Shown one piece after another: positions 1 to 64,000 of a stretch of 64,000 bases of DNA. The notes under the pieces are model-generated. The model saw only the letters and a list, made by a program, of their open reading frames with translations, ran no database searches and had not been told where the DNA came from. The DNA is from Mucilaginibacter flavus. Lineage in GTDB: Bacteria; Bacteroidota; Bacteroidia; Sphingobacteriales; Sphingobacteriaceae. A program made the position numbers and the translations under genes. Within the stretch, counting starts at the first letter, position 1, and every line of letters begins with the position of its first letter. The DNA lies in NCBI RefSeq assembly GCF_030409315.1, contig NZ_JAUFPS010000096.1, forward strand, positions 62,001 through 126,000. The letters are read 5' to 3'.

Positions 1-831
1 TAAAGCAGGCAGATCTTTAACGGGGTATCCCATACCTAAAATGGGTTCAATATACAAACGGTTTATGAGGGCATCTACCCTAACCGCGGCTGCTATATCA
101 CGGGGCTTATCCGTTAAGGGCTCAACCTGCGAGCAGGAAAATGTTGTTCCTATCTGTGCATCCGCAGGTAGGAGCTCCCGCAAAATACGGGCACCAGCCA
201 CGATACTCAATACTACATGATGAATTACCGAAGTAAAACTTCTCAAACCACTTCGGCCGGGGGCGTGAATCCCAAAAAAGTACCCTGCTCCTGTAAATAC
301 TACGGGCTCGTTCATCACCATCCAATGTTTAACCCTATCGCCAAAACTTTTTACACAAAGGGTGGTAAATTCACTGAACCAAGTGATAACCTCGCGGTTA
401 GCCCAACCTCCCTTTTGTTCTAATACCTGCGGCAGGTCCCAGTGATAAATGGTAACCCAGGGCGTTACGTCCTGTTTAAGGCAATAATCAATCACGCGGT
501 TATAGTAGTCAATACCAGCCTGGTTAATCTCGCCTGTGCCGTTTGGCAACAAACGCGTCCATGATATAGAAAACCGGAAATTGGGGATGTTTAATTTTTT
601 AATGAGGTCGATATCCTCTTCGTAGCGATTATAAAAATCGCATGCGGTGAGCGCATGGTCGGCATTTAAAATTTTACCTTTTCTGGCGGTAAAATTATCC
701 CAAACAGATTCGCCTTTACCATCAATATCATGAGCGCCTTCAATTTGAAAAGCGGCTGTAGATACTCCCCATTCAAAACCGGGGCCAAAAAGTTCTCTGT
801 TCAGAGCAGTATGCTGATTAGTAATTTTCAT
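1..831 (-). CDS. Beta-glucosidase, GH1 family (3' part outside window)
   Basis: The minus-strand frame opens with ATG at 831 and stays open to base 1, giving 277 codons. The C-terminal part lies beyond the left edge; full GH1 enzymes have about 440-470 residues. The protein has the GH1 N-terminal pattern (FEWGVSTAAFQIEG, then FRFSISWTRLLP) and the acid/base motif MNEP with Glu at about residue 175. The nucleophile motif (TENG type) would lie in the missing part. GH1 enzymes of this type hydrolyse beta-linked disaccharides and short oligosaccharides to glucose. No signal peptide is seen, so a cytoplasmic role is likely. It could finish oligosaccharides from the beta-glucan locus at the far end of the window, but it is not linked to it. 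Confidence 0.93.
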   Translation of the reverse strand, partial: MKITNQHTALNRELFGPGFEWGVSTAAFQIEGAHDIDGKGESVWDNFTARKGKILNADHALTACDFYNRYEEDIDLIKKLNIPNFRFSISWTRLLPNGTGEINQAGIDYYNRVIDYCLKQDVTPWVTIYHWDLPQVLEQKGGWANREVITWFSEFTTLCVKSFGDRVKHWMVMNEPVVFTGAGYFFGIHAPGRSGLRSFTSVIHHVVLSIVAGARILRELLPADAQIGTTFSCSQVEPLTDKPRDIAAAVRVDALINRLYIEPILGMGYPVKDLPAL

Positions 832-1281
832 TAAATTGGACTACGAGGGTCCAAAATTGCGATATTATTTGCAAAGGGCCAGTATAAAACTGAATTATAT
901 TAATGTATGAAAGATGATTTCATACTTTTCAGCATCATCCACTCGCGTAAACCGCCTATAAGTCTTGAAAACACATTGATAAATTTCATAACCTTATTTT
1001 TTTAATTAACTAAAGGTACAAGGCTGATATGTAGTTACTGTAACAGCTATATTATCAAATCGTTAAGCGCCGCGATAAGCAACAGTACTAATATAGCAAT
1101 TTGCCATCAATTAAAACATTACCTGCAATTATACAAGTATCAGGGCCGGCTATAAATTAAATTCACTGCCACTCAAACTTTACCCATTACTGACTATGTT
1201 TATTATTTAAGGCAACTAAACAGTTAACATTAACACGTTTATTTACAATATTTGCCTTTGCATACAAGATCACCTAAAAAC
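832..1281. other. Divergent intergenic region, 450 bp
   Basis: This AT-rich gap lies between the divergently transcribed GH1 gene and the lipoprotein/SCO operon, so it must hold both promoters. A weak -7-like sequence (AATATTTG) is seen at about 1247-1254, some 27 nt before the lipoprotein start. No credible ORF, RNA gene or long repeat was found. Confidence 0.4.
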
Positions 1282-1680
1282 ATGAAAAAATACACTGCAT
1301 TCGCTTTTATCGCCGCAATTGCAATGGGTTGCACCGATACTAAAAAACAAGAAAAAGTACTTTTAGACAGTGTTATTGCTGTACATGATAAAGTAATGGC
1401 AAACGATGGGCATTTAATGAACAACAAAATGTTGTTGGATAGTCTGGTTAAAAGCAAGCCCGCAGTAAAGGATTCGACCACGGCGTATTTGAAAATTGTT
1501 GATGGCGCCGATAGCGTTATGGGCGATTGGATGCACAAGTTTGATATGGAAAACAAAGGAAAATCGCACCAGGAAATAATGGATTACCTGGAAGATCAGA
1601 AAAAGAAGATTCAGGCAATCGATTTGCAAATTAACCAGGCAGTCAGCCAATCTGACAAATATCTTAGTCAAAATAAATAA
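1282..1680 (+). CDS. Small alpha-helical lipoprotein upstream of SCO1 homologue
   Basis: The gene encodes 132 residues. The ATG at 1282 is preferred over an upstream TTG at 1252 because it gives a clean lipoprotein signal (KKYTAFAFIAAIAMGC, lipid-anchor Cys at about residue 16). The mature part is charged, has no cysteines and is predicted helical, with a Lys/Gln-rich C-terminus (about 95-130) that may be a coiled coil. It ends 2 bp before the SCO1-like gene, so the two are very likely one operon. I do not recognise a defined domain. Its position suggests a periplasmic or outer-membrane helper in copper or cytochrome oxidase assembly, which is inference only. Confidence 0.8.
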   Translation: MKKYTAFAFIAAIAMGCTDTKKQEKVLLDSVIAVHDKVMANDGHLMNNKMLLDSLVKSKPAVKDSTTAYLKIVDGADSVMGDWMHKFDMENKGKSHQEIMDYLEDQKKKIQAIDLQINQAVSQSDKYLSQNK

Positions 1681-1682
1681 CG

Positions 1683-2330
1683 ATGAGGAACTTACTATTT
1701 ATAGGTATTGCAGCATTGGTTACATTAAACTCCTGCACTTCAAAACCGGATAAACTTCCTGTTTTGGGGAATAAACAACCTGTCACTAAAATGGTCGATG
1801 GAAAGCAAGTTACCGATACTGCTTACGCAACAATTCCTGATTTTAAATTTGTTAACCAGTATGGCGATACCATCACTGCTAAAAATTTGAACGGCAAAAT
1901 ATACGTGGCCGATTTTTTCTTTACTACCTGCCCGTCCATTTGCCCGGTTATGCACCGCAATATGCTTAACGTTTATAAAGAGTTTAAGGATGATGATAAC
2001 TTTCGCATCCTATCGCACACCATCGATCCTAAATATGATACCGTGCCGGTGTTAAAGCGATATGCCGATAAAATGGGCATCAGCGGAAATAGCTGGTGGT
2101 TATTGCATGGCAATAAGGGTGATACCTACGGCATTTCCAAAAGCTACCTGCAAAGCGTACAGGAAAAAAATCCGGCGGGGCAGTTTATTCATGACGGTTT
2201 TTTCATTTTGATTGATAAGCAAAAGCGTATTCGTGGTACTTACGAGGGCACCGATCCTAAAGAGGTTGATAAATTGATAGCCGATATCAAAACTTTAAAG
2301 GCTGAGCCGGAACAAGCAGTTGCAAAATGA
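1683..2330 (+). CDS. SCO1/SenC/PrrC-family copper chaperone lipoprotein
   Basis: The gene encodes 215 residues with a lipoprotein signal (ALVTLNSC). The thioredoxin-fold body carries the SCO copper-binding motif FTTCPSICP (Cys83 and Cys87) and the third ligand His170 in FIHDGFF. All three residues of the family's CxxxC...H copper site are present. SCO proteins deliver copper to, or reduce the CuA site of, cytochrome c oxidase, and some act as periplasmic thiol reductases. The gene sits between a small lipoprotein and a cytochrome c gene, whose start overlaps its stop by 4 nt (ATGA). This supports a role in respiratory chain assembly. The last ~10 residues are a non-conserved tail. Confidence 0.93.
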   Translation: MRNLLFIGIAALVTLNSCTSKPDKLPVLGNKQPVTKMVDGKQVTDTAYATIPDFKFVNQYGDTITAKNLNGKIYVADFFFTTCPSICPVMHRNMLNVYKEFKDDDNFRILSHTIDPKYDTVPVLKRYADKMGISGNSWWLLHGNKGDTYGISKSYLQSVQEKNPAGQFIHDGFFILIDKQKRIRGTYEGTDPKEVDKLIADIKTLKAEPEQAVAK

Positions 2331-2749
2331 AAATTAAACTGATAATTGGTATATTTTTATTCATAATGATTACAGCCATCGTATCGTCATGCCAAAGCGA
2401 TGCGCAGGTTGAATTTAGTCGGTATTACGCCGGGGGAGCCAGTATTTACCAGGAGCATTGCCAAAACTGCCACGGCGAAAAAGGCGAAGGTTTGCAATCA
2501 CTGATTCCCCCGCTTACCGATTCCATTTACCTTAAAAATAACAAAAAGTTATTGGCCTGCTTTCTCCAAAATGGTCTTAAAGGAAAAATAACGGTCAATA
2601 AAAGCGATTTCGATGATGAAATGAAACCAACAGACCTTGCTCCCATTGAAATAGCCAAGGTGCTTACCTATGTTACCAACTCATTTGGCAACAAAATGGG
2701 TACGGTTAATTTACAAATGGTTGAGGGCGATTTGGCTAAATGCCGGTAA
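2327..2749 (+). CDS. Monohaem class I cytochrome c lipoprotein
   Basis: The gene encodes 140 residues with a lipoprotein signal (ITAIVSSC, Cys22). One covalent haem-binding motif, CQNCH, lies at residues 45-49. A methionine further on (DDEMKP) is the probable second axial ligand. The domain is about 90 residues, usual for small class I cytochromes. It should act as an electron carrier anchored in the periplasm. Its start overlaps the SCO1 homologue by 4 nt, so translational coupling is likely. It is the last gene of the three-gene unit; no obvious T-rich terminator was found behind it before the RNase P RNA gene. Confidence 0.92.
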   Translation: MKIKLIIGIFLFIMITAIVSSCQSDAQVEFSRYYAGGASIYQEHCQNCHGEKGEGLQSLIPPLTDSIYLKNNKKLLACFLQNGLKGKITVNKSDFDDEMKPTDLAPIEIAKVLTYVTNSFGNKMGTVNLQMVEGDLAKCR

Positions 2750-2976
2750 TGGGGTGCGGGTTGCGGAGATCGATTTTCGTTACACCCTTATGCCCGCATC
2801 ATACGCATTTGGATTATTTTTTTAGCATTCACATAGGAACTGGCGTCCCATTTATGTGGTGGGCAAAATGGATAGTCAACGTGGCTCCGGTCAAAACGAA
2901 TCATGTGGTCTTTTAGTGATTTTTCTGGTATTTCCCTTTGCAACTCATAAACCCCGATGTAATTTCCTACCTTTAC

Positions 2977-3370
2977 GGCGCAAAACGTTCTATCGCTGCT
3001 TACTTGTTAGGCGGAGGAAAGTCCGGGCAACACAGAGCATCCTGCTTCCTAACGGGAAGGCACCGGCAGCCGGTGACAGCAAAGTGCCACAGAAATAATA
3101 CCGCCACCTTCTTTTGATTGTGGTAAGGGTGAAAACGTGAGGTAAGAGCTCACGACATTGCCGGGCGACCGGTGATGATGGTAAACCTCAGGAGTTGAAA
3201 AACCAAATAGGTCTCGAAAGCGGAGCTGCTCGTTCCCGTATCCTGGCTTGCCAGTATCGTTGAGATGGGTAGGTTGTTTAAACCTGTCAGCAATGGCAGG
3301 GCCAGATTAATGATAGAAGTTGCCCCTTCCGGGGCAATACAGAACCCGGCTTACAGATTTGCTGCTGATA
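2977..3370 (+). ncRNA. rnpB: RNase P RNA (catalytic subunit), bacterial type A
   Basis: The universally conserved P4 strands are present: GGAGGAAAGTCCGGGC at about 3013-3028 and ACAGAACCCGGCTTAC at about 3339-3354. Helix P2 is formed by TTCTATC (2988-2994) and GATAGAA (3312-3318). P1 pairs GGCGCAAA (2977-2984) with TTTGCTGCT near 3358-3366, with one bulge. The length of about 390 nt fits the type. A near-consensus -7 box TACCTTTA lies at 2968-2975, just before the 5' end. This RNA removes 5' leaders from tRNA precursors. The ends are estimates from the pairing, good to a few nt. Confidence 0.95.
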
Positions 3371-3375
3371 AAATG

Positions 3376-3409
3376 CCCCTTCCTGCAAACAGGAAGGGGT
3401 TATTTTTGT
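3376..3409 (+). terminator. Intrinsic terminator of rnpB
   Basis: A perfect 10-bp stem (CCCCTTCCTG / CAGGAAGGGG, 3376-3399) with a CAAA loop is followed by a T-rich run (TTATTTTTGTT). It lies just after the RNase P RNA and separates it from the regulator gene at 3492. Confidence 0.92.
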
Positions 3410-3491
3410 TACATGCATCAAAGTGTTTGTTTTTCTATACAAATTAATATATTTAGCGTTTTAACAATTACTACCTACACATATATAAAAC

Positions 3492-4874
3492 ATGGCAAAA
3501 ATTTTAATTATTGACGACGAAAGGGCAATACGCAGCACCTTACGCGAGATTCTTGAATATGAGGATTACGAAGTTGAGGATGTTGACAATGGCGTTGATG
3601 GTTTACAACTGATTGAGAAAAAAGATTACGACCTGGTGCTTTGCGATATAAAAATGAACCGGATGGACGGCATGGAAGTGCTTACCGAAGGTTTAGCTAT
3701 AAAGCCTGATTTGCCATTTATTATGATAAGCGGACACGGCACCGTTGAAACTGCTGTTGAAGCAAGTAAAAAAGGAGCTTTTGATTTTATCTCAAAACCA
3801 CCAGACCTAAACCGCTTGCTTATCACCGTACGTAACGCCCTTGATCGTGGCAGCTTAGTTGTTCAAGCCAAGGTTTTAAAACGTAAGGTATCTAAAGTGC
3901 GGCCGATATTAGGCGATTCGCAGGCTATCATAAAAATAAAAGAAACTATTGACAGGGTGGCCCCTACCGATGCCCGCGTGCTGGTTACCGGCGCAAACGG
4001 CAGTGGTAAAGAATTGGTAGCCCGTTGGCTGCATGAAAAATCAAACCGTTCAAACGCGCCTATCATCGAGGTTAACTGCGCGGCTATTCCTTCAGAGTTG
4101 ATTGAAAGCGAATTATTCGGTCACGAAAAAGGGTCATTTACATCGGCTATTAAACAACGTATAGGCAAATTTGAATCTGCAAGTGGCGGAACTTTATTTT
4201 TAGATGAGATTGGTGATATGAGCCAATCGGCCCAGGCCAAAGTATTGCGGGCTTTGCAGGAAAGCAAAATAACCCGCGTTGGCGGCGAAAAAGAGATTGA
4301 TGTAGATGTACGCGTAGTAGCCGCAACTAATAAGGATCTGTTAAAAGAAATTGAAGCCGGTAATTTCCGTATGGACCTTTACCACCGCCTAAGCGTGATT
4401 CTGATCCATGTACCACCATTGGTCGACCGTAAGGATGATATCGCTTTACTTACGCAAAGCTTCCTGGATGAGATTTGCAGCGAGTATGGCATGCCCGTTA
4501 AAAAGATTTCAGATGCCGCCCTTGATGCCCTTAAAGCGTTACCATGGACAGGTAACATTAGGGAATTACGAAACATGGTTGAGCGTTTAATCATATTAAG
4601 TGATAAAACCATTACCGATAACGATGTACGCGCATTTGCCAATCCATCGGCTCCCGTTACTGCTGTTGCCGATAATAGCAATTCGGCACCGCAAACAGAT
4701 TTTGACCAATTCAATAACTTCCAGGAATATAAAGACTTTGCCGAGCGCGAGTATATCAAATTCAAGCTGGAAAAAAACAATTGGAACGTTTCAAAAACGG
4801 CTGATGATATTGATATTCAAAGAAGTCACCTCTATAGCAAAATAGAAAAATTCGGCCTTAAGCGTGGCGAATAA
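3492..4874 (+). CDS. NtrC-family sigma-54-dependent response regulator
   Basis: The gene encodes 460 residues in three parts. A receiver domain (1-~120) has acidic residues Asp8/Asp9 and phospho-acceptor Asp52. An AAA+ domain (~140-380) has Walker A GANGSGKE and Walker B GGTLFLDEIGDM. A Fis-type HTH lies at the C-terminus (NWNVSKTADDIDIQRSHLYSKIE). Such proteins open sigma-54 promoters after phosphorylation by a histidine kinase. The sigma-54-contact loop, normally GAFTGA, reads GSFTSA; the key Phe and Thr are kept. No histidine kinase is nearby, so its partner is elsewhere. It is a single-gene unit between the rnpB terminator and its own terminator at 4894. Confidence 0.95.
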   Translation: MAKILIIDDERAIRSTLREILEYEDYEVEDVDNGVDGLQLIEKKDYDLVLCDIKMNRMDGMEVLTEGLAIKPDLPFIMISGHGTVETAVEASKKGAFDFISKPPDLNRLLITVRNALDRGSLVVQAKVLKRKVSKVRPILGDSQAIIKIKETIDRVAPTDARVLVTGANGSGKELVARWLHEKSNRSNAPIIEVNCAAIPSELIESELFGHEKGSFTSAIKQRIGKFESASGGTLFLDEIGDMSQSAQAKVLRALQESKITRVGGEKEIDVDVRVVAATNKDLLKEIEAGNFRMDLYHRLSVILIHVPPLVDRKDDIALLTQSFLDEICSEYGMPVKKISDAALDALKALPWTGNIRELRNMVERLIILSDKTITDNDVRAFANPSAPVTAVADNSNSAPQTDFDQFNNFQEYKDFAEREYIKFKLEKNNWNVSKTADDIDIQRSHLYSKIEKFGLKRGE

Positions 4875-4893
4875 ATACTTTTGAAAATAATTT

Positions 4894-4930
4894 AAAAAGA
4901 GGTGCTCTAAAAGAGTTTGCCTCTTTTTTA
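4894..4930 (+). terminator. Intrinsic terminator after NtrC-type regulator
   Basis: The outer stem AAAAAGAGG (4894-4902) pairs with CCTCTTTTT (4920-4928), with an inner CTCT/AGAG pairing and a T run. Confidence 0.85.
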
Positions 4931-4973
4931 TTGCAGGTAAAATCGCTAACATTGTGCAAACCAATCATAAACC

Positions 4974-5435
4974 ATGAAACTAAACCACCTAACTTTTATT
5001 TGCGCGATAGCGCTGGCGTCCTGCACATCAAAAGAAAATAAACCCGAAATAAAGCCCGATCAGTCCCTTATTGGCACCTGGCATTTAATATCAAGTAAAA
5101 GTATTACTAAAGGCGATACCGCTATTACTACTCCGTCGAAAGAAGAAGAAATGGTTAAAATTTTTAACGGAACAAATTTCGCGTTCTTTACGCACGATCT
5201 GTTGCATGGCAAAACGGCCAAACCGGTTTACAGTTCGGGCAGTGGTACCTATACCCTATCTGGCGATGATTATGCCGAGCACCTGGCCTATTGCGATGCC
5301 CGCGATTGGGAAAACAGGGATTTTAAATTTAAAGTAAAATTTAATGGAGACACCCTTGTACAAACAGGAATTGAAAAGATAGATAGCTTAAAAATTGATC
5401 ATACCATTATTGAAACCTATATAAAGGTCAAATAA
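4974..5435 (+). CDS. Lipocalin-like lipoprotein
   Basis: The gene encodes 153 residues with a lipoprotein signal (ICAIALASC, Cys at about 17). The mature part starts with SLIGTWHLISS, the GTW motif typical of small lipocalin-like beta-barrel domains in Bacteroidota, and alternates short beta strands to the end. A weak -7-like box (TAACATTG, 4947-4954) precedes it. It stands alone between two terminators. A ligand cannot be predicted. The domain call rests on the GTW start and size only. Confidence 0.75.
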   Translation: MKLNHLTFICAIALASCTSKENKPEIKPDQSLIGTWHLISSKSITKGDTAITTPSKEEEMVKIFNGTNFAFFTHDLLHGKTAKPVYSSGSGTYTLSGDDYAEHLAYCDARDWENRDFKFKVKFNGDTLVQTGIEKIDSLKIDHTIIETYIKVK

Positions 5436-5460
5436 AGCTCGACGTAAAATACTGACCAAT

Positions 5461-5490
5461 AAAGCCGGAATTTATTCGGCTTTTTTGTTT
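5461..5490 (+). terminator. Intrinsic terminator after lipocalin-like gene
   Basis: The stem AAAGCCG (5461-5467) / CGGCTTT (5477-5483) is followed by TTTGTTTTT. Confidence 0.88.
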
Positions 5491-5576
5491 TTGCACAGTA
5501 CCAGACTATTAAGATACCCCTAAATTATTTGATGTTTTTAATTTGTAAATTATGAACGAAAAAATTTGAGAAACCC

Positions 5577-7226
5577 ATGACTATCCTTTTCCATTACAAA
5601 TACCTGAGCTTCATTGCAGTTATCGGTTCGTTTTTCAGCCATTGTGGCGAAAAAAAAGCTGAATCGTCGCAAAATATTGCCAGAATTGTGAGGGATACCG
5701 TGCAAGTGACCAAATCGGCACCGAATGATACCACTGCTGCAAACAACCCGATAGCGCTTAAAAACATGTTTGGCGTAAATGCTTACGAGTGGAACTTTTT
5801 GCAGGACCCTTCAAACCCGGGACTGCATCATACCATTTATGAAAAAAACATGGCTATCATCAAGTCGTTCAGTTCGGTTCGGCATTACATGAACTGGAAT
5901 AAACTTGAAAATACCAAGGGGAATTACACCTATAATCCAACAAATAACGGCAGCTGGGATTATGATTTGATTTACACCCGCTGCAAACAGGAAGGGATTT
6001 TGGTTTTGGCCGATTTGAAAAACTGCCCCACCTGGCTGGAGAGCACCTACCCTGCCGATGCCCAGGATAATGAAAACGTGCCGGCTCCATATGGGCTTGA
6101 TAAAACCGATCCGGCATCGTATGCCGATCAGGCGCGTACCGCTTTTCAGTTTGCGGCACGGTATGGTTATAACAGCGATATCGATAAATCGCTGGTAAAA
6201 GTAGATGCCCGCTCCCGCTGGAATAACGATGATATCAATGTAGTTAAAATCGGTTTGGGATTAATCAGTTATATCGAATGCGATAATGAACGCGATAAAT
6301 GGTGGAAAGGCGCTGCTACCGAACAAACTCCGGAAGAATACGCCGCTAACATGTCGGCCTTTTATGATGGCAATATGGGCAAGTTAGGCAATAACGCCGG
6401 GGTAAAAACCGCCGACCCTAATATGCAGGTTGTAATGGGCGGCTTAGCCAGTTGTGATGTTAATTTTGTAAACCGGATGATAGCCTGGTGCAAAACAAAC
6501 CGTGGTTACAAGCCAGATGGTAGCGTTAATCTTTGTTTCGATGTGATTAATTATCACTTTTATAACAACAATGGTGATATTTTAAAACACGAACACGCTA
6601 CCACCGGTGTAGCGCCTGAACTATCTATGGCCGGCCAAATTGCAGATTCCTTTGTTAAACTGGCTAATTCGCTTAAGAAACCTTTGGAGGTGTGGGTAAC
6701 CGAATCGGGGTACGACATTAACCAGGGGAGTTATCAGAAAGCTACCTACATAGGCAGCAAATCGCCAACGGAAACCCAGGGCGACTGGCTTTTAAGAACA
6801 TCGCTGCTATACATCAGGCACGGTATAAAAAAAGTATTTTTTTATCAGCTACAGGACGATACCCCTAATGTAGATGTTCAATATGCCACATCGGGTTTAT
6901 CAGAAAAGGGTACTCCCCGCCCAGCCGCCGATTATATACTACAAACCAATAAGTTGATGGGGGACTACACCTATAAGGCTACTATTAATGCTGATCCGTT
7001 GGTTGATAAATATGTAAACGGCGGCAAAACCATTTACGTTTTAACCATCCCCGATCAAAAAGGGCGGACGGGGAGTTTTACACTTGATTTGGGTACTAAC
7101 GGCGCAAACATTTACACGCTAAAAATCGGGGCTTCAGGTATGGTTAAAACAGTCGCTAAAACCACAAAAGGTAAGTTAACTGTAGCTGTTTCAGAAACAC
7201 CGGTGTTTGTTGAAGGTGTGGATTAA
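5577..7226 (+). CDS. Putative clan GH-A glycoside hydrolase, surface or periplasmic lipoprotein
   Basis: The gene encodes 549 residues. The N-terminus is hydrophobic with a Cys at about residue 22 (FFSHCGEKK), a probable lipoprotein anchor. The body looks like a TIM-barrel hydrolase. It begins FGVNAYEWNFLQD and holds an Asn-Glu pair (CDNERD, Glu238) and a second Glu in WVTESGYD (Glu376). This spacing fits the acid/base and nucleophile of clan GH-A enzymes. A beta-rich tail follows (about 470-549). The family is not certain; GH39- or GH5-like groups are the nearest I can suggest. The substrate is unknown. It is a lone gene with no SusCD neighbours. Confidence 0.7.
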   Translation: MTILFHYKYLSFIAVIGSFFSHCGEKKAESSQNIARIVRDTVQVTKSAPNDTTAANNPIALKNMFGVNAYEWNFLQDPSNPGLHHTIYEKNMAIIKSFSSVRHYMNWNKLENTKGNYTYNPTNNGSWDYDLIYTRCKQEGILVLADLKNCPTWLESTYPADAQDNENVPAPYGLDKTDPASYADQARTAFQFAARYGYNSDIDKSLVKVDARSRWNNDDINVVKIGLGLISYIECDNERDKWWKGAATEQTPEEYAANMSAFYDGNMGKLGNNAGVKTADPNMQVVMGGLASCDVNFVNRMIAWCKTNRGYKPDGSVNLCFDVINYHFYNNNGDILKHEHATTGVAPELSMAGQIADSFVKLANSLKKPLEVWVTESGYDINQGSYQKATYIGSKSPTETQGDWLLRTSLLYIRHGIKKVFFYQLQDDTPNVDVQYATSGLSEKGTPRPAADYILQTNKLMGDYTYKATINADPLVDKYVNGGKTIYVLTIPDQKGRTGSFTLDLGTNGANIYTLKIGASGMVKTVAKTTKGKLTVAVSETPVFVEGVD

Positions 7227-7358
7227 CATTTCATTTTTGCCTTAATTTAACAGCCTGTTTACTTGAATTATTATGGAAAACCGCGAGGTTTTTTAACTAT
7301 AAAGTTCTTTACACAGGGCTATTTAAAAACAGCCTATCATTTTATCATCCTAAAAAGC

Positions 7359-7366
7359 TATTTTTG
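7359..7366 (+). promoter_or_regulatory. -7 box of lepA promoter (TAnnTTTG)
   Basis: TATTTTTG matches the Bacteroidota -7 consensus exactly. It ends 7 nt before the ATG at 7374, so the transcript would be almost leaderless. It lies inside the longer open frame that begins at 7263, which argues against that upstream start. Confidence 0.7.
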
Positions 7367-7373
7367 CGGTTCA

Positions 7374-9161
7374 ATGGAGCATATTCGTAATTTTTGTATC
7401 ATCGCACATATTGACCACGGTAAGAGTACACTTGCCGATAGGTTATTAGAATACACCAACACTATAACCCAACGCGAATCGCAGGCGCAATTGCTTGACG
7501 ATATGGACCTGGAACGCGAACGGGGTATTACCATAAAAAGCCATGCCATACAAATGGATTATGTGCTTGACGGACAAAAGTATACCCTTAACCTGATTGA
7601 CACGCCGGGCCACGTAGATTTTTCGTACGAGGTATCACGTTCAATAGCCGCTTGCGAAGGTGCCTTGCTGATTGTTGATGCTGCGCAGGGCATTCAGGCG
7701 CAAACCATATCAAACCTTTACCTTGCGTTAGAGAACGACCTGGAGATTATCCCAATCCTTAACAAGATGGATCTTCCCGGCGCTATGCCCGAAGAGGTGA
7801 AAGACCAGATAGTTGACCTTATTGGCTGTAAACGTGAAGAAATTCTGGCAGCATCCGGCAAAACCGGTATGGGGGTGCACGATATTTTACGCGCCATTGT
7901 TGAACGTGTACCCGCCCCGGTTGGCGATCCGCAGGCTCCGTTGCAAGCGCTGATCTTCGACTCTGTTTTCAACTCTTTCCGTGGTATCATCGCTTACTTT
8001 AAAGTGGTAAACGGCGAGATTCGTAAGGGCGAAAAAGTAAAATTTGTTGCTACAGAAAAACAATACCTGGCCGATGAGGTGGGTACGTTAAAACTTCGTC
8101 CGCTTGCTAAAGATGTGATCAAAACCGGCGACGTAGGTTATATCATTTCGGGTATTAAAGAAGCACGCGAGGTAAAAGTTGGTGATACTATCACCCATGT
8201 TGATCGTCCGTGCGAAATAGGTATTCAAGGTTTTGAAGAGGTAAAACCGATGGTATTTGCCGGTATTTATCCGGTTGATACCGAAGATTACGAAGAACTT
8301 CGCGAATCAATGGCTAAATTACAGCTAAACGATGCATCACTGGTGTTTGAGCCGGAATCATCGGCGGCTTTAGGCTTTGGTTTCCGTTGCGGTTTCCTGG
8401 GCATGCTGCACATGGAAATTATACAGGAACGTTTGGAGCGCGAGTTTAACATGACGGTAATTACAACCGTACCTAACGTATCCTATATTGCCCATACCAC
8501 CAAAGGCGATCCTATCGTTGTAAATAACCCGTCAGATTTGCCCGATCCGAGTAAAATAGATTTTGTGGAGGAGCCTTATATCAAAGCTACCATTATCACC
8601 AAATCAGAATTTGTTGGCCCGGTAATGTCTTTGTGTATTCAAAAACGTGGTACAATTACCAATCAATCATACTTAACATCTGATAGAGTTGAACTTACCT
8701 TTGAAATGCCAATGGGCGAGATTGTATTTGATTTTTACGATAAGCTAAAAACTATTTCAAAGGGCTATGCCTCATTTGATTATCATCAGATAGGCTACCG
8801 CCAGTCGGACCTTGTGCGTTTGGATATCCGCTTAAACGCCGAGCCAGTTGATGCTTTGTCATCGCTTATTTTTAGGGGCAACTCTTATGATTTTGGTAAA
8901 AAGATCTGCGAAAAGCTGAAAGAACTTTTGCCACGCCAGCAATTCGAAATTATTATCCAGGCTTCTATCGGTGCAAAAATTATTGCCCGTGAAACGGTTA
9001 AAGCTTTACGTAAGGATGTTACAGCCAAGTGTTATGGTGGTGATATTTCCCGTAAACGTAAACTATTAGAAAAACAAAAGAAAGGTAAAAAACGCATGCG
9101 CCAGGTAGGTAACGTAGAGATACCACAATCGGCGTTTATGGCAGTTTTAAAATTAGATTAA
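7374..9161 (+). CDS. lepA: Elongation factor 4 (LepA), ribosome-associated GTPase
   Basis: The gene encodes 595 residues, the usual LepA size. GTPase motifs are clear: AHIDHGKST (G1), DTPGH (G3) and NKMD (G4). The LepA-specific C-terminus ends in a basic block ([19 protein letters not shown]). LepA acts on stalled or mistranslocated ribosomes and in ribosome assembly. The open frame extends upstream to 7263. The ATG at 7374 ([16 protein letters not shown]) is chosen because family members start there and a perfect -7 box lies 7 nt before it. A lepB (signal peptidase) neighbour, common in Proteobacteria, is absent; folD follows. Confidence 0.97.
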
Positions 9162-9170
9162 ACACAACAG

Positions 9171-9237
9171 AATCAAGAGCCAAGACAGCTTCAGCTTTTG
9201 TTTTTTCTTGATTCTTGATTCTTGACTCTTGACTCTT
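9171..9237 (+). repeat. Word-type quasi-palindrome between lepA and folD
   Basis: Left words (AATCAAGAGCCAAGA) are mirrored by tandem TTCTTGA/CTCTTGA words on the right, which run directly into the folD start codon. It belongs to the class of locus-specific quasi-palindromes described in the findings. Confidence 0.6.
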
Positions 9238-10119
9238 ATGCAGCTTTTAGACGGAAAATACGTATCAGAAAAACTTAAGGTTGAAATAGCCGAAGCAGCG
9301 GCAAAAATATTGGCCGAAACCGGCAGGCAGCCGCATTTGGTGGCCGTTTTGGTTGGTCATGATGGTGGCAGCGAAACTTATGTTGCCAGCAAAATCAAAA
9401 ATTGCGAAAAGGTTGGATTTAAATCTACCCTGGTGCGTTTTGAAGACACGGTTACAGAAGATGAGTTACTTAAAAAAGTAGAAGAACTAAACGCTGATGC
9501 CGATATAGATGGCATCATTGTACAGCTTCCCCTACCCAAACATATCGACCCTGAAAAAGTAACTGAGCGCATTGACCACCGCAAGGATGTGGATGGCTTT
9601 CACCCGGTTAACTTAGGCCGTATGCAGCGTAACCTGCCATCGTTTATTCCCGCTACTCCTTACGGTATCACCTTGATGCTTAAAGAATACGGTATTGAAA
9701 CCGCCGGTAAACATTGCGTAGTTGTTGGTCGTAGTAACATTGTTGGTTCGCCAATGAGTATCCTGATGGCGCGTAACACCACTCCGGGTAACTGTACGGT
9801 AACTATTTGCCATAGCCGCACTCCTGATATCAAAAAGTTTACGCTTGATGCTGACATCCTTATAGTGGCTATTGGTAAAAAGAATTTTATCACTGCCGAT
9901 ATGGTAAAAGATGGCGTAGTGGTAATTGACGTTGGCATGAACCGTGAAACATCAACCCTAACTAAATCGGGTTTTAAGCTTTATGGCGATGTTGATTTTG
10001 ATAACGTTGCTCCAAAAGCTTCATGGATAACCCCGGTACCGGGTGGCGTAGGTTTGATGACCATTATTGGCTTGCTGAAAAATACGCTGTCATCGGCAAA
10101 TAAAGAGGTTTATTCTTAG
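9238..10119 (+). CDS. folD: Bifunctional methylenetetrahydrofolate dehydrogenase/cyclohydrolase
   Basis: The gene encodes 293 residues from ATG 9238; an in-frame TTG at 9229 lies in the upstream repeat and is rejected. Family signatures are present: [17 protein letters not shown] holds the Tyr/Lys catalytic pair, [12 protein letters not shown] is a second signature, and the NADP-binding segment [14 protein letters not shown] and the final [10 protein letters not shown] are clear. FolD interconverts 5,10-methylene-, methenyl- and 10-formyl-tetrahydrofolate in the cytoplasm, supplying one-carbon units for purines and formyl-Met. It faces the Rieske gene convergently across a quasi-palindromic spacer. 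Confidence 0.97.
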
Positions 10120-10209
10120 ATTGATTGGGTTTGATTGAGCTGATTAAGTTGGATATATTTCTAAAGGCCAAACCTAATCAACTCAATCAAACCCAATCTA
10201 ACTTAATCA
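10118..10209. repeat. Word-type quasi-palindrome between convergent folD and Rieske genes
   Basis: A perfect 17-bp inverted repeat, GATTGGGTTTGATTGAG (10123-10139) and its complement (10182-10198), is extended by further TTGAT/ATCAA words on both sides. It fills the whole gap between the two stop codons and may act as a bidirectional terminator. Confidence 0.75.
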
Positions 10210-10210
10210 A

Positions 10211-10546
10211 CTATTTTCTTCCCAAAACTTTATCCCAAAACGATTTTATCCCTACGTAAATTTCCTCGCCCCGGATATCTATAGCATAAGTTTCTAAAAA
10301 ATCATTCTGCCCTTCCCCGCCTTTTCCAGTTGCAAGTTCATAGGTGTAACGGTGATATGGACATACAATTTTACCTTTAGCACACAAGCCTTCGCTTAAA
10401 TCATAACCTGCGTGCGGACAACTGGAAGCCATGGCATAAATCTTACCCTCGTAACCTACCAGGCAAATATTTTTACCACCAGCTTTTACTTTTTTTATAA
10501 ACGGTTCTTTTGTTGGCTCAACATCGGGGATTTTGTACCACTTCAT
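10211..10546 (-). CDS. Rieske-type [2Fe-2S] ferredoxin-like protein
   Basis: The gene encodes 111 residues, one Rieske domain. Cluster ligands are in CPHAG (about 43-47) and CPYHR (about 62-66), giving the two-Cys/two-His set. No signal peptide or membrane segment is seen, so this is a soluble ferredoxin-like form, similar to NirD-type subunits or dioxygenase ferredoxins. The redox partner is not evident. It lies 5 bp after the lipoprotein gene at 10552 on the same strand, so the two are probably co-transcribed. Confidence 0.9.
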   Translation of the reverse strand: MKWYKIPDVEPTKEPFIKKVKAGGKNICLVGYEGKIYAMASSCPHAGYDLSEGLCAKGKIVCPYHRYTYELATGKGGEGQNDFLETYAIDIRGEEIYVGIKSFWDKVLGRK

Positions 10547-10551
10547 TTGCG

Positions 10552-11316
10552 CTAAAAATCTATCTTCAAATTCATCAGCGATGGGTTTTTAATCACTTCG
10601 TCCATGTTGGTAATCAGCGTTACACTTTTCCGGTCGGCAGATAATATAGCTTTGGAGTTATTGAGCCTTTTTACAGGCTTTGCAAAATTGAGGATTACCT
10701 TGTAAGGCATATCTATCAACATTGCCTTGGCCATCATAAAGGTTGATTGGGTTTTCTTTAAAAAAGCGTTGAATTTAGCTTTATCAATGATGCGATAAAA
10801 CCGGTGTGGCGTTATATCGTAGGAGTAATAATCCTGTCCAACAATCATTTGTTTGGCATCTAAAGCCTTGCTGTTTTTAGCTCCGGTAGTTAACGCGCTC
10901 ACCTGGCTGTTAAGCGCTATTTTCGATACATTTTGCAGATAATATTTTAAATCGGCGGCATCTTTAGCAGTATGATTGATGGATACCTTTACAATGCTTT
11001 TTTTGAGATTCATATTCACTGTAAGATCGCTGCTTTTAGCCAGATCTATTTCGGCTTTGCTCATGCGTTGCTGGGTGCTATCGGGCATGGCATTGTAAAA
11101 ATTTAACGTAGTATCTTTCACCAAACTAAATTGCGGGGTTTGCTTTAACGAGTCGGAAACCAGGTTTACCAATACCGAAACCGCTTTGCTCATATCAAAA
11201 CCGTAAACTACGCTACAGCTGCCATCATTTTTAAAGGTATAATGCTCCTCGATATCAACGCATGAACTTAAACAGGTAATTGCCAGGAAAAGGATCAGGA
11301 AGTAAAGTTTTTTCAT
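10552..11316 (-). CDS. Hypothetical lipoprotein
   Basis: The gene encodes 254 residues with a clear lipoprotein signal (ILFLAITCLSSC, Cys about 19). The mature part opens with EEHYTFKNDGSCSVVYGFDM, a pattern I associate with uncharacterised Bacteroidota lipoproteins, and has no catalytic motif I recognise. It is followed after 5 bp by the Rieske ferredoxin gene. Whether the two work together is unknown. Confidence 0.75.
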   Translation of the reverse strand: MKKLYFLILFLAITCLSSCVDIEEHYTFKNDGSCSVVYGFDMSKAVSVLVNLVSDSLKQTPQFSLVKDTTLNFYNAMPDSTQQRMSKAEIDLAKSSDLTVNMNLKKSIVKVSINHTAKDAADLKYYLQNVSKIALNSQVSALTTGAKNSKALDAKQMIVGQDYYSYDITPHRFYRIIDKAKFNAFLKKTQSTFMMAKAMLIDMPYKVILNFAKPVKRLNNSKAILSADRKSVTLITNMDEVIKNPSLMNLKIDF

Positions 11317-11498
11317 GGCGGTAAAGGTTTTATCGGGGCGTTAAAATTTCATGATGCTAATTTACAATCCAAACAGATTACTTGTATAGGTAAATTGCTT
11401 TATTGTGAAAATTATTAATAATAATTCTAATCTGCGGGTAGCCATAAACGTTTTACGCTGCGTTTACCATTCAGCTTTATGCTTTCGGCTTATTTAGG

Positions 11499-11506
11499 TA
11501 CTTTTG
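11499..11506 (+). promoter_or_regulatory. -7 box of queE promoter
   Basis: TACTTTTG is a perfect TAnnTTTG box, 9 nt before the ATG at 11516, predicting a very short 5' UTR. Confidence 0.65.
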
Positions 11507-11515
11507 CAAAATATT

Positions 11516-12139
11516 ATGGCACACCAAATTCCGGACGACGGCACGCTGCTTCCTTTAATGGAAGAGTTTTATACAATACAAGGCGAAGGATACAACACAG
11601 GCAAAGCAGCTTATTTTATACGCCTGGGTGGCTGCGACGTGGGTTGCCATTGGTGCGATGTTAAAGAAAGTTGGGATGCAGAGCTACACCCGCTTACCGC
11701 TGCCGATAAAATTGTTATAAACGCCTCAGTGCATCCGTCAAAAGCGGTTGTTGTTACCGGCGGCGAGCCTTTGATCTATAATCTTGATTATCTTACAGAT
11801 CAGCTGCACAACGTAGGTATCAAAACGTTTATTGAAACATCTGGTGCTTACCCCCTCTCGGGCGATTGGGACTGGATTTGTTTATCGCCCAAAAAATTCA
11901 AAGCGCCGCTACCTCACGTGGCCGAAAACGCGCATGAGTTGAAGGTGATCGTATTCAATAAATCGGATTTTGAATGGGCCGAGTATCATGCTAAAATGGT
12001 TTCGCCCGATTGTAAACTTTATTTACAGCCTGAATGGTCAAAATCAAAAGAAATGATCCCGTTAATTGTTGATTATGTGATGAACAACCCGCAATGGGAA
12101 ATATCGCTGCAAACGCATAAATATTTGAATATACCGTAA
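11516..12139 (+). CDS. queE: 7-carboxy-7-deazaguanine synthase (radical SAM)
   Basis: The gene encodes 207 residues. The radical SAM cluster motif is GGCDVGCHWCDV (Cys-x3-Cys-x2-Cys), preceded by the family's FYTIQGEGYNTGKAAYFIRLGG segment. VVTGGEPL matches the SAM-binding GGE motif. QueE converts 6-carboxytetrahydropterin to 7-carboxy-7-deazaguanine in queuosine synthesis. The ATG at 11516 is preferred to the TTG at 11504 because the TTG lies inside the -7 box. No other queuosine genes are nearby. Confidence 0.93.
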   Translation: MAHQIPDDGTLLPLMEEFYTIQGEGYNTGKAAYFIRLGGCDVGCHWCDVKESWDAELHPLTAADKIVINASVHPSKAVVVTGGEPLIYNLDYLTDQLHNVGIKTFIETSGAYPLSGDWDWICLSPKKFKAPLPHVAENAHELKVIVFNKSDFEWAEYHAKMVSPDCKLYLQPEWSKSKEMIPLIVDYVMNNPQWEISLQTHKYLNIP

Positions 12140-12158
12140 TAGTTGTAACTTACGGTAT
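12131..12158. repeat. Inverted repeat across the queE stop codon
   Basis: ATACCGTAA (12131-12139, containing the stop) and TTACGGTAT (12150-12158) form a perfect 9-bp stem with a 10-nt loop. There is no T run, so it is a weak terminator candidate at best. Confidence 0.5.
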
Positions 12159-12178
12159 AAATTATCGTATCAACACAG

Positions 12179-14086
12179 ATGAGAATAACTATCCTCTCTA
12201 TCTTGTTATTTTTTCTTTCGGTTAGTGCCTGGAGTCAGCAAAGGGAATATTCTACCAAAAATACCGAAGCCATAAAATATTTTGCCCAGGCTGGTCAAAA
12301 CATCGATGAACATTATTATGATGATGCCATTGATAACCTTTTAAAAGCTATTGGTGAAGACTCCAGATTTGTGGAAGCACACGCGCAACTGGGTGATGTA
12401 TACCGAATCCGCCATACTTATAAGCTGGCTATTGAGCAGTACCTTAAGGTGATTGCTCTTAATCCCGAGTTTAATCGTGGTATTTACCTCAAAATAGGCG
12501 AAACCGAAATATACGACGCCAAATATGCGCAAGCGCAGCAACACCTCGAGAAATATCTTACTTACCTGGATATTACGCCTCAAAATAATGAGTTTGCCCA
12601 AAAACTGATCGCTGATGCCAAATTCAGTATCCTGGCCATTCAGCATCCGGTGCCGTTTAAACCTATCAACATGGGCCCCAATATCAATACGGCAGATGAT
12701 GAATACCTACCCGTTGGTACGGCCGATGAAAGCATGCTGATATTTACCCGTAAAATTAATAACAACGAGGATTTTTATAAAAGCCTGAAGGTAAAAGGTA
12801 AATGGGATACTGCCGTTTATTTGAGCAGCCGGATCAATACCGATCAGTACAACGAAGGCGCACAGTCATTATCTCAAGATGGCAAATTCCTGTTTTTTAC
12901 AGGTTGTAACCGCCCGGATGGCCTTGGTAGGTGTGATATCTACATTTCCAAAAAAATGGGCGACGATTGGGGCAAGCCTTTCGACCTGAGCAAACCGGTA
13001 AACACTGCGGGCTGGGAATCCCAGCCATCCATTAGCGCCGATGGGCGTACCCTTTATTTTGTAAGTAACAAAAAGGGCGGTTATGGCGGTTACGATATTT
13101 GGAAATCGACCCTAACCGATAAAGGTTGGGGCGAACCCGAAAACCTTGGCCCGAACATTAATACAGCTTATAATGAGCAGTCGCCGTTTATTCACCCGGA
13201 TGATAGTACTTTATACTTTTGCTCCAATGGATGGCCGGGCCTGGGCAATAAAGATTTGTTTGTAAGCCGGCTTGGTAAAGATGGTAAATGGCAAAAGCCG
13301 CAAAACCTGGGTTACCCTATCAATACCAACGGCGATGAAAACGGCCTTACCCTTACCGCTTACGGCACTTACGCTTTTTTTGCTTCGGATAACGCGAATC
13401 TGAATGGTTTTGGCGGATACGATATTTACACGTTTGAACTACCTGCCAATTTACGCCCGCATATTGTTACCTACGTAAAAGGCAACGTGGGCGATGCCAA
13501 AACGAAAGAGCCGTTGGAGGCGGCTGTAGAGATCATTGACCTGGAAAAAAACAAACCCGTTTACCAGGATTACAGCGGTGCAGATGAAGGCGACTTTTTA
13601 GCGACGATAACATCCGGCAAAAATTATGCGCTAAACATTTCAAAAAGTGGCTACCTGTTTTACTCGGCAAACTTTTCGCTTATTGGTTATAAAGAGCAAA
13701 AACCTTTTCACATCAAAGCATTGTTATCGCCTATTGAAGTTGGTAATAAGGTTATCCTGAAAAACATTTTCTTTGATACCAATAAGTTCGATTTGAAAGA
13801 CGAGTCAAAATCAGAACTGGAAAAACTCGTAGAGTTCCTTAATGTAAACCCCACCGTTCATATTGAAATATCGGGCCATACGGATAACGTAGGTGCCGAT
13901 CTGGCAAATCAAACCTTATCAGAAAACCGGGCCAAGTCGGTTTACAAATACCTGGTAAGCAATGGCATACCGGCTGCCCGTCTTGTATATAAAGGCTATG
14001 GTAAAACCCAGCCAATTGCACCTAATATAACTGAGGACGATAAGGCACTAAACAGGCGGACGGAATTTATGATCATCGCCAAATAA
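12179..14086 (+). CDS. OmpA-family outer-membrane protein with TPR and PD40 repeats (PorE-like architecture)
   Basis: The gene encodes 635 residues with an N-terminal signal peptide (cleavage after about residue 19). The domain order is TPR repeats (~25-130), WD40-like PD40 beta-propeller repeats (~165-430, with recurring LYF...SNGxPGxGxxDLF units), a carboxypeptidase-D-like regulatory domain (~435-510) and an OmpA peptidoglycan-binding domain (~520-635, with HTDNVG...LSENRAKSV). This layout matches PorE of the type IX secretion system, but Bacteroidota often have several paralogues with it. It probably links the outer membrane to peptidoglycan. No type IX genes adjoin it. Confidence 0.88.
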   Translation: MRITILSILLFFLSVSAWSQQREYSTKNTEAIKYFAQAGQNIDEHYYDDAIDNLLKAIGEDSRFVEAHAQLGDVYRIRHTYKLAIEQYLKVIALNPEFNRGIYLKIGETEIYDAKYAQAQQHLEKYLTYLDITPQNNEFAQKLIADAKFSILAIQHPVPFKPINMGPNINTADDEYLPVGTADESMLIFTRKINNNEDFYKSLKVKGKWDTAVYLSSRINTDQYNEGAQSLSQDGKFLFFTGCNRPDGLGRCDIYISKKMGDDWGKPFDLSKPVNTAGWESQPSISADGRTLYFVSNKKGGYGGYDIWKSTLTDKGWGEPENLGPNINTAYNEQSPFIHPDDSTLYFCSNGWPGLGNKDLFVSRLGKDGKWQKPQNLGYPINTNGDENGLTLTAYGTYAFFASDNANLNGFGGYDIYTFELPANLRPHIVTYVKGNVGDAKTKEPLEAAVEIIDLEKNKPVYQDYSGADEGDFLATITSGKNYALNISKSGYLFYSANFSLIGYKEQKPFHIKALLSPIEVGNKVILKNIFFDTNKFDLKDESKSELEKLVEFLNVNPTVHIEISGHTDNVGADLANQTLSENRAKSVYKYLVSNGIPAARLVYKGYGKTQPIAPNITEDDKALNRRTEFMIIAK

Positions 14087-14163
14087 CCTACTCAACGTAT
14101 CGATTTTAATATGGTAAATGCTTGCCTATAACATATATTAGCGTTACCAATTAAAACAGAGTC

Positions 14164-14814
14164 ATGAAATATATCCTGTTAGGCGTAGCGTGTATAGCCA
14201 CAATTTGCTGCGCTTTTATTTACCAAACAAAAGACGCCGGCAAACCCTGGCTAAATAAAATGCAGCAACTACCGGGCAAACTGGAATGCGAATTATATAA
14301 CACCGGCGGCGAAGGCGTAGCCTATCATGATTCTGATAATAGTAACAATGGCAGCGGTAAGCTTAATCCCGCAAATGGCACGTTTTTAAACGAGTTTAGG
14401 ATGAAAGAAGGGGTTGATATCTCGTACACTAAAGCACATGACCATATTGATGATAATCCATATAACAAGGTTAAAAGAGACATGAACCAGCTTTATGTAG
14501 GCTGGACACAACCCGGGGAATGGATCAATTATACTGTTGATGTAACAAAATCCGGCATCTACCCTATTGAAGTAATGTATACCGCCAACGGTGATGGTGC
14601 CATCGCCATTGATGTAGATGGTAAAGATGCAACCGGCCCAATGAAAATTACATCTACCCATAACAATCAGGATACCATAGCCTGGCGGCAGTGGCATCAT
14701 TGGAACAGTTCTGCTAATGTAGGCTCAATTGAACTTACAAAAGGTGTACATGTGCTAACCCTGCATATTGTAAGCAATGGCAATATGAATTTGGATTACC
14801 TGGCAATTAAATAG
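14164..14814 (+). CDS. Secreted protein with CBM6-like carbohydrate-binding domain
   Basis: The gene encodes 216 residues with an N-terminal hydrophobic signal sequence. The rest looks like one CBM6-type jelly-roll domain, with ELYNTGGEGVAYHD near the start, QPGEWINYTVDV in the middle, and GVHVLTLHIVSNGNMNLDYLAIK at the end, the usual CBM6 closing strand. No catalytic domain is attached. It may bind polysaccharide or be a subunit of a multi-protein enzyme. A terminator follows at 14845. It has no clear operon partner. Confidence 0.82.
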   Translation: MKYILLGVACIATICCAFIYQTKDAGKPWLNKMQQLPGKLECELYNTGGEGVAYHDSDNSNNGSGKLNPANGTFLNEFRMKEGVDISYTKAHDHIDDNPYNKVKRDMNQLYVGWTQPGEWINYTVDVTKSGIYPIEVMYTANGDGAIAIDVDGKDATGPMKITSTHNNQDTIAWRQWHHWNSSANVGSIELTKGVHVLTLHIVSNGNMNLDYLAIK

Positions 14815-14844
14815 AAATGAATACCGGCACGTCCGTCTAAAACT

Positions 14845-14880
14845 AAAAAGCCTTTGAAATTCATTCCAAAGGCTTTTTGA
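14845..14880. terminator. Bidirectional intrinsic terminator (CBM6 gene / recQ)
   Basis: A perfect 12-bp stem AAAAAGCCTTTG (14845-14856) / CAAAGGCTTTTT (14867-14878) serves both converging genes, since an A run and a T run flank it. Confidence 0.9.
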
Positions 14881-14897
14881 GTTATGTACCGGGAATT

Positions 14898-17093
14898 TCA
14901 ATTTCCCATTTCTGACAGGAACTTTATTCTCATCAATTGTACTTCTTCGCGGGTGTAATCATCGTTACCTAACTCGGCCAGGGCATCGTCAATAGAATCA
15001 GCTTCGGCTGTGCGGAAGTAATCAAAAACCTCTTCCTGCTTGTCCTCATCTATCACCTCATCAATGTAATAATTAAGGTTGAGTTTGGTGCCCGAGTTTA
15101 CAATGGTTTCTACCTCTTTCAAAATCTCCTCATAGGTTAGTCCTTTAGATGCGGCTATATCGTCTAAATTTAAATGACGATCAATATTCTGAATGATAAA
15201 CACCTTCAGTGCCGATTTATTGGCCGCGCTCTTGATCACCATATCAACCGGGCGGTCAATATCGTTATCCTCCACATACTTCTGGATCATATCCGTAAAC
15301 GGCTTTCCAAACTTAAGCGCTTTACCTGCGCCAACGCCCGAGATATGTTTCAACTCTTCTGAATTGATAGGGTAATGCGTACACATTTCCTCTAACGAAG
15401 GGTCCTGGAAAATCACAAACGGAGGTAAACCCTTTTGCTTGGCCAGTTTTTTACGCAGATCCTTCAGCATCTGCAATAACTGCGCATCCAACGCGCCGCC
15501 GCCTTGTTTAGGGCCATCAGCGTCATCATCATCATCGGTACCCTCAATCACATGGTTCATCACAAAACGGATGCTGTGGGGGTTGTCAATGAAGGTATTA
15601 CCTAATTTGGTTAATCTAAGTAAACCATATTGATCAATATCTTTTGACAGATAGTTATTTAATAAAGCCTGCCTTAAAAGCGAGTTCCACAAATTGCGCC
15701 CCTGCTCCTTGCCCGATCCATAATAATCAAGCGCGTCATGCTCGTAATTTTTGATCTGCGCGTTTTCTTCACCCATCAATATGCTGATGATGTAATGATC
15801 GTCAAACTTCTCGCCTATGTGTTTAATAAGGCTTAAGGCTTTGTGCAAATGCTCTTCGCCATCAAAATGCTCTTTATGGCCACAGCAATTATCGCACATG
15901 TTATTACAGCCAGCCTCATTAAAATTTTCGCCAAAATAATGCAGCAGCTGCTTACGCCTGCAAACCGATGATTCGCAGTAATCAATAACCTCTTTTAGTA
16001 TCTGGGTACCTATTTCACGTTCGGCAACCGGCTTGTCTTTCATGAATTTTTGCAGCTTGTCTATATCCTTTTCAGAATAGAAAGCTACACAAACACCCTC
16101 GCCACCATCACGGCCGGCACGACCGGTTTCCTGGTAATAACCCTCCATGCTTTTAGGCACGTCATGGTGAATCACATACCTAACATCCGGTTTATCAATC
16201 CCCATACCGAAGGCTATAGTTGCAACAATTACATCTACATCTTCCATCAGGAATTTATCCTGCGTATCGGCACGCACTTTAGGATCTAAGCCCGCATGAT
16301 ATGGTAGCGCCTTTACGCCGTTTAAATTAAGGGCTTCTGCAACCTCTTCAACTTTTTTGCGGCTTAAGCAATATATAATGCCGGATTTTCCCTGGTTTTG
16401 TTTTACAAATTTTACTATCTCTTTGATTACGTTACGCTTAGCACGTACTTCATAAAATAAGTTAGCTCTGTTAAAAGACGATTTGTACACAGTGGCATTG
16501 TTCATTTGCAGGTTTTTTTGAATGTCCTGCTGAACTTTTGGGGTAGCTGTAGCCGTTAACGCGATGATCGGAATATTTTCGCCAATGTTGCTGATCACCT
16601 GGCGGATTTTGCGGTATTCGGGGCGAAAATCATGTCCCCATTCCGAGATACAATGCGCCTCATCAACTGCCACAAATGACACATGATTAAGACGTAAAAA
16701 GTCGATATTTTCTTGCTTGGTTAATGATTCAGGAGCAACATAAAGCAACTTGGTTTTGCCGGCTAAAACATCTTCTTTAACCCGGGCTATATCAGATTTA
16801 GTAAGTGACGAATTTAAAAAGTGGGCTATACTATCCGAGCCTCCAAAGGCCCTTAACTGATCTACCTGGTTTTTCATCAGGGCAATCAAAGGAGAAATTA
16901 CTATCGCGGTGCCATCGCTCATTAACGCAGGCAACTGGTAACACATTGATTTACCACCACCTGTAGGCATAATAACAAAGGTATCGTTACCGCTCAGGAT
17001 GTTAGTGATAATCGCTTCCTGCTCCCCCTTAAAGTTGTCGAATCCGAAAAAATTCTGGAGGTTATCAAATAGCGACTTCTTAGTTTCTATCAT
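14898..17093 (-). CDS. recQ: ATP-dependent DNA helicase RecQ
   Basis: The gene encodes 731 residues, somewhat longer than E. coli RecQ (about 610). Superfamily 2 helicase motifs are clear: MPTGGGKSMCYQLPA (Walker A), VDEAHCISEWGHDFRPEY (DEAH and the RecQ aromatic loop) and QETGRAGRDG (motif VI). A zinc-binding RQC region has the cysteines CNNMCDNCC. An HRDC-like domain lies at about 525-605, and the remaining C-terminal ~120 residues are an extra acidic helical tail. RecQ unwinds DNA 3'-5' in recombination and fork repair. An acidic run (TDDDDDADG) links RQC and HRDC. Confidence 0.95.
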   Translation of the reverse strand: MIETKKSLFDNLQNFFGFDNFKGEQEAIITNILSGNDTFVIMPTGGGKSMCYQLPALMSDGTAIVISPLIALMKNQVDQLRAFGGSDSIAHFLNSSLTKSDIARVKEDVLAGKTKLLYVAPESLTKQENIDFLRLNHVSFVAVDEAHCISEWGHDFRPEYRKIRQVISNIGENIPIIALTATATPKVQQDIQKNLQMNNATVYKSSFNRANLFYEVRAKRNVIKEIVKFVKQNQGKSGIIYCLSRKKVEEVAEALNLNGVKALPYHAGLDPKVRADTQDKFLMEDVDVIVATIAFGMGIDKPDVRYVIHHDVPKSMEGYYQETGRAGRDGGEGVCVAFYSEKDIDKLQKFMKDKPVAEREIGTQILKEVIDYCESSVCRRKQLLHYFGENFNEAGCNNMCDNCCGHKEHFDGEEHLHKALSLIKHIGEKFDDHYIISILMGEENAQIKNYEHDALDYYGSGKEQGRNLWNSLLRQALLNNYLSKDIDQYGLLRLTKLGNTFIDNPHSIRFVMNHVIEGTDDDDDADGPKQGGGALDAQLLQMLKDLRKKLAKQKGLPPFVIFQDPSLEEMCTHYPINSEELKHISGVGAGKALKFGKPFTDMIQKYVEDNDIDRPVDMVIKSAANKSALKVFIIQNIDRHLNLDDIAASKGLTYEEILKEVETIVNSGTKLNLNYYIDEVIDEDKQEEVFDYFRTAEADSIDDALAELGNDDYTREEVQLMRIKFLSEMGN

Positions 17094-17326
17094 TATCTTA
17101 AATAATCTAAAGTCCGATTTAAAAGTTTAAAGTAACAAAATTTTCTGAATAAACGAGGGATTTACTTTTAAATTTTATACTAATATGATTATTAAATGAA
17201 AAACATTTTGTTTACTTGTTGTGACCAAATTATTAACAAATTATTTAGTTTTATTTAGTAGGCAGATATCAGATTATTGTCCATTTTTGCCGCGACTAAA
17301 CCAAATTATAATTCTTAAAATTGCAC

Positions 17327-18412
17327 ATGAACAAAAACTATTATGCCATCATTATGGCAGGCGGAATAGGCAGTCGTTTTTGGCCAATCAGTCGCACATC
17401 GCACCCTAAACAGTTCATCGATATCCTTGGCACCGGTAAAACCTTAATCCAAAACACCTACGAACGCTTCCTGAAAGTTTGCCCCAAAGAAAATATTTAC
17501 GTTGTAACCAACGAGAATTATACCAAACTGGTAAAAACACAGCTTCCGGATATGGAAGATCAGCAGATATTAACAGAGCCGGTAATGCGTAATACGGCCC
17601 CTTGTGTTGCTTATGGCTGTTTTAAAATAGAAAGCTTAAACCCCGATGCCGCCATTGTAGTGGCCCCCTCAGATCAACAGATATTGGATGAAGATGCTTT
17701 TGTGAACTCCATCATCAGGTCATTAGAAACCGCCACGGCAAATGACTGCCTGGTTACCTTAGGCATTAAACCGTCAAGGCCGGATACGGGTTACGGCTAT
17801 ATCCAATACACCAACAAAACTATCAATGATGATTTTTATAAAGTAAAAACCTTTACCGAAAAGCCTAACCTGGAGATAGCCAAAACTTTTATACAAAGCG
17901 GCGATTTTTTATGGAACGCGGGTATATTCGTATGGTCGGCGAAAGCGATAGTAAAAGCCTTTGAACAGCATTTGCCGGATATGCACGAGATATTTACGGA
18001 CGCAGGTCCCGTTTACAATACAGAAAACGAGCGAAGTCATATTAACCAGGCTTACCAGCAATGCATTAATATTTCGATAGATTACGGGGTGATGGAAAAA
18101 GCGGATAACGTTTATGTATTACCATCTGATTTTGGCTGGAGCGACTTGGGTACCTGGGCATCCATTTATGACCTTGCAGAGAAAGATTATGTAGGCAACG
18201 CGGTGATACCGGCCGAAAAGGTGATCATGTACGATTCATCAAACTGTATGGTAAACGTACCCGGCGAAAAGCTGGTAATTTTAAAAGGACTACACGATTT
18301 TATCGTGGTAGAATCCAACAACACCCTGCTCATTTGCCCCCGCGATCAGGAACAAAGTGTAAAGCAAGTAGTTGCAGATGTAAAAAGTAAGTTTGGGTCG
18401 AAGTATATTTAG
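17327..18412 (+). CDS. manC: Mannose-1-phosphate guanylyltransferase
   Basis: The gene encodes 361 residues from ATG 17327. The nucleotidyltransferase signature AIIMAGGIGSRFWPISR lies at the N-terminus, followed by the sugar-phosphate motifs FTEKPNLEIA and GWSDLGTWASIY. It makes GDP-mannose from mannose-1-phosphate and GTP for polysaccharides and glycoprotein glycans. It lacks the C-terminal isomerase half found in bifunctional ManC, so it is the short form. An imperfect -7 box (CATTTTTG) lies about 35 nt upstream. It converges on rlmB across a quasi-palindromic spacer. Confidence 0.94.
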   Translation: MNKNYYAIIMAGGIGSRFWPISRTSHPKQFIDILGTGKTLIQNTYERFLKVCPKENIYVVTNENYTKLVKTQLPDMEDQQILTEPVMRNTAPCVAYGCFKIESLNPDAAIVVAPSDQQILDEDAFVNSIIRSLETATANDCLVTLGIKPSRPDTGYGYIQYTNKTINDDFYKVKTFTEKPNLEIAKTFIQSGDFLWNAGIFVWSAKAIVKAFEQHLPDMHEIFTDAGPVYNTENERSHINQAYQQCINISIDYGVMEKADNVYVLPSDFGWSDLGTWASIYDLAEKDYVGNAVIPAEKVIMYDSSNCMVNVPGEKLVILKGLHDFIVVESNNTLLICPRDQEQSVKQVVADVKSKFGSKYI

Positions 18413-18413
18413 T

Positions 18414-18546
18414 GTTGAGTAAGTTGAATAGGTTGATTTAGTTAGATTGAGTTGATTAGATTAAGAGCGATAAGACAATATCAATATTTTAGTTTTTCAA
18501 CAACTCAACCAACCTATTCAACTTATTCTAACTCAATCCAACTTAA
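18414..18546. repeat. Word-type quasi-palindrome between convergent manC and rlmB
   Basis: AAGTTGAATAGGTTG (18421-18435) and its exact complement CAACCTATTCAACTT (18510-18524) are embedded in further GTTGA/TTAGATTGA words on the left and CAACT/CTCAATCC words on the right. The element fills the gap completely. Confidence 0.75.
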
Positions 18547-19314
18547 TCAACCCTTAACTCCCCTCTGCCTTATCGCCTCGTACAAAATAACGCCGGTAGA
18601 TACTGACACGTTTAATGATTCAATCTCACCAAACATGGGGATTTTGGCCAGGTGATCGGATATGCGGATGATCTCGTTACGGATGCCGTCTTCTTCAGAT
18701 CCCATGATGATGGCTGTTGGCGCTGTATAATCCGGCGCGTAAATATCTTCTTTTGTTTTTTCGGTACAAGACACTAACTGCAAGCCTGATTCCTGTAAAA
18801 ATCTTACGGTTTGCATAAAGTTATCATGGCGGCAAACAGGGATTTTGTATAAAGCTCCAGCGGACGTTTTAATAGCATCGGGATTGATCTGCGCCGATCC
18901 TTTAGCCGGGATAACAATGGCATGCACACCGGCGCATTCGGCAGTACGGGCAATGGCGCCCATGTTACGTACATCGGTAATAGAATCTAAAACTAAAATC
19001 AGCGGCACCTCCCCTTTTTCAAAAACTTCGGGGATGATATTTTCTATTTTTTGATAAACTATGGGTGATATAAAGGCAACAGCCCCCTGGTGATTTTTCG
19101 CGGTAAGGCGGTTAAGCTTTTCGATAGGTACCTGCTGAGCGGTGATATTGTATTCGGTAAGCAATGCTTTTAACTCATGAGATAAGCCGCCGGCTGCACC
19201 TCTTTGTATATACAATGCCTCAATTTCTTTCCCCGAAGTAATGGCTTCCATAATGGCCCGGATACCAAAAACCATTTGGTTACTTTCACGCTTTTCCCTG
19301 TTGTTGTTAAACAT
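18547..19314 (-). CDS. rlmB: 23S rRNA 2'-O-ribose methyltransferase (TrmH/SpoU family, RlmB-like)
   Basis: The gene encodes 255 residues from ATG 19314. An N-terminal substrate-binding domain (VFGIRAIMEAITSGKEIEALYIQRG) precedes the SpoU knot fold with LDSITDVRNMGAIARTAECAGV, IIMGSEEDGIRNEII and the closing IPMFGEIESLNVSVSTGVILYEA. RlmB methylates G2251 of 23S rRNA. The precise target is inferred from the overall likeness. A perfect -7 box lies 20 nt upstream on the minus strand. Confidence 0.92.
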   Translation of the reverse strand: MFNNNREKRESNQMVFGIRAIMEAITSGKEIEALYIQRGAAGGLSHELKALLTEYNITAQQVPIEKLNRLTAKNHQGAVAFISPIVYQKIENIIPEVFEKGEVPLILVLDSITDVRNMGAIARTAECAGVHAIVIPAKGSAQINPDAIKTSAGALYKIPVCRHDNFMQTVRFLQESGLQLVSCTEKTKEDIYAPDYTAPTAIIMGSEEDGIRNEIIRISDHLAKIPMFGEIESLNVSVSTGVILYEAIRQRGVKG

Positions 19315-19334
19315 CAAATTTTAATTTAAGAGTG

Positions 19335-19342
19335 CAAAAGTA
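19335..19342 (-). promoter_or_regulatory. -7 box of rlmB promoter
   Basis: On the minus strand this reads TACTTTTG, a perfect TAnnTTTG match, 20 nt before the start codon at 19314. Confidence 0.65.
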
Positions 19343-19604
19343 GCCATATTAATTGATTAAGCGGTTATTGAACTCATTTAGCATTTTAGTTCAAGTTTTA
19401 ACAACTAACATTTTTAAACTTTGTTAACACGCTTTTAAAACACTGATTGCAAGATAACTAAACACTACACTAACATCTTACCAACAATTGTGTGTTAATA
19501 TCTATTAAGTACAACACTATAAATTATTAAATTGAGAATGATTGCTTTAAAACCTCAATACACTATGTGGATGGAATAGTAGCAACCCTAAAACATTTTT
19601 TGTA
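19343..19604. other. AT-rich divergent region between rlmB and dnaB
   Basis: The whole rlmB-dnaB gap (19315-19619) is about 305 bp. Apart from the two -7 boxes at its ends I see only AT-rich sequence, with no ORF, repeat or RNA gene. Confidence 0.4.
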
Positions 19605-19612
19605 TATTTTTG
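19605..19612 (+). promoter_or_regulatory. -7 box of dnaB promoter
   Basis: TATTTTTG ends 7 nt before the dnaB ATG, the same spacing as at lepA. A nearly leaderless transcript is expected. Confidence 0.7.
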
Positions 19613-19619
19613 TCGCCTT

Positions 19620-21185
19620 ATGAGTTTTGAGAACGAGAATCAGTACAAGCCTAATACAAACGACCGTCGTAGCCGCATTAGTAACCCAACCCCATTTAGC
19701 GGGATGGGCAAGTTGCCCCCGCAAGCTACAGATTTAGAAGAAGCCGTGCTTGGTGCGCTGATGCTTGAAAAAGATGCACTGTCATCAGTAATTGACGTGC
19801 TCAAAGCAGAGGTATTTTATCGTGATAACCACCAAAAAATTTTCGCGGCTATTAAAGATCTTTTTGAAAAGTCGCAGCCAATAGATATCCTTACCGTTAC
19901 CGCGCAATTACGCAAACAGGGTGATTTGGAAATGATTGGCGGCGCTTATTATATTACCGAACTCACCAGTCGCGTGGCTTCGGCTGCTAATATTGAGTTT
20001 CACTCACGTATCATTATCCAAAAATACATTCAGCGCGAATTGATCCGGATTTCTACCGAAACCATCAACAGCGCTTATGAAGATAGCAGCGATGTACTCG
20101 ATTTATTAGATAAGGCCGAAAAAAACCTTTTTGAAATTGCACAAAGCAACCTGCGCCGTGACGCCCGTAAAATGGACGACCTGGTACAGGAAGCCTTAAG
20201 AGATATTGAGTCATTAAAAGATAAAAAAGATGGTTTAACCGGTGTAGCCTCTGGCTTTACGGGCTTAGACCGTATGACCTCTGGCTGGCAAAAATCAGAT
20301 CTTGTAATTATCGCTGCCCGCCCCGCGATGGGTAAAACGGCTTTCGTACTAAGCTGCGCGCGTAACGCGGCGGTTGATTTTGACAAGCCTACCGTTGTTT
20401 TTTCGTTGGAGATGTCGTCAGTACAGTTGGTGAATCGTTTGATTGCCGGCGAGGCTGAGATAGAACAGGAGAAGATCCGTAAAGGAACATTGGAAGAATG
20501 GGAATGGCAGCAAATTCACTCTAAAATTGGCCGTCTTGAAAAATCGGTTTTTATTATTGACGATACCCCCGCGCTAAACATCTTTGAATTTAGAGCCAAA
20601 TGCCGCCGTTTAAAGGCCCAGCATGATATTCAGCTAATCATCATTGACTACCTGCAGCTGATGCATGGTAAGGCCTCTGATGGTAAAGGTGGTGGCGGTA
20701 ATCGCGAGCAGGAAATTGGTAGTATCTCGCGTGCCTTAAAATCGGTTGCAAAGGAATTGAATGTGCCGGTGATCGCACTGTCTCAGTTAAGTCGCGCGGT
20801 GGAGCAAAGGCCGGGTAACTCAAAAAGACCAATGCTATCTGATTTACGTGAGTCGGGCTCTATTGAGCAGGATGCGGATATGGTACTATTCCTTTACCGT
20901 CCCGAATATTACGGCTTAACGGAAGACGAAGACGGTAATCCAACCCAGGGTGTAGGTGAGGTAATTATAGCCAAACACCGTAACGGTGAAACCGGCACTG
21001 TAAGACTTAAATTCGTAGGTAAATACGTGAAGTTTGCCAACCTGGAAGAAGGTATGGACGGCTTTCCTCCGCTTGCAGCCAACGCGTTTAGTGGCCTCGC
21101 CCCATCGCAGGATTTTGAAAAACAAAGCAACTTCATTATTCGCCCGTCAAGAATGGATGATATAGATGATGAACCGCCGTTTTAA
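19620..21185 (+). CDS. dnaB: Replicative DNA helicase
   Basis: The gene encodes 521 residues. The N-terminal DnaB domain begins PPQATDLEEAVLGALMLEKDAL. The RecA-like motor has Walker A ARPAMGKTAF, Walker B LIIIDYLQLM and the motif LSQLSRAVEQR. DnaB is the hexameric helicase that unwinds DNA at the fork. No intein or insertion is seen. A word-type repeat begins at its stop codon, followed by a strong bidirectional terminator. Confidence 0.97.
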   Translation: MSFENENQYKPNTNDRRSRISNPTPFSGMGKLPPQATDLEEAVLGALMLEKDALSSVIDVLKAEVFYRDNHQKIFAAIKDLFEKSQPIDILTVTAQLRKQGDLEMIGGAYYITELTSRVASAANIEFHSRIIIQKYIQRELIRISTETINSAYEDSSDVLDLLDKAEKNLFEIAQSNLRRDARKMDDLVQEALRDIESLKDKKDGLTGVASGFTGLDRMTSGWQKSDLVIIAARPAMGKTAFVLSCARNAAVDFDKPTVVFSLEMSSVQLVNRLIAGEAEIEQEKIRKGTLEEWEWQQIHSKIGRLEKSVFIIDDTPALNIFEFRAKCRRLKAQHDIQLIIIDYLQLMHGKASDGKGGGGNREQEIGSISRALKSVAKELNVPVIALSQLSRAVEQRPGNSKRPMLSDLRESGSIEQDADMVLFLYRPEYYGLTEDEDGNPTQGVGEVIIAKHRNGETGTVRLKFVGKYVKFANLEEGMDGFPPLAANAFSGLAPSQDFEKQSNFIIRPSRMDDIDDEPPF

Positions 21186-21216
21186 TTTCGGATTTGGGAA
21201 TTTCGATTTCGGATTT
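21186..21216 (+). repeat. Dispersed TTTCGG/GGGAATTTCG repeat, copy 1
   Basis: The sequence consists of ATTTCGGATTTGGGAATTTC-type words and starts at the dnaB stop codon. A near-identical copy starts at the stop codon of the bifunctional-nuclease gene (25551). Confidence 0.6.
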
Positions 21217-21238
21217 GCAGCATGCCAAACGAAAGCAT

Positions 21239-21283
21239 AAAAACGACAAAGCCTGATTTATTAAATCAGGCTTTGTCGTTTTT
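21239..21283. terminator. Strong bidirectional terminator (dnaB / chrA)
   Basis: A perfect stem of about 22 bp (21239-21260 with 21262-21283; core ACGACAAAGCCTGATTT) is flanked by A and T runs, so it can end transcripts from both converging genes. Confidence 0.92.
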
Positions 21284-21306
21284 ATGTAGTTAGCTTAGTT
21301 AGCTGC

Positions 21307-21326
21307 CGCGAGATTTCAGCTCGTGG
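21307..21326 (+). repeat. Dispersed CGCGAG/CTCGTGG repeat, copy 1
   Basis: CGCGAGATTTCAGCTCGTGG matches, at 19 of 20 positions, the reverse complement of 27231-27250 in another convergent gap. Confidence 0.6.
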
Positions 21327-21391
21327 TAAATCGTGGTTTCGGCTTTCAGCTGAACTTACTAAAATATTTCCCTGGCGATCGTTTTTGCCTA

Positions 21392-22597
21392 TCAAACAAT
21401 CAATCCTATAACCACCCCAATCACAATGATGAGTGGTGCTTTGATCTTTGTAAACCGAAGCAATAAAAACGTTCCAAGCATTAAAACATAAGCAATCCAG
21501 TTACCTCCAAACGGGCGTACCAACAGGATAAATGCTGTGGCCATAAAGCCTACAGCTACAGCATTGATGCCGCTCAAAGAGTTTTTGATACGGGTTATTT
21601 TTTTTAGATCTTCCCAAAACGGGACTATAAACAGGATTAATATTAAGCCAGGTGTATTCACTCCAATCACGGCCACAAGGCTGCCGATGATTTGCCCTCC
21701 AATACCGTATCCTTTATTACCTAAAGTAATTCCCCCTAAAAACGAAGTAAATGAAAATGTTGGGCCGGGCAAGGCTTGTTGCAACGCGTAGCCCGAAAGA
21801 AATTCGGAGTTGCTGAGGTAATGTTTTACCTCTACAAATTCGGTATACATCAGCGGTACCATTACCTGCCCGCCGCCGAAGATCAGAATACCATTACGGT
21901 AAAAGTTCTCGAATAAACGGATAGGCAAACTGAACGGCGAGGTTTGATTGATAATAGCACCCAAAGCCGCGAAAAATAACAGGATACCAATAAAATAAGC
22001 AACCTTGTTGGGGTTAACATTAGCATACAGACGGGTACGCAGTTCATTTTCCTGCGGCTGAGTTTCCATAGCCGAGGATATAATGCCGCCCAATAAAATC
22101 AGGATAGGAAACGCGTACGCGTTTTGTAAAATCAGCGTAGCAACCAGCGAGGCTATAGCCAACAAGGTACTTACCTTTGTTTTTAAAAATTTAAAAGCGA
22201 AGCTATAAGTTGCATAAGCAACAATACCTACCGCCACAGGTTGCACATAAGTTAATACATGGGCAAACTTAGCATGGTTGGCAAACATTTTATAGCTTAT
22301 AGCTGCCATGCCCATGATGGCCGCCGAGGGCAATATCCATATCACAAAAGTGAGCAGCGCTAATTGCAGTCCGCCAACTTTCCAGGCAATGCCAACCAAA
22401 GTTTGGGTTGATGAAGGGCCAGGCAATACCTGTGATAAAGCATTGAGCTCCATCAGCTCTTCCTCGGTAACATAGCGTCGTTTCTGTACAAATTCGCGCA
22501 GCAAAACAGCAATATGTGCCTGCGGCCCGCCAAAAGCCGTAAACGTATAGATTAAAACATCCCGAAGAAAAAGTAGGTGGCGTTTTTTAATGTTCAT
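21392..22597 (-). CDS. chrA: Chromate transporter, CHR family (two-domain form)
   Basis: The gene encodes 401 residues and is mostly hydrophobic, about 10-12 membrane segments. The CHR family motifs occur twice, as expected for the duplicated long form: FGGPQAHIAVLLREFV with QVLPGPSSTQ in the first half, and FGGGQVMVPLMYTEFV with QALPGPTFSF in the second. Members export chromate, and some probably move other oxyanions. No chromate resistance genes are nearby, so a general anion role is possible. Its start codon lies inside one arm of the flanking quasi-palindrome. Confidence 0.93.
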   Translation of the reverse strand: MNIKKRHLLFLRDVLIYTFTAFGGPQAHIAVLLREFVQKRRYVTEEELMELNALSQVLPGPSSTQTLVGIAWKVGGLQLALLTFVIWILPSAAIMGMAAISYKMFANHAKFAHVLTYVQPVAVGIVAYATYSFAFKFLKTKVSTLLAIASLVATLILQNAYAFPILILLGGIISSAMETQPQENELRTRLYANVNPNKVAYFIGILLFFAALGAIINQTSPFSLPIRLFENFYRNGILIFGGGQVMVPLMYTEFVEVKHYLSNSEFLSGYALQQALPGPTFSFTSFLGGITLGNKGYGIGGQIIGSLVAVIGVNTPGLILILFIVPFWEDLKKITRIKNSLSGINAVAVGFMATAFILLVRPFGGNWIAYVLMLGTFLLLRFTKIKAPLIIVIGVVIGLIV

Positions 22598-22785
22598 TAG
22601 TTCACTGGTTCATTAGTTCATTGGTGTCGCTCCGGGAATGTTGATTGGCTCATTAGTTAATTGGTATAGCTTGGAAACTTATCTGTTGGGTATATCGATT
22701 TCGTCGGGATAAATGCCATGTATACAAGACGATTCAGTGCAAAAGACCAATGAACTAATAAACCAGTGAACCAATGAACTAATAG
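22593..22785. repeat. Word-type quasi-palindrome between TPR gene and chrA
   Basis: Words TTCATTAG and TTCACTGG on the left (22593-22625) are mirrored by CCAGTGAA and CTAATGAA-like words on the right (22746-22785). The perfect core pair is TTAGTTCATTGGT (22613-22625) with 22746-22758. The element overlaps the chrA start codon and the stop codon of the TPR gene. About 120 bp of unrelated sequence lie between the arms. Confidence 0.75.
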
Positions 22786-23120
22786 TCGTCATCATCTTCC
22801 TCAATTCCCATGGCTGCCCGGTATACGGCTTGCAGCTCGGAAAAGGCGTGATTATCGCGCTTGGCTTTGGTAATTTTCATGCCGTTTTCGTAGGTGGCAA
22901 TGGCGTCCTGTTTTCGATTAAGAGCCTCGTAAAGCTTACCCAAATGATAATATGTACCTACGTAATTGGGGTGGTTATTAATTAGGTCCTCGTAGTAAGT
23001 GAGGGCTATATCTGCCTGATTAAGACGTAGATATTCTGTTGCGAGCGCGTATTTTAAAAACTCGTCGTTGGGTTCATTTTTTATAAATTCCAGTAGCTTA
23101 TCCAATCTGCTCAACTCCAT
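22779..23120 (-). CDS. Small TPR-repeat protein
   Basis: The gene encodes 113 residues from ATG 23120 (MELSRLDKLLEF). The open frame runs further upstream, but that part overlaps the etfB promoter and start, so it is rejected. About two TPR helix pairs are visible (EYLRLNQADIALTYYEDLINNHP and YHLGKLYEALNRKQDAIATYENG). The tail is acidic (EEDDDDY). It probably mediates protein-protein contact in the cytoplasm. It is divergent from etfB with 46 bp between start codons. Confidence 0.85.
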   Translation of the reverse strand: MELSRLDKLLEFIKNEPNDEFLKYALATEYLRLNQADIALTYYEDLINNHPNYVGTYYHLGKLYEALNRKQDAIATYENGMKITKAKRDNHAFSELQAVYRAAMGIEEDDDDY

Positions 23121-23143
23121 TTTAAACTCTATCTTTTTTAACT

Positions 23144-23151
23144 TAAATTTG
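23144..23151 (+). promoter_or_regulatory. -7 box of etfBA promoter
   Basis: TAAATTTG is a perfect match, 15 nt before the etfB ATG at 23167. Confidence 0.65.
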
Positions 23152-23166
23152 CAAAAACCTATTGAT

Positions 23167-23904
23167 ATGAAGATCCTGGTATGTGCAAGTAATGTTCCTG
23201 ATACCACCACAAAAATAACTTTTACTAATAATAACACCCAATTTAATACAAATGGGGTGCAATTTATATTAAATCCTTATGATGAAATAGCACTTTCACG
23301 CGCTATTGAACTTACCGATGGCGGTAAAGGTACAGTAACTGTTATCAACGTTGGCGAGGTAAGTACAGAGGCCACCATCCGTAAAGCTTTGGCTATTGGC
23401 GCTACCGACGCGGTACGTGTAAATGCCAAACCTCATGATGCCTGGTATGTAGCTTATCAGATTGCGCAATATGTAAAAGCTAACCCTTTCGATTTGATCC
23501 TTACCGGCAGGGAGTCTATTGATTATAACGGCTCAAAAGTGGCCGGTATGCTTGGCGAGTTGCTGGATCTTCCGTCGGTATCTATCATCAAAAAATTAGA
23601 TGCTGCTGATAGCGAAGCAACCGTTGAACGCGAAATTGAAGGTGGTAAAGAAATTCTAACTATTCCCTACCCTTTTGTGGCAGGAACGGCAGAAGGCGTT
23701 GCCGAACCAAAGATTCCTAACATGCGCGGCATCATGTCGGCACGTACCAAGCCCTTAACTGTTGTTGAACCTGTTGATGTAAAAAACTTTTCAGAGATCA
23801 TTAGTTATGAAACACCGGCCCCACGTGGCCAGGTTACCTTAGTTGCCGCTGCCGATACAGCAAAGCTGGTTGAGTTATTACATACCGAAGCGCGCGTTAT
23901 CTAA
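23167..23904 (+). CDS. etfB: Electron transfer flavoprotein, beta subunit
   Basis: The gene encodes 245 residues from ATG 23167 (MKILVCASNVPDTT). The frame is open upstream to 23068, but that part overlaps the TPR gene and its promoter. The family pattern is clear: NPYDEIALSRAIEL, LTGRESIDYNGSKVAGMLGELL, and the adenine-nucleotide-binding region before the loop GIMSARTKPL. ETF carries electrons from acyl-CoA dehydrogenases to the quinone pool via ETF-quinone oxidoreductase. etfA follows 36 bp later. Confidence 0.95.
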   Translation: MKILVCASNVPDTTTKITFTNNNTQFNTNGVQFILNPYDEIALSRAIELTDGGKGTVTVINVGEVSTEATIRKALAIGATDAVRVNAKPHDAWYVAYQIAQYVKANPFDLILTGRESIDYNGSKVAGMLGELLDLPSVSIIKKLDAADSEATVEREIEGGKEILTIPYPFVAGTAEGVAEPKIPNMRGIMSARTKPLTVVEPVDVKNFSEIISYETPAPRGQVTLVAAADTAKLVELLHTEARVI

Positions 23905-23940
23905 TTTTATTCAAATCGATTTTACGAAACACATTATTAT

Positions 23941-24918
23941 ATGTCAGTTTTAATATATGCGGAAAATGCGGGCGGAACATTCAAAAAGTCAATTTTTGAA
24001 GCCGTAAGCTATGCCAAAGCCATTGCCAATCAAAACAACACCGATCTGATTGCCATATCCATTGGTAATGTAAGTGCCGATGAATTAGCATCCTTAGGTA
24101 AATACGGCGCTAAAAAGGTGCTTAATGTATCGGGCGATAAACTAAAAAACTTTGTAAACCAGGCTTACGCCTCAATAATAGCCGAAGCAGCAAAAAAAGA
24201 AAGCGCTGATATTGTTGTTTTATCAAACACATTCTCTGGCCGCGGCCTTGCACCAAGACTTGGGGTAAAATTAGAAGCCGGTGTTGCAGATGGCGCTGTG
24301 GCATTACCTGAGCAAAACGGAGGCAAATTCACTGTTAAGAAGACGGCCTTCTCTGGTAAAGCGTTTGCCGTTGTAGAACTTTCATCAGCAAACAAGGTGA
24401 TCGCTTTGGTACCAAACTCTTACAAAGTAGTTGAAACCGGCAGCAGCGCCCAGGTGGAAGATTTTACTACAGAAGCCAAAGAGTCGGACTTTAAAGCGAT
24501 AATTAAGGATATTGTTCGTTCAACGGATAAAGTATCCTTGCCCGATGCGGAGATCGTTGTATCGGCAGGTAGGGGCTTAAAAGGGCCCGAGAACTGGGGT
24601 ATGATTGAGGAACTGGCAGACTTGCTTGGCGCAGCTACAGCATGCTCCAAACCGGTATCAGACGCAGGCTGGCGACCACATAGCGAACATGTTGGACAAA
24701 CCGGTATAGCTGTCAGCCCAAATTTGTATATTGCGATAGGAATTTCAGGTGCTATTCAGCACCTGGCCGGCATTAGTTCTTCAAAGGTTATTGTAGTGAT
24801 CAACAAAGATCCTGAGGCTCCGTTTTTTAAGGTAGCTGATTACGGGATTGTTGGCGACGCATTTGAAGTGGTGCCCCAATTAATTGCAGCAGTTAAAGCT
24901 TATAAAGCTTCAGCATAA
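23941..24918 (+). CDS. etfA: Electron transfer flavoprotein, alpha subunit
   Basis: The gene encodes 325 residues. The C-terminal FAD-binding domain has the hallmark SAGRGLKGPENWGMIEELA, then SDAGWRPHSEHVGQTG and YIAIGISGAIQHLAGI. It forms a heterodimer with EtfB and holds the redox-active FAD. The N-terminal domain (1-~190) is typical. The bifunctional-nuclease gene begins 15 bp after it, so the three genes are likely one transcript. Confidence 0.96.
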   Translation: MSVLIYAENAGGTFKKSIFEAVSYAKAIANQNNTDLIAISIGNVSADELASLGKYGAKKVLNVSGDKLKNFVNQAYASIIAEAAKKESADIVVLSNTFSGRGLAPRLGVKLEAGVADGAVALPEQNGGKFTVKKTAFSGKAFAVVELSSANKVIALVPNSYKVVETGSSAQVEDFTTEAKESDFKAIIKDIVRSTDKVSLPDAEIVVSAGRGLKGPENWGMIEELADLLGAATACSKPVSDAGWRPHSEHVGQTGIAVSPNLYIAIGISGAIQHLAGISSSKVIVVINKDPEAPFFKVADYGIVGDAFEVVPQLIAAVKAYKASA

Positions 24919-24933
24919 ATATTTAGGCGCGAG

Positions 24934-25551
24934 ATGGGTAATAACATGAAAAAAATTAAGCTGGATATTGTAGGCTTATCATATAGCCAAACACAATCTG
25001 GCGCTTATGCTTTAGTTTTGGGGGAGGTTAGCGGCAGGCGCAGGTTACCTATCATTATAGGTAGTTTTGAAGCTCAGGCCATTGCCATCGAAATAGAAAA
25101 AATGACGCCGAGCCGTCCGCTTACGCATGATCTTTTTAAAAGTTTTGCGCAGGCCTACCAGGTAGAAGTGCAGGAAATTATCATTTATAATTTGGTTGAT
25201 GGTATCTTTTATTCCAAGCTGATTTGCAGTGATGGCAAACGTTCGGTTGAAATTGACGCGCGTACATCAGATGCCATCGCGGTGGCGGTAAGATTCGATT
25301 GCCCTATTTTCACTTACGAGTTTATTCTATCCACCGCAGGTATTGTTATTGAAGGTAACGACTTTGTTTATCTGGAAAACATTAACGAAAACCAGGAGGA
25401 GAAAACTGTTAATACCTCATCTGTAGGTAGCGGCTTTGCATCATTAAGCGTTGACGAGTTGAAAACAAAACTGCAGGAAGCACTGGCCGAAGAATCATAC
25501 GAGAAAGCGGCAAAAATCCGCGACGAACTCAACAAACGAAAAGCATCCTGA
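24934..25551 (+). CDS. Bifunctional-nuclease (DUF151/BFN) domain protein with UVR motif
   Basis: The gene encodes 205 residues. The start may be ATG 24934 or the second ATG at 24946 (MKKIKLDIVGLSYSQTQSGAYALVLGE). The BFN domain covers about 5-135 (RRLPIIIGSFEAQAIAIEIE; SVEIDARTSDAIAVAVR). A UVR-type helix pair lies at the C-terminus (SVDELKTKLQEALAEESYEKAAKIRDEL is broken here as ELKTKLQEAL and EKAAKIRDEL). Plant BFN proteins have reported DNase/RNase activity; the bacterial role is unsettled. It is co-oriented with etfBA, 15 bp downstream, a pairing I would not assign a function. Confidence 0.88.
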   Translation: MGNNMKKIKLDIVGLSYSQTQSGAYALVLGEVSGRRRLPIIIGSFEAQAIAIEIEKMTPSRPLTHDLFKSFAQAYQVEVQEIIIYNLVDGIFYSKLICSDGKRSVEIDARTSDAIAVAVRFDCPIFTYEFILSTAGIVIEGNDFVYLENINENQEEKTVNTSSVGSGFASLSVDELKTKLQEALAEESYEKAAKIRDELNKRKAS

Positions 25552-25612
25552 TTTCGGAATTGGGAATTTCGATTTTGACGGACATAATAGATAAGCCGGT
25601 CGAAATTCCCAA
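25551..25612 (+). repeat. Dispersed TTTCGG/GGGAATTTCG repeat, copy 2, with inverted arm
   Basis: The left arm starts at the stop codon of the BFN gene and resembles 21186-21216. TTGGGAATTTCGA (25560-25572) pairs perfectly with 25600-25612. It may act as a terminator, although no T run follows. Confidence 0.65.
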
Positions 25613-25790
25613 CTTTCAAATGTTTAATACCAAATAATAATTTCCTTTTGGTGTAAATACATCATTAAAGCGTAACATTTAAGTTCAATTTACCAAATTC
25701 CATATTACGCTGCTTTCTGATTTACATTAATTTCACTACTTTCCGCTTTTTAATTTAACACTGATCAAAATTATTTAATCCAGGCACCAT

Positions 25791-27050
25791 ATGAATATTA
25801 AGTTCCGCTTAATACTGATGAATTTTATGCAGTTTTTTATCTGGGGGGCATGGTTGCTTACCATTGGTGCATATTGGTTTCAGGATAAACATTGGTCGGG
25901 CGCGCAGTTTGGCGCTATCTTTAGCACCATGGGAATATCGGCTATATTTATGCCGGCCCTTACGGGTATCATTGCAGACAGATTCATAAATGCCGAAAAA
26001 CTATACGGTATTATGCATATTTTGGGAGCAGCATCTTTGTTCACGCTCCCTTTAATCACAAACCCATCCGCCTTTTTTTGGGTAATGTTGATTAACATGG
26101 TGTTTTATATGCCAACCCTCTCCCTTTCTATTACCGTTGCATATTCGGCTTTAAAGAGTAGCAATAAAGATGTTGTTGTTGATTATCCTCCTATTCGTAT
26201 ATGGGGAACCATTGGATTTATCGCCGCTTTGTGGACAGTAAGCCTTACACATAACGAAACTTCGCCCAATCAATTTTACATAGCGTCGGCAGTAGCTTTG
26301 GCGTTGGGCTTATATTCATTTAGCTTACCTAAATGCCCACCTCTTGCGGCAAAAGCAACCAATAAATCATTTACAGATTCATTAGGACTAAACGCCTTCA
26401 AATTATTTAAAGATCCTAAGTTTGCCATCTTTTTTGGCTTTTCGATGTTGTTAGGTGCTGCCTTGCAGTTAACCAACGCGTATGGCGATACTTTTATACA
26501 GGATTTTAAAAACGTAGCTATTTACAAAGATTCGGTAGGTGTAAAATATCCTGCTATCATTATGTCGATATCGCAGTTTTCTGAAACTTTTTTTATTTTA
26601 TTGATTCCTTTTTTCCTGCGTAAATTCGGCATTAAATATGTGATGCTATTCAGTATGTTAGCATGGGTATTACGTTTTGGGTTATTCGCTTTCGGCGATC
26701 CCGCGGGCGGCCTCTGGATGATTGTTTTATCATGTATAGTTTACGGTATGGCTTTCGATTTTTTCAATATCTCAGGCTCCCTGTTTGTTGAAACACAAGC
26801 CAGCCCCGAAATTAGGGCGAGCGCGCAAGGCTTGTTTATGATGATGGTAAACGGATTCGGAGCTTTCTTCGGCAGTATTGCCAGCGGTTTAATTATCGAT
26901 AAGTTTTTCCTTTTACCCGGCGGCACTAAAGACTGGCACGGCATATGGCTGACCTTTGCAGCTTACGCCCTGGTAATAGCAGTTATATTCCCTTTTGTAT
27001 TTCGTTACAAACACAACAAGGCGCTTGTAGAGGCTATAAAACACACTTAG
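25791..27050 (+). CDS. Nucleoside:H+ symporter-type MFS transporter (NupG-like)
   Basis: The gene encodes 419 residues with about 12 membrane segments. The N-terminus (LMNFMQFFIWGAWLLTIGAYW) and the segment PPIRIWGTIGFIAALW resemble the nucleoside:H+ symporter branch of the MFS (NupG/XapB). It probably imports nucleosides. No nucleoside-catabolic gene adjoins it, so the substrate remains a family-level guess. It converges on the ThuA gene across a nested inverted repeat. Confidence 0.85.
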   Translation: MNIKFRLILMNFMQFFIWGAWLLTIGAYWFQDKHWSGAQFGAIFSTMGISAIFMPALTGIIADRFINAEKLYGIMHILGAASLFTLPLITNPSAFFWVMLINMVFYMPTLSLSITVAYSALKSSNKDVVVDYPPIRIWGTIGFIAALWTVSLTHNETSPNQFYIASAVALALGLYSFSLPKCPPLAAKATNKSFTDSLGLNAFKLFKDPKFAIFFGFSMLLGAALQLTNAYGDTFIQDFKNVAIYKDSVGVKYPAIIMSISQFSETFFILLIPFFLRKFGIKYVMLFSMLAWVLRFGLFAFGDPAGGLWMIVLSCIVYGMAFDFFNISGSLFVETQASPEIRASAQGLFMMMVNGFGAFFGSIASGLIIDKFFLLPGGTKDWHGIWLTFAAYALVIAVIFPFVFRYKHNKALVEAIKHT

Positions 27051-27051
27051 T

Positions 27052-27318
27052 GTCTGAATCAGAATTTGCCAAATTTAAGAATTGGCAGAATTGCTTATCC
27101 TGTATAAAATCTCAACTCCCGCAAGGTTAGCGTTAGCGTAACTCGTGGGTAAAACTGGCAGAAGCTTTTAGCTTCCGTTTAATTCTAAGCCTGACATTAC
27201 AGGGCAGCTACAAGCTGCACCCAACTTTCCCCACGAGCTGAAAGCTCGCGGGAGTTTAGTTAGCGGGAGTTTTTTTTTATTTTGCTAATTCTAAAATTCT
27301 GTAAATTCTGATTCAGAC
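27052..27318. repeat. Nested inverted-repeat spacer between convergent genes
   Basis: Outer arms GTCTGAATCAGAATTT (27052-27067) and its exact complement (27303-27318) enclose AGAATTG-type words. Inside lie CTCCCGC/GCGGGAG pairs and a CCACGAGCTGAAAGCTCGCG unit (27231-27250) that also occurs near 21307. A run of nine T follows GCGGGAG near 27270. It fills the whole 270-bp gap. Confidence 0.75.
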
Positions 27319-27320
27319 AA

Positions 27321-28040
27321 TTACTTCTTCCCTATTGCATACTGAATACCGCCCAACAGGTGTTTCAAATATAAAGGATCAGCATATGATTCATCGGTGT
27401 GACCTAATTCGGTATAAAAAGCCCTGCCGCCGTCAAAACTGTGATACCAGGCCATGGGATGATTATCGCCATTTTCGCCGCCGGTGTAGCTTTTCTCGTC
27501 TATCTTGATCAGCACGTGCAAATCATCACCAATCCATTTGTAGTTATACCATTCATCAAAACGTTTCCAGTCTTCAGGCAGGTGTTTCGTAGCAATAAAA
27601 TCACGGTCGACCACATGCAGCGTAGCCTCCTGTTGTTTTGGGTGACTTTTAAAATAAGCGCCAACCAGTTTACCATACCATGGCCAATCATACTCTGTAT
27701 CTGTAGCGGCATGCACGCCAACAAAGCCGCCACCCGCTTTAATATAACTTTCAAAAGCCGCCTGCTCGGTATCATTTAAAACATCGCCTGTGGTACTCAA
27801 AAATATCACAGCCGCGTACTGTTTTAAATTAGCTGTTGTAAATTTTTCGGCATTGGTAGTACTATCCACATCAAACCCATTCTCGGCCCCCAACTTCATA
27901 ATGGCAGGGACGCCCACGGCTATTGAGTTATGATGAAATCCCGCCGTTTTGCAAAATATCAAGACTTTAGTTTTGGCTGTTGCGCTTAAACTGAGCAAGC
28001 AAACAAACCCACACAGTAACAAATTATATTTAGTTCTCAT
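27321..28040 (-). CDS. Secreted ThuA-like domain protein
   Basis: The gene encodes 239 residues with a signal peptide (about 1-22, LLSLSATAK). The ThuA/glutamine-amidotransferase-like fold is recognisable from KVLIFCKTAGFHHNSI, GGGFVGVHAATDTEYDWPWYGKLVGAYFKSHP and the closing WYHSFDGGRAFYTELGHTDESY. ThuA-like proteins often sit in sugar-degradation loci with oxidoreductases. Here a GMC oxidoreductase gene lies directly upstream on the same strand, which supports a joint role in oxidative sugar or glycoside metabolism; the exact reaction is unknown. Confidence 0.88.
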   Translation of the reverse strand: MRTKYNLLLCGFVCLLSLSATAKTKVLIFCKTAGFHHNSIAVGVPAIMKLGAENGFDVDSTTNAEKFTTANLKQYAAVIFLSTTGDVLNDTEQAAFESYIKAGGGFVGVHAATDTEYDWPWYGKLVGAYFKSHPKQQEATLHVVDRDFIATKHLPEDWKRFDEWYNYKWIGDDLHVLIKIDEKSYTGGENGDNHPMAWYHSFDGGRAFYTELGHTDESYADPLYLKHLLGGIQYAIGKK

Positions 28041-28045
28041 TTTTT

Positions 28046-28096
28046 ATCTTTTGTCTAACAGTCTTTTGTCTCATAGTCTAATAATCCCATAGTCCC
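28046..28096 (-). repeat. Low-complexity word repeat between GMC and ThuA genes
   Basis: Short words (CTTTTGTCT, AGTCTTTTGTCTC, ATAGTC) recur without a mirrored arm. It fills most of the 58-bp gap between the two minus-strand genes. Confidence 0.5.
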
Positions 28097-28098
28097 CC

Positions 28099-29808
28099 CT
28101 ACAAATTCCTTTTCTTCAATTCATCAGCTGCAAAATTAGCTGCGCGGGCAGTTAAAGCCATATAGGTTAACGATGGATTTTGGCAGGCCGATGAGGTCAT
28201 GGCCGCGCCATCGGTAACAAATACGTTTTTAGCGTCCCAAACCTGGTTGTGCTCGTTCAATACCGAAGTTTTTGGATCGCGCCCCATACGCGCGGTACCC
28301 ATTTCGTGGATGCCATCACCTATATTATGGCCTTTATCATGGGTTTCGATGTTTTTAACCCCGGCACTTTCTAACATGGCCTTTGCTTCTTTAACAATAT
28401 CAACCCGCATTTTCAGTTCGTTATCCCTGATTACGGCATCCATCGATAAAATAGGCAGGCCCCATTTATCCTTAAGTGTTTTATTTAGGGTAATCTTGTT
28501 ATCGTGATAAGGCAATAACTCGCCAAAACCACCAATGCCTATTTGCCAGCCACCAGGTTCGGTAATGACATCTTTATATTGACCGCCGATGTTCATTTCG
28601 GCAATTTCCCTGCTCCAGCCTGTCCGGCTTGCAGCGCCCTGGTAGCCAAAACCGCGCAGGTAATCGCGTTTATCGCCAAACAGGTTTGCAAACCTTACAA
28701 CATAAATTCCGTTAGCCCGGCGACCATAATAATATTTATCTTCAAAACCATCTACCGTGCCCGATGCCCCTAAATTATAATGGTGATCCATAATATTATG
28801 GCCAAGTTCACCACTGCTGCTGCCCAGTCCATCGGGCCATACGTCAGTTGCCGAGTTCATCAAGACCCAGGCGCTATTTAACGCCGAAGCATTTACAAAC
28901 ACAATTTTGGCGTAATACTCATAGGTTTTATTGGTTTCGGCATCAAGCACCTCTACACCTTTGGCTTTTTGGGTGTCCTTATCGTAAATGATTTTGGTTA
29001 CTATGGAGTATGGTCTCACTGTTAAATTCCCGGTAGCCAAAGCTGCGGGTAAAGTTGATGATTGCGTGCTAAAATATCCACCAAAAGGACATCCCTCCCA
29101 ACACCTGTTCCTAAACTGGCATTTAGTACGCCCAGGTATAGCGGCTGTTAAGTTAGCGGCACGACCGATGATCATGTGCCTTGTACCATTGTAATTTTTC
29201 TTGATCCGCTCGGCAACGTCTTTTTCAACCCAATTCATATCCATGGGCGGCAGGTAATGACCATCAGGCAACTGTGGCAGGCCTTCTAACGATCCGCTGA
29301 TACCTGCAAATTTCTCTACATGATCATACCAGGGTGCTAAATCCTTATAGCGGATAGGCCAGTCAATAGCCCAGCCGTCTTTGGCGTTGGCTTCAAAGTC
29401 AAAATCGCTCCAACGGTAGCTTTGCCGGCCCCATAAAATTGAGCGGCCACCTAACTGGTATGATCGCCACCAGTTAAAGGGTTTTACCTCGTGATAGGGT
29501 GCCTGCTGCTCATCAACCCAGTAATCCATGATAGCTTCCTGTGCTCCCCAGTTTCTTGATATAACCGGCCGTTCTTTACGCTGCGCCTGCGTTACCGCCC
29601 CGCGGTGCTCAAAATCCCAGGGATCTTTGCCTGCGGTTTTGTAATCCTTAATGTGCTCAAAGTTGCGTCCGCGTTCAAGCATAATGGTTTTAAGTCCTCG
29701 TCCGGTTAATTCTTTAGCCGCCCAGCCGCCGCTGATACCCGAGCCTATAACAATAGCATCATAAGTATTACCGGCTTTTGCGCTGCCGCTCACGTTGTTT
29801 AATGGCAT
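28099..29808 (-). CDS. GMC-family FAD-dependent oxidoreductase
   Basis: The gene encodes 569 residues. The N-terminal dinucleotide motif DAIVIGSGISGGWAAKEL and the GMC C-terminal signature (MGTARMGRDPKTSVLNEHNQ, then VFVTDGAAMTSSACQNPSL) are clear. It resembles the large subunit of gluconate/glucoside dehydrogenases that oxidise sugar hydroxyls. These usually pair with a small 'subunit 3' gene just upstream, often carrying the export signal. Here no such gene is seen; a repeat region fills the space up to 30400. ThuA follows downstream. An export signal is not evident on this protein. Confidence 0.92.
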   Translation of the reverse strand: MPLNNVSGSAKAGNTYDAIVIGSGISGGWAAKELTGRGLKTIMLERGRNFEHIKDYKTAGKDPWDFEHRGAVTQAQRKERPVISRNWGAQEAIMDYWVDEQQAPYHEVKPFNWWRSYQLGGRSILWGRQSYRWSDFDFEANAKDGWAIDWPIRYKDLAPWYDHVEKFAGISGSLEGLPQLPDGHYLPPMDMNWVEKDVAERIKKNYNGTRHMIIGRAANLTAAIPGRTKCQFRNRCWEGCPFGGYFSTQSSTLPAALATGNLTVRPYSIVTKIIYDKDTQKAKGVEVLDAETNKTYEYYAKIVFVNASALNSAWVLMNSATDVWPDGLGSSSGELGHNIMDHHYNLGASGTVDGFEDKYYYGRRANGIYVVRFANLFGDKRDYLRGFGYQGAASRTGWSREIAEMNIGGQYKDVITEPGGWQIGIGGFGELLPYHDNKITLNKTLKDKWGLPILSMDAVIRDNELKMRVDIVKEAKAMLESAGVKNIETHDKGHNIGDGIHEMGTARMGRDPKTSVLNEHNQVWDAKNVFVTDGAAMTSSACQNPSLTYMALTARAANFAADELKKRNL

Positions 29809-29926
29809 AATTTCGCTAATTGGTTATGTAATTCAAGAAATGGTTTAGCAATTGGATAAAACAATATTATCAATTAAAATTTACTAAAGCAATGAATTGA
29901 AAATAAAAATGCAATCGATTGAGAAC

Positions 29927-30378
29927 AAGCCTCACCCCGGCCCTCTCCAAAGGAGCTACTGTGTGTACACATCTTTTACTTTTTAACACATAAATAAAAA
30001 ACGTTGTCATTTCGAACGAACCAGGGTGGGATTGCGCGCCGGAGGTAAGGAGAAATCTTCTAAAAATGGACACTCTGCCATGCAAATCGTATAAGATTTT
30101 TCGCTGCGCTCAAGAGATAGTTTCTCCTCGCGCCCCACCTTTCCCTACCCTTGCTCGTTCGAAATGACATTTTTCTTTATTAAAAAAGATGTGTACACAC
30201 AGTAGCTCCAAAGGAGAGGGAGTAAAAAAAACTAACTGGGTGATAAGAAGACGACTTTCAAAATTCAGCGTTTACAAAAAAAACACCATGCAAATCAAAA
30301 ACCCTCTCCTTTGGAGAGGATTATTCGTATTTAATTTATTATAGCACTCATGAAGGCTTTGCCGTTTAGGTGAGGCTT
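29927..30378. repeat. Pair of inverted REP-like palindromes
   Basis: Outer arms AAGCCTCACC (29927-29936) and GGTGAGGCTT (30369-30378) are exact complements. Each side has a GGAG-type palindrome: CCCTCTCC-AAA-GGAG on the left (split, see the inserted element) and CCTCTCC-TTT-GGAGAGG at 30303-30319. The left palindrome is interrupted by a 250-bp insertion. I regard it as a REP pair of a type seen often in Bacteroidota genomes. Confidence 0.75.
29956..30205. mobile_element. MITE-like non-autonomous element, 250 bp
   Basis: Perfect 22-bp terminal inverted repeats lie at 29956-29977 and 30184-30205, beginning CTACTGTGTGTACACATC. The element is flanked by 11-bp direct repeats CTCCAAAGGAG (29945-29955 and 30206-30216), as expected of a target-site duplication in the REP palindrome. 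Inside is a second perfect inverted repeat GTCATTTCGAACGA (30006-30019 with 30155-30168). No transposase is encoded. Because the target is itself palindromic, the exact boundary between inverted repeat and duplication is ambiguous by 4 bp. Confidence 0.75.
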
Positions 30379-30401
30379 ACTTTTTTCCTTATTTTTACAC
30401 C

Positions 30402-31244
30402 ATGCTACAGGTAAGCGAACTCTTCATCTATCCTATTAAATCATTAGCGGGCATTTCGGTAAAATCGGCCGAGGTTACCAGTCGCGGGTTTAAGTATGAC
30501 AGGCGCTGGATGTTGGTTGACAGTCAAAACAGGTTCCTTACTCAAAGGGAGCATTTTCAAATGGCCTTAATTAAGGTAGCAGTACGAAGCGATGGTTTAC
30601 TGGTTTCTCATGAAGCCAATGGATCAATAAAAATACCTTTTGATTACAATGCCGATAGTAAACATAATGTTGCCATCTGGGATGATACTTGCATGGGCGT
30701 TTATGTGAGCGATGAGCTTGACAAATGGTTTAGCATTACTTTAGACATCCCCTGCCGCCTTATTTATATGCCCGATGACAGCGAACGCGAAGTTGACCAA
30801 CGCTACGCCCAGCCTGGCATGATCACTTCTTTTGCAGATGCCTACCCTTTTTTATTAATAGGGCAAGCATCTCTTGACGATTTGAACAAGCGGTTGCCTG
30901 AGGCTTTGCCGATGGATAGGTTCAGGCCCAATATTGTATTTACCGGTGGTGATGCTTTTGCTGAGGACGTAATGAACCATATTAAAATTGCTGGTATTGA
31001 TTTTTACGGTGCCAAGTTATGCGCCCGCTGCATCATGACAACTATTGACCAGCAAACCGGAACCAAAGCTAAAGAACCCTTAAAAACGCTGGCCAAATAC
31101 CGTTTTAAAAACAACAAAATTCTTTTTGGTCAAAATCTGGTTCATGAGGGCGATGGGGTTATTACCGTTGGCGACGAGCTTATGCCTTTAACCACCCATA
31201 ACGAAGAAAGATTTATTGTTGAACGTAAACCCTTATCAGCATGA
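30402..31244 (+). CDS. MOSC-domain protein (YcbX-like)
   Basis: The gene encodes 280 residues. An N-terminal MOSC beta-barrel (MLQVSELFIYPIKSLAGISV, RGFKYDRRWMLVD) is followed by the MOSC domain, with RFRPNIVFTGGDAFAEDVMNH broken by beta strands and the conserved CARCIMTTIDQQTG (Cys near 207). MOSC proteins bind the molybdenum cofactor or carry sulfur and reduce N-hydroxylated compounds in YcbX and mARC. The SelW-like gene overlaps its stop by 4 nt, implying coupled translation. It lacks the C-terminal ferredoxin domain of E. coli YcbX. Confidence 0.9.
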   Translation: MLQVSELFIYPIKSLAGISVKSAEVTSRGFKYDRRWMLVDSQNRFLTQREHFQMALIKVAVRSDGLLVSHEANGSIKIPFDYNADSKHNVAIWDDTCMGVYVSDELDKWFSITLDIPCRLIYMPDDSEREVDQRYAQPGMITSFADAYPFLLIGQASLDDLNKRLPEALPMDRFRPNIVFTGGDAFAEDVMNHIKIAGIDFYGAKLCARCIMTTIDQQTGTKAKEPLKTLAKYRFKNNKILFGQNLVHEGDGVITVGDELMPLTTHNEERFIVERKPLSA

Positions 31245-31519
31245 AGCCAATCATAACCATTGAATATTGCCCTAAATGCGGCTGGATGATGCGCGCGGCG
31301 TATATGGCACAGGAACTACTTACAACTTTTACCGATGATGTATACGGTGTAACCCTCCACCCCAGCGAAATTAACGGTAGATATACCATCAGTGTAAATG
31401 ACGATATTTTATTCGATCGGAAAAGGGAAGGCCGCTTTCCCGAAATAAAGGAGCTAAAACAACTGGTGCGCGATAAAGTTAATCCAGAAAAAAGCTTGGG
31501 GCATTCCGATAAAAAATAG
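31241..31519 (+). CDS. SelT/SelW/SelH (Rdx)-family thioredoxin-like protein
   Basis: The gene encodes 92 residues. The redox motif CPKCGW (Cys10 and Cys13) sits in the first beta-alpha unit, where selenoprotein W has Cys-x-x-Sec; both positions are Cys here. The following pattern (VYGVTLHPSEINGRYTISVN, then IFDRKREGRFPEIKELKQL-like) fits the Rdx family. It probably acts in thiol redox reactions. Its start overlaps the MOSC gene by 4 nt, so the two proteins may work together. Confidence 0.88.
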   Translation: MKPIITIEYCPKCGWMMRAAYMAQELLTTFTDDVYGVTLHPSEINGRYTISVNDDILFDRKREGRFPEIKELKQLVRDKVNPEKSLGHSDKK

Positions 31520-31692
31520 AATTTCGGCAATAAAATCGAATTAACGTTGCGTATTTTTCTACAAAATAAGATTTAACACATATAATTTGTAAATAAAATG
31601 CAGTAAGTGTTGGTTTATCCGTGTAAAAACAACACCATTTTAATGCATTTTGAAAAAAGCTTAAAATGAACAGCAATAAAAAAGGTAAATAA

Positions 31693-31724
31693 TATAGTAT
31701 AGTGGTACTCTATAGTATTAGTGG
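31693..31724. promoter_or_regulatory. Direct-repeat operator candidate before the Rrf2 gene
   Basis: TATAGTATAGTGG (31693-31705) and TATAGTATTAGTGG (31711-31724) are near-identical direct repeats with an 18-bp period. They lie 22-53 bp upstream of the -7 box. Autoregulatory binding by the Rrf2 protein is inferred. Confidence 0.6.
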
Positions 31725-31745
31725 ATATTTTTATTTAATATTGTT

Positions 31746-31753
31746 TAACTTTG
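31746..31753 (+). promoter_or_regulatory. -7 box of the Rrf2 gene promoter
   Basis: TAACTTTG matches TAnnTTTG exactly, 18 nt before the ATG at 31772. Confidence 0.65.
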
Positions 31754-31771
31754 TAAGTTTTATTTTAGAAA

Positions 31772-32209
31772 ATGCTTTCCAAAAAGACTAAGTACGCTAT
31801 TAAAGCACTGGTGATCCTGGGTAAAAATATGGATCAGCCACCTATGCAAATTTCAAAGATCGCTGAGGCCGAACGTATCCCCAAGAAGTTCCTGGAGCAA
31901 ATCCTGCTCGATTTACGCAACGCGGGTTTCCTGTACAGTAAAAAAGGTGCCGGAGGCGGTTACAGCCTTAACCGCGATCCTAAGGAGATATTCCTGGTAA
32001 GCATTATGCGTATCACGGACGGGCCTATCGCTATGGTGCCCTGCGCCAGTTTAAATTTTTACCACAAATGCGAGGAATGTCACCAGGAAACTACCTGCGG
32101 CATTCGTGATGTGTTTGTTGATGTACGGGATGCTACCCTTAAAATCCTGAGCGAAACAAGCATTGCCGATATCATTTCGCGCGAGCAATCGCTCATCGTT
32201 CGTACTTAA
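31772..32209 (+). CDS. Rrf2-family transcriptional regulator of the sulfur operon (putative)
   Basis: The gene encodes 145 residues. The Rrf2 winged-helix N-terminus (KYAIKALVILGKNM, QISKIAEAERIPKKFLEQIL, GFLYSKKGAGGGYSL) is followed by a dimerisation helix. Four cysteines occur at 91, 100, 103 and 109 (PCASLNFYHKCEECH, TTCG), in the region that holds the Fe-S cluster of IscR and related sensors. CymR-type Rrf2 proteins control sulfur assimilation in Firmicutes. The location directly upstream of the sulfite reductase operon, with similar candidate sites at both promoters, supports the same job here. Confidence 0.9.
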   Translation: MLSKKTKYAIKALVILGKNMDQPPMQISKIAEAERIPKKFLEQILLDLRNAGFLYSKKGAGGGYSLNRDPKEIFLVSIMRITDGPIAMVPCASLNFYHKCEECHQETTCGIRDVFVDVRDATLKILSETSIADIISREQSLIVRT

Positions 32210-32266
32210 AAATTTCTCATCAAACTGTAAAATAGCCGTTATTTTCAATTAAATTCTACCATTTCC

Positions 32267-32276
32267 CTATACTATG
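32267..32276. promoter_or_regulatory. Candidate Rrf2 operator at the sulfur operon promoter
   Basis: CTATACTATG matches the reverse complement of TATAGTATAG from the Rrf2 upstream repeats at 9 of 10 positions. It directly abuts the -7 box at 32279, where a bound repressor would block polymerase. Confidence 0.55.
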
Positions 32277-32278
32277 TA

Positions 32279-32286
32279 TATATTTG
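32279..32286 (+). promoter_or_regulatory. -7 box of the sulfur operon promoter
   Basis: TATATTTG is a perfect TAnnTTTG match. It lies 10 nt before the leader ORF start at 32297, so transcription should begin within a few nt of that codon. Confidence 0.7.
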
Positions 32287-32296
32287 GAGAACAAAC

Positions 32297-32371
32297 ATGA
32301 ATATTTCAATTAATACTGGCTTTTATATGTGTCAACGTTGCTGCTACGCAGGCGGTAAGGGCTCATTATAG
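32297..32371 (+). CDS. Cysteine-rich leader peptide of the sulfur operon attenuator
   Basis: This 24-codon ORF starts at ATG 32297 and ends with TAG at 32371. It encodes three cysteines close together (MCQRCCYAGGK; Cys codons at 32330-32332, 32339-32341 and 32342-32344). It lies between a perfect -7 box and the sulfite reductase gene, and a terminator hairpin follows. The position, length and tandem Cys codons are those of an attenuation leader peptide: translation stalls on Cys codons when charged tRNA-Cys is scarce. The peptide itself probably has no function. Confidence 0.78.
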   Translation: MNISINTGFYMCQRCCYAGGKGSL

Positions 32372-32394
32372 TTATGTATTGAACCTTATACGCC
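32351..32394 (+). promoter_or_regulatory. Putative antiterminator hairpin
   Basis: GGCGGTAAGG (32351-32360), inside the leader ORF just behind the Cys codons, pairs with CCTTATACGCC (32384-32394): ten pairs with one G-U and one bulged A. Its 3' arm shares bases 32392-32394 with the terminator stem, so the two hairpins exclude each other. Confidence 0.68.
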
Positions 32395-32423
32395 TCTTTA
32401 GCCAATGCCAAAGGGGCTTTTTT
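32392..32423 (+). terminator. Attenuator terminator before sulfite reductase
   Basis: The stem GCCTCTTT (32392-32399) / AAAGGGGC (32410-32417), with one T-G pair, is followed by TTTTTT. It lies 22 nt before the sulfite reductase ATG with no gene between, so it can only serve as a conditional terminator. Confidence 0.82.
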
Positions 32424-32445
32424 GTAACCGACTAAAATATAGCAT

Positions 32446-34536
32446 ATGCAAAGCTTCAGAACAGAGCTGGAGAACCCTATTGTTGAGCAGGATATTATTG
32501 ATCTTGAAAAAAAGATCAGGGCTTTTCGCGAGGGTAAAATACATGATGAAAAGTTCAGGAGTTTACGTCTGGCCCGTGGTGTTTATGGCCAGCGCCAGCC
32601 TGGCGTGCAAATGGTACGCATCAAATTGCCTTTTGGTAAAGTAACATTTAAGCAGTTATTAAAAATTGCCGATATATCTGACGAGTATGGAAGCCGCAAC
32701 CTGCACCTTACCACCCGCCAGGATATCCAGATTCACTATGTAAGCCTTGATCGTACCCCGGAGCTTTGGGCAAAACTGGAACAGGATGATATTACCTTGC
32801 GTGAAGCTTGCGGTAACACCGTTAGAAATGTTACTGCCTCCCCTTCTGCCGGTATTGATCCGCAGGAGCCATTTGATGTTTCGCCATACGCGCATGCTAC
32901 TTTTGAGTATTTTTTGCGTAACCCGGTTTGCCAGGAAATGGGTCGTAAATTTAAAATCTCATTTTCGTCAAGCGATGTTGATACGGCGTTTTCCTACATA
33001 CATGATATCGGCGCTATCCCTAAAATAAACGCTAATGGCGACCGTGGTTTCAAAATCATGTTGGGTGGTGGCCTTGGTGCCCAGCCGCTATTGGCCAGCA
33101 TAGTTGAAGAGTTTTTACCAGAGGATCAATTGATCCCTTACATAGAGGCTATCATTCGTGTATTTGACCGTTACGGCGAGCGTAATAACCGTAACAAGGC
33201 CCGCATGAAATACCTGATCCAAAAATTAGGGTTGGATGAAGTATTACGCCTTGCAAAAATTGAACGCACTGCCATTAAAGTAAAAAGCTATCCAGTTAAC
33301 AGGGATGCCGTACCACAGCCAGAGCCAGCAACAGAAACCGCCTTTGCAGAAGTAAGCATCAGCAACCCGTTCCGTTACGAACAGTGGCTGGCAACAAACG
33401 TTTTTGAACAAAAGCAAAAAGGCTTTTACGGCGTATACATTAAAGTGCCTGTAGGCGATATTTCATCTGATACAGCCCGCGAGTTGGTTAAGGTTTTAGA
33501 ACCTTTGGTAGCCAACGAAATCAGGATAACCCAAAACCAGGGCTTGTTATTAAAATTTGTACGCAAAGAGGCCTTGCCATCACTATACGAAGGCTTGGCT
33601 AAGCTTGAACTGGCAGCCCCGGGTTTTGATACCGTTGCCGATGTTACCACATGCCCCGGTACCGATACCTGTAACCTGGGTATCAGCAACAGCATGACCA
33701 TGGCCCGCGTATTGGAAGATTTAATCTATAACGAATACGAAGAATTTATATTTAACCGCGAAATTAAAATCAAAATAAGCGGTTGTATGAACTCATGCGG
33801 TCAGCATGGTTTGGCGCATATTGGTTTCCATGGCAGCTCATTAAAAGCCGGCACAAAGGTTTTACCTTCGGTTCAGGTAATGTTGGGTGGCGGTACTGTT
33901 GGGGATGGCGTTGGTCGTGCGGCCGAGCGCGTAATTAAAGTACCTTCAAAAAGGGCGACTGATGTGTTAAGATCTGTATTGGATGACTATAAAGCGCTTT
34001 CTCCAGAGGGAGAAACCTTCCACGCTTATTACGACAGGCAGGGTAAAGATTATTTTTACCGCTTACTAAAACCACTCGCCGATTTAACCACCCTTACCGA
34101 AGATGAATTTGTTGACTGGGGCCACCAGGAAACTTTTGTTACCGCTATAGGTGTTGGCGAGTGCGCCGGTGTAGTGATAGATCTGGTTGCTACCCTATTG
34201 TTTGAATCGGAAGAAAAAATGGGCTGGGCCAATGGCTCATACCAATTGGGTAACTGGTCTGATGCTATTTACCATTCTTATAATGTATTTATCAGTTCGG
34301 CTAAGGCTTTGCTGTTAGATAAAGGCATCAACAGCAGCACACAATCGGGAATTATCAAAGAGTTTGATGCGCAGTATATCGCTACCGGTGAATTTGAACT
34401 GCAAGGAACTTTTAACGATCTGGTTTTGCAAATCAATCAAAACGAACCATCGGAAGAATTTGCAACTGCCTACCTGGCGCAAGCAACTGAGTTTTTGAAT
34501 AAGAGTAAGGATAAGAGAGAGGCATTGGTTCAATAA
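32446..34536 (+). CDS. Sulfite reductase, siroheme/[4Fe-4S] type, with HEPN-like C-terminal extension
   Basis: The gene encodes 696 residues. Two ferredoxin-like/sirohaem half-domains are seen, with DEYGSRNLHLTTRQDIQIHY in the first and substrate-site arginines. The cluster ligands are Cys403 and Cys409 (CPGTDTC) and Cys447 and Cys451 (GCMNSC). A C-terminal extension (~560-696) is helical and HEPN-like, a form common in Bacteroidota. It reduces sulfite to sulfide in the cytoplasm; a nitrite reductase role is less likely given the CysH and sirohaem genes behind it. Its stop overlaps the cobA start by 1 nt. Confidence 0.92.
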   Translation: MQSFRTELENPIVEQDIIDLEKKIRAFREGKIHDEKFRSLRLARGVYGQRQPGVQMVRIKLPFGKVTFKQLLKIADISDEYGSRNLHLTTRQDIQIHYVSLDRTPELWAKLEQDDITLREACGNTVRNVTASPSAGIDPQEPFDVSPYAHATFEYFLRNPVCQEMGRKFKISFSSSDVDTAFSYIHDIGAIPKINANGDRGFKIMLGGGLGAQPLLASIVEEFLPEDQLIPYIEAIIRVFDRYGERNNRNKARMKYLIQKLGLDEVLRLAKIERTAIKVKSYPVNRDAVPQPEPATETAFAEVSISNPFRYEQWLATNVFEQKQKGFYGVYIKVPVGDISSDTARELVKVLEPLVANEIRITQNQGLLLKFVRKEALPSLYEGLAKLELAAPGFDTVADVTTCPGTDTCNLGISNSMTMARVLEDLIYNEYEEFIFNREIKIKISGCMNSCGQHGLAHIGFHGSSLKAGTKVLPSVQVMLGGGTVGDGVGRAAERVIKVPSKRATDVLRSVLDDYKALSPEGETFHAYYDRQGKDYFYRLLKPLADLTTLTEDEFVDWGHQETFVTAIGVGECAGVVIDLVATLLFESEEKMGWANGSYQLGNWSDAIYHSYNVFISSAKALLLDKGINSSTQSGIIKEFDAQYIATGEFELQGTFNDLVLQINQNEPSEEFATAYLAQATEFLNKSKDKREALVQ

Positions 34537-35315
34537 TGACTGATAAAAATTTGAAAGAATCTAAAATAACACTGGTGGGTGCGGGTCCGGGTGATGCCGA
34601 TCTAATTACGGTAAAGGCAATCAAAGCCCTTAAAACTGCCGATGTTGTTTTGTACGATGCTTTGGTTAACGAAGAGTTACTGGAATATGCTCCAACGGGT
34701 GCTGTAAAGGTGTTTGTAGGTAAACGTTCGGGCGATCATACGTACTCGCAGGATGCGGTAAATAAACTGATGGTTGATTATGCTCTGAACTATGGTCATG
34801 TAGTTCGTCTTAAAGGCGGCGATCCTTTTGTGTTTGGTCGTGGATTTGAAGAGTTAGATTTTGCAGCGTCTTTTAATATTCCTGCTACGGTTATTCCCGG
34901 TATTTCAAGCTCTATCGCGGTTGCAGAGTTACAAAATATTCCGGTTACCCACCGTGGTTTAAGCGAAAGCTTTTGGGTAGTAACAGGTACTATATCTAAC
35001 GGAAAAGTTTCTCCTGATATTTACGATGCTGCCCGCAGCCGGGCTACCGTGGTTGTGCTAATGGGAATCAATAAACTTGCCGAAATAACAGAAATCTTCA
35101 AAGCTGAAGGTAAAACCAAGTTACCAGTAGCCGTTATTCAGAGCGGAACAACTGTAAATGAGCAGGTTGTTATTGCAACTGTTGATACCATAGTTGAGGC
35201 CGCCAAAGAAAACAAAATTGGTTCGCCCGCCATTATTGTGCTGGGCGAAGTAGTGTCCCTACACCCGAAATATAAATTGATTACAGACATCTATGACGTT
35301 GTTGCCCAGGGATAA
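34536..35315 (+). CDS. cobA: Uroporphyrinogen-III C-methyltransferase
   Basis: The gene encodes 259 residues. The SUMT signatures are present: ITLVGAGPGDADLITVKAIKAL, VVLYDALVNEELL, VRLKGGDPFVFGRG and IPVTHRGLS. It makes precorrin-2 from uroporphyrinogen III with two SAM, the first step of sirohaem synthesis for sulfite reductase. It is coupled to the sulfite reductase gene (stop/start overlap TAATG), and the next gene begins 23 nt before its stop. Confidence 0.95.
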   Translation: MTDKNLKESKITLVGAGPGDADLITVKAIKALKTADVVLYDALVNEELLEYAPTGAVKVFVGKRSGDHTYSQDAVNKLMVDYALNYGHVVRLKGGDPFVFGRGFEELDFAASFNIPATVIPGISSSIAVAELQNIPVTHRGLSESFWVVTGTISNGKVSPDIYDAARSRATVVVLMGINKLAEITEIFKAEGKTKLPVAVIQSGTTVNEQVVIATVDTIVEAAKENKIGSPAIIVLGEVVSLHPKYKLITDIYDVVAQG

Positions 35316-36801
35316 AAGTTTAGCTAAAATTGAGCACGAAGAGATTGGCGGCAATCAATTGTTCCCGGTATTTCTGAAGCTTAATAACCTGCATACGGTT
35401 TTGGTAGGCGGCGGCAATGTGGGCCTTGAAAAACTTACGGCAATACTCAACAATAGCAACCATGCAAAGGTTACTATCATCTCAAAAACCTTTTTGCCCG
35501 AGATTCATGAACTTGCCGCTAAATATGAGGGACTTAACATTATCCAGAAATCATTTACCGACTATGACCTTAACACCGCCGAGGTAGTTATAGCAGCTAC
35601 TAACGATAGTGAACTGAATAAATATGTACGCCAATCGGCCCACGACCGTAAGTTGCTGATTAATGTAGCTGATAAACCTGAACTATGTGATTTTTACTTA
35701 GGATCAATAGTTAAAAAAGGCGACCTCAAACTGGCAATTTCTACCAATGGTAAATCCCCAACTGTAGCTAAGCGTCTTAAAGAGGTTTTAAATGAAAGCC
35801 TACCCGAAGAGTTAGACACCACCCTACAGCAAATGAGCGAGTTAAGAGAAACACTTAGCGGCGATTTCGCGGATAAAGTAAAAAGATTAAATAGTGTAAC
35901 CAAAGTATTGGTAGAACCTAAATCGGCAGTAATCAAAAACTTCATATGGCTTATTTGGTCTACTATTATTGTCTCTATAGCAATTGTGGTAACTGCGCTT
36001 TACATTAAAGAACCCGCTTTTAAAACTTTTATCGAAGGTGTTAACCCACAATTTTATTATTTCCTGGGTGCCGGCTTTGTGTTTGCCATGATTGATGGTG
36101 CTATAGGCATGAGCTATGGAGTTACAACAACTACATTTTCATTATCAATGGGCATCCCTCCCGCTTCGGCCAGTATGGGTGTTCACCTTTCAGAAATTAT
36201 GAGTTGCGGCATTGCCGGCTGGATGCACTACCGTATGGGTAATATTAACTGGAAATTATTTTGGCTATTGGTTTTGCCCGGTGTGCTGGGAGCCGTTTCG
36301 GGCGCTACCATCCTATCGTCGCTTGAGCATTATAGCATGTATACCAAACCTGTAGTATCGGTATATACATTGATATTGGGATTTGTTATTCTTTCCAAAG
36401 CTTTCAATATCAAGAAAAAAAAATCTGCCGATAAAGTAAAACGGATCTCGTTGCTTGGTTTAGGCGGTGGTTTTATTGACGCTGTTGGCGGTGGTGGTTG
36501 GGGCTCAATCGTATTATCAACTTTAATAGCAGGTGGCCGCAGCCCTATATTTTGCTTAGGCACTGTAAAGTTGTCGCGCTTTTTTGTGGCAATAGCCGGA
36601 TCAATCACGTTTATTGCTTTGGTAAGCAGTAGTCATTGGCAGGCGGTTGCGGGCCTGGTGCTTGGTAGCGCGCTGGCTTCGCCTATAGCTGCCAAAATAT
36701 CAAATAAAATATCAACAAAAACAATTATGGTGTCGGTATCGGTTATTGTTATCCTTATCAGTATCAGGGCTATTGCGTTGTTTTTAATGAAGGTGCTGTA
36801 A
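35293..36801 (+). CDS. Fusion: precorrin-2 dehydrogenase/ferrochelatase domain plus TauE/SafE-type transporter
   Basis: The gene encodes 502 residues. Residues ~15-210 match the Met8/CysG N-terminal module: FPVFLKLNNLHTVLVGGGNVG (NAD site), then INVADKPELCDFYLG and AISTNGKSPTVAKRLKE. From ~215 on there are about eight membrane segments of the TauE/SafE (TSUP) family, with GAIGMSYGVTTTTF and GGGFIDAVGGGGWG as the paired repeats. The N-terminal part would finish sirohaem with CobA; the transporter would move sulfite, sulfate or a similar anion. The reading frame is continuous with no sign of error. The start overlaps cobA by 23 nt. Confidence 0.9.
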   Translation: MTLLPRDKSLAKIEHEEIGGNQLFPVFLKLNNLHTVLVGGGNVGLEKLTAILNNSNHAKVTIISKTFLPEIHELAAKYEGLNIIQKSFTDYDLNTAEVVIAATNDSELNKYVRQSAHDRKLLINVADKPELCDFYLGSIVKKGDLKLAISTNGKSPTVAKRLKEVLNESLPEELDTTLQQMSELRETLSGDFADKVKRLNSVTKVLVEPKSAVIKNFIWLIWSTIIVSIAIVVTALYIKEPAFKTFIEGVNPQFYYFLGAGFVFAMIDGAIGMSYGVTTTTFSLSMGIPPASASMGVHLSEIMSCGIAGWMHYRMGNINWKLFWLLVLPGVLGAVSGATILSSLEHYSMYTKPVVSVYTLILGFVILSKAFNIKKKKSADKVKRISLLGLGGGFIDAVGGGGWGSIVLSTLIAGGRSPIFCLGTVKLSRFFVAIAGSITFIALVSSSHWQAVAGLVLGSALASPIAAKISNKISTKTIMVSVSVIVILISIRAIALFLMKVL

Positions 36802-36803
36802 AT

Positions 36804-37514
36804 ATGAACGAGTTAGCAAAACAAGTAAAAGCTTCCATAGCTGGCCTTAGCCCTGTTGAAGCATTGGCCAAGCTGGCCAACCTTTTCCCCGGCGAAATTG
36901 TATTTTCTACCAGCTTTGGCTGGGAAGACCAGGTGATTAGTCACATGATCTTCGCCAACAAATTGCCTATCAAAGTTTTCACGCTGGAAACCGGAAGGCT
37001 TTTCCGCGAAACTTACTCGGTTTGGAGCAGTACTATGGATAGGTATAAACAGCCGATTCACGCCTATTATCCTAACCAGGATTTGCTGGAGCAAATGGTG
37101 AGCACTAAAGGCCCTAACAGCTTTTACGAATCGGTAGAGAACCGTAAAGAGTGCTGCGGTATCCGTAAAATAGAGCCGCTAAAACGCGCGTTAAAAGGCA
37201 ATAAGTTATGGATTACCGGCATTCGTGCAGATCAATCTGTTAACCGCCATGATATGCATGATGTGGAATACGACGAGCAAAACAACCTGGTAAAATTCCA
37301 CCCCATTTTTAGCTGGACTTTGGATGATGTTAAAGCGTATATCAAACAATATAACATTCCTTATAACTCATTGCATGATAAGGGCTTTCCGAGCATCGGC
37401 TGTATGCCTTGCACACGTGCTGTAGCCGAAGGCGAAGATTTTAGAGCCGGCCGCTGGTGGTGGGAAGATCAATCCAAAAAAGAATGCGGGCTGCATGAGG
37501 TTGCGGCTAAATAA
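36804..37514 (+). CDS. cysH: Phosphoadenylyl/adenylyl-sulfate reductase, [4Fe-4S] type
   Basis: The gene encodes 236 residues. The PP-loop-like segment is FSTSFGWEDQVI. The paired cysteines Cys117-Cys118 and Cys200-x-x-Cys203 form the CC...CxxC motif that marks enzymes with an Fe-S cluster, which usually prefer APS to PAPS. The catalytic Cys is in ECGLHE at the C-terminus. It makes sulfite for the sulfite reductase of the same operon. It follows the fusion gene after 2 bp and is followed by a strong terminator. No ATP sulfurylase genes (cysD/cysN or sat) are in this operon. Confidence 0.94.
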   Translation: MNELAKQVKASIAGLSPVEALAKLANLFPGEIVFSTSFGWEDQVISHMIFANKLPIKVFTLETGRLFRETYSVWSSTMDRYKQPIHAYYPNQDLLEQMVSTKGPNSFYESVENRKECCGIRKIEPLKRALKGNKLWITGIRADQSVNRHDMHDVEYDEQNNLVKFHPIFSWTLDDVKAYIKQYNIPYNSLHDKGFPSIGCMPCTRAVAEGEDFRAGRWWWEDQSKKECGLHEVAAK

Positions 37515-37544
37515 AACACGATTTAAGGATTTAACAAAATTTTT

Positions 37545-37580
37545 GCCGCTTGCATTTGATACAGGCGGCTTTTTATTTTT
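37545..37580 (+). terminator. Terminator of the sulfur operon
   Basis: The stem GCCGCTTG (37545-37552) / CAGGCGGC (37562-37569) has one G-U pair and is followed by a long T-rich run. Confidence 0.9.
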
Positions 37581-37623
37581 TTTAAATTTAGGAGATATCT
37601 ATTTTAAAAATACAGCGCTTAGT

Positions 37624-37782
37624 TTGGCTAAAGCCACCCACCTTGCTCATTGCTTTTTTTCGCCCCATAAATGAGACGGCAATGAGTTTTCAAATAACTT
37701 TCAAGTCTGATTTTTTTTAATTCATTGCCGTTTTGGCTTTAGCCAACGGTTAATAAAAATAATCATAAAGGCGGCTTTAGCC
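37624..37782. repeat. Nested inverted repeat with GGCTTTAGCC units
   Basis: TTGGCTAAAGCC (37624-37635) pairs with 37735-37746. Inside, ACGGCAATGA (37676-37685) pairs with 37722-37731. A further GGCGGCTTTAGCC lies at about 37770-37782. It sits between the sulfur operon and the TonB receptor gene; the rest of the 477-bp gap has no gene. Confidence 0.7.
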
Positions 37783-37919
37783 TAAATTAGCGGATTATAA
37801 TCCTAAAAGCGATTCTTGAAACATGGTTGTATTCTCCTAAGCTGTCTTACATATAACCTCTACATCGATTATCCAAAATGTCTCGTCCTGTAAATCCCGC
37901 CAACTCCTTAAATCATGTC

Positions 37920-37955
37920 AAAAAAAAGACGGATAAGGTTTTATCCCTATCCGCC
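37920..37955 (-). terminator. Terminator of the TonB-dependent receptor gene
   Basis: On the minus strand the stem GGCGGATAGGG / CCTTATCCGTC (with one mismatch-like wobble) is followed by eight T. It lies 37 bp behind the receptor stop codon. Confidence 0.85.
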
Positions 37956-37991
37956 TCAAAACTAAATATGAAAAACGTATTAAAAAGCTAC

Positions 37992-40940
37992 TTATTTGTT
38001 GTTGCCGGCTAACAAACCATCTAAAGTAACCGATATGTAGTATAAGCCACCGATAGTTGGGCCGCCAGCGTACTGGTAATAACGCTTGTTGAATATGTCG
38101 CTTGCGCCTACTTTAAATGTTGCATAGTAAGCAGGTACGTGGTAAGTAACCTGCGCATCAAACGTGCCTATAGCTGGTACGTTGCCGGTAACCAGTGGGC
38201 TTTCCCACAGGTATGATTGCTGCCATTTGTACACCACATTGAAACCTACGTTTTTAGCAACCTCGCGGTTACCAAAAGATACGTTGCCCGACCATTCCGG
38301 CGTGTTGAAACCGGTAACGAAAATATCCGATTTAGATTGAGCCTTTAACTTGTTGAAGCTCACGTTACCAGATACCGTATATCTTTTATAAAAGTTGTAG
38401 CTGATCCCTGCCGATGAACCGTAGTTATTATAAATGTTTTTGGCGTTAGTATACACACGGTAACGTGCCTGTCCCTGGCTGGCGGCGTTGCTTGATGTAC
38501 CGGTAGTTGGGTCGCGGTTAACGTCAAGCATGGCTAATACAGCCGCGTCAGTTCCAACGTTAACACCGTTTGGCACAAACACCTGTACCTGGCCCAAAAA
38601 GCCGTTGTAGCGGTTTGTATAGGCATCAATATCAATGAAAACCTTATTATCGGCAACAATGCCTTTGTAACCAACTTCGTATGAAGTAATTTGCTCTGGG
38701 CGTGCTGGTGGCAAATCGGCTTTTTGTAATAAGTTTCTGTTAGCAAGGGCAACCTGGTCTGTGCCTCCTGCAGCGTTAACCGCGGCGTTAAATGCAACTA
38801 CAGATGTTTGCGTATAGCTGTTGTTCAAGTAACCCAAACCGTCGTTAATGAAAGGTAAGCTACCTACCCTTTTTACACGACCGTTGTTTACGTAAGATAA
38901 GGCCTCAAATAATGATGGGAAACGGTAACCATTCTGGAAGGTGAACCTAAAGTTATGGTTTTCATTTATGGAATAAACCGCCGCCAAACGTGGAGTAAAT
39001 TTAGGATCGAAATACGGGTTATAATCCCATCTTACGGAACCAAATAATTTCAGTTTTTCATCAAAGAAAGTTTTGGTAATCTGTGTAAAGGCACCATATT
39101 TTTTGTAGATCACATCTTTACCAAAGGTTCCATCAGCTAAAGGTGTATTTCTGTCGGCAATCGGGCGGGTAAAGTCAACAAAGTTGTTTCCATCCGGAGT
39201 AATGCTGTACACGCGCACGTCGCCACCTACTAAAAGGTCAACTACTTTAACCTTGTTTGTTAAATCCCATTGGGCTTCAGCGTTGTATAAATGACTTTTT
39301 TGGATTAAGGCCGCGCCACCTGTAACCGGGGCATTAGGAATCAGGCTGGATTTAATATCCCAGTTATTGATGCCGATAATGGTTTTTCTTAAAGCATCAA
39401 ACGCAGGCGTACCCGGTTCAACACGACCGGCATCTGCTGCTGCTCTCGCTGCCTCTTCTGCCGCGCCAAAGTTGGCCGATGTTAAACCACCATGTGCATT
39501 ACCATAAGCGGTAATTGCGTTTTTAAAGCTTGTACCCCAGGCCGAGTTGCTGGCATGGTTAAGATCAAGGTTATCGGCCAGTGGTTTTACGTTGAATGAA
39601 TTGCCGGTATTTTCGATAGACTCATAAGCACGTACTAAAAACTCTTTACCTTTTAACTCCACTTTGTGGTTTTGCACGGTAGCACCCTGCAATGAAATTT
39701 TGTTACCACGTTGAAAAACACCATCTAATCTGCCATAACGGTAAGTGTAAGATAATATCGTATTAGGTGTTAACTTGTAAGATAATGTACCATCTAACTT
39801 TAAGTTGGTAACCTTAGGGTTAACCAGGTCAACTTCGTTATAACCGGTACGGGCAACGGTAAGGCCTGGCATTGCTTTGCCATCTACGGTAAGGCCTTTT
39901 ACAACCACGGTGTTACTACCAGCAAGGGCGTCATCACCATACTTGTTCCAGCCATCGTATGCCGGGTTATCTGTACCGGATACTGCCGGGAACGCAGGGT
40001 TGGCTGTTTTAAGATTGTATGGGTTTTGATCCTTACGGGTATCTGATTGCCAGTCTTTTCCTTGCAGGTAGCTCACATTCAGTTTAAACGCAAATTTGTT
40101 GTTAAACGCTTTGGCATAACGCAAAGCATCTTCTGTCATGGTGCTTGCACCCAGGCGGTCATTACCAACATGGTTTAAGCCTTCGCGGTGATAAAAACTA
40201 AGGCCCTGGTATTTGAAAGGATCTTTGGTAGTAAGGTTTGATAAACCGTTAATAGCGTTAGTGCCATATAATGCAGCGGCAGCACCGGGGGTAATCTCAA
40301 TGCTGGCGATATCCAACTCCGTTGGGCCAATGGCGTTACCAAGCGGTACACCTAACGTTGCCGATTGCATATCAACACCATCAACCAATTGCATAAACCT
40401 AAAGTTGTTTGGGCTGTTAAAGCCACGTGTGTTAGGCACTTTAAGTGTGATACTGGTAGTGGTCATTTGCACACCCTTTACGTTTTCCAGGGCATCGTAA
40501 AAACTTGGGCCAGGCGATTGTTTCAGCGCGTTGATGCTCAATTTTTCAATAGCAACGGGCGAGCGAAGCAGTTTCTCTTCCTTACGCGATGCGGTAACTA
40601 CCACCTCGTTAATTAGTAAGTTTTGGCTGGTTAACTGGATATTTAGAGCACTGTTGGCGTTTTTTATATAAAACTCCTGTGCCTGGAACCCTACCGCGGT
40701 AAATACCAGGGTATAAGGTAATTTAACACTGGTAGTTAGCGAAAATTTACCGGTACTATCAGACGCAGTGCTATTTGTAGTGCCTTTGATGCTTACGGTA
40801 GTACCTACAAGTGGCTGACCATGGTCGTCTTTTACCACACCACTTAATATATATGATCCATTAAGTTGGGCGTGGCCGATGGCCGGGACAAGGACAAGAA
40901 AAAGCACAATAAGCTTTATAGAATTGATTAAAGTCTTCAT
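37992..40940 (-). CDS. TonB-dependent outer-membrane receptor (no SusD partner)
   Basis: The gene encodes 982 residues with a signal peptide (about 1-24). A carboxypeptidase-like regulatory domain (~28-110) precedes the plug domain (NEVVVTASRKEE, LENVKGVQMTT, RGFNSPNNFRFMQLVDGVDM, PGAAAALYGTNAINGL) and a 22-strand-type barrel ending in VTLDGLLAGNNK. It imports a ligand with energy from TonB. It has no SusD gene next to it, so it is not a classical glycan importer. It lies behind the sulfur operon on the other strand; a sulfur-compound or metal-chelate ligand is possible but unproven. Confidence 0.93.
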   Translation of the reverse strand: MKTLINSIKLIVLFLVLVPAIGHAQLNGSYILSGVVKDDHGQPLVGTTVSIKGTTNSTASDSTGKFSLTTSVKLPYTLVFTAVGFQAQEFYIKNANSALNIQLTSQNLLINEVVVTASRKEEKLLRSPVAIEKLSINALKQSPGPSFYDALENVKGVQMTTTSITLKVPNTRGFNSPNNFRFMQLVDGVDMQSATLGVPLGNAIGPTELDIASIEITPGAAAALYGTNAINGLSNLTTKDPFKYQGLSFYHREGLNHVGNDRLGASTMTEDALRYAKAFNNKFAFKLNVSYLQGKDWQSDTRKDQNPYNLKTANPAFPAVSGTDNPAYDGWNKYGDDALAGSNTVVVKGLTVDGKAMPGLTVARTGYNEVDLVNPKVTNLKLDGTLSYKLTPNTILSYTYRYGRLDGVFQRGNKISLQGATVQNHKVELKGKEFLVRAYESIENTGNSFNVKPLADNLDLNHASNSAWGTSFKNAITAYGNAHGGLTSANFGAAEEAARAAADAGRVEPGTPAFDALRKTIIGINNWDIKSSLIPNAPVTGGAALIQKSHLYNAEAQWDLTNKVKVVDLLVGGDVRVYSITPDGNNFVDFTRPIADRNTPLADGTFGKDVIYKKYGAFTQITKTFFDEKLKLFGSVRWDYNPYFDPKFTPRLAAVYSINENHNFRFTFQNGYRFPSLFEALSYVNNGRVKRVGSLPFINDGLGYLNNSYTQTSVVAFNAAVNAAGGTDQVALANRNLLQKADLPPARPEQITSYEVGYKGIVADNKVFIDIDAYTNRYNGFLGQVQVFVPNGVNVGTDAAVLAMLDVNRDPTTGTSSNAASQGQARYRVYTNAKNIYNNYGSSAGISYNFYKRYTVSGNVSFNKLKAQSKSDIFVTGFNTPEWSGNVSFGNREVAKNVGFNVVYKWQQSYLWESPLVTGNVPAIGTFDAQVTYHVPAYYATFKVGASDIFNKRYYQYAGGPTIGGLYYISVTLDGLLAGNNK

Positions 40941-41245
40941 GAAAAAGGTTAGAATATTTTTTTAATATATGTTTGTTGATTATCTGGTTTAGGTATAAGC
41001 GAGGGTGCAAATCAACAACAACACATGGAATGGGTTTCTTTATTCAACAATGAAGATAACAAAAAGGGGTAAATTTTATACATACTCTATGGAATTAGTC
41101 GACAAAAATATAAATTATTTATTGACTGTCAATAGTTTTACCAAAAATTCTATAATCCCTACCATTTTACTGGATATATTTTTGCATCATAACCGGTTTT
41201 TGGCTTCAAATTCGTAATATTGAGCGTTCAACCTGTATAAGCCCA
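40941..41245. other. Divergent region between TonB receptor and proB
   Basis: This 305-bp gap must hold both promoters. The proB -7 box is at 41177. For the receptor, a minus-strand TTGATTTG (near 41007-41014) is a one-mismatch -7 candidate. An open frame at 41005-41217 has AT-rich codons and no likeness to known proteins. Confidence 0.4.
41177..41184 (+). promoter_or_regulatory. -7 box of proBA promoter
   Basis: TATTTTTG is a perfect match, 61 nt before the proB start, so a leader of about 58 nt is expected. Confidence 0.55.
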
Positions 41246-42325
41246 ATGTGTTTCAATTACCAGCGTATAGTTATAAAAATAGGATCAAACGTACTTACCC
41301 AAAAAAACGGCCTGCCCGATCTGGCGCGGATCAAACATTTAGTCGGGCAGATCGCTGCCATTAAAAAACAGGGGAAAGAAGTAATCCTGGTATCATCCGG
41401 CGCTGTTGCATCTGGCCGTAGCCTGATCACCATTTCAGAAAAATATGATGCGGTAGCAGCCCGGCAGCTATTGGCATCTATTGGGCAGGTTAAGCTCATT
41501 AATACCTACGCTAATTTTTTTGAAAGCTTTGATATACTTTGTTCGCAGGTATTGGTAACCCGCGAGGATTTCAGGGACAGGTTACATTACCTCAACATGA
41601 AAAACTGTCTTGACCTGTTGCTACAGCACCAGGTTATCCCGGTGGTTAATGAAAATGACGTAGTATCGGTTACCGAATTGATGTTTACCGATAACGACGA
41701 ACTTGCCGGCCTCATTGCATCAATGCTGAACGCGCAGGCTCTCATAGTTTTAACCAATGTTGACGGTATTTATAATGGCGATCCTAAGGCAGAAGGATCG
41801 GCAGTGATTGAGGAAGTGGCCGGCTCAGTTGTTGATTTTGCAGAGTTTGTATCGTCGGGCAAATCGCAGTTTGGGCGCGGTGGTATGATTACCAAATCGA
41901 CCATGTCGCAAAAAACGGCTCAACTGGGCATTGCGGTACACATTGCCAATGGCACGCGCGATAATATCTTAACAGATGTATTGGAAAATAGAGTAATCCA
42001 TACACGCTTTATACCCAACAAAACGGCATCAGGCAAAAAGAAATGGCTGGCTCATTCAGAGAAATCGGCAGTTGGCTCGGTCCAGGTAAACGAGGGCGCT
42101 AAAACGGCGCTTGTTTCCAATAAAGCTACCAGCCTGCTTCCCATAGGCATTGTTGAGGTATTGAATGAATTTAAAAAAGGCGATATCATTAAGCTTGTTG
42201 ATGACAGCCACAAACTAATAGGCCTTGGTATTGCCGAATATGGCTCTGATAAGGCCCGCGAATGGATAGGCCAAAAAAACCAGAAGCCATTGGTGCATTA
42301 TGATTATCTTTATTTACAAGGCTAA
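41246..42325 (+). CDS. proB: Glutamate 5-kinase
   Basis: The gene encodes 359 residues. The amino-acid kinase domain has RIVIKIGSNVL at the start, VILVSSGAVASG, VVNENDVVS and TNVDGIYNGDP, and FGRGGMITK near its end. A C-terminal PUA domain (~275-359, SAVGSVQVNEGA) is present, as in E. coli ProB. It phosphorylates glutamate in proline synthesis. proA follows after 3 bp, so the two proteins are made together, which suits channelling of the unstable glutamyl phosphate. Confidence 0.96.
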   Translation: MCFNYQRIVIKIGSNVLTQKNGLPDLARIKHLVGQIAAIKKQGKEVILVSSGAVASGRSLITISEKYDAVAARQLLASIGQVKLINTYANFFESFDILCSQVLVTREDFRDRLHYLNMKNCLDLLLQHQVIPVVNENDVVSVTELMFTDNDELAGLIASMLNAQALIVLTNVDGIYNGDPKAEGSAVIEEVAGSVVDFAEFVSSGKSQFGRGGMITKSTMSQKTAQLGIAVHIANGTRDNILTDVLENRVIHTRFIPNKTASGKKKWLAHSEKSAVGSVQVNEGAKTALVSNKATSLLPIGIVEVLNEFKKGDIIKLVDDSHKLIGLGIAEYGSDKAREWIGQKNQKPLVHYDYLYLQG

Positions 42326-42328
42326 GCC

Positions 42329-43576
42329 ATGAATTACAATAGTTATTTTGAAAACGCTTTAATTGCAGGCAGGAAAGCAACCCTCGCCCCTGCCCTTATT
42401 AACCAGGTGTTGAATGATGTTGCTGCCGAAGCCATCGCGCAAACGCCATATATTTTAGCCGAGAACCAAAAGGATCTTGACCTGATGAATCCTGAAGATC
42501 CTAAATACGACAGGCTAAAACTTACAGCCGCCCGTATAGAGGCCATAGCCGGCGATATGGTAAGCGTAGCCAACCTGGATAGCCCGCTGGGTAACCAGCT
42601 TTCAGAAACACACCGGCCCAACGGCCTTTCAATAACTAAAGTGAGAGTCCCCCTGGGCGTTATCGGCGTAATTTATGAGGCAAGGCCCAACGTTACCTTT
42701 GATGTATTCGCCTTGTGCTTTAAAACAGGTAACATCAGCATATTAAAAGGCGGCAGCGATGCAGATCATTCAAACCGCGCCATCATATCCGTTATTCACC
42801 AGGTCTTAACTAAACATCACATTGATGTTAATGTAGTCACCCTCCTTCCTGCCGAGCGGGAAGCCACAGCCGCTTTATTGAGCGCCATAGGCTATGTTGA
42901 TGTGCTGATACCACGCGGCAGCCAGTCGCTTATTAATTTTGTGAGAGATAACAGTAAGGTGCCGGTTATTGAGACAGGCGCAGGGATAGTGCATACTTAT
43001 TTTGACTTGTCGGGAGATTTGGCTAAAGGCGCCGAAATTATAGCCAATGCCAAAACCCGCCGGGTAAGCGTATGCAACGCGTTGGATTGCTTGGTTATTC
43101 ATGCCGGCAGGCTGGCAGATTTGCCACAACTTGCTTCTGTCCTGAAAGAAAAACAGGTAGAAATTTTTGCCGATGAAGATGCTTATCAGGCTCTAAAAAA
43201 TGATTATCCGGAAAATCTACTGCATCACGCAACACCAGAACATTTTGGAACTGAGTTTTTATCCATGAAAATGGCGGTAAAAACGGTGGCCGATTTTAAT
43301 GAAGCCTTAGTTTATATCGCCACCAACAGTTCTAAACATAGCGAAGCCATCATATCAGAGGATGCGGAAAATATTGCCACTTTTTTAAATGACGTAGATG
43401 CCGCGGCTGTTTACGCCAATGTATCAACCGCTTTTACAGATGGGGCGCAGTTTGGTTTAGGTGCCGAGATTGGGATAAGTACTCAAAAATTGCATGCCCG
43501 CGGCCCAATGGGTCTGGAAGAACTTACCAGCTACAAATGGGTTGTACGTGGCGATGGGCAGGTAAGAAACCCGTAG
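42329..43576 (+). CDS. proA: Gamma-glutamyl phosphate reductase
   Basis: The gene encodes 415 residues. The aldehyde-dehydrogenase-like fold has [29 protein letters not shown] and the catalytic Cys in [15 protein letters not shown]. The end, [24 protein letters not shown], is typical of ProA. It reduces glutamyl phosphate to glutamate semialdehyde with NADPH. It is the second gene of proBA. Confidence 0.96.
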
Positions 43577-43602
43577 GCATCTTATTTCACATTTCACAGA
43601 CC

Positions 43603-43652
43603 GCAAATCAGCATGTTTGATTTGCAGGCAGAAGACGCAAAATATTGCGTCT
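43603..43652. repeat. Two hairpin repeats behind proA
   Basis: GCAAATCA (43603-43610) pairs with TGATTTGC (43618-43625). AGACGCAA (43633-43640) pairs with TTGCGTCT (43645-43652) with loop AATA. The second resembles the GAGACGCAATATTTTGCGTC palindromes that recur between genes in many Bacteroidota. They may end the proBA transcript. Confidence 0.6.
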
Positions 43653-43673
43653 CTACAAAAATAAATTTTACTC

Positions 43674-43705
43674 CACAAAAAAAGGTGCTTCGATTGAAGC
43701 ACCTT
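43674..43705 (-). terminator. Terminator of the 30-residue membrane protein gene
   Basis: The stem AAGGTGCTTC (43682-43691) / GAAGCACCTT (43696-43705) is preceded on the plus strand by a run of A (43677-43683). It is therefore followed by T on the minus strand and serves the gene at 43728-43820. Confidence 0.8.
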
Positions 43706-43727
43706 ATTCGTTTCCGGCAAACTGAAA

Positions 43728-43820
43728 TTACTTAACTAAATAGTTAGCAACGGCAACAAAACAAATGATCATCAGGATTACCCCCTGCAACTTCTGTTCT
43801 AACGTTAATTGGCTTATCAT
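43728..43820 (-). CDS. Very small membrane protein, 30 residues
   Basis: The ORF (ATG at 43820, TAA at 43728) encodes 30 residues: a polar start (MISQLTLEQKLQG), then one membrane segment (VILMIICFVAVANYLV) and a final Lys. A canonical Bacteroidota promoter lies upstream (TTG-N19-TAAATTTG) and an intrinsic terminator downstream in the same direction. Together these support a real one-gene unit. The function is unknown; single-span small proteins of this kind often modify a larger membrane complex. Confidence 0.72.
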   Translation of the reverse strand: MISQLTLEQKLQGVILMIICFVAVANYLVK

Positions 43821-43844
43821 TTTATTAAATTAATTAGGGTAAAG

Positions 43845-43874
43845 CAAATTTATATTGTAATCTGAATGTTACAA
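43845..43874 (-). promoter_or_regulatory. Full promoter of the 30-residue protein gene
   Basis: On the minus strand TTG (43872-43874) is followed by exactly 19 nt and then TAAATTTG (43845-43852), the textbook -33/-7 arrangement of Bacteroidota. The start codon is 24 nt after the box. Confidence 0.8.
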
Positions 43875-43985
43875 TAGATTATTTCATTTTTACGTTTATT
43901 TTAATAAAAGGATGCAAACTGTTTTATAATAGTCAACCCTACATTTATTCTTTAAATATTTGGCAATAAATCTGTTTTAATATTA

Positions 43986-44010
43986 AAACAGTGTTAGTGT
44001 AACACTGTTT
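43986..44010. promoter_or_regulatory. 25-bp perfect palindrome (operator-like)
   Basis: Arms AAACAGTGTTA and TAACACTGTTT (11 bp each) surround GTG. No T run follows, so an operator is more likely than a terminator. It lies in the 476-bp gap (43821-44296) between the two small membrane-protein genes; the rest of that gap is AT-rich with no ORF that I can support. Confidence 0.5.
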
Positions 44011-44242
44011 CAAATCACCTGTTTTTAGCTATAAAACGTCATAAAAGCGCATTTTTTATTCGTTCGATCTCAATGCTTACACTTACATCTTTTCATAGTC
44101 AAAAAATATTGTCATAACTGTTTTGGTCGTATAAGTTACGATAGCCAAATAAATCTAATAGCCAGGCAAATAATTATTATCTCCACCAGTCTTATTATTG
44201 ACTTTTAGTCTTAATTGGTTAGATATTTATTTTTCAAAATAC

Positions 44243-44274
44243 TTGACACATTTGTATCATTCCTGTTACATTTA
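44243..44274 (+). promoter_or_regulatory. Promoter candidate of the 33-residue protein gene
   Basis: TTG (44243-44245), a 21-nt spacer and TACATTTA (44267-44274, one mismatch to TAnnTTTG) precede the ATG at 44297 by 22 nt. Confidence 0.5.
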
Positions 44275-44296
44275 TAAAAAATATAAACCCAAAGAT

Positions 44297-44398
44297 ATGC
44301 CAGAGCACATTTTTATGATTTACCTCTTAGTAGCCTGTACTGTTGTAGGTATCCTCGTTAACTCAAATATTAAGCAACGACTTAATAAAAGGAGTTAG
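44297..44398 (+). CDS. Small membrane protein, 33 residues
   Basis: The ATG at 44297 (MPEHIFMIYLLVACTVVGI) is preferred over the upstream frame from 44198, because the extension overlaps a promoter candidate and is AT-rich. One membrane segment (about 5-22) is followed by a short basic tail (KQRLNKRS). A terminator hairpin lies downstream at 44454. Function unknown. It may form a pair with the other small membrane gene 480 bp away, but they do not resemble each other. Confidence 0.6.
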   Translation: MPEHIFMIYLLVACTVVGILVNSNIKQRLNKRS

Positions 44399-44453
44399 GC
44401 TATTGTTAATTACAAGATTAAATATCCCTAATTAATAGCCCTGCAAAATCATG

Positions 44454-44484
44454 CGCTCATTGTTACTACAATGGGCGTTTGTTG
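44454..44484 (+). terminator. Terminator of the 33-residue protein gene
   Basis: The stem CGCTCATTGT (44454-44463) / ACAATGGGCG (44468-44477) has one T-G pair and is followed by TTTGTTGTTTT. Confidence 0.82.
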
Positions 44485-44716
44485 TTTTCTACGATTCCTG
44501 ATCTTGAAATTTCATAAATTAAAACTCCATATAGCAGCCATAACAAATTGCATAACAATGTAAATTAACCATAAGTTAAGTTTAAAGAAGATTGATTTAC
44601 AATATTCGTAATCCTCAAAAAACGAATAACCACAACTATACAAGTACCTCAATTACTTCAAAGTATAATTTACCCTCTCCTGACCCGCGCACGTATTAAC
44701 ATCAAACGTAAAACCG
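44485..44716. other. AT-rich region upstream of mnmA
   Basis: The gap from the small gene to mnmA (44399-44732) is 334 bp. It holds the terminator at 44454 and the -7 box at 44717. The remainder is AT-rich with no ORF or repeat that I can support. Confidence 0.35.
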
Positions 44717-44724
44717 TATCTTTG
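44717..44724 (+). promoter_or_regulatory. -7 box of mnmA promoter
   Basis: TATCTTTG is a perfect match, ending 8 nt before the mnmA ATG; a nearly leaderless transcript is predicted. Confidence 0.7.
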
Positions 44725-44732
44725 CGCCCATT

Positions 44733-45821
44733 ATGAGTAAGCATGGCAGAATCTTAGTGGCAATGAGTGGTGGTGTTGATAGTTCGGTGGCAGCAGTGAT
44801 GTTGCATGAGCAGGGCTATGAAGTTATTGGCCTTACCATGAAAACCTGGGACTATGCCTCAAGCGGTGGTAGTTCAAAAGAAACCGGCTGTTGCAGCCTG
44901 GATAGTATCAATGATGCCCGCGCGCTTGCTGTAGGTTATGGCTTTCCACATTATATATTAGATATCCGCAACGAGTTTGGCGATTTTGTAATAGATAACT
45001 TTGTTGACGAATACCTGGCTGGCCGTACCCCTAACCCATGTGTTTTATGCAACACCCATATTAAATGGGAAGCGTTATTAAAACGCGCCGATAAGCTGGA
45101 TTGCGAATTTATCGCAACAGGACATTATGCCAATATCCGTTTACAGGATAGTGGCCGATACGTAATATCAAAAGGTAAAGACGAAAATAAAGATCAATCA
45201 TACGTGCTTTGGGGCGTTTCTCAACAAAACCTGGCCCGTACCAAATTTCCTTTAGGCAGTTTTTCGAAACCCGAGATCAGGCAAATGGCCTTGGATATGG
45301 GCCAGATTGAACTTGCCGGCAAAAGCGAAAGCTATGAGATTTGCTTTGTGCCGGATAACGACTACAGATCGTTTCTAAGACACAAAGTTGAAGATTTGGA
45401 AGAACGTGTAGCCGGAGGCAACTTTGTGCTTACAGATGGCAAAATAGTAGGCAAACACCAGGGATATCCGTTCTACACCATTGGGCAGCGTAAGGGATTA
45501 GGTATTGCATTGGGCCAGCCCATGTTTGTCACCAAAATTGATCCCGTAACTAATACCGTTGTTTTAGGTACTGCCGAAGAACTGGAACGCAAACAGGCTT
45601 GGGTTAAAAACCTTAACCTGGTTAAATACGCCAGTATCCCTGAGCCGATTGAAGCCATTACCAAAATCCGTTATAAAGATGCCGGTGCAACAAGCAGCAT
45701 TATACAAATGGGCGAGCATATGAAAGTTGATTTTCATCATAACGTATCGGGCATAGCCCCGGGCCAGTCGGCAGTTTTCTACGAAGGCAACGACTTGTTA
45801 GGTGGTGGCTTCCTGATGTAG
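44733..45821 (+). CDS. mnmA: tRNA-specific 2-thiouridylase
   Basis: The gene encodes 362 residues. The PP-loop AMSGGVDSSVAAVML is at the N-terminus. The first catalytic Cys is in RTPNPCVLCN (Cys103) and the second in SESYEICFVPD (about residue 210). MnmA adds sulfur to U34 of Glu, Gln and Lys tRNAs, taking it from a cysteine-derived persulfide. The gene is single, with a word-type repeat region behind it. Confidence 0.96.
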   Translation: MSKHGRILVAMSGGVDSSVAAVMLHEQGYEVIGLTMKTWDYASSGGSSKETGCCSLDSINDARALAVGYGFPHYILDIRNEFGDFVIDNFVDEYLAGRTPNPCVLCNTHIKWEALLKRADKLDCEFIATGHYANIRLQDSGRYVISKGKDENKDQSYVLWGVSQQNLARTKFPLGSFSKPEIRQMALDMGQIELAGKSESYEICFVPDNDYRSFLRHKVEDLEERVAGGNFVLTDGKIVGKHQGYPFYTIGQRKGLGIALGQPMFVTKIDPVTNTVVLGTAEELERKQAWVKNLNLVKYASIPEPIEAITKIRYKDAGATSSIIQMGEHMKVDFHHNVSGIAPGQSAVFYEGNDLLGGGFLM

Positions 45822-46080
45822 TTTTCCTCGTTGTTGGAAGGTTGTAACGTTGAAATGTTGTAATGTTAGCTTTGCAAATGTAGTTAATTGTTGTTCGAGG
45901 GTTTTAATGTTGAGATGTTACCTTTGCAGGTATTATGTTATATTAATCATTTCATCCAAATTTTAAAACCTTAAACATTCTAATATTTCAACTTTATAGC
46001 CTTCCGGTATTCCAACTTCTCAACATACAAACCTTACAACTTTTCAACTTTACAACATTCAAACCTCCTAACTTTCTAAC
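45822..46080. repeat. Long word-type repeat region between mnmA and topA
   Basis: The left part holds GTTGGAAGGTTGTAACGTTG and AATGTTGTAATGTT words. The right part (from about 45960) holds mirrored words such as TTCAACTTT, TTCCAACTT, CTTACAACTT and TTACAACATTC. The words are the same type as in 48552-48635, behind topA, so topA is bracketed by related elements. Confidence 0.7.
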
Positions 46081-46098
46081 ATCTTTAGCAAAAACAAA

Positions 46099-46129
46099 TT
46101 GGTGTTTCGGGTACTTTATGTTTTATTTG
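46099..46129 (+). promoter_or_regulatory. Promoter candidate of topA
   Basis: TTG (46099-46101), a 20-nt spacer and TTTATTTG (46122-46129, one mismatch) lie 18 nt before the topA ATG. Confidence 0.6.
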
Positions 46130-46147
46130 CAAAAAATAACTGCTTAA

Positions 46148-48547
46148 ATGGCTAAAAACTTACTGATAGTTGAATCTCCGGCGAAAGCCAAAACCATCGA
46201 GGGCTACCTTGGTAGTGACTTTGTTGTAAAGTCGAGCTACGGCCATATCCGCGATTTGGTAAAGTCTGAAGATGCGATAGACATAGGTAACAACTTCGCT
46301 CAAAAATATGAGGTACCTGCCGATAAAAAGCAGGTAGTAAGCGAGTTGAAGAAATTAGCTAAAGAAGCCGAAATGGTTTGGCTGGCATCGGACGAGGACC
46401 GCGAGGGAGAAGCCATATCATGGCATTTATATGAAACTTTAGGTTTAAAAGACCTAACCACCAAACGTATCGTTTTCCACGAGATCACCAAGCCTGCTAT
46501 ATTAAAGGCTATTGACACCCCCCGCAAAATTGATTACAACCTGGTAAACGCCCAGCAGGCGCGCCGTGTTTTGGATAGATTGGTAGGTTTTGAACTTTCT
46601 CCTGTGTTATGGAAAAAGGTTAAACCATCATTATCTGCCGGTAGAGTACAATCTGTAGCGGTAAGACTTATTGTTGACAGGGAACGCGAGGTAAATAAAT
46701 TTACCGCCGAGGCCGCTTTTAAAATAGTGGCCATATTTGGTAAAGGTAGAGAGGCCTTTAAAGCCGAGCTTGCCGAGCGTTTTGACAAGCAGGAAGATGC
46801 GGAGAAGTTTTTGCAGGATTGTATAGGTGCCGATTTTGATGTACGTTCGTTAGAAACCAAACCGGCCAAACGTTCGCCAGCCGCTCCTTTCACCACATCA
46901 ACCCTGCAGCAGGAAGCCAGCCGTAAGCTGGGTTACTCTGTCGCCCGCACCATGCAGGTGGCGCAAAGGTTATATGAATCCGGACACATCACCTATATGC
47001 GTACCGATTCGGTAAACTTATCAGATACCGCCTTAAATGGAGCGCAGCAAGAAATAGTATCAGCCTATGGCGATAAATATCATCAGCTAAGAAAATATAA
47101 AACAAAAAATGCAAGTGCCCAGGAAGCTCACGAAGCTATCAGGCCAACGTATTTTAATAACCATACCATCAACGGCGAATCAAACGAAAAGCGTTTGTAT
47201 GAACTGATCTGGAAACGCGCCATCGCGTCGCAAATGAGCGAAGCACAGTTTGAGAAAACTACCGCAAAGATCAGTATCTCAACACGTAAAGATGAGTTGA
47301 CTGCCAATGGTGAAGTAATGAAATTTGATGGTTTCCTTAAAGTTTACCTGGAATCACAGGACGATGAGGACGAACCACAAGCCGACGGCGAAAACGCTAT
47401 GCTGCCGCCTTTAACCCGCGGACAACGTTTGGCTTTACAGGAAATGTCGGCAACGGAGCGCTATTCTCGCCCGCCCGCGCGTTATACCGAGGCAAGCCTG
47501 GTAAAAAAATTAGAGGAATTAGGTATCGGTCGCCCGTCTACCTACGCACCTACCATCTCTACTATTCAAAACCGTGGTTATGTAGTTAAGGAAGAGCGCG
47601 AAGGCAAGCAACGCAACTTTAGGGTATTAACCTTAAAGGCCGGTCAGATCACCAAAGAACAAAAAACCGAAAACACCGGTGCCGAGCGTGGTAAGCTATT
47701 CCCTACCGATATTGGCGCGGTGGTAAATGATTTCCTGGTTCAGTATTTTACTGATATTGTTGATTTCAATTTCACTGCCAGCGTTGAAAAACAATTTGAT
47801 GAGATAGCACAGGGCATGAAAGAGTGGACAGCCATGCTGCACGACTTTTACAACCCTTTCCATAAAGAAGTTCAAAATACCATAGAAACCGCTGATAAAG
47901 CTACCGGCGAACGTGAATTAGGCGTTCATCCCGAAAGCGGCAAAAAAGTATCGGTACGTATTGGCCGTTATGGCCCGTTTGTACAGGTAGGCGAAAGCGC
48001 TACCGACGATGATAAAGAAAATAAACCAGCTTATGCCAGTTTACGTGCCGGCCAAAGTATTGAAACCATTTCGCTTGAAGACGCACTTGAACTGTTCAAG
48101 CTGCCAAAAGTAGTTGGTGAATATGAAGGCAAGGTAATGAAGGTGGCTATCGGTCGTTTTGGCCCTTATATTAGTCATAACAGCGCGTTTGTATCTTTAC
48201 CAAAAGATATTGATCCGCATGATGTAACGGAGGCGCAGGCTATTGAGTTAATTGAGGCCAAGCGTAAAAAAGATGCCGAAAAATTGATCAAGTCTTTCGA
48301 CGAAGACCCGGATGTAAAAGTTTTAAACGGCCGCTGGGGTCCGTATATTGAGTTTGGCAAGTTAAACGTTAAAATCCCTAAGGATAAAGACCCGCAAACG
48401 CTTACTTATGAGGATTGCAAGGCCTTAGCCGATGCCATGCCGAAAGATGCGAAGAAAGGTCGTTTTGGTAAAACCGTGGTAGCAGCCGCCAAACCTGCTG
48501 CAAAAAAAGCGCCGGCCAAGAAAAAGGCTCCGGCTAAGAAGAAGTAA
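46148..48547 (+). CDS. topA: DNA topoisomerase I (type IA)
   Basis: The gene encodes 799 residues. The Toprim domain is at the N-terminus (LIVESPAKAKTIEGYLG; DEDREGEAISWHL). The active-site Tyr is in HITYMRTDSVNLS. No Cys4 zinc fingers are seen. Instead there are C-terminal repeats of the form VRIGRYGPFVQVG, VAIGRFGPYISH and LNGRWGPYIEFG. The extreme C-terminus is a Lys/Ala/Pro tail (KKAPAKKKAPAKKK). It relaxes negative supercoils. Word-type repeats flank the gene on both sides. Confidence 0.97.
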   Translation: MAKNLLIVESPAKAKTIEGYLGSDFVVKSSYGHIRDLVKSEDAIDIGNNFAQKYEVPADKKQVVSELKKLAKEAEMVWLASDEDREGEAISWHLYETLGLKDLTTKRIVFHEITKPAILKAIDTPRKIDYNLVNAQQARRVLDRLVGFELSPVLWKKVKPSLSAGRVQSVAVRLIVDREREVNKFTAEAAFKIVAIFGKGREAFKAELAERFDKQEDAEKFLQDCIGADFDVRSLETKPAKRSPAAPFTTSTLQQEASRKLGYSVARTMQVAQRLYESGHITYMRTDSVNLSDTALNGAQQEIVSAYGDKYHQLRKYKTKNASAQEAHEAIRPTYFNNHTINGESNEKRLYELIWKRAIASQMSEAQFEKTTAKISISTRKDELTANGEVMKFDGFLKVYLESQDDEDEPQADGENAMLPPLTRGQRLALQEMSATERYSRPPARYTEASLVKKLEELGIGRPSTYAPTISTIQNRGYVVKEEREGKQRNFRVLTLKAGQITKEQKTENTGAERGKLFPTDIGAVVNDFLVQYFTDIVDFNFTASVEKQFDEIAQGMKEWTAMLHDFYNPFHKEVQNTIETADKATGERELGVHPESGKKVSVRIGRYGPFVQVGESATDDDKENKPAYASLRAGQSIETISLEDALELFKLPKVVGEYEGKVMKVAIGRFGPYISHNSAFVSLPKDIDPHDVTEAQAIELIEAKRKKDAEKLIKSFDEDPDVKVLNGRWGPYIEFGKLNVKIPKDKDPQTLTYEDCKALADAMPKDAKKGRFGKTVVAAAKPAAKKAPAKKKAPAKKK

Positions 48548-48551
48548 TGTT

Positions 48552-48635
48552 GTTGGAATGTTGTAAGGTTGAAATGTTTTAAAGTTGTTGTTAATCGGAC
48601 TGCCAAACAACATTTCAACCTTACAACATTCCAAC
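48552..48635. repeat. Perfect 27-bp inverted repeat behind topA
   Basis: Bases 48552-48578 and 48609-48635 are exact complements, built from GTTGGAATG, TTGTAAGG and TTGAAATG words, with a 30-nt spacer. It starts 5 bp after the topA stop. Confidence 0.85.
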
Positions 48636-48649
48636 TTTATAACAAAAAA

Positions 48650-49054
48650 ATGATCAAAGACCTCCCCGATAATACCGTACAGGACATAGCCATTGCAGTT
48701 GCTTTGGAGCGTGAAAGTGTTGAGAGTAAAATCTGGTACGTATATCTTATCAATCTCAAAGATGAGCCTATTGAAAACGTACTAATCACTTCAAAAGGTT
48801 ACGGCGAAAAAAATGGCGAGCAGGTAAAAACCTCAGTTTTAAGGCACATGATCCCGGTTGTTGATGGCAAAAACTACAAATTGATAGAGCCGATTGATGA
48901 GCAAACTTTCGGTCTTAATAACGAGTACTGGCTTAGTTATTATATCGGTACCAATATTTATGATAAAAAGTTCATTTTCCTGCCCGAAAGTATCGTCGAG
49001 ATGAATTTTATAAAGCTGCCGGTACTCAATAAGCCCGGCGTAATGATATTGTGA
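48650..49054 (+). CDS. Conserved hypothetical protein, 134 residues
   Basis: ATG 48650 (MIKDLPDNTVQDIAIAVALE) is preferred over the upstream frame from 48569, which runs through the inverted repeat. The protein is soluble and acidic, with an apparent beta-rich core (IWYVYLINLKDEPIENVLIT, then LNNEYWLSYYIG). I recall similar proteins as unnamed conserved Bacteroidota proteins; I see no catalytic motif. It is separated from topA only by the repeat and may share its transcript. Confidence 0.72.
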   Translation: MIKDLPDNTVQDIAIAVALERESVESKIWYVYLINLKDEPIENVLITSKGYGEKNGEQVKTSVLRHMIPVVDGKNYKLIEPIDEQTFGLNNEYWLSYYIGTNIYDKKFIFLPESIVEMNFIKLPVLNKPGVMIL

Positions 49055-49162
49055 TGGTTTGGTTAGTAGTTGATTGAGTTGGAGTAAGTTTCAGTGAATC
49101 AGTTTTTTTAGGCAATTTATTTTCAAATTAATAAAACAAAGTATCTGGCGATTGCATTGCGC

Positions 49163-49200
49163 CCTAATCAACCTAATCAACCTAATCAACCTAATCAACC
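49163..49200 (+). repeat. Tandem repeat (CCTAATCAAC)x4
   Basis: Nearly four exact copies of a 10-bp unit. Words of opposite sense (GTTGATTGAGTTGGAG) lie at about 49067-49085, so this is the expanded arm of another word-type quasi-palindrome in the 225-bp gap before the alpha-2-macroglobulin gene. Confidence 0.85.
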
Positions 49201-49279
49201 ACTCACCACATAAAATATTCCCAAACTATTATTTGTTGTTATAAATTTTATACATTCATGAAATAAATAAACCTATTTC

Positions 49280-52200
49280 ATGGAGAACGGATATACCAGG
49301 TTCCGCAAGCGTAAAAGCTTAATTACATTCGGTTCTGCGCTCGCGGTGCTGTTAGTTATAGCTTACCTTATTGTAAATGCCAATAAAAAAATCATTGTTG
49401 ATCCAGCCTTTAGCAAATACATTGAATCATATACTACCGGTGTAATTTCAAAGGAAAGTACCATCAGGATAAGGCTGGCCAATACCGTTCAGGTTACGCA
49501 TCAGCAAAATGAAGAGGTTGATAACGATCTTATTGATTTTTCGCCGTCGATAAAAGGCAAAGCTTATTGGGTTGACGCACGCACTATCGAATTTAAACCC
49601 ACTAAAAAACTCGATCCAGAGAAAACCTATATTGCCGATTTTAAACTGGGTAAACTGATCGATGTCCCCTCAAAATTTAATCGTTTCCGCTTTAATTTTG
49701 AAGTTGTTAAACCCGATTTTAATGTAACCCTTAATGGTTTGCAAACAGCCACCAGTACATCAACAGATGAAATGAAGCTGGAGGGCAATATCCAAACCGC
49801 CGATGTTGAAGATCCGGCACTGGTCGAAAAAATAATCACCATTAATTACCTTACTCCCGTAAAAATTTCCTGGGTACACACCGGCCAAACCCATACCTTT
49901 AAAGTTACCGGCTTAAAGCGTCAATCGGGCGAAGTAGCGCCACTTACCGTTAACTGGGACGGCAGCAGTTTGGATATCGATAAAAAAGGCGATCAAAAGT
50001 TTGAGGTGCCCGCTATAGGCGATTTTAAGGTGCTTAACATACGCGCTATTCAGGATAACGACCAATATGTGCAGATCCAGTTTTCTGACGCCATTATGGT
50101 TGGCCAGGAATTAAACGGCCTTATTGGTATCGGTAACATAGCCGATGCCGCCTATACTATTGATGGCAGTGTAGTAAAGGTATATGCGCCCGAACGCCTT
50201 GAAGGCAACTACAGCGTATTTGTAAACGAAGGGGTTGAAAACATATCGCACAAAAAGATCACCAAAACCTATACCGCTAATGTTTTCTTTGAGAACAGGT
50301 TACCTAACGTCACCATCCCCGGCAAAGGCGTAATTCTTCCAGATTCTGGCAAGTTGATGATGCCATTTGAAGCCGTTAACCTTAAAGCGGTTGATGTAAG
50401 TATCATTAAGATTTATGAAAGCAATGTGCCGCAGTATTTTCAAAACAATGATTTTAACGGCGGCCAGGAATTAAGGCAGGTGGGCAAGCCCATAGTGCAA
50501 AAAACAATAAGGCTTGACGCTGATAAAGGGATAAACCTGCATAAAAAGAACCGCTTTATGCTCGATCTGGATCAGATGATCCGTACCGAACCGGGTGCTA
50601 TTTACCGGGTGATCATCGGTTTCAGGCAAGAATACTCGTTATATAATTGCAGTCTTGGCGGCTCTGGCAAAAAAGGCGACGGCGACGATGAATATGAGGG
50701 TGGCGAACAATACAGCGATAACGCCGGTAAAGTAAGCGATGAAGATGACGACTTTTGGAGCAGGTACGATAACTTTTATCCCGAAGGTTACAGCTGGCAG
50801 GATAAGGATAACGCCTGCACCCCATCCTACTATACCAAAACACGCTGGGCCATCCGCAATATTATCGCGTCGAACATTGGTTTGATAGCTAAACGTGGCA
50901 ATGATAATAATATGTTGGTTGCGGTAACCGATATCATGAGCGCCAAACCAATGGATGGTGTGGAGTTGCAGTTACTGGATTACCAAAAACAGATCATTTT
51001 TAAAACAACTTCAGGATCGGATGGGTTGGCCAATTTTTCGCTGAAAAGAAAGCCTTACCTGTTGGTGGCCAAAAAAGGTAGCCAGCGCGGTTATTTGAAA
51101 TTAGATGACGGCAATTCGCTTCCCCTCTCCCGTTTCAATGTAAGCGGCGAAGAAATTCAGGGCGGCTTAAAGGGCTTCCTTTATGGCGAACGCGGCGTTT
51201 GGCGGCCCGGCGATAGCATTTACATGACCTTTATGCTGGAGGATAAACTCAAAACCCTTCCGGCAGACCACCCCGTTGAGTTTGAATTGAAAGACCCCAA
51301 CGACAAGTTATATAAACGCATCACTCAAACAAAATCTGTTGATGGTTTCTACAGTTTTCATACCGCTACCGAAACCTCATCACCTACCGGTAACTGGACA
51401 GCCAAAGTAAAAGTGGGCGGCGCCAGCTTTGAAAAGAAAATTAAGGTTGAAACCATCATGCCAAACCGCCTTAAACTGAGTTTGACCTTTGGTGGCGCAA
51501 ATGAACTAACCAAGGGCAATAACGCCAACGGTAAACTTAGCGCGCAATGGTTATTTGGCGGGGCAGCTCAAAATTTAAAGGCTAAGGTGGATGCTTTCCT
51601 GTCGCCACAGGCAACCAGCTTTAAAAACTATAAAGATTATGTTTTTGACGATCCTACCCTGGCTTTCAATACCCAAACACAAACTGTATTTGACGGTAAG
51701 CTAAGCGCCGAGGGCAATGCCGACGTGGATGCCAATATAAATGTAGAAAAACAGGCTCCCGGCCAGTTACGCGCCAATTTCCTGGTAAAGGTGTTTGAAC
51801 CGGGCGGCAATTTCAGCATTCAACAGGTTAGCATGCCTTACAATGTTTACCCGGGTTATGTGGGCATTAAAACACCAACCGGCAGCGAACTATCGGGTAT
51901 GTTGGTTACCGATAAGGATCACCAGATTGATATTGCCGATGTAGATGTAAACGGTAACGCACTTGCCGGTACCCGCAATGTTGAACTGGAACTTTACAAA
52001 GTACAATGGCGCTGGTGGTGGGATCAAACCGGCGATGAAACCAGCAATTTTACACAGGATAAATATAACAAGCTCATTAAAACGGCGAGTGTACAATTGG
52101 TAAACGGTCGTGGTAAATGGAACCTGCGTATCCCTAAAGCCGATTGGGGCCGCTACCTCATCAAGGTTAAAGACGAACAAACCGGCCACTCAACCGGTAA

Positions 52201-54871
52201 AATCATTTATGTTGATTGGCCAAACTGGTCGGAAAGGTTACAGCAAAGCAACCCAACCGAGGCAGCCATGCTTTCTTTTACAGCTGATAAACAAAGCTAC
52301 AAAGTTGGCGAACAGGCTACGTTAACTATCCCTACCCCAGGTGATGGCCGGGCTTTAATCAGCTTTGAAAATGGCAGCAAAGTTTTAAAAACCACCTGGA
52401 TTGATACTAAAAAGGGACAAACCCAATACAGCTTTACAGTTGAGCCGGAAATGGCACCAAACATTTTTGTAAACGTTACCCTGCTGCAAAGGCATTCGCA
52501 AACGGTGAACGATTTGCCTATCCGTATGTATGGCGCAATACCTTTAACTGTAAACAATCCCGAAACTATTTTGAAACCGGTGATCAATATGCCGGATAAA
52601 ATCAGACCTGAAACAGAATCGGCCATTACGGTATCGGAGGCATCGGGTAAGGAAATGACTTACACCATAGCCATCGTTGATGAAGGCCTGCTGGATATCA
52701 CCAATTACAAACTGCCCGATCCGCACGAAACTTTTTACGCCCGTGAAGCTTTGGGTGTTAAAACCTGGGATTTGTTTGATTACGTGATTGGCGCTTATGG
52801 CGGCGGCCTGGAACGCATTTTAAGCATTGGCGGCGACGGTAACCTGGGCACAAACAAAAACGTGTCTGTAAATCGCTTTAAGCCCGTTGTTAGATTTATG
52901 GGGCCGTTCCACCTTGCTGCAGGTGAAAAGCAAACCACGGCCTTTAAACTGCCACAATACGTAGGCTCTGTAAAAGCTATGGTTGTTGCCGGGCATGATG
53001 GCAGCTATGGTATTGCCGAAAAGGCGGTTGCGGTTAAAAAACCTTTGATGATACTGGCTACTTTACCACGCGTGCTTGGCCCGTCAGAAAAAGTGCAGTT
53101 GCCTGTTACTGTTTTTGCAATGGAACCTAATATAAAAACGGTAACCGTTTCTGTACAAAGCAATGCCTTCAGTAACCTAACCGGTAACAACACCCAAACC
53201 CTCACTTTCGCCAAAACCGGCGACCAACTGGCAACGTTTGATTTGAATGTAAAGGATTTTGTTGGCGTAGGCAAGGTAAAGATCATAGCCAAAAGCGGCA
53301 GTGAAACAGCTGCTTATGACGTTGAATTGAATATACGTAACCCCAACCCACCGGTTACACGCATCACCGAAAAAGAGTTAAAGCCAGGCGAAGCATGGAG
53401 TATGGCTTTCCAGGCAATCGGTATTGCAGGCACCAATAAAAACACCATCGCGGTTGCTTCTATCCCACCGTTAAATCTCGATAAACGTTTAGATTACCTG
53501 ATAGATTATCCGCACGGTTGTGTGGAACAAACCACTTCGGCAGCATTCCCGCAATTGTATCTTGATCAATTGCTTGACCTATCGGCAAGACAAAAGGCCG
53601 AATCTGAAAGGAATATCAAAGCAACCATCGCCCGTCTTAACGGTTTCCAGGTGCCGGGTGGAGGTTTAAGCTACTGGCCATACGGTGGCGCGGCCGACGA
53701 ATGGGGAACCAACTACGCTGGTCATTTTATGCTTGCAGCGCAGGCCCAAGGCTACAGTATGCCGTTAGGTTTTATAGAACAATGGAAAAAATTCCAAAAA
53801 CAAAAAGCCTTAACCTGGGCGCCTGATAGCCGCAGTTTTTATGGCGACGACCTGAACCAGGCCTATCGTCTGTACTTGTTAGCCCTCGCACGCTCTCCGG
53901 AGTTAGGGGCCATGAACCGCTTGCGCGAATTTAAATACCTGAGTGTTGAAGCCAAGTGGCGATTGGCTGCAGCTTATAAACTTGCCGGCCAGCCAGAAAT
54001 TGGTTTGAGGATGATAGCGGGTTTGCCAACCACAATTAAGCCGTACAACACCATGTTTGGCACCTACGGGTCCGACTTGCGGGATGAGGCTATGATATTG
54101 GAAACCCTCACCCTGCTTGGCAAACAAGCGCAAGCTGCAAGCCAGCTCAGAACAGTTGCCGCAAGATTATCGCAGGATGATTGGTATAGTACGCAAACCA
54201 CCGCTTATTCGCTCATAGCAATAGCGCAATATTGTGGGCAAAATCATTCACCGGGTAAACTTTCGTTCAACTTCCAGTCGGGCGCCGCTAAATCGGATGT
54301 AAACTCAGCATCTTATATATGGCAAAATGCGCTGGCTGCCAATGGTGGCAAAGTAACCATTAAAAACCAGGGTACTAACAGGCTTTATTTAAGACTGATA
54401 CAAAAAGGGCAACCATCATCGGGCTTAGATGTAAAAACATTTATCGACCCTAATGTTTTACAAATGCGGGTTGGTTACTTTAGCTTAACCGGCAAACCTA
54501 TCGACCCAGCATCCTTAAAACAAGGTACCGATTTTGTAGCCCAGGTGAATATCAAAAATCCAGGCAGGCGTGGCAGGTACGATAACCTGGCGCTAAGTCA
54601 AATCTTCCCATCAGGATGGGAGATCCTGAATAGCCGGATGCTGAACAACGATGAAGCGTTTAAGTCATCACCATCAGATTACCGCGACATCAGGGACGAC
54701 CGGGTTAATACTTATTTTAGTCTGTCGGAAGGACACGAGGTAACCTACTATGTAATGCTCAACGCGGCCTACGCCGGGCACTACTATTTGCCTGCCGTAT
54801 ATTGCGAGGCCATGTACAACAGCTCCATCAACAGCCTGATTAAAGGGCAATGGGTTGATGTGGTTAAATAA
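49280..54871 (+). CDS. Alpha-2-macroglobulin family protein (bacterial type)
   Basis: The gene encodes 1863 residues. One N-terminal membrane segment (about 15-32, no lipobox Cys) should anchor it in the inner membrane with the body in the periplasm. MG-type beta-sandwich domains follow, with an acidic Gly-rich insert at about 460-490. GLKGFLYGERGVWRPGDSIYMTFML marks the bacterial A2M core. The thioester motif GCVEQ is intact (Cys1414 to Gln1417), followed by the alpha-helical toroid (GGLSYWPYGGAADEWGTNYAGHF). Such proteins trap attacking proteases. The pbpC gene that often accompanies the E. coli homologue is absent. Confidence 0.94.
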   Translation: MENGYTRFRKRKSLITFGSALAVLLVIAYLIVNANKKIIVDPAFSKYIESYTTGVISKESTIRIRLANTVQVTHQQNEEVDNDLIDFSPSIKGKAYWVDARTIEFKPTKKLDPEKTYIADFKLGKLIDVPSKFNRFRFNFEVVKPDFNVTLNGLQTATSTSTDEMKLEGNIQTADVEDPALVEKIITINYLTPVKISWVHTGQTHTFKVTGLKRQSGEVAPLTVNWDGSSLDIDKKGDQKFEVPAIGDFKVLNIRAIQDNDQYVQIQFSDAIMVGQELNGLIGIGNIADAAYTIDGSVVKVYAPERLEGNYSVFVNEGVENISHKKITKTYTANVFFENRLPNVTIPGKGVILPDSGKLMMPFEAVNLKAVDVSIIKIYESNVPQYFQNNDFNGGQELRQVGKPIVQKTIRLDADKGINLHKKNRFMLDLDQMIRTEPGAIYRVIIGFRQEYSLYNCSLGGSGKKGDGDDEYEGGEQYSDNAGKVSDEDDDFWSRYDNFYPEGYSWQDKDNACTPSYYTKTRWAIRNIIASNIGLIAKRGNDNNMLVAVTDIMSAKPMDGVELQLLDYQKQIIFKTTSGSDGLANFSLKRKPYLLVAKKGSQRGYLKLDDGNSLPLSRFNVSGEEIQGGLKGFLYGERGVWRPGDSIYMTFMLEDKLKTLPADHPVEFELKDPNDKLYKRITQTKSVDGFYSFHTATETSSPTGNWTAKVKVGGASFEKKIKVETIMPNRLKLSLTFGGANELTKGNNANGKLSAQWLFGGAAQNLKAKVDAFLSPQATSFKNYKDYVFDDPTLAFNTQTQTVFDGKLSAEGNADVDANINVEKQAPGQLRANFLVKVFEPGGNFSIQQVSMPYNVYPGYVGIKTPTGSELSGMLVTDKDHQIDIADVDVNGNALAGTRNVELELYKVQWRWWWDQTGDETSNFTQDKYNKLIKTASVQLVNGRGKWNLRIPKADWGRYLIKVKDEQTGHSTGKIIYVDWPNWSERLQQSNPTEAAMLSFTADKQSYKVGEQATLTIPTPGDGRALISFENGSKVLKTTWIDTKKGQTQYSFTVEPEMAPNIFVNVTLLQRHSQTVNDLPIRMYGAIPLTVNNPETILKPVINMPDKIRPETESAITVSEASGKEMTYTIAIVDEGLLDITNYKLPDPHETFYAREALGVKTWDLFDYVIGAYGGGLERILSIGGDGNLGTNKNVSVNRFKPVVRFMGPFHLAAGEKQTTAFKLPQYVGSVKAMVVAGHDGSYGIAEKAVAVKKPLMILATLPRVLGPSEKVQLPVTVFAMEPNIKTVTVSVQSNAFSNLTGNNTQTLTFAKTGDQLATFDLNVKDFVGVGKVKIIAKSGSETAAYDVELNIRNPNPPVTRITEKELKPGEAWSMAFQAIGIAGTNKNTIAVASIPPLNLDKRLDYLIDYPHGCVEQTTSAAFPQLYLDQLLDLSARQKAESERNIKATIARLNGFQVPGGGLSYWPYGGAADEWGTNYAGHFMLAAQAQGYSMPLGFIEQWKKFQKQKALTWAPDSRSFYGDDLNQAYRLYLLALARSPELGAMNRLREFKYLSVEAKWRLAAAYKLAGQPEIGLRMIAGLPTTIKPYNTMFGTYGSDLRDEAMILETLTLLGKQAQAASQLRTVAARLSQDDWYSTQTTAYSLIAIAQYCGQNHSPGKLSFNFQSGAAKSDVNSASYIWQNALAANGGKVTIKNQGTNRLYLRLIQKGQPSSGLDVKTFIDPNVLQMRVGYFSLTGKPIDPASLKQGTDFVAQVNIKNPGRRGRYDNLALSQIFPSGWEILNSRMLNNDEAFKSSPSDYRDIRDDRVNTYFSLSEGHEVTYYVMLNAAYAGHYYLPAVYCEAMYNSSINSLIKGQWVDVVK

Positions 54872-54898
54872 CACTGCATGAATTAACCAACCGATGAA

Positions 54899-54931
54899 AA
54901 ACTTACGAAGTTTCAAAAACTTCGTAAGTTT
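54899..54931. repeat. AAACTTACGAAGT palindrome, copy 1
   Basis: AAACTTACGAAGTTT (54899-54913) and its complement (54917-54931) are separated by 3 nt. A second copy lies at 56644-56676. The two copies bracket the Crp-like/oxidoreductase pair. Confidence 0.8.
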
Positions 54932-54984
54932 GGATTTGCAGCATTCAATTATACGCGTTGCTAAAACGGTTTACTAACCAGGAT

Positions 54985-55569
54985 ATGTTTTTCCATTTCA
55001 CAGATAAATTCCCCCAGCTAATCCCCTATCTTGATAAGTACAGGGCGTTTTTAAAGCGGATGGAGATTTCTGCTAAAACGGTTTTGCTGGAGGAAGGCAG
55101 CGTGTCTCAAAACTATATATACGTAGAAAAAGGCTGTGTACGCGCTTTTTTCAACAATAACGGCGAAGCTAAAACGGTTCAGTTCTTTTTTGAAAATGAG
55201 GGCCTCACCTCTTTTGAAAGTTTCACCAATAATTCCCCAAGCCTTTTAACCATTGAAGCTATCGAACCATCTGTGGTGCACTTACTGCCTAAAAAATATG
55301 TGAACCAATTGGTAAAAGATTTAATTAAAGAACCCGAGTTTGCGCAACTGATACTACAAGTGTCTGCGGGCAGGCAAATGCATTACATGAACGAGTTTTT
55401 CTCCTTCATCCGCGATACACCGGAGGAACGGTATCAAAATCTTTTGAATAATCGCCCTCATATTATTCAGCGGGTACCGCAGCATTACATTGCATCATAC
55501 CTGGGCGTTACCACAGTTCATCTTAGCCGCATTAAAAGTAAGATAGCTAAGGGCAAAGCCCATTTCTAA
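54985..55569 (+). CDS. Crp/Fnr-family transcriptional regulator
   Basis: The gene encodes 194 residues from ATG 54985; a TTG at 54958 is an alternative. The cyclic-nucleotide-binding-like domain (~10-120) has the pattern LEEGSVSQNYIYVEKGCVRAFF but lacks the classic cAMP-binding Arg-Ser signature. The helical hinge (SAGRQMHYMNEFFSFI, TPEERYQNLL) and winged-helix end (VPQHYIASYLGVTTVHLSRIKSKI) fit the Bacteroidota Crp group, which often controls an adjacent oxidoreductase or efflux gene. A perfect palindrome lies 5 bp behind it, upstream of such a gene. Confidence 0.9.
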   Translation: MFFHFTDKFPQLIPYLDKYRAFLKRMEISAKTVLLEEGSVSQNYIYVEKGCVRAFFNNNGEAKTVQFFFENEGLTSFESFTNNSPSLLTIEAIEPSVVHLLPKKYVNQLVKDLIKEPEFAQLILQVSAGRQMHYMNEFFSFIRDTPEERYQNLLNNRPHIIQRVPQHYIASYLGVTTVHLSRIKSKIAKGKAHF

Positions 55570-55574
55570 AACTT

Positions 55575-55590
55575 GATAACATATGTTATC
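55575..55590. promoter_or_regulatory. Palindromic operator candidate for the Crp-like regulator
   Basis: GATAACATATGTTATC is a perfect 16-bp palindrome. Its core TAACAtaTGTTA has the layout of sites bound by Crp/Fnr-family proteins such as PrfA. It lies 22 bp upstream of the -7 box of the next gene. Confidence 0.6.
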
Positions 55591-55612
55591 GTGTCGTCGC
55601 CATTGGCCGCCG

Positions 55613-55620
55613 TAGTTTTG
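55613..55620 (+). promoter_or_regulatory. -7 box of the oxidoreductase gene
   Basis: TAGTTTTG is a perfect match, 21 nt before the ATG at 55642. Confidence 0.6.
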
Positions 55621-55641
55621 TTTTATCAAAAAGCAAACAAA

Positions 55642-56613
55642 ATGAAAGCAGCGGTAATATATCAAAAAGGCGAGCTACCACAGTACGTGGATTTCCCCGA
55701 ACCTATAGCAAAAAACGATGACGAATTATTAGTAACCGTAAAGGCGGTGGCTATTAAACATCTTGACAAAGGCACAGCATCCGGCAAACACTATTCAAGC
55801 GATACACCAAAAGAAGGCGGCCGTGTAATTGGCGGCGACGGAGCTTGTGTTTTAGAGGACGGTACACGAGTATACGGCATAGCAATAAATGGCATGCTTG
55901 CCGAAAAAGCGATTATCCATAAAAGCAGGATAGTGAAAATTCCCGATGGATTGGACGATGCTATAGCTTCCGCGCTCCCAAACGCGGTGATTGGCGCGGC
56001 GATGGGGCTAAAATTTAAAGCTGATATTAAACAGGGAGATATTGTACTGGTTAATGGTGCTACTGGTTTTACAGGGCGCATAGCCGTACAAATAGCCAGA
56101 CACTACGGCGCTGCAAAAATAATTATAACGGGTAGAAACGAAGAATCGCTCAATGACCTGTTATCACTCGGTGCCGATGAAAAGATTTCGGTATTACAGG
56201 ACGATGATAGTTTCAAAGCACAACTTGCCGCAATACATTCAACTACCCCAATTGACATTATCATAGATTATTTGTGGGGACATACCGCCGAAATGATCCT
56301 GGCTTGTTTAAAAGGCAATAGCTCCTTTACCAATAAAATAAGATATGTATCTGTTGGTAGTATGATGGGCGATTTGATCCAGTTATCCGCAGCAAACCTA
56401 AGAAGTGTTGATCTACAATTAACCGGCTCAGGCCTTGGTGCTTGGTCTAAACAGCAGGTTGCACAACTTTTTAGCGAGATTTTGCCGGAGATGTTTGAAT
56501 TAGCTGTTGCGGGTAAGCTTAAAGTGGATATTACAGAAGTTAAGCTTGAGGATATAACAGCGCTTTGGGATCTTGATGTGCCGGGTGGGAAGCGGCTGGT
56601 AGTGACGATTTAA
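55642..56613 (+). CDS. Zinc-independent quinone-oxidoreductase-like MDR dehydrogenase
   Basis: The gene encodes 323 residues from ATG 55642; the open frame upstream to 55573 covers the operator and promoter. The MDR fold shows an N-terminal GroES-like part (DELLVTVKAVAIKHLDKGTASG), GGDGACVLEDGTRVYG, and the nucleotide site VLVNGATGFTGRIAVQIARHYGA. The zinc-binding cysteines of alcohol dehydrogenases are missing, which points to the quinone oxidoreductase branch using NADPH. It probably detoxifies reactive carbonyls or quinones. Control by the Crp-like protein encoded just upstream is inferred from the palindrome between them. Confidence 0.88.
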   Translation: MKAAVIYQKGELPQYVDFPEPIAKNDDELLVTVKAVAIKHLDKGTASGKHYSSDTPKEGGRVIGGDGACVLEDGTRVYGIAINGMLAEKAIIHKSRIVKIPDGLDDAIASALPNAVIGAAMGLKFKADIKQGDIVLVNGATGFTGRIAVQIARHYGAAKIIITGRNEESLNDLLSLGADEKISVLQDDDSFKAQLAAIHSTTPIDIIIDYLWGHTAEMILACLKGNSSFTNKIRYVSVGSMMGDLIQLSAANLRSVDLQLTGSGLGAWSKQQVAQLFSEILPEMFELAVAGKLKVDITEVKLEDITALWDLDVPGGKRLVVTI

Positions 56614-56643
56614 GGTCTTAAAATCCACGAATGAACAAGGGAA

Positions 56644-56676
56644 AAACTTACGAAGTCTTTAAGACTTCGTAAGTTT
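56644..56676. repeat. AAACTTACGAAGT palindrome, copy 2
   Basis: AAACTTACGAAGTCTT (56644-56659) and its exact complement (56661-56676) have a 1-nt spacer. It shares the outer 13 bp of each arm, and the trailing GG, with copy 1 at 54899. Confidence 0.8.
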
Positions 56677-56723
56677 GGCTCTGCGATTAACAAAAATAAG
56701 TGTTTTGATAAGTCAATAAAACC

Positions 56724-57614
56724 CTATTTGTTCTGCGTTACCTTCACCCAATCAACCAGCATTTTGGCCTGGTGATTTTTGATAAGTTTAACGGTCGAGG
56801 CGGGTAAGCCATTGTAAGGCTCTTTTACGCCATTAATCTTTTCGGGATAAGCGCCGCCTAAAGCATAGTCAAAAATAAGGTACTTTTTGCTGTCGAATGC
56901 CCATTTACCGTAATGCTCGGCCATTTTGCGGCTCACTCTAAACATCAGCTTGCCATCGTACACAAAATCAAGATAATCCGGTGTCCAGTCTACGCCGTAA
57001 ATATGCCATTTGGTAACATCGTTATTAGCGTCAAAATATTGCCGATTAACAAAGGGGGTTTCACCGCTGTAGCCAGGGCCATGCACCGCGGCGCTTGCCC
57101 AATCTTTTTCACCAATGTATTCCATAATATCAACCTCGCCGGTTGCGGGCCATTCGTCGTTACCCAGCATCCACCAGGCAGGCCATAAGCCCGCGCCATC
57201 GGTTAATTTTATTTTTGCATAGGCGCTCCCGTAGGCAAAATCAAATTTCCCCTTGGTGTTTATCCTGCCGGATATGAAGTCAAAGTGCTGCCCGTCCTTA
57301 GTTACAAAACCCGGCATCGATTGCGGGCGAATCAACAAAGCGCCGTTTTTAGCCCCCTCGGCTGCCGCGCCTTTCACGGTAAAAATAGTAGCGCTGGTAT
57401 CGGTATATGCCTGCAACTCGTTGTTAACGTGCATACCGGTGATCTCTACATTCCATTTGCTCCTATCCAGTTTGCTACCGTTAAAATCGTCGAAGAAAAC
57501 AACTTTGGCAGATTTAGTCGCCGCTTTCTTTTGTTGCGCAAACGCGGTCGTCGATAATGCGAAGATGCCGCAAAACGAGCATATAAAAGTGAACCCAAAC
57601 TTTCGGTATATCAT
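56724..57614 (-). CDS. Secreted GH16 beta-glucanase (laminarinase-type)
   Basis: The gene encodes 296 residues with a signal peptide (cleaved near STTAFAQ). The GH16 catalytic motif is GEVDIMEYIG (two Glu and one Asp on one strand), preceded by GLWPAWWMLGND. The form with the extra Met is that of laminarinases and related beta-1,3-glucanases. It lacks a lipobox, so it is probably periplasmic or released. It is the last gene of the polysaccharide locus, 90 bp behind the second GH16 gene, with a long hairpin between. Confidence 0.93.
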   Translation of the reverse strand: MIYRKFGFTFICSFCGIFALSTTAFAQQKKAATKSAKVVFFDDFNGSKLDRSKWNVEITGMHVNNELQAYTDTSATIFTVKGAAAEGAKNGALLIRPQSMPGFVTKDGQHFDFISGRINTKGKFDFAYGSAYAKIKLTDGAGLWPAWWMLGNDEWPATGEVDIMEYIGEKDWASAAVHGPGYSGETPFVNRQYFDANNDVTKWHIYGVDWTPDYLDFVYDGKLMFRVSRKMAEHYGKWAFDSKKYLIFDYALGGAYPEKINGVKEPYNGLPASTVKLIKNHQAKMLVDWVKVTQNK

Positions 57615-57656
57615 ATAGTATTAATTAAGATAGTTTGACTTAAATAATTTGTTTAA

Positions 57657-57693
57657 ACCGGTGCTGTTCGCCTTTAAAGCAAACGGCACCGGT
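57657..57693 (-). promoter_or_regulatory. Long hairpin between the two GH16 genes
   Basis: ACCGGTGC (57657-57664) pairs with GCACCGGT (57686-57693), extended inward by TGTT/AACG and GC/GC pairs around a CTTTAAA loop. Without a clear T run it may be an RNA-processing or partial termination signal that sets the level of the last gene. Confidence 0.6.
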
Positions 57694-57704
57694 ATTTATA
57701 AAGC

Positions 57705-58760
57705 TTATTGGTACAGGCGGATGTAATCAACCTCCATAGTAGCATTGTTGAAAGCCGGATCAACCGCGCCGCCAAAATTACCTCCCATGGCCACATTTAA
57801 AATGATGAAAAACTTGTGGTTGAACGGTAGCGTACTGTCGTTAGGAACAGTAAAATATACCACATCGTCAACCATAAATTTAACGGCAGTTGCCGACCAA
57901 TCAAGCGCGTACCGATGAAAATCGGTAGTGGCACCGGTAATCATCGTATTGCCGCCAACAGCGTTACCACCAGAGTGACCTGGGTAATGAACCGTGCCAT
58001 AAATTTTATTAAGACTGTTACCTACGTGCTCCATAATGTCAATCTCACCACAGCCCGGCCATGGGTTAGTAGCAATATCATCGCCCATTGCCCATATGGC
58101 AGGCCATGTGCCGGCACCGGCGGGTAGTTTAGCCCTGATCTCCAGTTTACCGTATTTAAAGGAAAACTTATTGAGCGTAAGTATCCTTGCCGAGGTATAT
58201 GCGCTGCCCATATAAGCCTCTTTTTTGAGGTTTATTTTTAGCGTACCACCCGATACCACCGCATTATCTGTACGGTTGGTATAATATTCCAGCTCGTTAT
58301 TGCCCCAGCCGTTATTATTACCCAGGTCATATCCCCATAAAGAAGGATCTGGCGCGCCATCGGTATTGAACTCTTCGGCCCAGGTAGCACCCGATCCTGT
58401 ACCACCGGTTGATGCCGTTAATGACACTGACACCTGAATAGACGTAACCGAAGTTTGGCCAGTACTGCTTTTGGCGGTAACTTTTATAGTATAAGTACCT
58501 GCTGCCAGGTACTTATAGGTTACGGTTCCGGTTGTTGAAGTTTGAAACAAACCATTGCCAAAATCAAACTCGTAGCTAACCGCGTTCTGGGCCGTTGCCG
58601 TAAGACTTACGTTTCCACTGGCATCGGTACTTACTGTTGAGGTAAGCTTTAGCCCGGTAGGCGGATTATTGGGAGTGCCTGTACCGTCCCCACCCTTTTT
58701 GCCGCATGCGGCAAATGCACACACCAGGAGCACTAAAATCGATAATCTTAAATATTTCAT
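57705..58760 (-). CDS. Lipoprotein GH16 beta-glucanase with PKD domain
   Basis: The gene encodes 351 residues with a lipoprotein signal (LVCAFAAC, Cys about 19) and a Gly-rich stretch typical of surface lipoproteins (GKKGGDGTG). One PKD domain (~37-112, YEFDFGNG, YKYLAAGTYTIKVTA) is followed by GH16 (~125-351) with the catalytic GEIDIMEHVG and TVHYPGHSGGN. It should cut beta-1,3-glucan at the cell surface for import by the SusC/D pair upstream. It is 8 bp behind the PKD lipoprotein gene. Confidence 0.94.
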   Translation of the reverse strand: MKYLRLSILVLLVCAFAACGKKGGDGTGTPNNPPTGLKLTSTVSTDASGNVSLTATAQNAVSYEFDFGNGLFQTSTTGTVTYKYLAAGTYTIKVTAKSSTGQTSVTSIQVSVSLTASTGGTGSGATWAEEFNTDGAPDPSLWGYDLGNNNGWGNNELEYYTNRTDNAVVSGGTLKINLKKEAYMGSAYTSARILTLNKFSFKYGKLEIRAKLPAGAGTWPAIWAMGDDIATNPWPGCGEIDIMEHVGNSLNKIYGTVHYPGHSGGNAVGGNTMITGATTDFHRYALDWSATAVKFMVDDVVYFTVPNDSTLPFNHKFFIILNVAMGGNFGGAVDPAFNNATMEVDYIRLYQ

Positions 58761-58768
58761 ATGGTTTG

Positions 58769-59665
58769 TTATTTAACTTTCAGTTTTTGATACCAGGCCA
58801 GCCCATCAATACCAATATTACGTAAAGATATGTTGGTATCACTTATTGATAAAATTTCATAAGTGTTGGCGCCCGTACCAAAATTAATTAAGCCATTGCC
58901 CGGTACCATAAACTGCACCATGGTTGAATTGCCCGAGTTTGAACCCGAAGTGGCATCCATAAACACCAGCTTTTTAGAACCACTTTCGTCAATATCATAA
59001 CAATTATCGCCACCGGCCTTGCCATAATAAGCAGTTGAAGCAGCTATTACAAATGATTGACCTTTGTTGTTAACGCTCATCAGGATATTTCCATTAGCAT
59101 CTTTGGTAAAGGTGATCTCATCATCGTACAAACAATCAGCACGTTGATTTGGTGTAGCAGCATAATAATCTGGCGTAAAAGTATTGGTTGGCCCTACTCC
59201 TACGTGGCCAGGCGCATTTCTGTCGGTAACCCAGGTACGTGAAGTGCCGCCTGTTAAACCTTCTACAATTGCAGGTGGAATAGTGTACGCGACAAACACC
59301 GTGATTTTTTTACTGATGGTTGAAGTAGCGCCACCGGTACCTATCGCATTTACCGTAATGGTGTAATTAAATATACCCGGGTTATTATACTTATAGATAA
59401 TTACGCCCGACGATACAATTTGCTTATTACCATCGCCAAAATCTACGTTGTAGGTAATAGCATTGGTTGCCGATACGTTTATAGCAACTGTACCCACGCC
59501 AGAACCGGTTGGGTTTGCCGCGTCGGCACCGGTAATGGTTGCGGTTAATTTTAAATCGGATGGCGTTTTAATTTCACCAAACGAATACTTTGTTTTAGTA
59601 CAGCTGCTGTAAGTGATAACAGCTGCAATAAAAAACATCGCGATTAATTTTATTTTCAATTTCAT
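58769..59665 (-). CDS. PKD-domain lipoprotein, probable surface glycan-binding protein
   Basis: The gene encodes 298 residues with a lipoprotein signal (VITYSSC). A PKD-like domain (~35-125: YNVDFGDGNKQ, YKYNNPGIFNYTITV) opens the protein. The C-terminal part (~130-298) is beta-rich with no catalytic motif I recognise. The place in the operon, between a CBM-like lipoprotein and GH16 enzymes, is where surface glycan-binding proteins are usually encoded. The gene gaps on either side are 8 and 11 bp. Confidence 0.8.
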   Translation of the reverse strand: MKLKIKLIAMFFIAAVITYSSCTKTKYSFGEIKTPSDLKLTATITGADAANPTGSGVGTVAINVSATNAITYNVDFGDGNKQIVSSGVIIYKYNNPGIFNYTITVNAIGTGGATSTISKKITVFVAYTIPPAIVEGLTGGTSRTWVTDRNAPGHVGVGPTNTFTPDYYAATPNQRADCLYDDEITFTKDANGNILMSVNNKGQSFVIAASTAYYGKAGGDNCYDIDESGSKKLVFMDATSGSNSGNSTMVQFMVPGNGLINFGTGANTYEILSISDTNISLRNIGIDGLAWYQKLKVK

Positions 59666-59676
59666 GATCAGTTAAA

Positions 59677-61773
59677 TTAATTAAGTGAAATATCATCAAA
59701 CAACCAGGTGTAATTGGCCGTTCCGTCGCCATTGGTACCATTATCAAATATCAATACCACTTTTTGGTATGATTTTGAGGCATTGATGGCACTGTAATCA
59801 AACGTAAGCGTTTCCCAATCGTTGGCTTTGGTAGTTGGCACTTCTACCTGGTAGCTTACGGTGCCATCGGTGAGGTTTTCAACTTTCAGCAATACTTTAG
59901 CGCCAACCCTTGGCGAGTACACCTTCATGGTAAAGGTTTTTTTGGTCGAAAAATCAATTGGGGAAGGCAGGGTAAAGAAACTGCCGCCATAGTTTTGATC
60001 ATTGTATTTAACCATTTTACCTACTTTATTGCTCACATCAATACCTGTTTTATGCGGATTATCAATAACGGTGATTACTCCGCCACCAAAATCGGTTGTA
60101 GCATAACTTAACGTGCTTGATTCAAAAGTAAGTGGCAAAGCCAGTACTTCCGGCGCGGCTGCCACAAACTTCACATCATCCCAATAGAATTTTTTACCGC
60201 TGCCCGATACATTAAAGTCAAAGAAAATTGAAGCTTTATCGTAAGTGGTTGATAAATCTAAAGCTGGCGTACCTGAAGCGTTTTTGCTGAAATCAAACGT
60301 CAAAGTTTCCCAACCGTTGGCTATTGTTGTCAATACATCGGTTTCAACAGATTTTGCACCGTTGGTATGATCTTCCAATTTTAATTTAATATCGATTCCT
60401 GCTGCTGGAGAGTATACCCTCACGCTCATTTTACTATTTGTAGCAGTAAGTGGCACTTTAGTGGCAAAACCGGTTGGGGTGCCAATTGTAACCCCTGCCC
60501 AGGTTTCCGCGCCTGCTACTTTGGTAGTCAGTTTAACTTTATTAGCGGCATTGGTGGGATCAACGCTATCTACAGTTTGATCGTTACCAAAATCGGTAAC
60601 CGCGTAGTTGAATGTAGCATCATCAAAAGTAACCGGTAAATCAATTTGTTTTAACGGCGGGGCCGATGGTACAAATTTCAAATCATCGGCATAATAAGCC
60701 TTACCGTCGCCAGATACACCAAAGTTGAAGAACAACGATGCCTTATCATAGCTGTAAGCTGCATTCAATGCGGGTGTACCCGCTGCAGGCGAGTTAAAAT
60801 CAAATGTTAGGGTTTCCCATTTGTTAGCCACGGTAGTTTTAACGTCAGTTTCAACCGCGTGCGTACCATCGTTATGGTCTTCTATTTTTAGTTTGATATC
60901 TAAACCGGCAGCCGGTGAGTAAACCCTTACACTCATTTTTGAGGAAAGCGCTGTAACCGGAATTTTTGTAGCAAAGCCCAAAGATGTACCGATGGTTGTA
61001 CCGGCCCATACTTCAGATCCAGCACCTTTAATGGCCTTTAAAACCTTGTTAGCTGCGTTTGTTGGATCGACAGCTACAGATGATATATTGCCACCAAAAT
61101 CACTTGTGGTATAATCATAATTAGGATCATCAAACGTAACCGGCAAATCAATTTGTTTACCAACTTTAATGGTATCCAAATAAGTGGTTGTAGCCGCGCC
61201 ACCGCTTAAGGCCACAATTTTAACAATGTAAACACCCGCGCCCGCATAACTATGCGTTACGGTTTGTCCTTCTAAAAATGATTTAAATGGCACAGGTGAT
61301 ACGTTAGTTGAATCGCCATAATAAACTTTAAATAAAGTTTCATAATCAGCTGAGGCAGAAACGTTAATATTGAGACCACTAATAGCAACCGTGGCTTTCA
61401 GATTCTCGGGCGCACGGAACGAAACAGTTAACGGCTGGCTAAACTCGGTAGTTTTGCCATTAAGGCCATGCCCTACCACTTTCACGGTGTAGTTACCTTC
61501 GGCATACGTGTGCTGCACGTTTTTACCTGCCGCAACTTTTACGAAGGCCGATCCGGCATCACCGTAATACACATCGTATGATACGGTGCCCTCGCCGTTT
61601 GGCGTTATGGTAACCAGGCCGGTATTATCCTGTGTGATATCAAACAGGACCGATAGTTTAGCAGGCGATGTTATACCATTTACAAAAGAAGTATCGGTAA
61701 ACGACTCCTTTTTACAACCGGCTGTAACTGCGAGTAACAATGCTATACTATAAAAATATTTTCTTGCATTCAT
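59677..61773 (-). CDS. Surface lipoprotein with two PKD-like and three repeated CBM-like domains
   Basis: The gene encodes 698 residues with a lipoprotein signal (LAVTAGC, Cys20). Two PKD-like units (~36-120 and 121-204) are followed by three beta-sandwich repeats: 206-374, 375-543 and 544-698. The first two are about 169 residues each and strongly alike (IDLPVTFDD, SVRVYSPAAG, WETLTFDF); the third is more diverged. The repeats look like carbohydrate-binding jelly rolls. It most likely holds glucan at the surface for the SusC/D importer; it stands in the SusE/F position of the operon. Confidence 0.85.
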   Translation of the reverse strand: MNARKYFYSIALLLAVTAGCKKESFTDTSFVNGITSPAKLSVLFDITQDNTGLVTITPNGEGTVSYDVYYGDAGSAFVKVAAGKNVQHTYAEGNYTVKVVGHGLNGKTTEFSQPLTVSFRAPENLKATVAISGLNINVSASADYETLFKVYYGDSTNVSPVPFKSFLEGQTVTHSYAGAGVYIVKIVALSGGAATTTYLDTIKVGKQIDLPVTFDDPNYDYTTSDFGGNISSVAVDPTNAANKVLKAIKGAGSEVWAGTTIGTSLGFATKIPVTALSSKMSVRVYSPAAGLDIKLKIEDHNDGTHAVETDVKTTVANKWETLTFDFNSPAAGTPALNAAYSYDKASLFFNFGVSGDGKAYYADDLKFVPSAPPLKQIDLPVTFDDATFNYAVTDFGNDQTVDSVDPTNAANKVKLTTKVAGAETWAGVTIGTPTGFATKVPLTATNSKMSVRVYSPAAGIDIKLKLEDHTNGAKSVETDVLTTIANGWETLTFDFSKNASGTPALDLSTTYDKASIFFDFNVSGSGKKFYWDDVKFVAAAPEVLALPLTFESSTLSYATTDFGGGVITVIDNPHKTGIDVSNKVGKMVKYNDQNYGGSFFTLPSPIDFSTKKTFTMKVYSPRVGAKVLLKVENLTDGTVSYQVEVPTTKANDWETLTFDYSAINASKSYQKVVLIFDNGTNGDGTANYTWLFDDISLN

Positions 61774-61798
61774 GATTGTTAATTTTAATAGTTAATGA

Positions 61799-63304
61799 TT
61801 AGTACCCCGGATTTTGTGTTAAGCCCGAAACATCCACTTCTGACTGCGGAACCGGGAATACTTCATTTTTACCCGTTTTAAAACCTGTTATTTTGGTAGC
61901 AGCCTGGCCGGTGCGTACCAAATCGAAAAAGCGGTCTCCTTCCATCGCAAGTTCTAACCGGCGTTCATCCCAAATGGCTTGTTTAAGTCCGGCCCCTGTT
62001 GCGGTAACATTATGATTGGCATCACCAAAAGCACGCTGACGTACCTGGTTCAAATAGCCCTGCGCCTTAACATCATTTGGTGCTGTTGAACGGTTATTAG
62101 CTTCGGCTGCCATCAATAGAACTTCGGCATAACGTATGGTGCGGAAGTTGTTGAGGTAGTTTAATTCAACCTGACCCGATGTTTCACCTTTACGTGGCAA
62201 ATATTTACCATTGTATAAACCTGTGTTTTTATAAGGTGCAACCTGGTAAGTGATACCTAATGATGGATTGGCATTTTTATAGGCCTCAATATCAAAAGTA
62301 GTAACCGCTTTACGCTGATCACCGGCGGCATATGCAGCTGCCAGGTTCTGGCTTGGTAAATTGGTGCTCCAACCGGCAGCGTAAGGGGTGTTGCCATTTA
62401 AGCCACGAATGCCGCATTGCTGTACAGAATAATTACCCTGGCCACGTGTTACGCCGCCCCAGTTGTAATATGGCGAGCCATTGGTATACTGAATTTCAAA
62501 AACCGACTCCGGACCGTTTTCGCCGGCTGCCAGGAATATCGAATTAAAATCGGGTACCAGGGTGAAAGCGTTTGATGTAATTACACTTTCCAATATGGTT
62601 TTGGCATCATCAAATTTGTTTTCATACAAATAAACCTTACCCAATAAAGCCTGGGCAGCATATTTGGTGATCCTGCCCTTTTGGGTTTGTACCGCAGGCA
62701 ATACCGCGATGGCACTATTCAAATCTGCTTCGATGGCCTTGTAAACATCAGCTTTGGGCGATCTTTTCAATGTACGGGAATCGCTTACACCTAAACGTTT
62801 ATCGGTAAACAAAGGCACATCGCCAAACATGCGCACTAAAGAAAAGTAATAGTACGACCGTAAAAAGTAAACTTCGCCATACAGGGCATCCTTACCGGCA
62901 AAAGTTATATTTTGGCCGGCAAGGTTTTTATCCTTGTACTCAGTTAAATAATTGGCGCGGTTGATGCCTTCATAGGCCACCTGCCAAAGATCAGTCATGG
63001 TAGAGTTTATAGGGGTATTAGTATAGTCGTCAATTTGCTGTAGTGATAACACGTCAGACGCGCTTTCGCCACCACTAACGGAATTATCTGAAGCGATATC
63101 GCCAACCGGCACCATTTGGTTTAACCATTGTAGTGGCGAATAAGCACTGATTACCAGGCTTCGGTAATCACTTTCTGATTTTAGGTAATCCTGCTCGGTA
63201 GTCACAAAATCCTCGTGTGGATTATAATCCACAAACTTTTTGCAGGATGCAAGCGCGGCTACAAAAGCAACCATGCTTAATAATTTTATATATTTCTTCT
63301 TCAT
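61799..63304 (-). CDS. SusD/RagB-family surface glycan-binding lipoprotein
   Basis: The gene encodes 501 residues with a lipoprotein signal (FVAALASC, Cys21). The SusD helical core is recognised by YFLRSYYYFSLVRMFGDVPLF, GKVYLYENKFDDAKTILE and the C-terminal RRLELAMEGDRFFDLVRTG. It forms the lid on the SusC barrel. It follows susC after 18 bp and is co-transcribed with the binding proteins and GH16 genes downstream. Confidence 0.96.
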   Translation of the reverse strand: MKKKYIKLLSMVAFVAALASCKKFVDYNPHEDFVTTEQDYLKSESDYRSLVISAYSPLQWLNQMVPVGDIASDNSVSGGESASDVLSLQQIDDYTNTPINSTMTDLWQVAYEGINRANYLTEYKDKNLAGQNITFAGKDALYGEVYFLRSYYYFSLVRMFGDVPLFTDKRLGVSDSRTLKRSPKADVYKAIEADLNSAIAVLPAVQTQKGRITKYAAQALLGKVYLYENKFDDAKTILESVITSNAFTLVPDFNSIFLAAGENGPESVFEIQYTNGSPYYNWGGVTRGQGNYSVQQCGIRGLNGNTPYAAGWSTNLPSQNLAAAYAAGDQRKAVTTFDIEAYKNANPSLGITYQVAPYKNTGLYNGKYLPRKGETSGQVELNYLNNFRTIRYAEVLLMAAEANNRSTAPNDVKAQGYLNQVRQRAFGDANHNVTATGAGLKQAIWDERRLELAMEGDRFFDLVRTGQAATKITGFKTGKNEVFPVPQSEVDVSGLTQNPGY

Positions 63305-63322
63305 CGTTTGATCGTTAAATGG

Positions 63323-64000
63323 TTATAGTTTGATATCAAGGCCGAAAGAATAGATTCTTGGTTGTGGATATTCGCCCCTGTCAACGCCGGTATCTAAAAT
63401 GCCACCTGATATTTCGGGATCATAACCAGTGTATTTGGTTATCACGAAGGCATTTTTAACCTGTCCGTAAACTCTTACGCTGCTAAATACTTTGCCGGTA
63501 ATTGATTTAGGGAAGGTGAAGCCCAATTGTAGATTTTTAACCTTCACAAATGAACCATTCTCTACATACCTGTCAGATACACGGATGTTGCTGTTAGGAT
63601 CTGTAAATGAATATCGTGGGTAACGGGCGTCGTTGGTTGTTCCCGGACCTGTCCACCTGGCTAAAACACTGCGGAATTTGTTGGTGTAGTTACCATTACG
63701 CTCATAAGCGCGGTAAATATCGTTACCGATAGAAGCGTAAGTAAACGCGCTGAAATCAAACGATTTGTAGCTGATGCTCAAATTCCAGCCCATGGTGAAT
63801 TTAGGGAATGGGTCACCAATTTTGGTTTGGTCGTTGGCATCTATTTTACCGTCTTTGTTTACGTCAACATACTTGATGTCGCCGGGTTGCGCGCCGGGTT
63901 GTGTTGGCGAGGCCGCAATTTCCTGTGCCGATTGAAACAAACCATCGGTTTTATACCCGTAAAAATATCCAGGTGTAAAACCCTTTTGAAATACAGTAAC
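63323..64000 (-). CDS. SusC/RagA TonB-dependent transporter (C-terminal part)
   Basis: The frame is open from 64000 to the stop at 63323, giving 225 residues of the C-terminal barrel of a protein that usually has about 1000. KYVDVNKDGKIDANDQTKIGDPFPKFTMGW is split here as DVNKDGKIDANDQ and DPFPKFTMGWNLSISY, both hallmarks of SusC C-termini. The end, GEYPQPRIYSFGLDIKL, is typical. The start lies beyond the right edge; the Met at 63940 is internal. With SusD it forms the outer-membrane glucan importer. Confidence 0.95.
   Translation of the reverse strand, partial: VTVFQKGFTPGYFYGYKTDGLFQSAQEIAASPTQPGAQPGDIKYVDVNKDGKIDANDQTKIGDPFPKFTMGWNLSISYKSFDFSAFTYASIGNDIYRAYERNGNYTNKFRSVLARWTGPGTTNDARYPRYSFTDPNSNIRVSDRYVENGSFVKVKNLQLGFTFPKSITGKVFSSVRVYGQVKNAFVITKYTGYDPEISGGILDTGVDRGEYPQPRIYSFGLDIKL

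Follow-up and report, generated by a model that had tools for sequence, protein, structure and literature searches.

A predicted cysteine-sensing attenuator ahead of the sulfite reductase operon of Mucilaginibacter flavus, and similar candidate leaders across families of Bacteroidota

In attenuators of the trp, his and ilv type, the leader ORF carries codons for the end product of the operon, an antiterminator and a terminator share one arm, and the terminator is located before the first structural gene. Attenuation mediated by the ribosome depends on RNA polymerase and the ribosome being tightly coupled. The Bacteroid-trp RNA is a Trp leader. It is listed as RF01692 (PMC2864571), leader-peptide attenuation has been suggested for amino-acid operons of F. 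psychrophilum (PMC9723704), and short ORFs of B. thetaiotaomicron were called "reminiscent of leader peptides" (PMC7366714). For cysteine, attenuation was proposed for the uORFC-8-2 motif upstream of cysS in Rhodobacterales (PMC8632094), while the polycysteine leaderless short ORFs of mycobacteria are reported to be cysteine-responsive and were called translation attenuation (Canestrari 2020). Cys leaders are also described from Actinobacteria, those of Mycobacterium cys genes being without conserved terminator hairpins (PMC1262725).

The stretch of DNA analyzed here (the window, 64,000 nucleotides in all) contains a candidate attenuator upstream of an operon that starts with sulfite reductase (SiR). 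It resembles the trp/his/ilv-type attenuators of Proteobacteria in its leader ORF, shared arm and terminator before the first gene, and differs from them in its Cys (and Met) codons, its Bacteroidota −7 promoter, its very short 5' end before the AUG and, in relatives, the frequent presence of two units in series. It shares with uORFC-8-2 the tandem Cys codons in an upstream ORF and the intrinsic terminator, but that motif is alphaproteobacterial and precedes cysS, whereas the leader here precedes SiR in Bacteroidota and does not belong to the motif as outlined in the available part of its description, in which no Met cluster of the kind found here is mentioned. The available account of the mycobacterial polycysteine ORFs likewise has a Cys-rich short ORF before cysteine-biosynthesis genes; those ORFs are leaderless, and the leaders described here would be near-leaderless (10 nt from box to start codon in the window) and, unlike the mycobacterial Cys leaders as far as that literature portrays them, are followed by an intrinsic terminator. 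Leader-peptide attenuation is also what was suggested for Bacteroid-trp and the F. psychrophilum candidates, but the accessible portions of those reports name no cysteine or SiR leader. The window leader and 20 leader loci gave no Rfam covariance-model match at gathering score for amino-acid leader families.

The candidate attenuator had been proposed by a sequence-only reading of the window, which also held that a ribosome-dependent cysteine attenuator was not known to be described for Bacteroidota. Among the matches listed from the open-licence literature, there was no Cys attenuator of SiR in Bacteroidota, and among the matches listed from the literature no Cys/Met leader of this kind. As for the mechanism, leader-peptide attenuation had already been suggested in the phylum. 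The Met codons, tandem copies and class-wide spread described below are additions to that reading. The features of the locus are the following:

31772–32209, + strand, Rrf2-family regulator just upstream of the promoter, CymR-like, with a score below the CymR cut-off
32279–32286, + strand, −7 promoter box TATATTTG of Bacteroidota type, by direct sequence reading
32297–32371, + strand, leader ORF MNISINTGFYMCQRCCYAGGKGSL, 24 codons plus stop, by direct reading
32310–32382, + strand, 5' hairpin, 32310–32321 with 32370–32374 and 32376–32382, from the minimum free energy (MFE) fold
32327–32344, + strand, regulatory codons Met11-Cys12 and Cys15-Cys16
32351–32360, + strand, antiterminator 5' arm, which forms in folding with a ribosome on Cys12
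32384–32394, + strand, antiterminator 3' arm with A32390 bulged, overlapping the terminator stem
32392–32423, + strand, intrinsic terminator, stem 32392–32399/32410–32417 with T6 tail
32446–34536, + strand, sulfite reductase (NIR_SIR; SiR), first gene of the controlled operon
34536–35315, + strand, uroporphyrinogen-III C-methyltransferase (SUMT; siroheme)
35293–36801, + strand, CysG N-terminal domain fused to a TauE/SafE permease domain (sulfite-exporter-type)
36804–37514, + strand, CysH, phosphoadenylyl/adenylyl-sulfate reductase

The proposed anatomy proved exact on direct reading: the leader ATG (32297) lies 10 nt behind TATATTTG, and the 24-codon ORF has three Cys codons (32330–32332, 32339–32341 and 32342–32344, in a peptide ...MCQRCC...) and its stop codon at 32369–32371. 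A script verified all ten claimed pairs of the antiterminator, 32351–32360 with 32384–32389 and 32391–32394, one of them G·U. The terminator stem has eight pairs, including one G·U, and is followed by T6 at 32418–32423; as claimed, it shares bases with the antiterminator, namely 32392–32394. This terminator was absent from the output of a consensus terminator scan. The leader RNA (32290–32423) folded better than 195 of 200 shuffled sequences (z −2.1), and in the ribosome-free MFE fold the 5' hairpin leaves the terminator free. The best SiR match among the matches listed (97%) was to M. dorajii, and the nearest named relatives belong to Mucilaginibacter. Elsewhere in the window, an Rfam match identified a class A RNase P RNA at 2977–3369.

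Two sets of sequences upstream of SiR were searched for similar leaders. The named set (n = 80) comprised up to 700 bases upstream of SiR from 79 loci among the matches listed, plus the window; L065 was dropped because its SiR start was missing. For the class set, 296 genomes were sampled evenly across the class. SiR was present at E ≤ 1e-100 in 74, and 72 usable upstreams were left once L120, which was not oriented, and the copy from the window itself had been dropped. Short ORFs with at least three Cys in six codons were found in 24/80 named upstreams, compared to 5 on the reverse strand and a mean of 2.4 in shuffled sequences (among the matches listed), and in 27/72 class-wide upstreams, compared to 4 and 1.5, respectively. 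Among the matches listed, 52 of the 80 named loci had a Cys-containing ORF with a terminator within the 80 nt that precede SiR; a −7 box of the pattern TAnn[TC]TTG preceded 51 of these ORFs, and 38 had tandem Cys-Cys. (L043 was put into the 52 by hand, having been missed by the promoter pattern, and L017 was excluded because the script picked the wrong hairpin, though a leader and terminator are visible.) Across the class, 30/72 loci, from 15 of the 25 sampled families, had an M/C-rich leader and terminator directly upstream of SiR, with peptides such as MMCCMMC, MCMCMCMCCCM and AMMCCCCCMM; with the terminator no longer required, this ORF rule gave 31/72 on the forward strand vs 3 on the reverse strand. 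The remaining 42/72 loci had no directly upstream leader under this rule, which misses the NCC- or FCC-type leaders of L095, L096 and L098, so that the class-wide count is too low. The leader was also absent from some Mucilaginibacter loci.

The leader ORFs are thus rich in codons for the product of the operon, and the recurrence of Cys codons upstream of SiR in relatives, which the sequence-only reading had named as a check, is above both the reverse strand and shuffled sequences. All four Cys-Cys spellings are used (14/10/7/7 of 38 and 15/13/9/7 of 44), which indicates selection for the amino acid rather than the DNA. The peptide around the Cys residues is not conserved, and their number and spacing vary. 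The distribution of TGY by frame (135/86/12 and 171/96/18) is blurred as a test of the Cys codons by ATG-T/C overlaps. By these sequence criteria, similar predicted Cys/Met-rich leaders precede the SiR operon in many Bacteroidota families. Several loci depart from the pattern. L040, L053, L054 and L056 have a terminator-like hairpin in the last 80 nt before SiR and no Cys leader ORF. About −170 to −120 from SiR, L034 and L039 carry an in-frame TGT TGT ... TGT TGC run behind a −7 box and no ATG/GTG start (L039 is known only as ...ICCYIIVAL), which suggests a degenerate or oddly initiated leader. The MQICCC... leader of L033 (4872–4994) extends almost to the SiR start, and the script found no terminator there; possibly, this locus uses another mode of control.

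An intrinsic terminator lies between the leader ORF and the first gene. When the 72 class-wide upstreams and the named L089, L090, L092 and L093 (76 in total) were considered, 47 of 50 M/C-rich ORFs had a terminator within 190 nt, compared to a mean of 5.0 (2–9) in dinucleotide shuffles; at −10 kcal/mol or better, there were 44 leader terminators vs 0.8. Since both the Cys-cluster ORFs and the terminators behind them exceed controls, the arrangement of leader ORF, antiterminator and terminator is not a chance product. No intrinsic terminator was found within 190 nt of the Cys-rich leader ORFs of L090, L092, L265, L266 and L275, some of which have runs of 6–7 Cys; these leaders are perhaps under Rho-dependent or translational control.

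Conservation of the stems was assessed in an alignment of 17 hand-chosen, Mucilaginibacter-like rows (16 relatives and the window), of which L020, L022 and L029 are off by one in the terminator 3' arm. In these rows, the terminator columns were paired in 95.6% of cells, above 498/500 shuffles, and the conserved columns fell mostly within the terminator. The antiterminator columns of the window were paired in 52.9% of cells, a value reached by 83/500 shuffles, and exhibited no covariation in excess of shuffles. Lacking column-wise support in the 17 chosen rows, 32351–32360/32384–32394 was rejected as a conserved exact helix. The compensatory changes that the sequence-only reading had called for were therefore found weakly for the terminator, in a single pair with changes on both sides, and not for the antiterminator.

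Because the exact arm fails column by column, the case for the antiterminator is carried by class-wide tests of the arms. These used 42 of the 47 leader–terminator pairs, five having been removed by hand: one in L145 whose ORF was false, and two in L089, one in L090 and the second of L093, all four with an apparently wrong terminator call. The spacer, which runs from the final Cys codon of the cluster up to the terminator, forms better pairing with the terminator arm of its own locus than with foreign arms (p ≈ 4e-9), the reverse swap shows the same preference for the own partner (p = 1e-7, 42 pairs), and real spacers beat shuffled ones (p = 2e-13; 26/42 individually at ≤0.05), all p-values being optimistic because related loci are not independent. 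The antiterminator uses the terminator 5' arm and is placed just behind the regulatory codons, its own 5' arm beginning 8–24 nt past the last Cys in 41/42 leaders and 2 nt past it in L097. In the Sphingobacteriaceae-centered set, the arm-swap tests were weak (p = 0.014 and 0.07; shuffle p = 0.005). Antiterminators were poor at several Pedobacter loci, and the window's own arm pairing beat every foreign-arm swap in this set. By eye, many relatives have a GGCTNTAA-like arm at the stop codon that faces the same terminator arm. This pattern would be consistent with fast turnover of the antiterminator 5' arm under a conserved logic.

We consider the element most likely to be a ribosome-mediated transcription attenuator that senses cysteine and works like the trp and his attenuators, with a probability of about 0.87. 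The sequence-only reading had arrived at the same interpretation, now supported by the anatomy, the occurrence in 15/25 families, the matched arms and a ribosome-dependent switch in silico (below). Transcription would start a few bases before the leader AUG, and in many relatives about at the AUG: the box sits at the −7 region (PMC7366714), and in 20/51 leaders among the matches listed 4 nt separate TTTG from the start codon, which together predict such a start site. According to the available part of the same source, only ≈3.7% of 5' UTRs in B. thetaiotaomicron are under 10 nt (PMC7366714). When charged tRNA-Cys is scarce, the ribosome would stall at the Cys codons, 32351–32360 would pair with 32384–32394, no terminator would form, and the sulfate-reduction operon would be transcribed. 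When cysteine is plentiful, the ribosome would proceed to the stop codon and cover 32351–32360, so that the terminator (32392–32417 plus T6) could form and transcription would end; with no ribosome on the leader, the 5' hairpin would likewise favor the terminator. Such a scheme presupposes coupling of RNA polymerase and ribosome, and with a natural attenuation reporter in so many families, such coupling could be tested directly in Bacteroidota. The element would also represent control of sulfate assimilation at the RNA level in the phylum and an example of attenuators stacked in series.

The switch was modeled by folding the nascent RNA up to, but not including, the terminator 3' arm, with a ribosome placed on the first Cys of the cluster. 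In the class set (42 leaders), the terminator arm was sequestered with a mean P of 0.77, compared to 0.47 when the spacer was shuffled and 0.17 when the ribosome stood at the stop codon. The Sphingobacteriaceae-centered set (52 leaders, among the matches listed) gave 0.65 vs 0.40 and 0.18, respectively (p = 2.5e-10), and family averages went in the same direction in 16/16 families (p = 1.5e-5). The contrast between stalled and stop positions is partly trivial, since less RNA is free at the stop, and the weight therefore rests on the shuffled-spacer control.

Within the window, with the ribosome taken to reach 12 nt past the first base of the codon in its A site, a ribosome on Cys12 gave P(anti) 0.89 and P(term) 0.09 for antiterminator and terminator, respectively. 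On Cys15 the values were 0.58/0.77 at the permissive edge and 0.47/0.98 at the strict edge, and on Cys16 0.33/0.98; at the stop codon they were 0.00/0.98 and without a ribosome 0.02/0.97. In these folds, the claim that a stall at the Cys codons frees the antiterminator thus holds at Cys12, barely at Cys15 and not at Cys16, and Cys12 should be the effective stall at this locus, while the companion claim that a ribosome at the stop codon allows the terminator agrees with the folding. Equilibrium folding with the ribosome on Cys gave P(term) <0.5 in only 2/42 and 11/52 leaders, and was no better than with shuffled spacers in the class set (p = 0.37; p = 0.0013 in the other set). It was dropped as the main test: for most loci the finished terminator prevails even with a stalled ribosome, so that this kind of folding carries no information there. 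Since the switch is seldom visible at equilibrium, it would have to be kinetic.

Methionine codons are enriched in the leaders as well. In-frame ATG exceeded the other two frames by 94:13:5 and 145:10:6 in two leader sets; the latter had been picked partly for Met, and the enrichment was therefore recounted on leaders selected for Cys only, taking Met over non-Cys residues. In the class (36 peptides), Met accounted for 85/217 residues within two positions of a Cys and 37/631 elsewhere; in the other set (28 peptides), the counts were 27/165 and 12/373, respectively. This enrichment beside Cys raises the possibility that the leader senses both Cys and Met, so that Met stalls also matter and the operon follows the total supply of sulfur amino acids, an extension of cysteine attenuation that we marginally favor. 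It would make sense, as sulfide feeds both Cys and Met, and some operons start with metX-homoserine dehydrogenase (the metX assignments score below family cut-offs) or carry a homocysteine-forming sulfhydrylase. However, Met starvation would also lower initiation, favoring the terminator, and Met beside Cys could instead serve the peptide or the RNA. The window leader has a single internal Met, Met11, and Met is absent from the vicinity of Cys in 10/28 peptides of the second set.

Control of the operon by the Rrf2-family regulator alone, the terminator merely ending transcripts, would account for a regulator immediately upstream and for the several relatives that keep the promoter without the leader, but the terminator follows both the −7 box and the leader ORF, and in other families leader and terminator co-occur, also in tandem copies, which makes this explanation very unlikely. 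The regulator is probably a second control layer on the operon. A stretch CTACNA..TTCC..TATA in the promoter (~32245–32286) looks conserved by eye in relatives and is perhaps its operator; a repressor plus an attenuator would make two control layers.

Cys-rich leaders occur in copper control, and the Cys and Met residues might be copper ligands in a metal- or redox-sensing nascent peptide that stalls the ribosome, rather than lack of charged tRNA doing so. The variable number, spacing and surroundings of the Cys residues speak against such a peptide, as does the location of the leaders examined, which were sought and lie before sulfate-reduction and Met genes, and we regard it as highly improbable. 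A metabolite riboswitch with an incidental ORF, which would also be a structured leader with a terminator, is the least credible alternative, given that the window leader had no Rfam match and 20 leader loci matched only a tRNA, that the conserved columns of the 17 rows lie mainly in the terminator, and that the synonymous exchange of Cys codons and the in-frame Met enrichment point to translation. A tRNA gene is present between the second attenuator and SiR in L128 (259–330, minus strand of the locus).

Cysteine attenuation may act more than once at the same operon. Two leader–terminator units were present in 11 of the 30 class-wide leader loci, and at the named Adhaeribacter locus L093 inspection of the sequence likewise reveals two leaders and a hairpin for each. 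A box lies 9–19 nt ahead of the first leader in 10/11 tandem loci, and the gap from first terminator to second leader is 4–30 nt in 6/11. In the 10/11 tandem loci where this gap can be inspected (in L117 the ORF call begins too early), it contains no TAnnTTTG box, so that a separate promoter for the second unit is hardly to be expected, and polymerase would arrive there only by reading through the first. The two units would then act in series, and transcription would have to pass two starvation checks.

Twelve of the 72 class loci have a different open frame whose end is no more than 60 nt from SiR, and all 12 were traced upstream. An M/C-rich ORF precedes the first operon gene in eight (L265–L269, L272, L275 and L276, with L267 the weakest peptide) and was not found there in L270, L271, L273 and L274. 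Five of the eight displaced leaders are followed by a terminator (L267, L268, L269, and L272 and L276 twice each); the others, L265, L266 and L275, are among the terminator-less leaders noted above. The operon orders include metX-homoserine dehydrogenase-(aldo/keto reductase)-SiR and cysH-homoserine sulfhydrylase-SiR. These stretches (45,873 bases) contain 12 M/C ORFs on the forward strand, at least two of them not in leader position, and one on the reverse strand. Taken together, these loci tentatively suggest, at somewhat less than even odds, widespread near-leaderless Cys+Met attenuators that are tied to the first gene of the SiR/methionine operon and often serially stacked without a second promoter.

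Other cysteine and methionine genes were scanned with looser rules than those used for the SiR leaders. A wider cysteine regulon was rejected, as there was no clear leader before cysD (30 loci) or cysK/M (30 loci). The six lax matches among the 30 cysD loci were not leader-like, five having TTG starts, and the stretch examined at the cysDN locus of the same genome as the window contained no leader. For cysK/M, there were three lax matches in 30 rows, one of which (L248) was misplaced, and the weak candidates L258 and L259 end ~55 nt before the gene. The metX scan gave five lax matches in 21 rows, including one misplaced row (L206); in L213, a convincing M/C-rich leader ORF, NCIMRCSCCCMRQC, precedes metX away from SiR.
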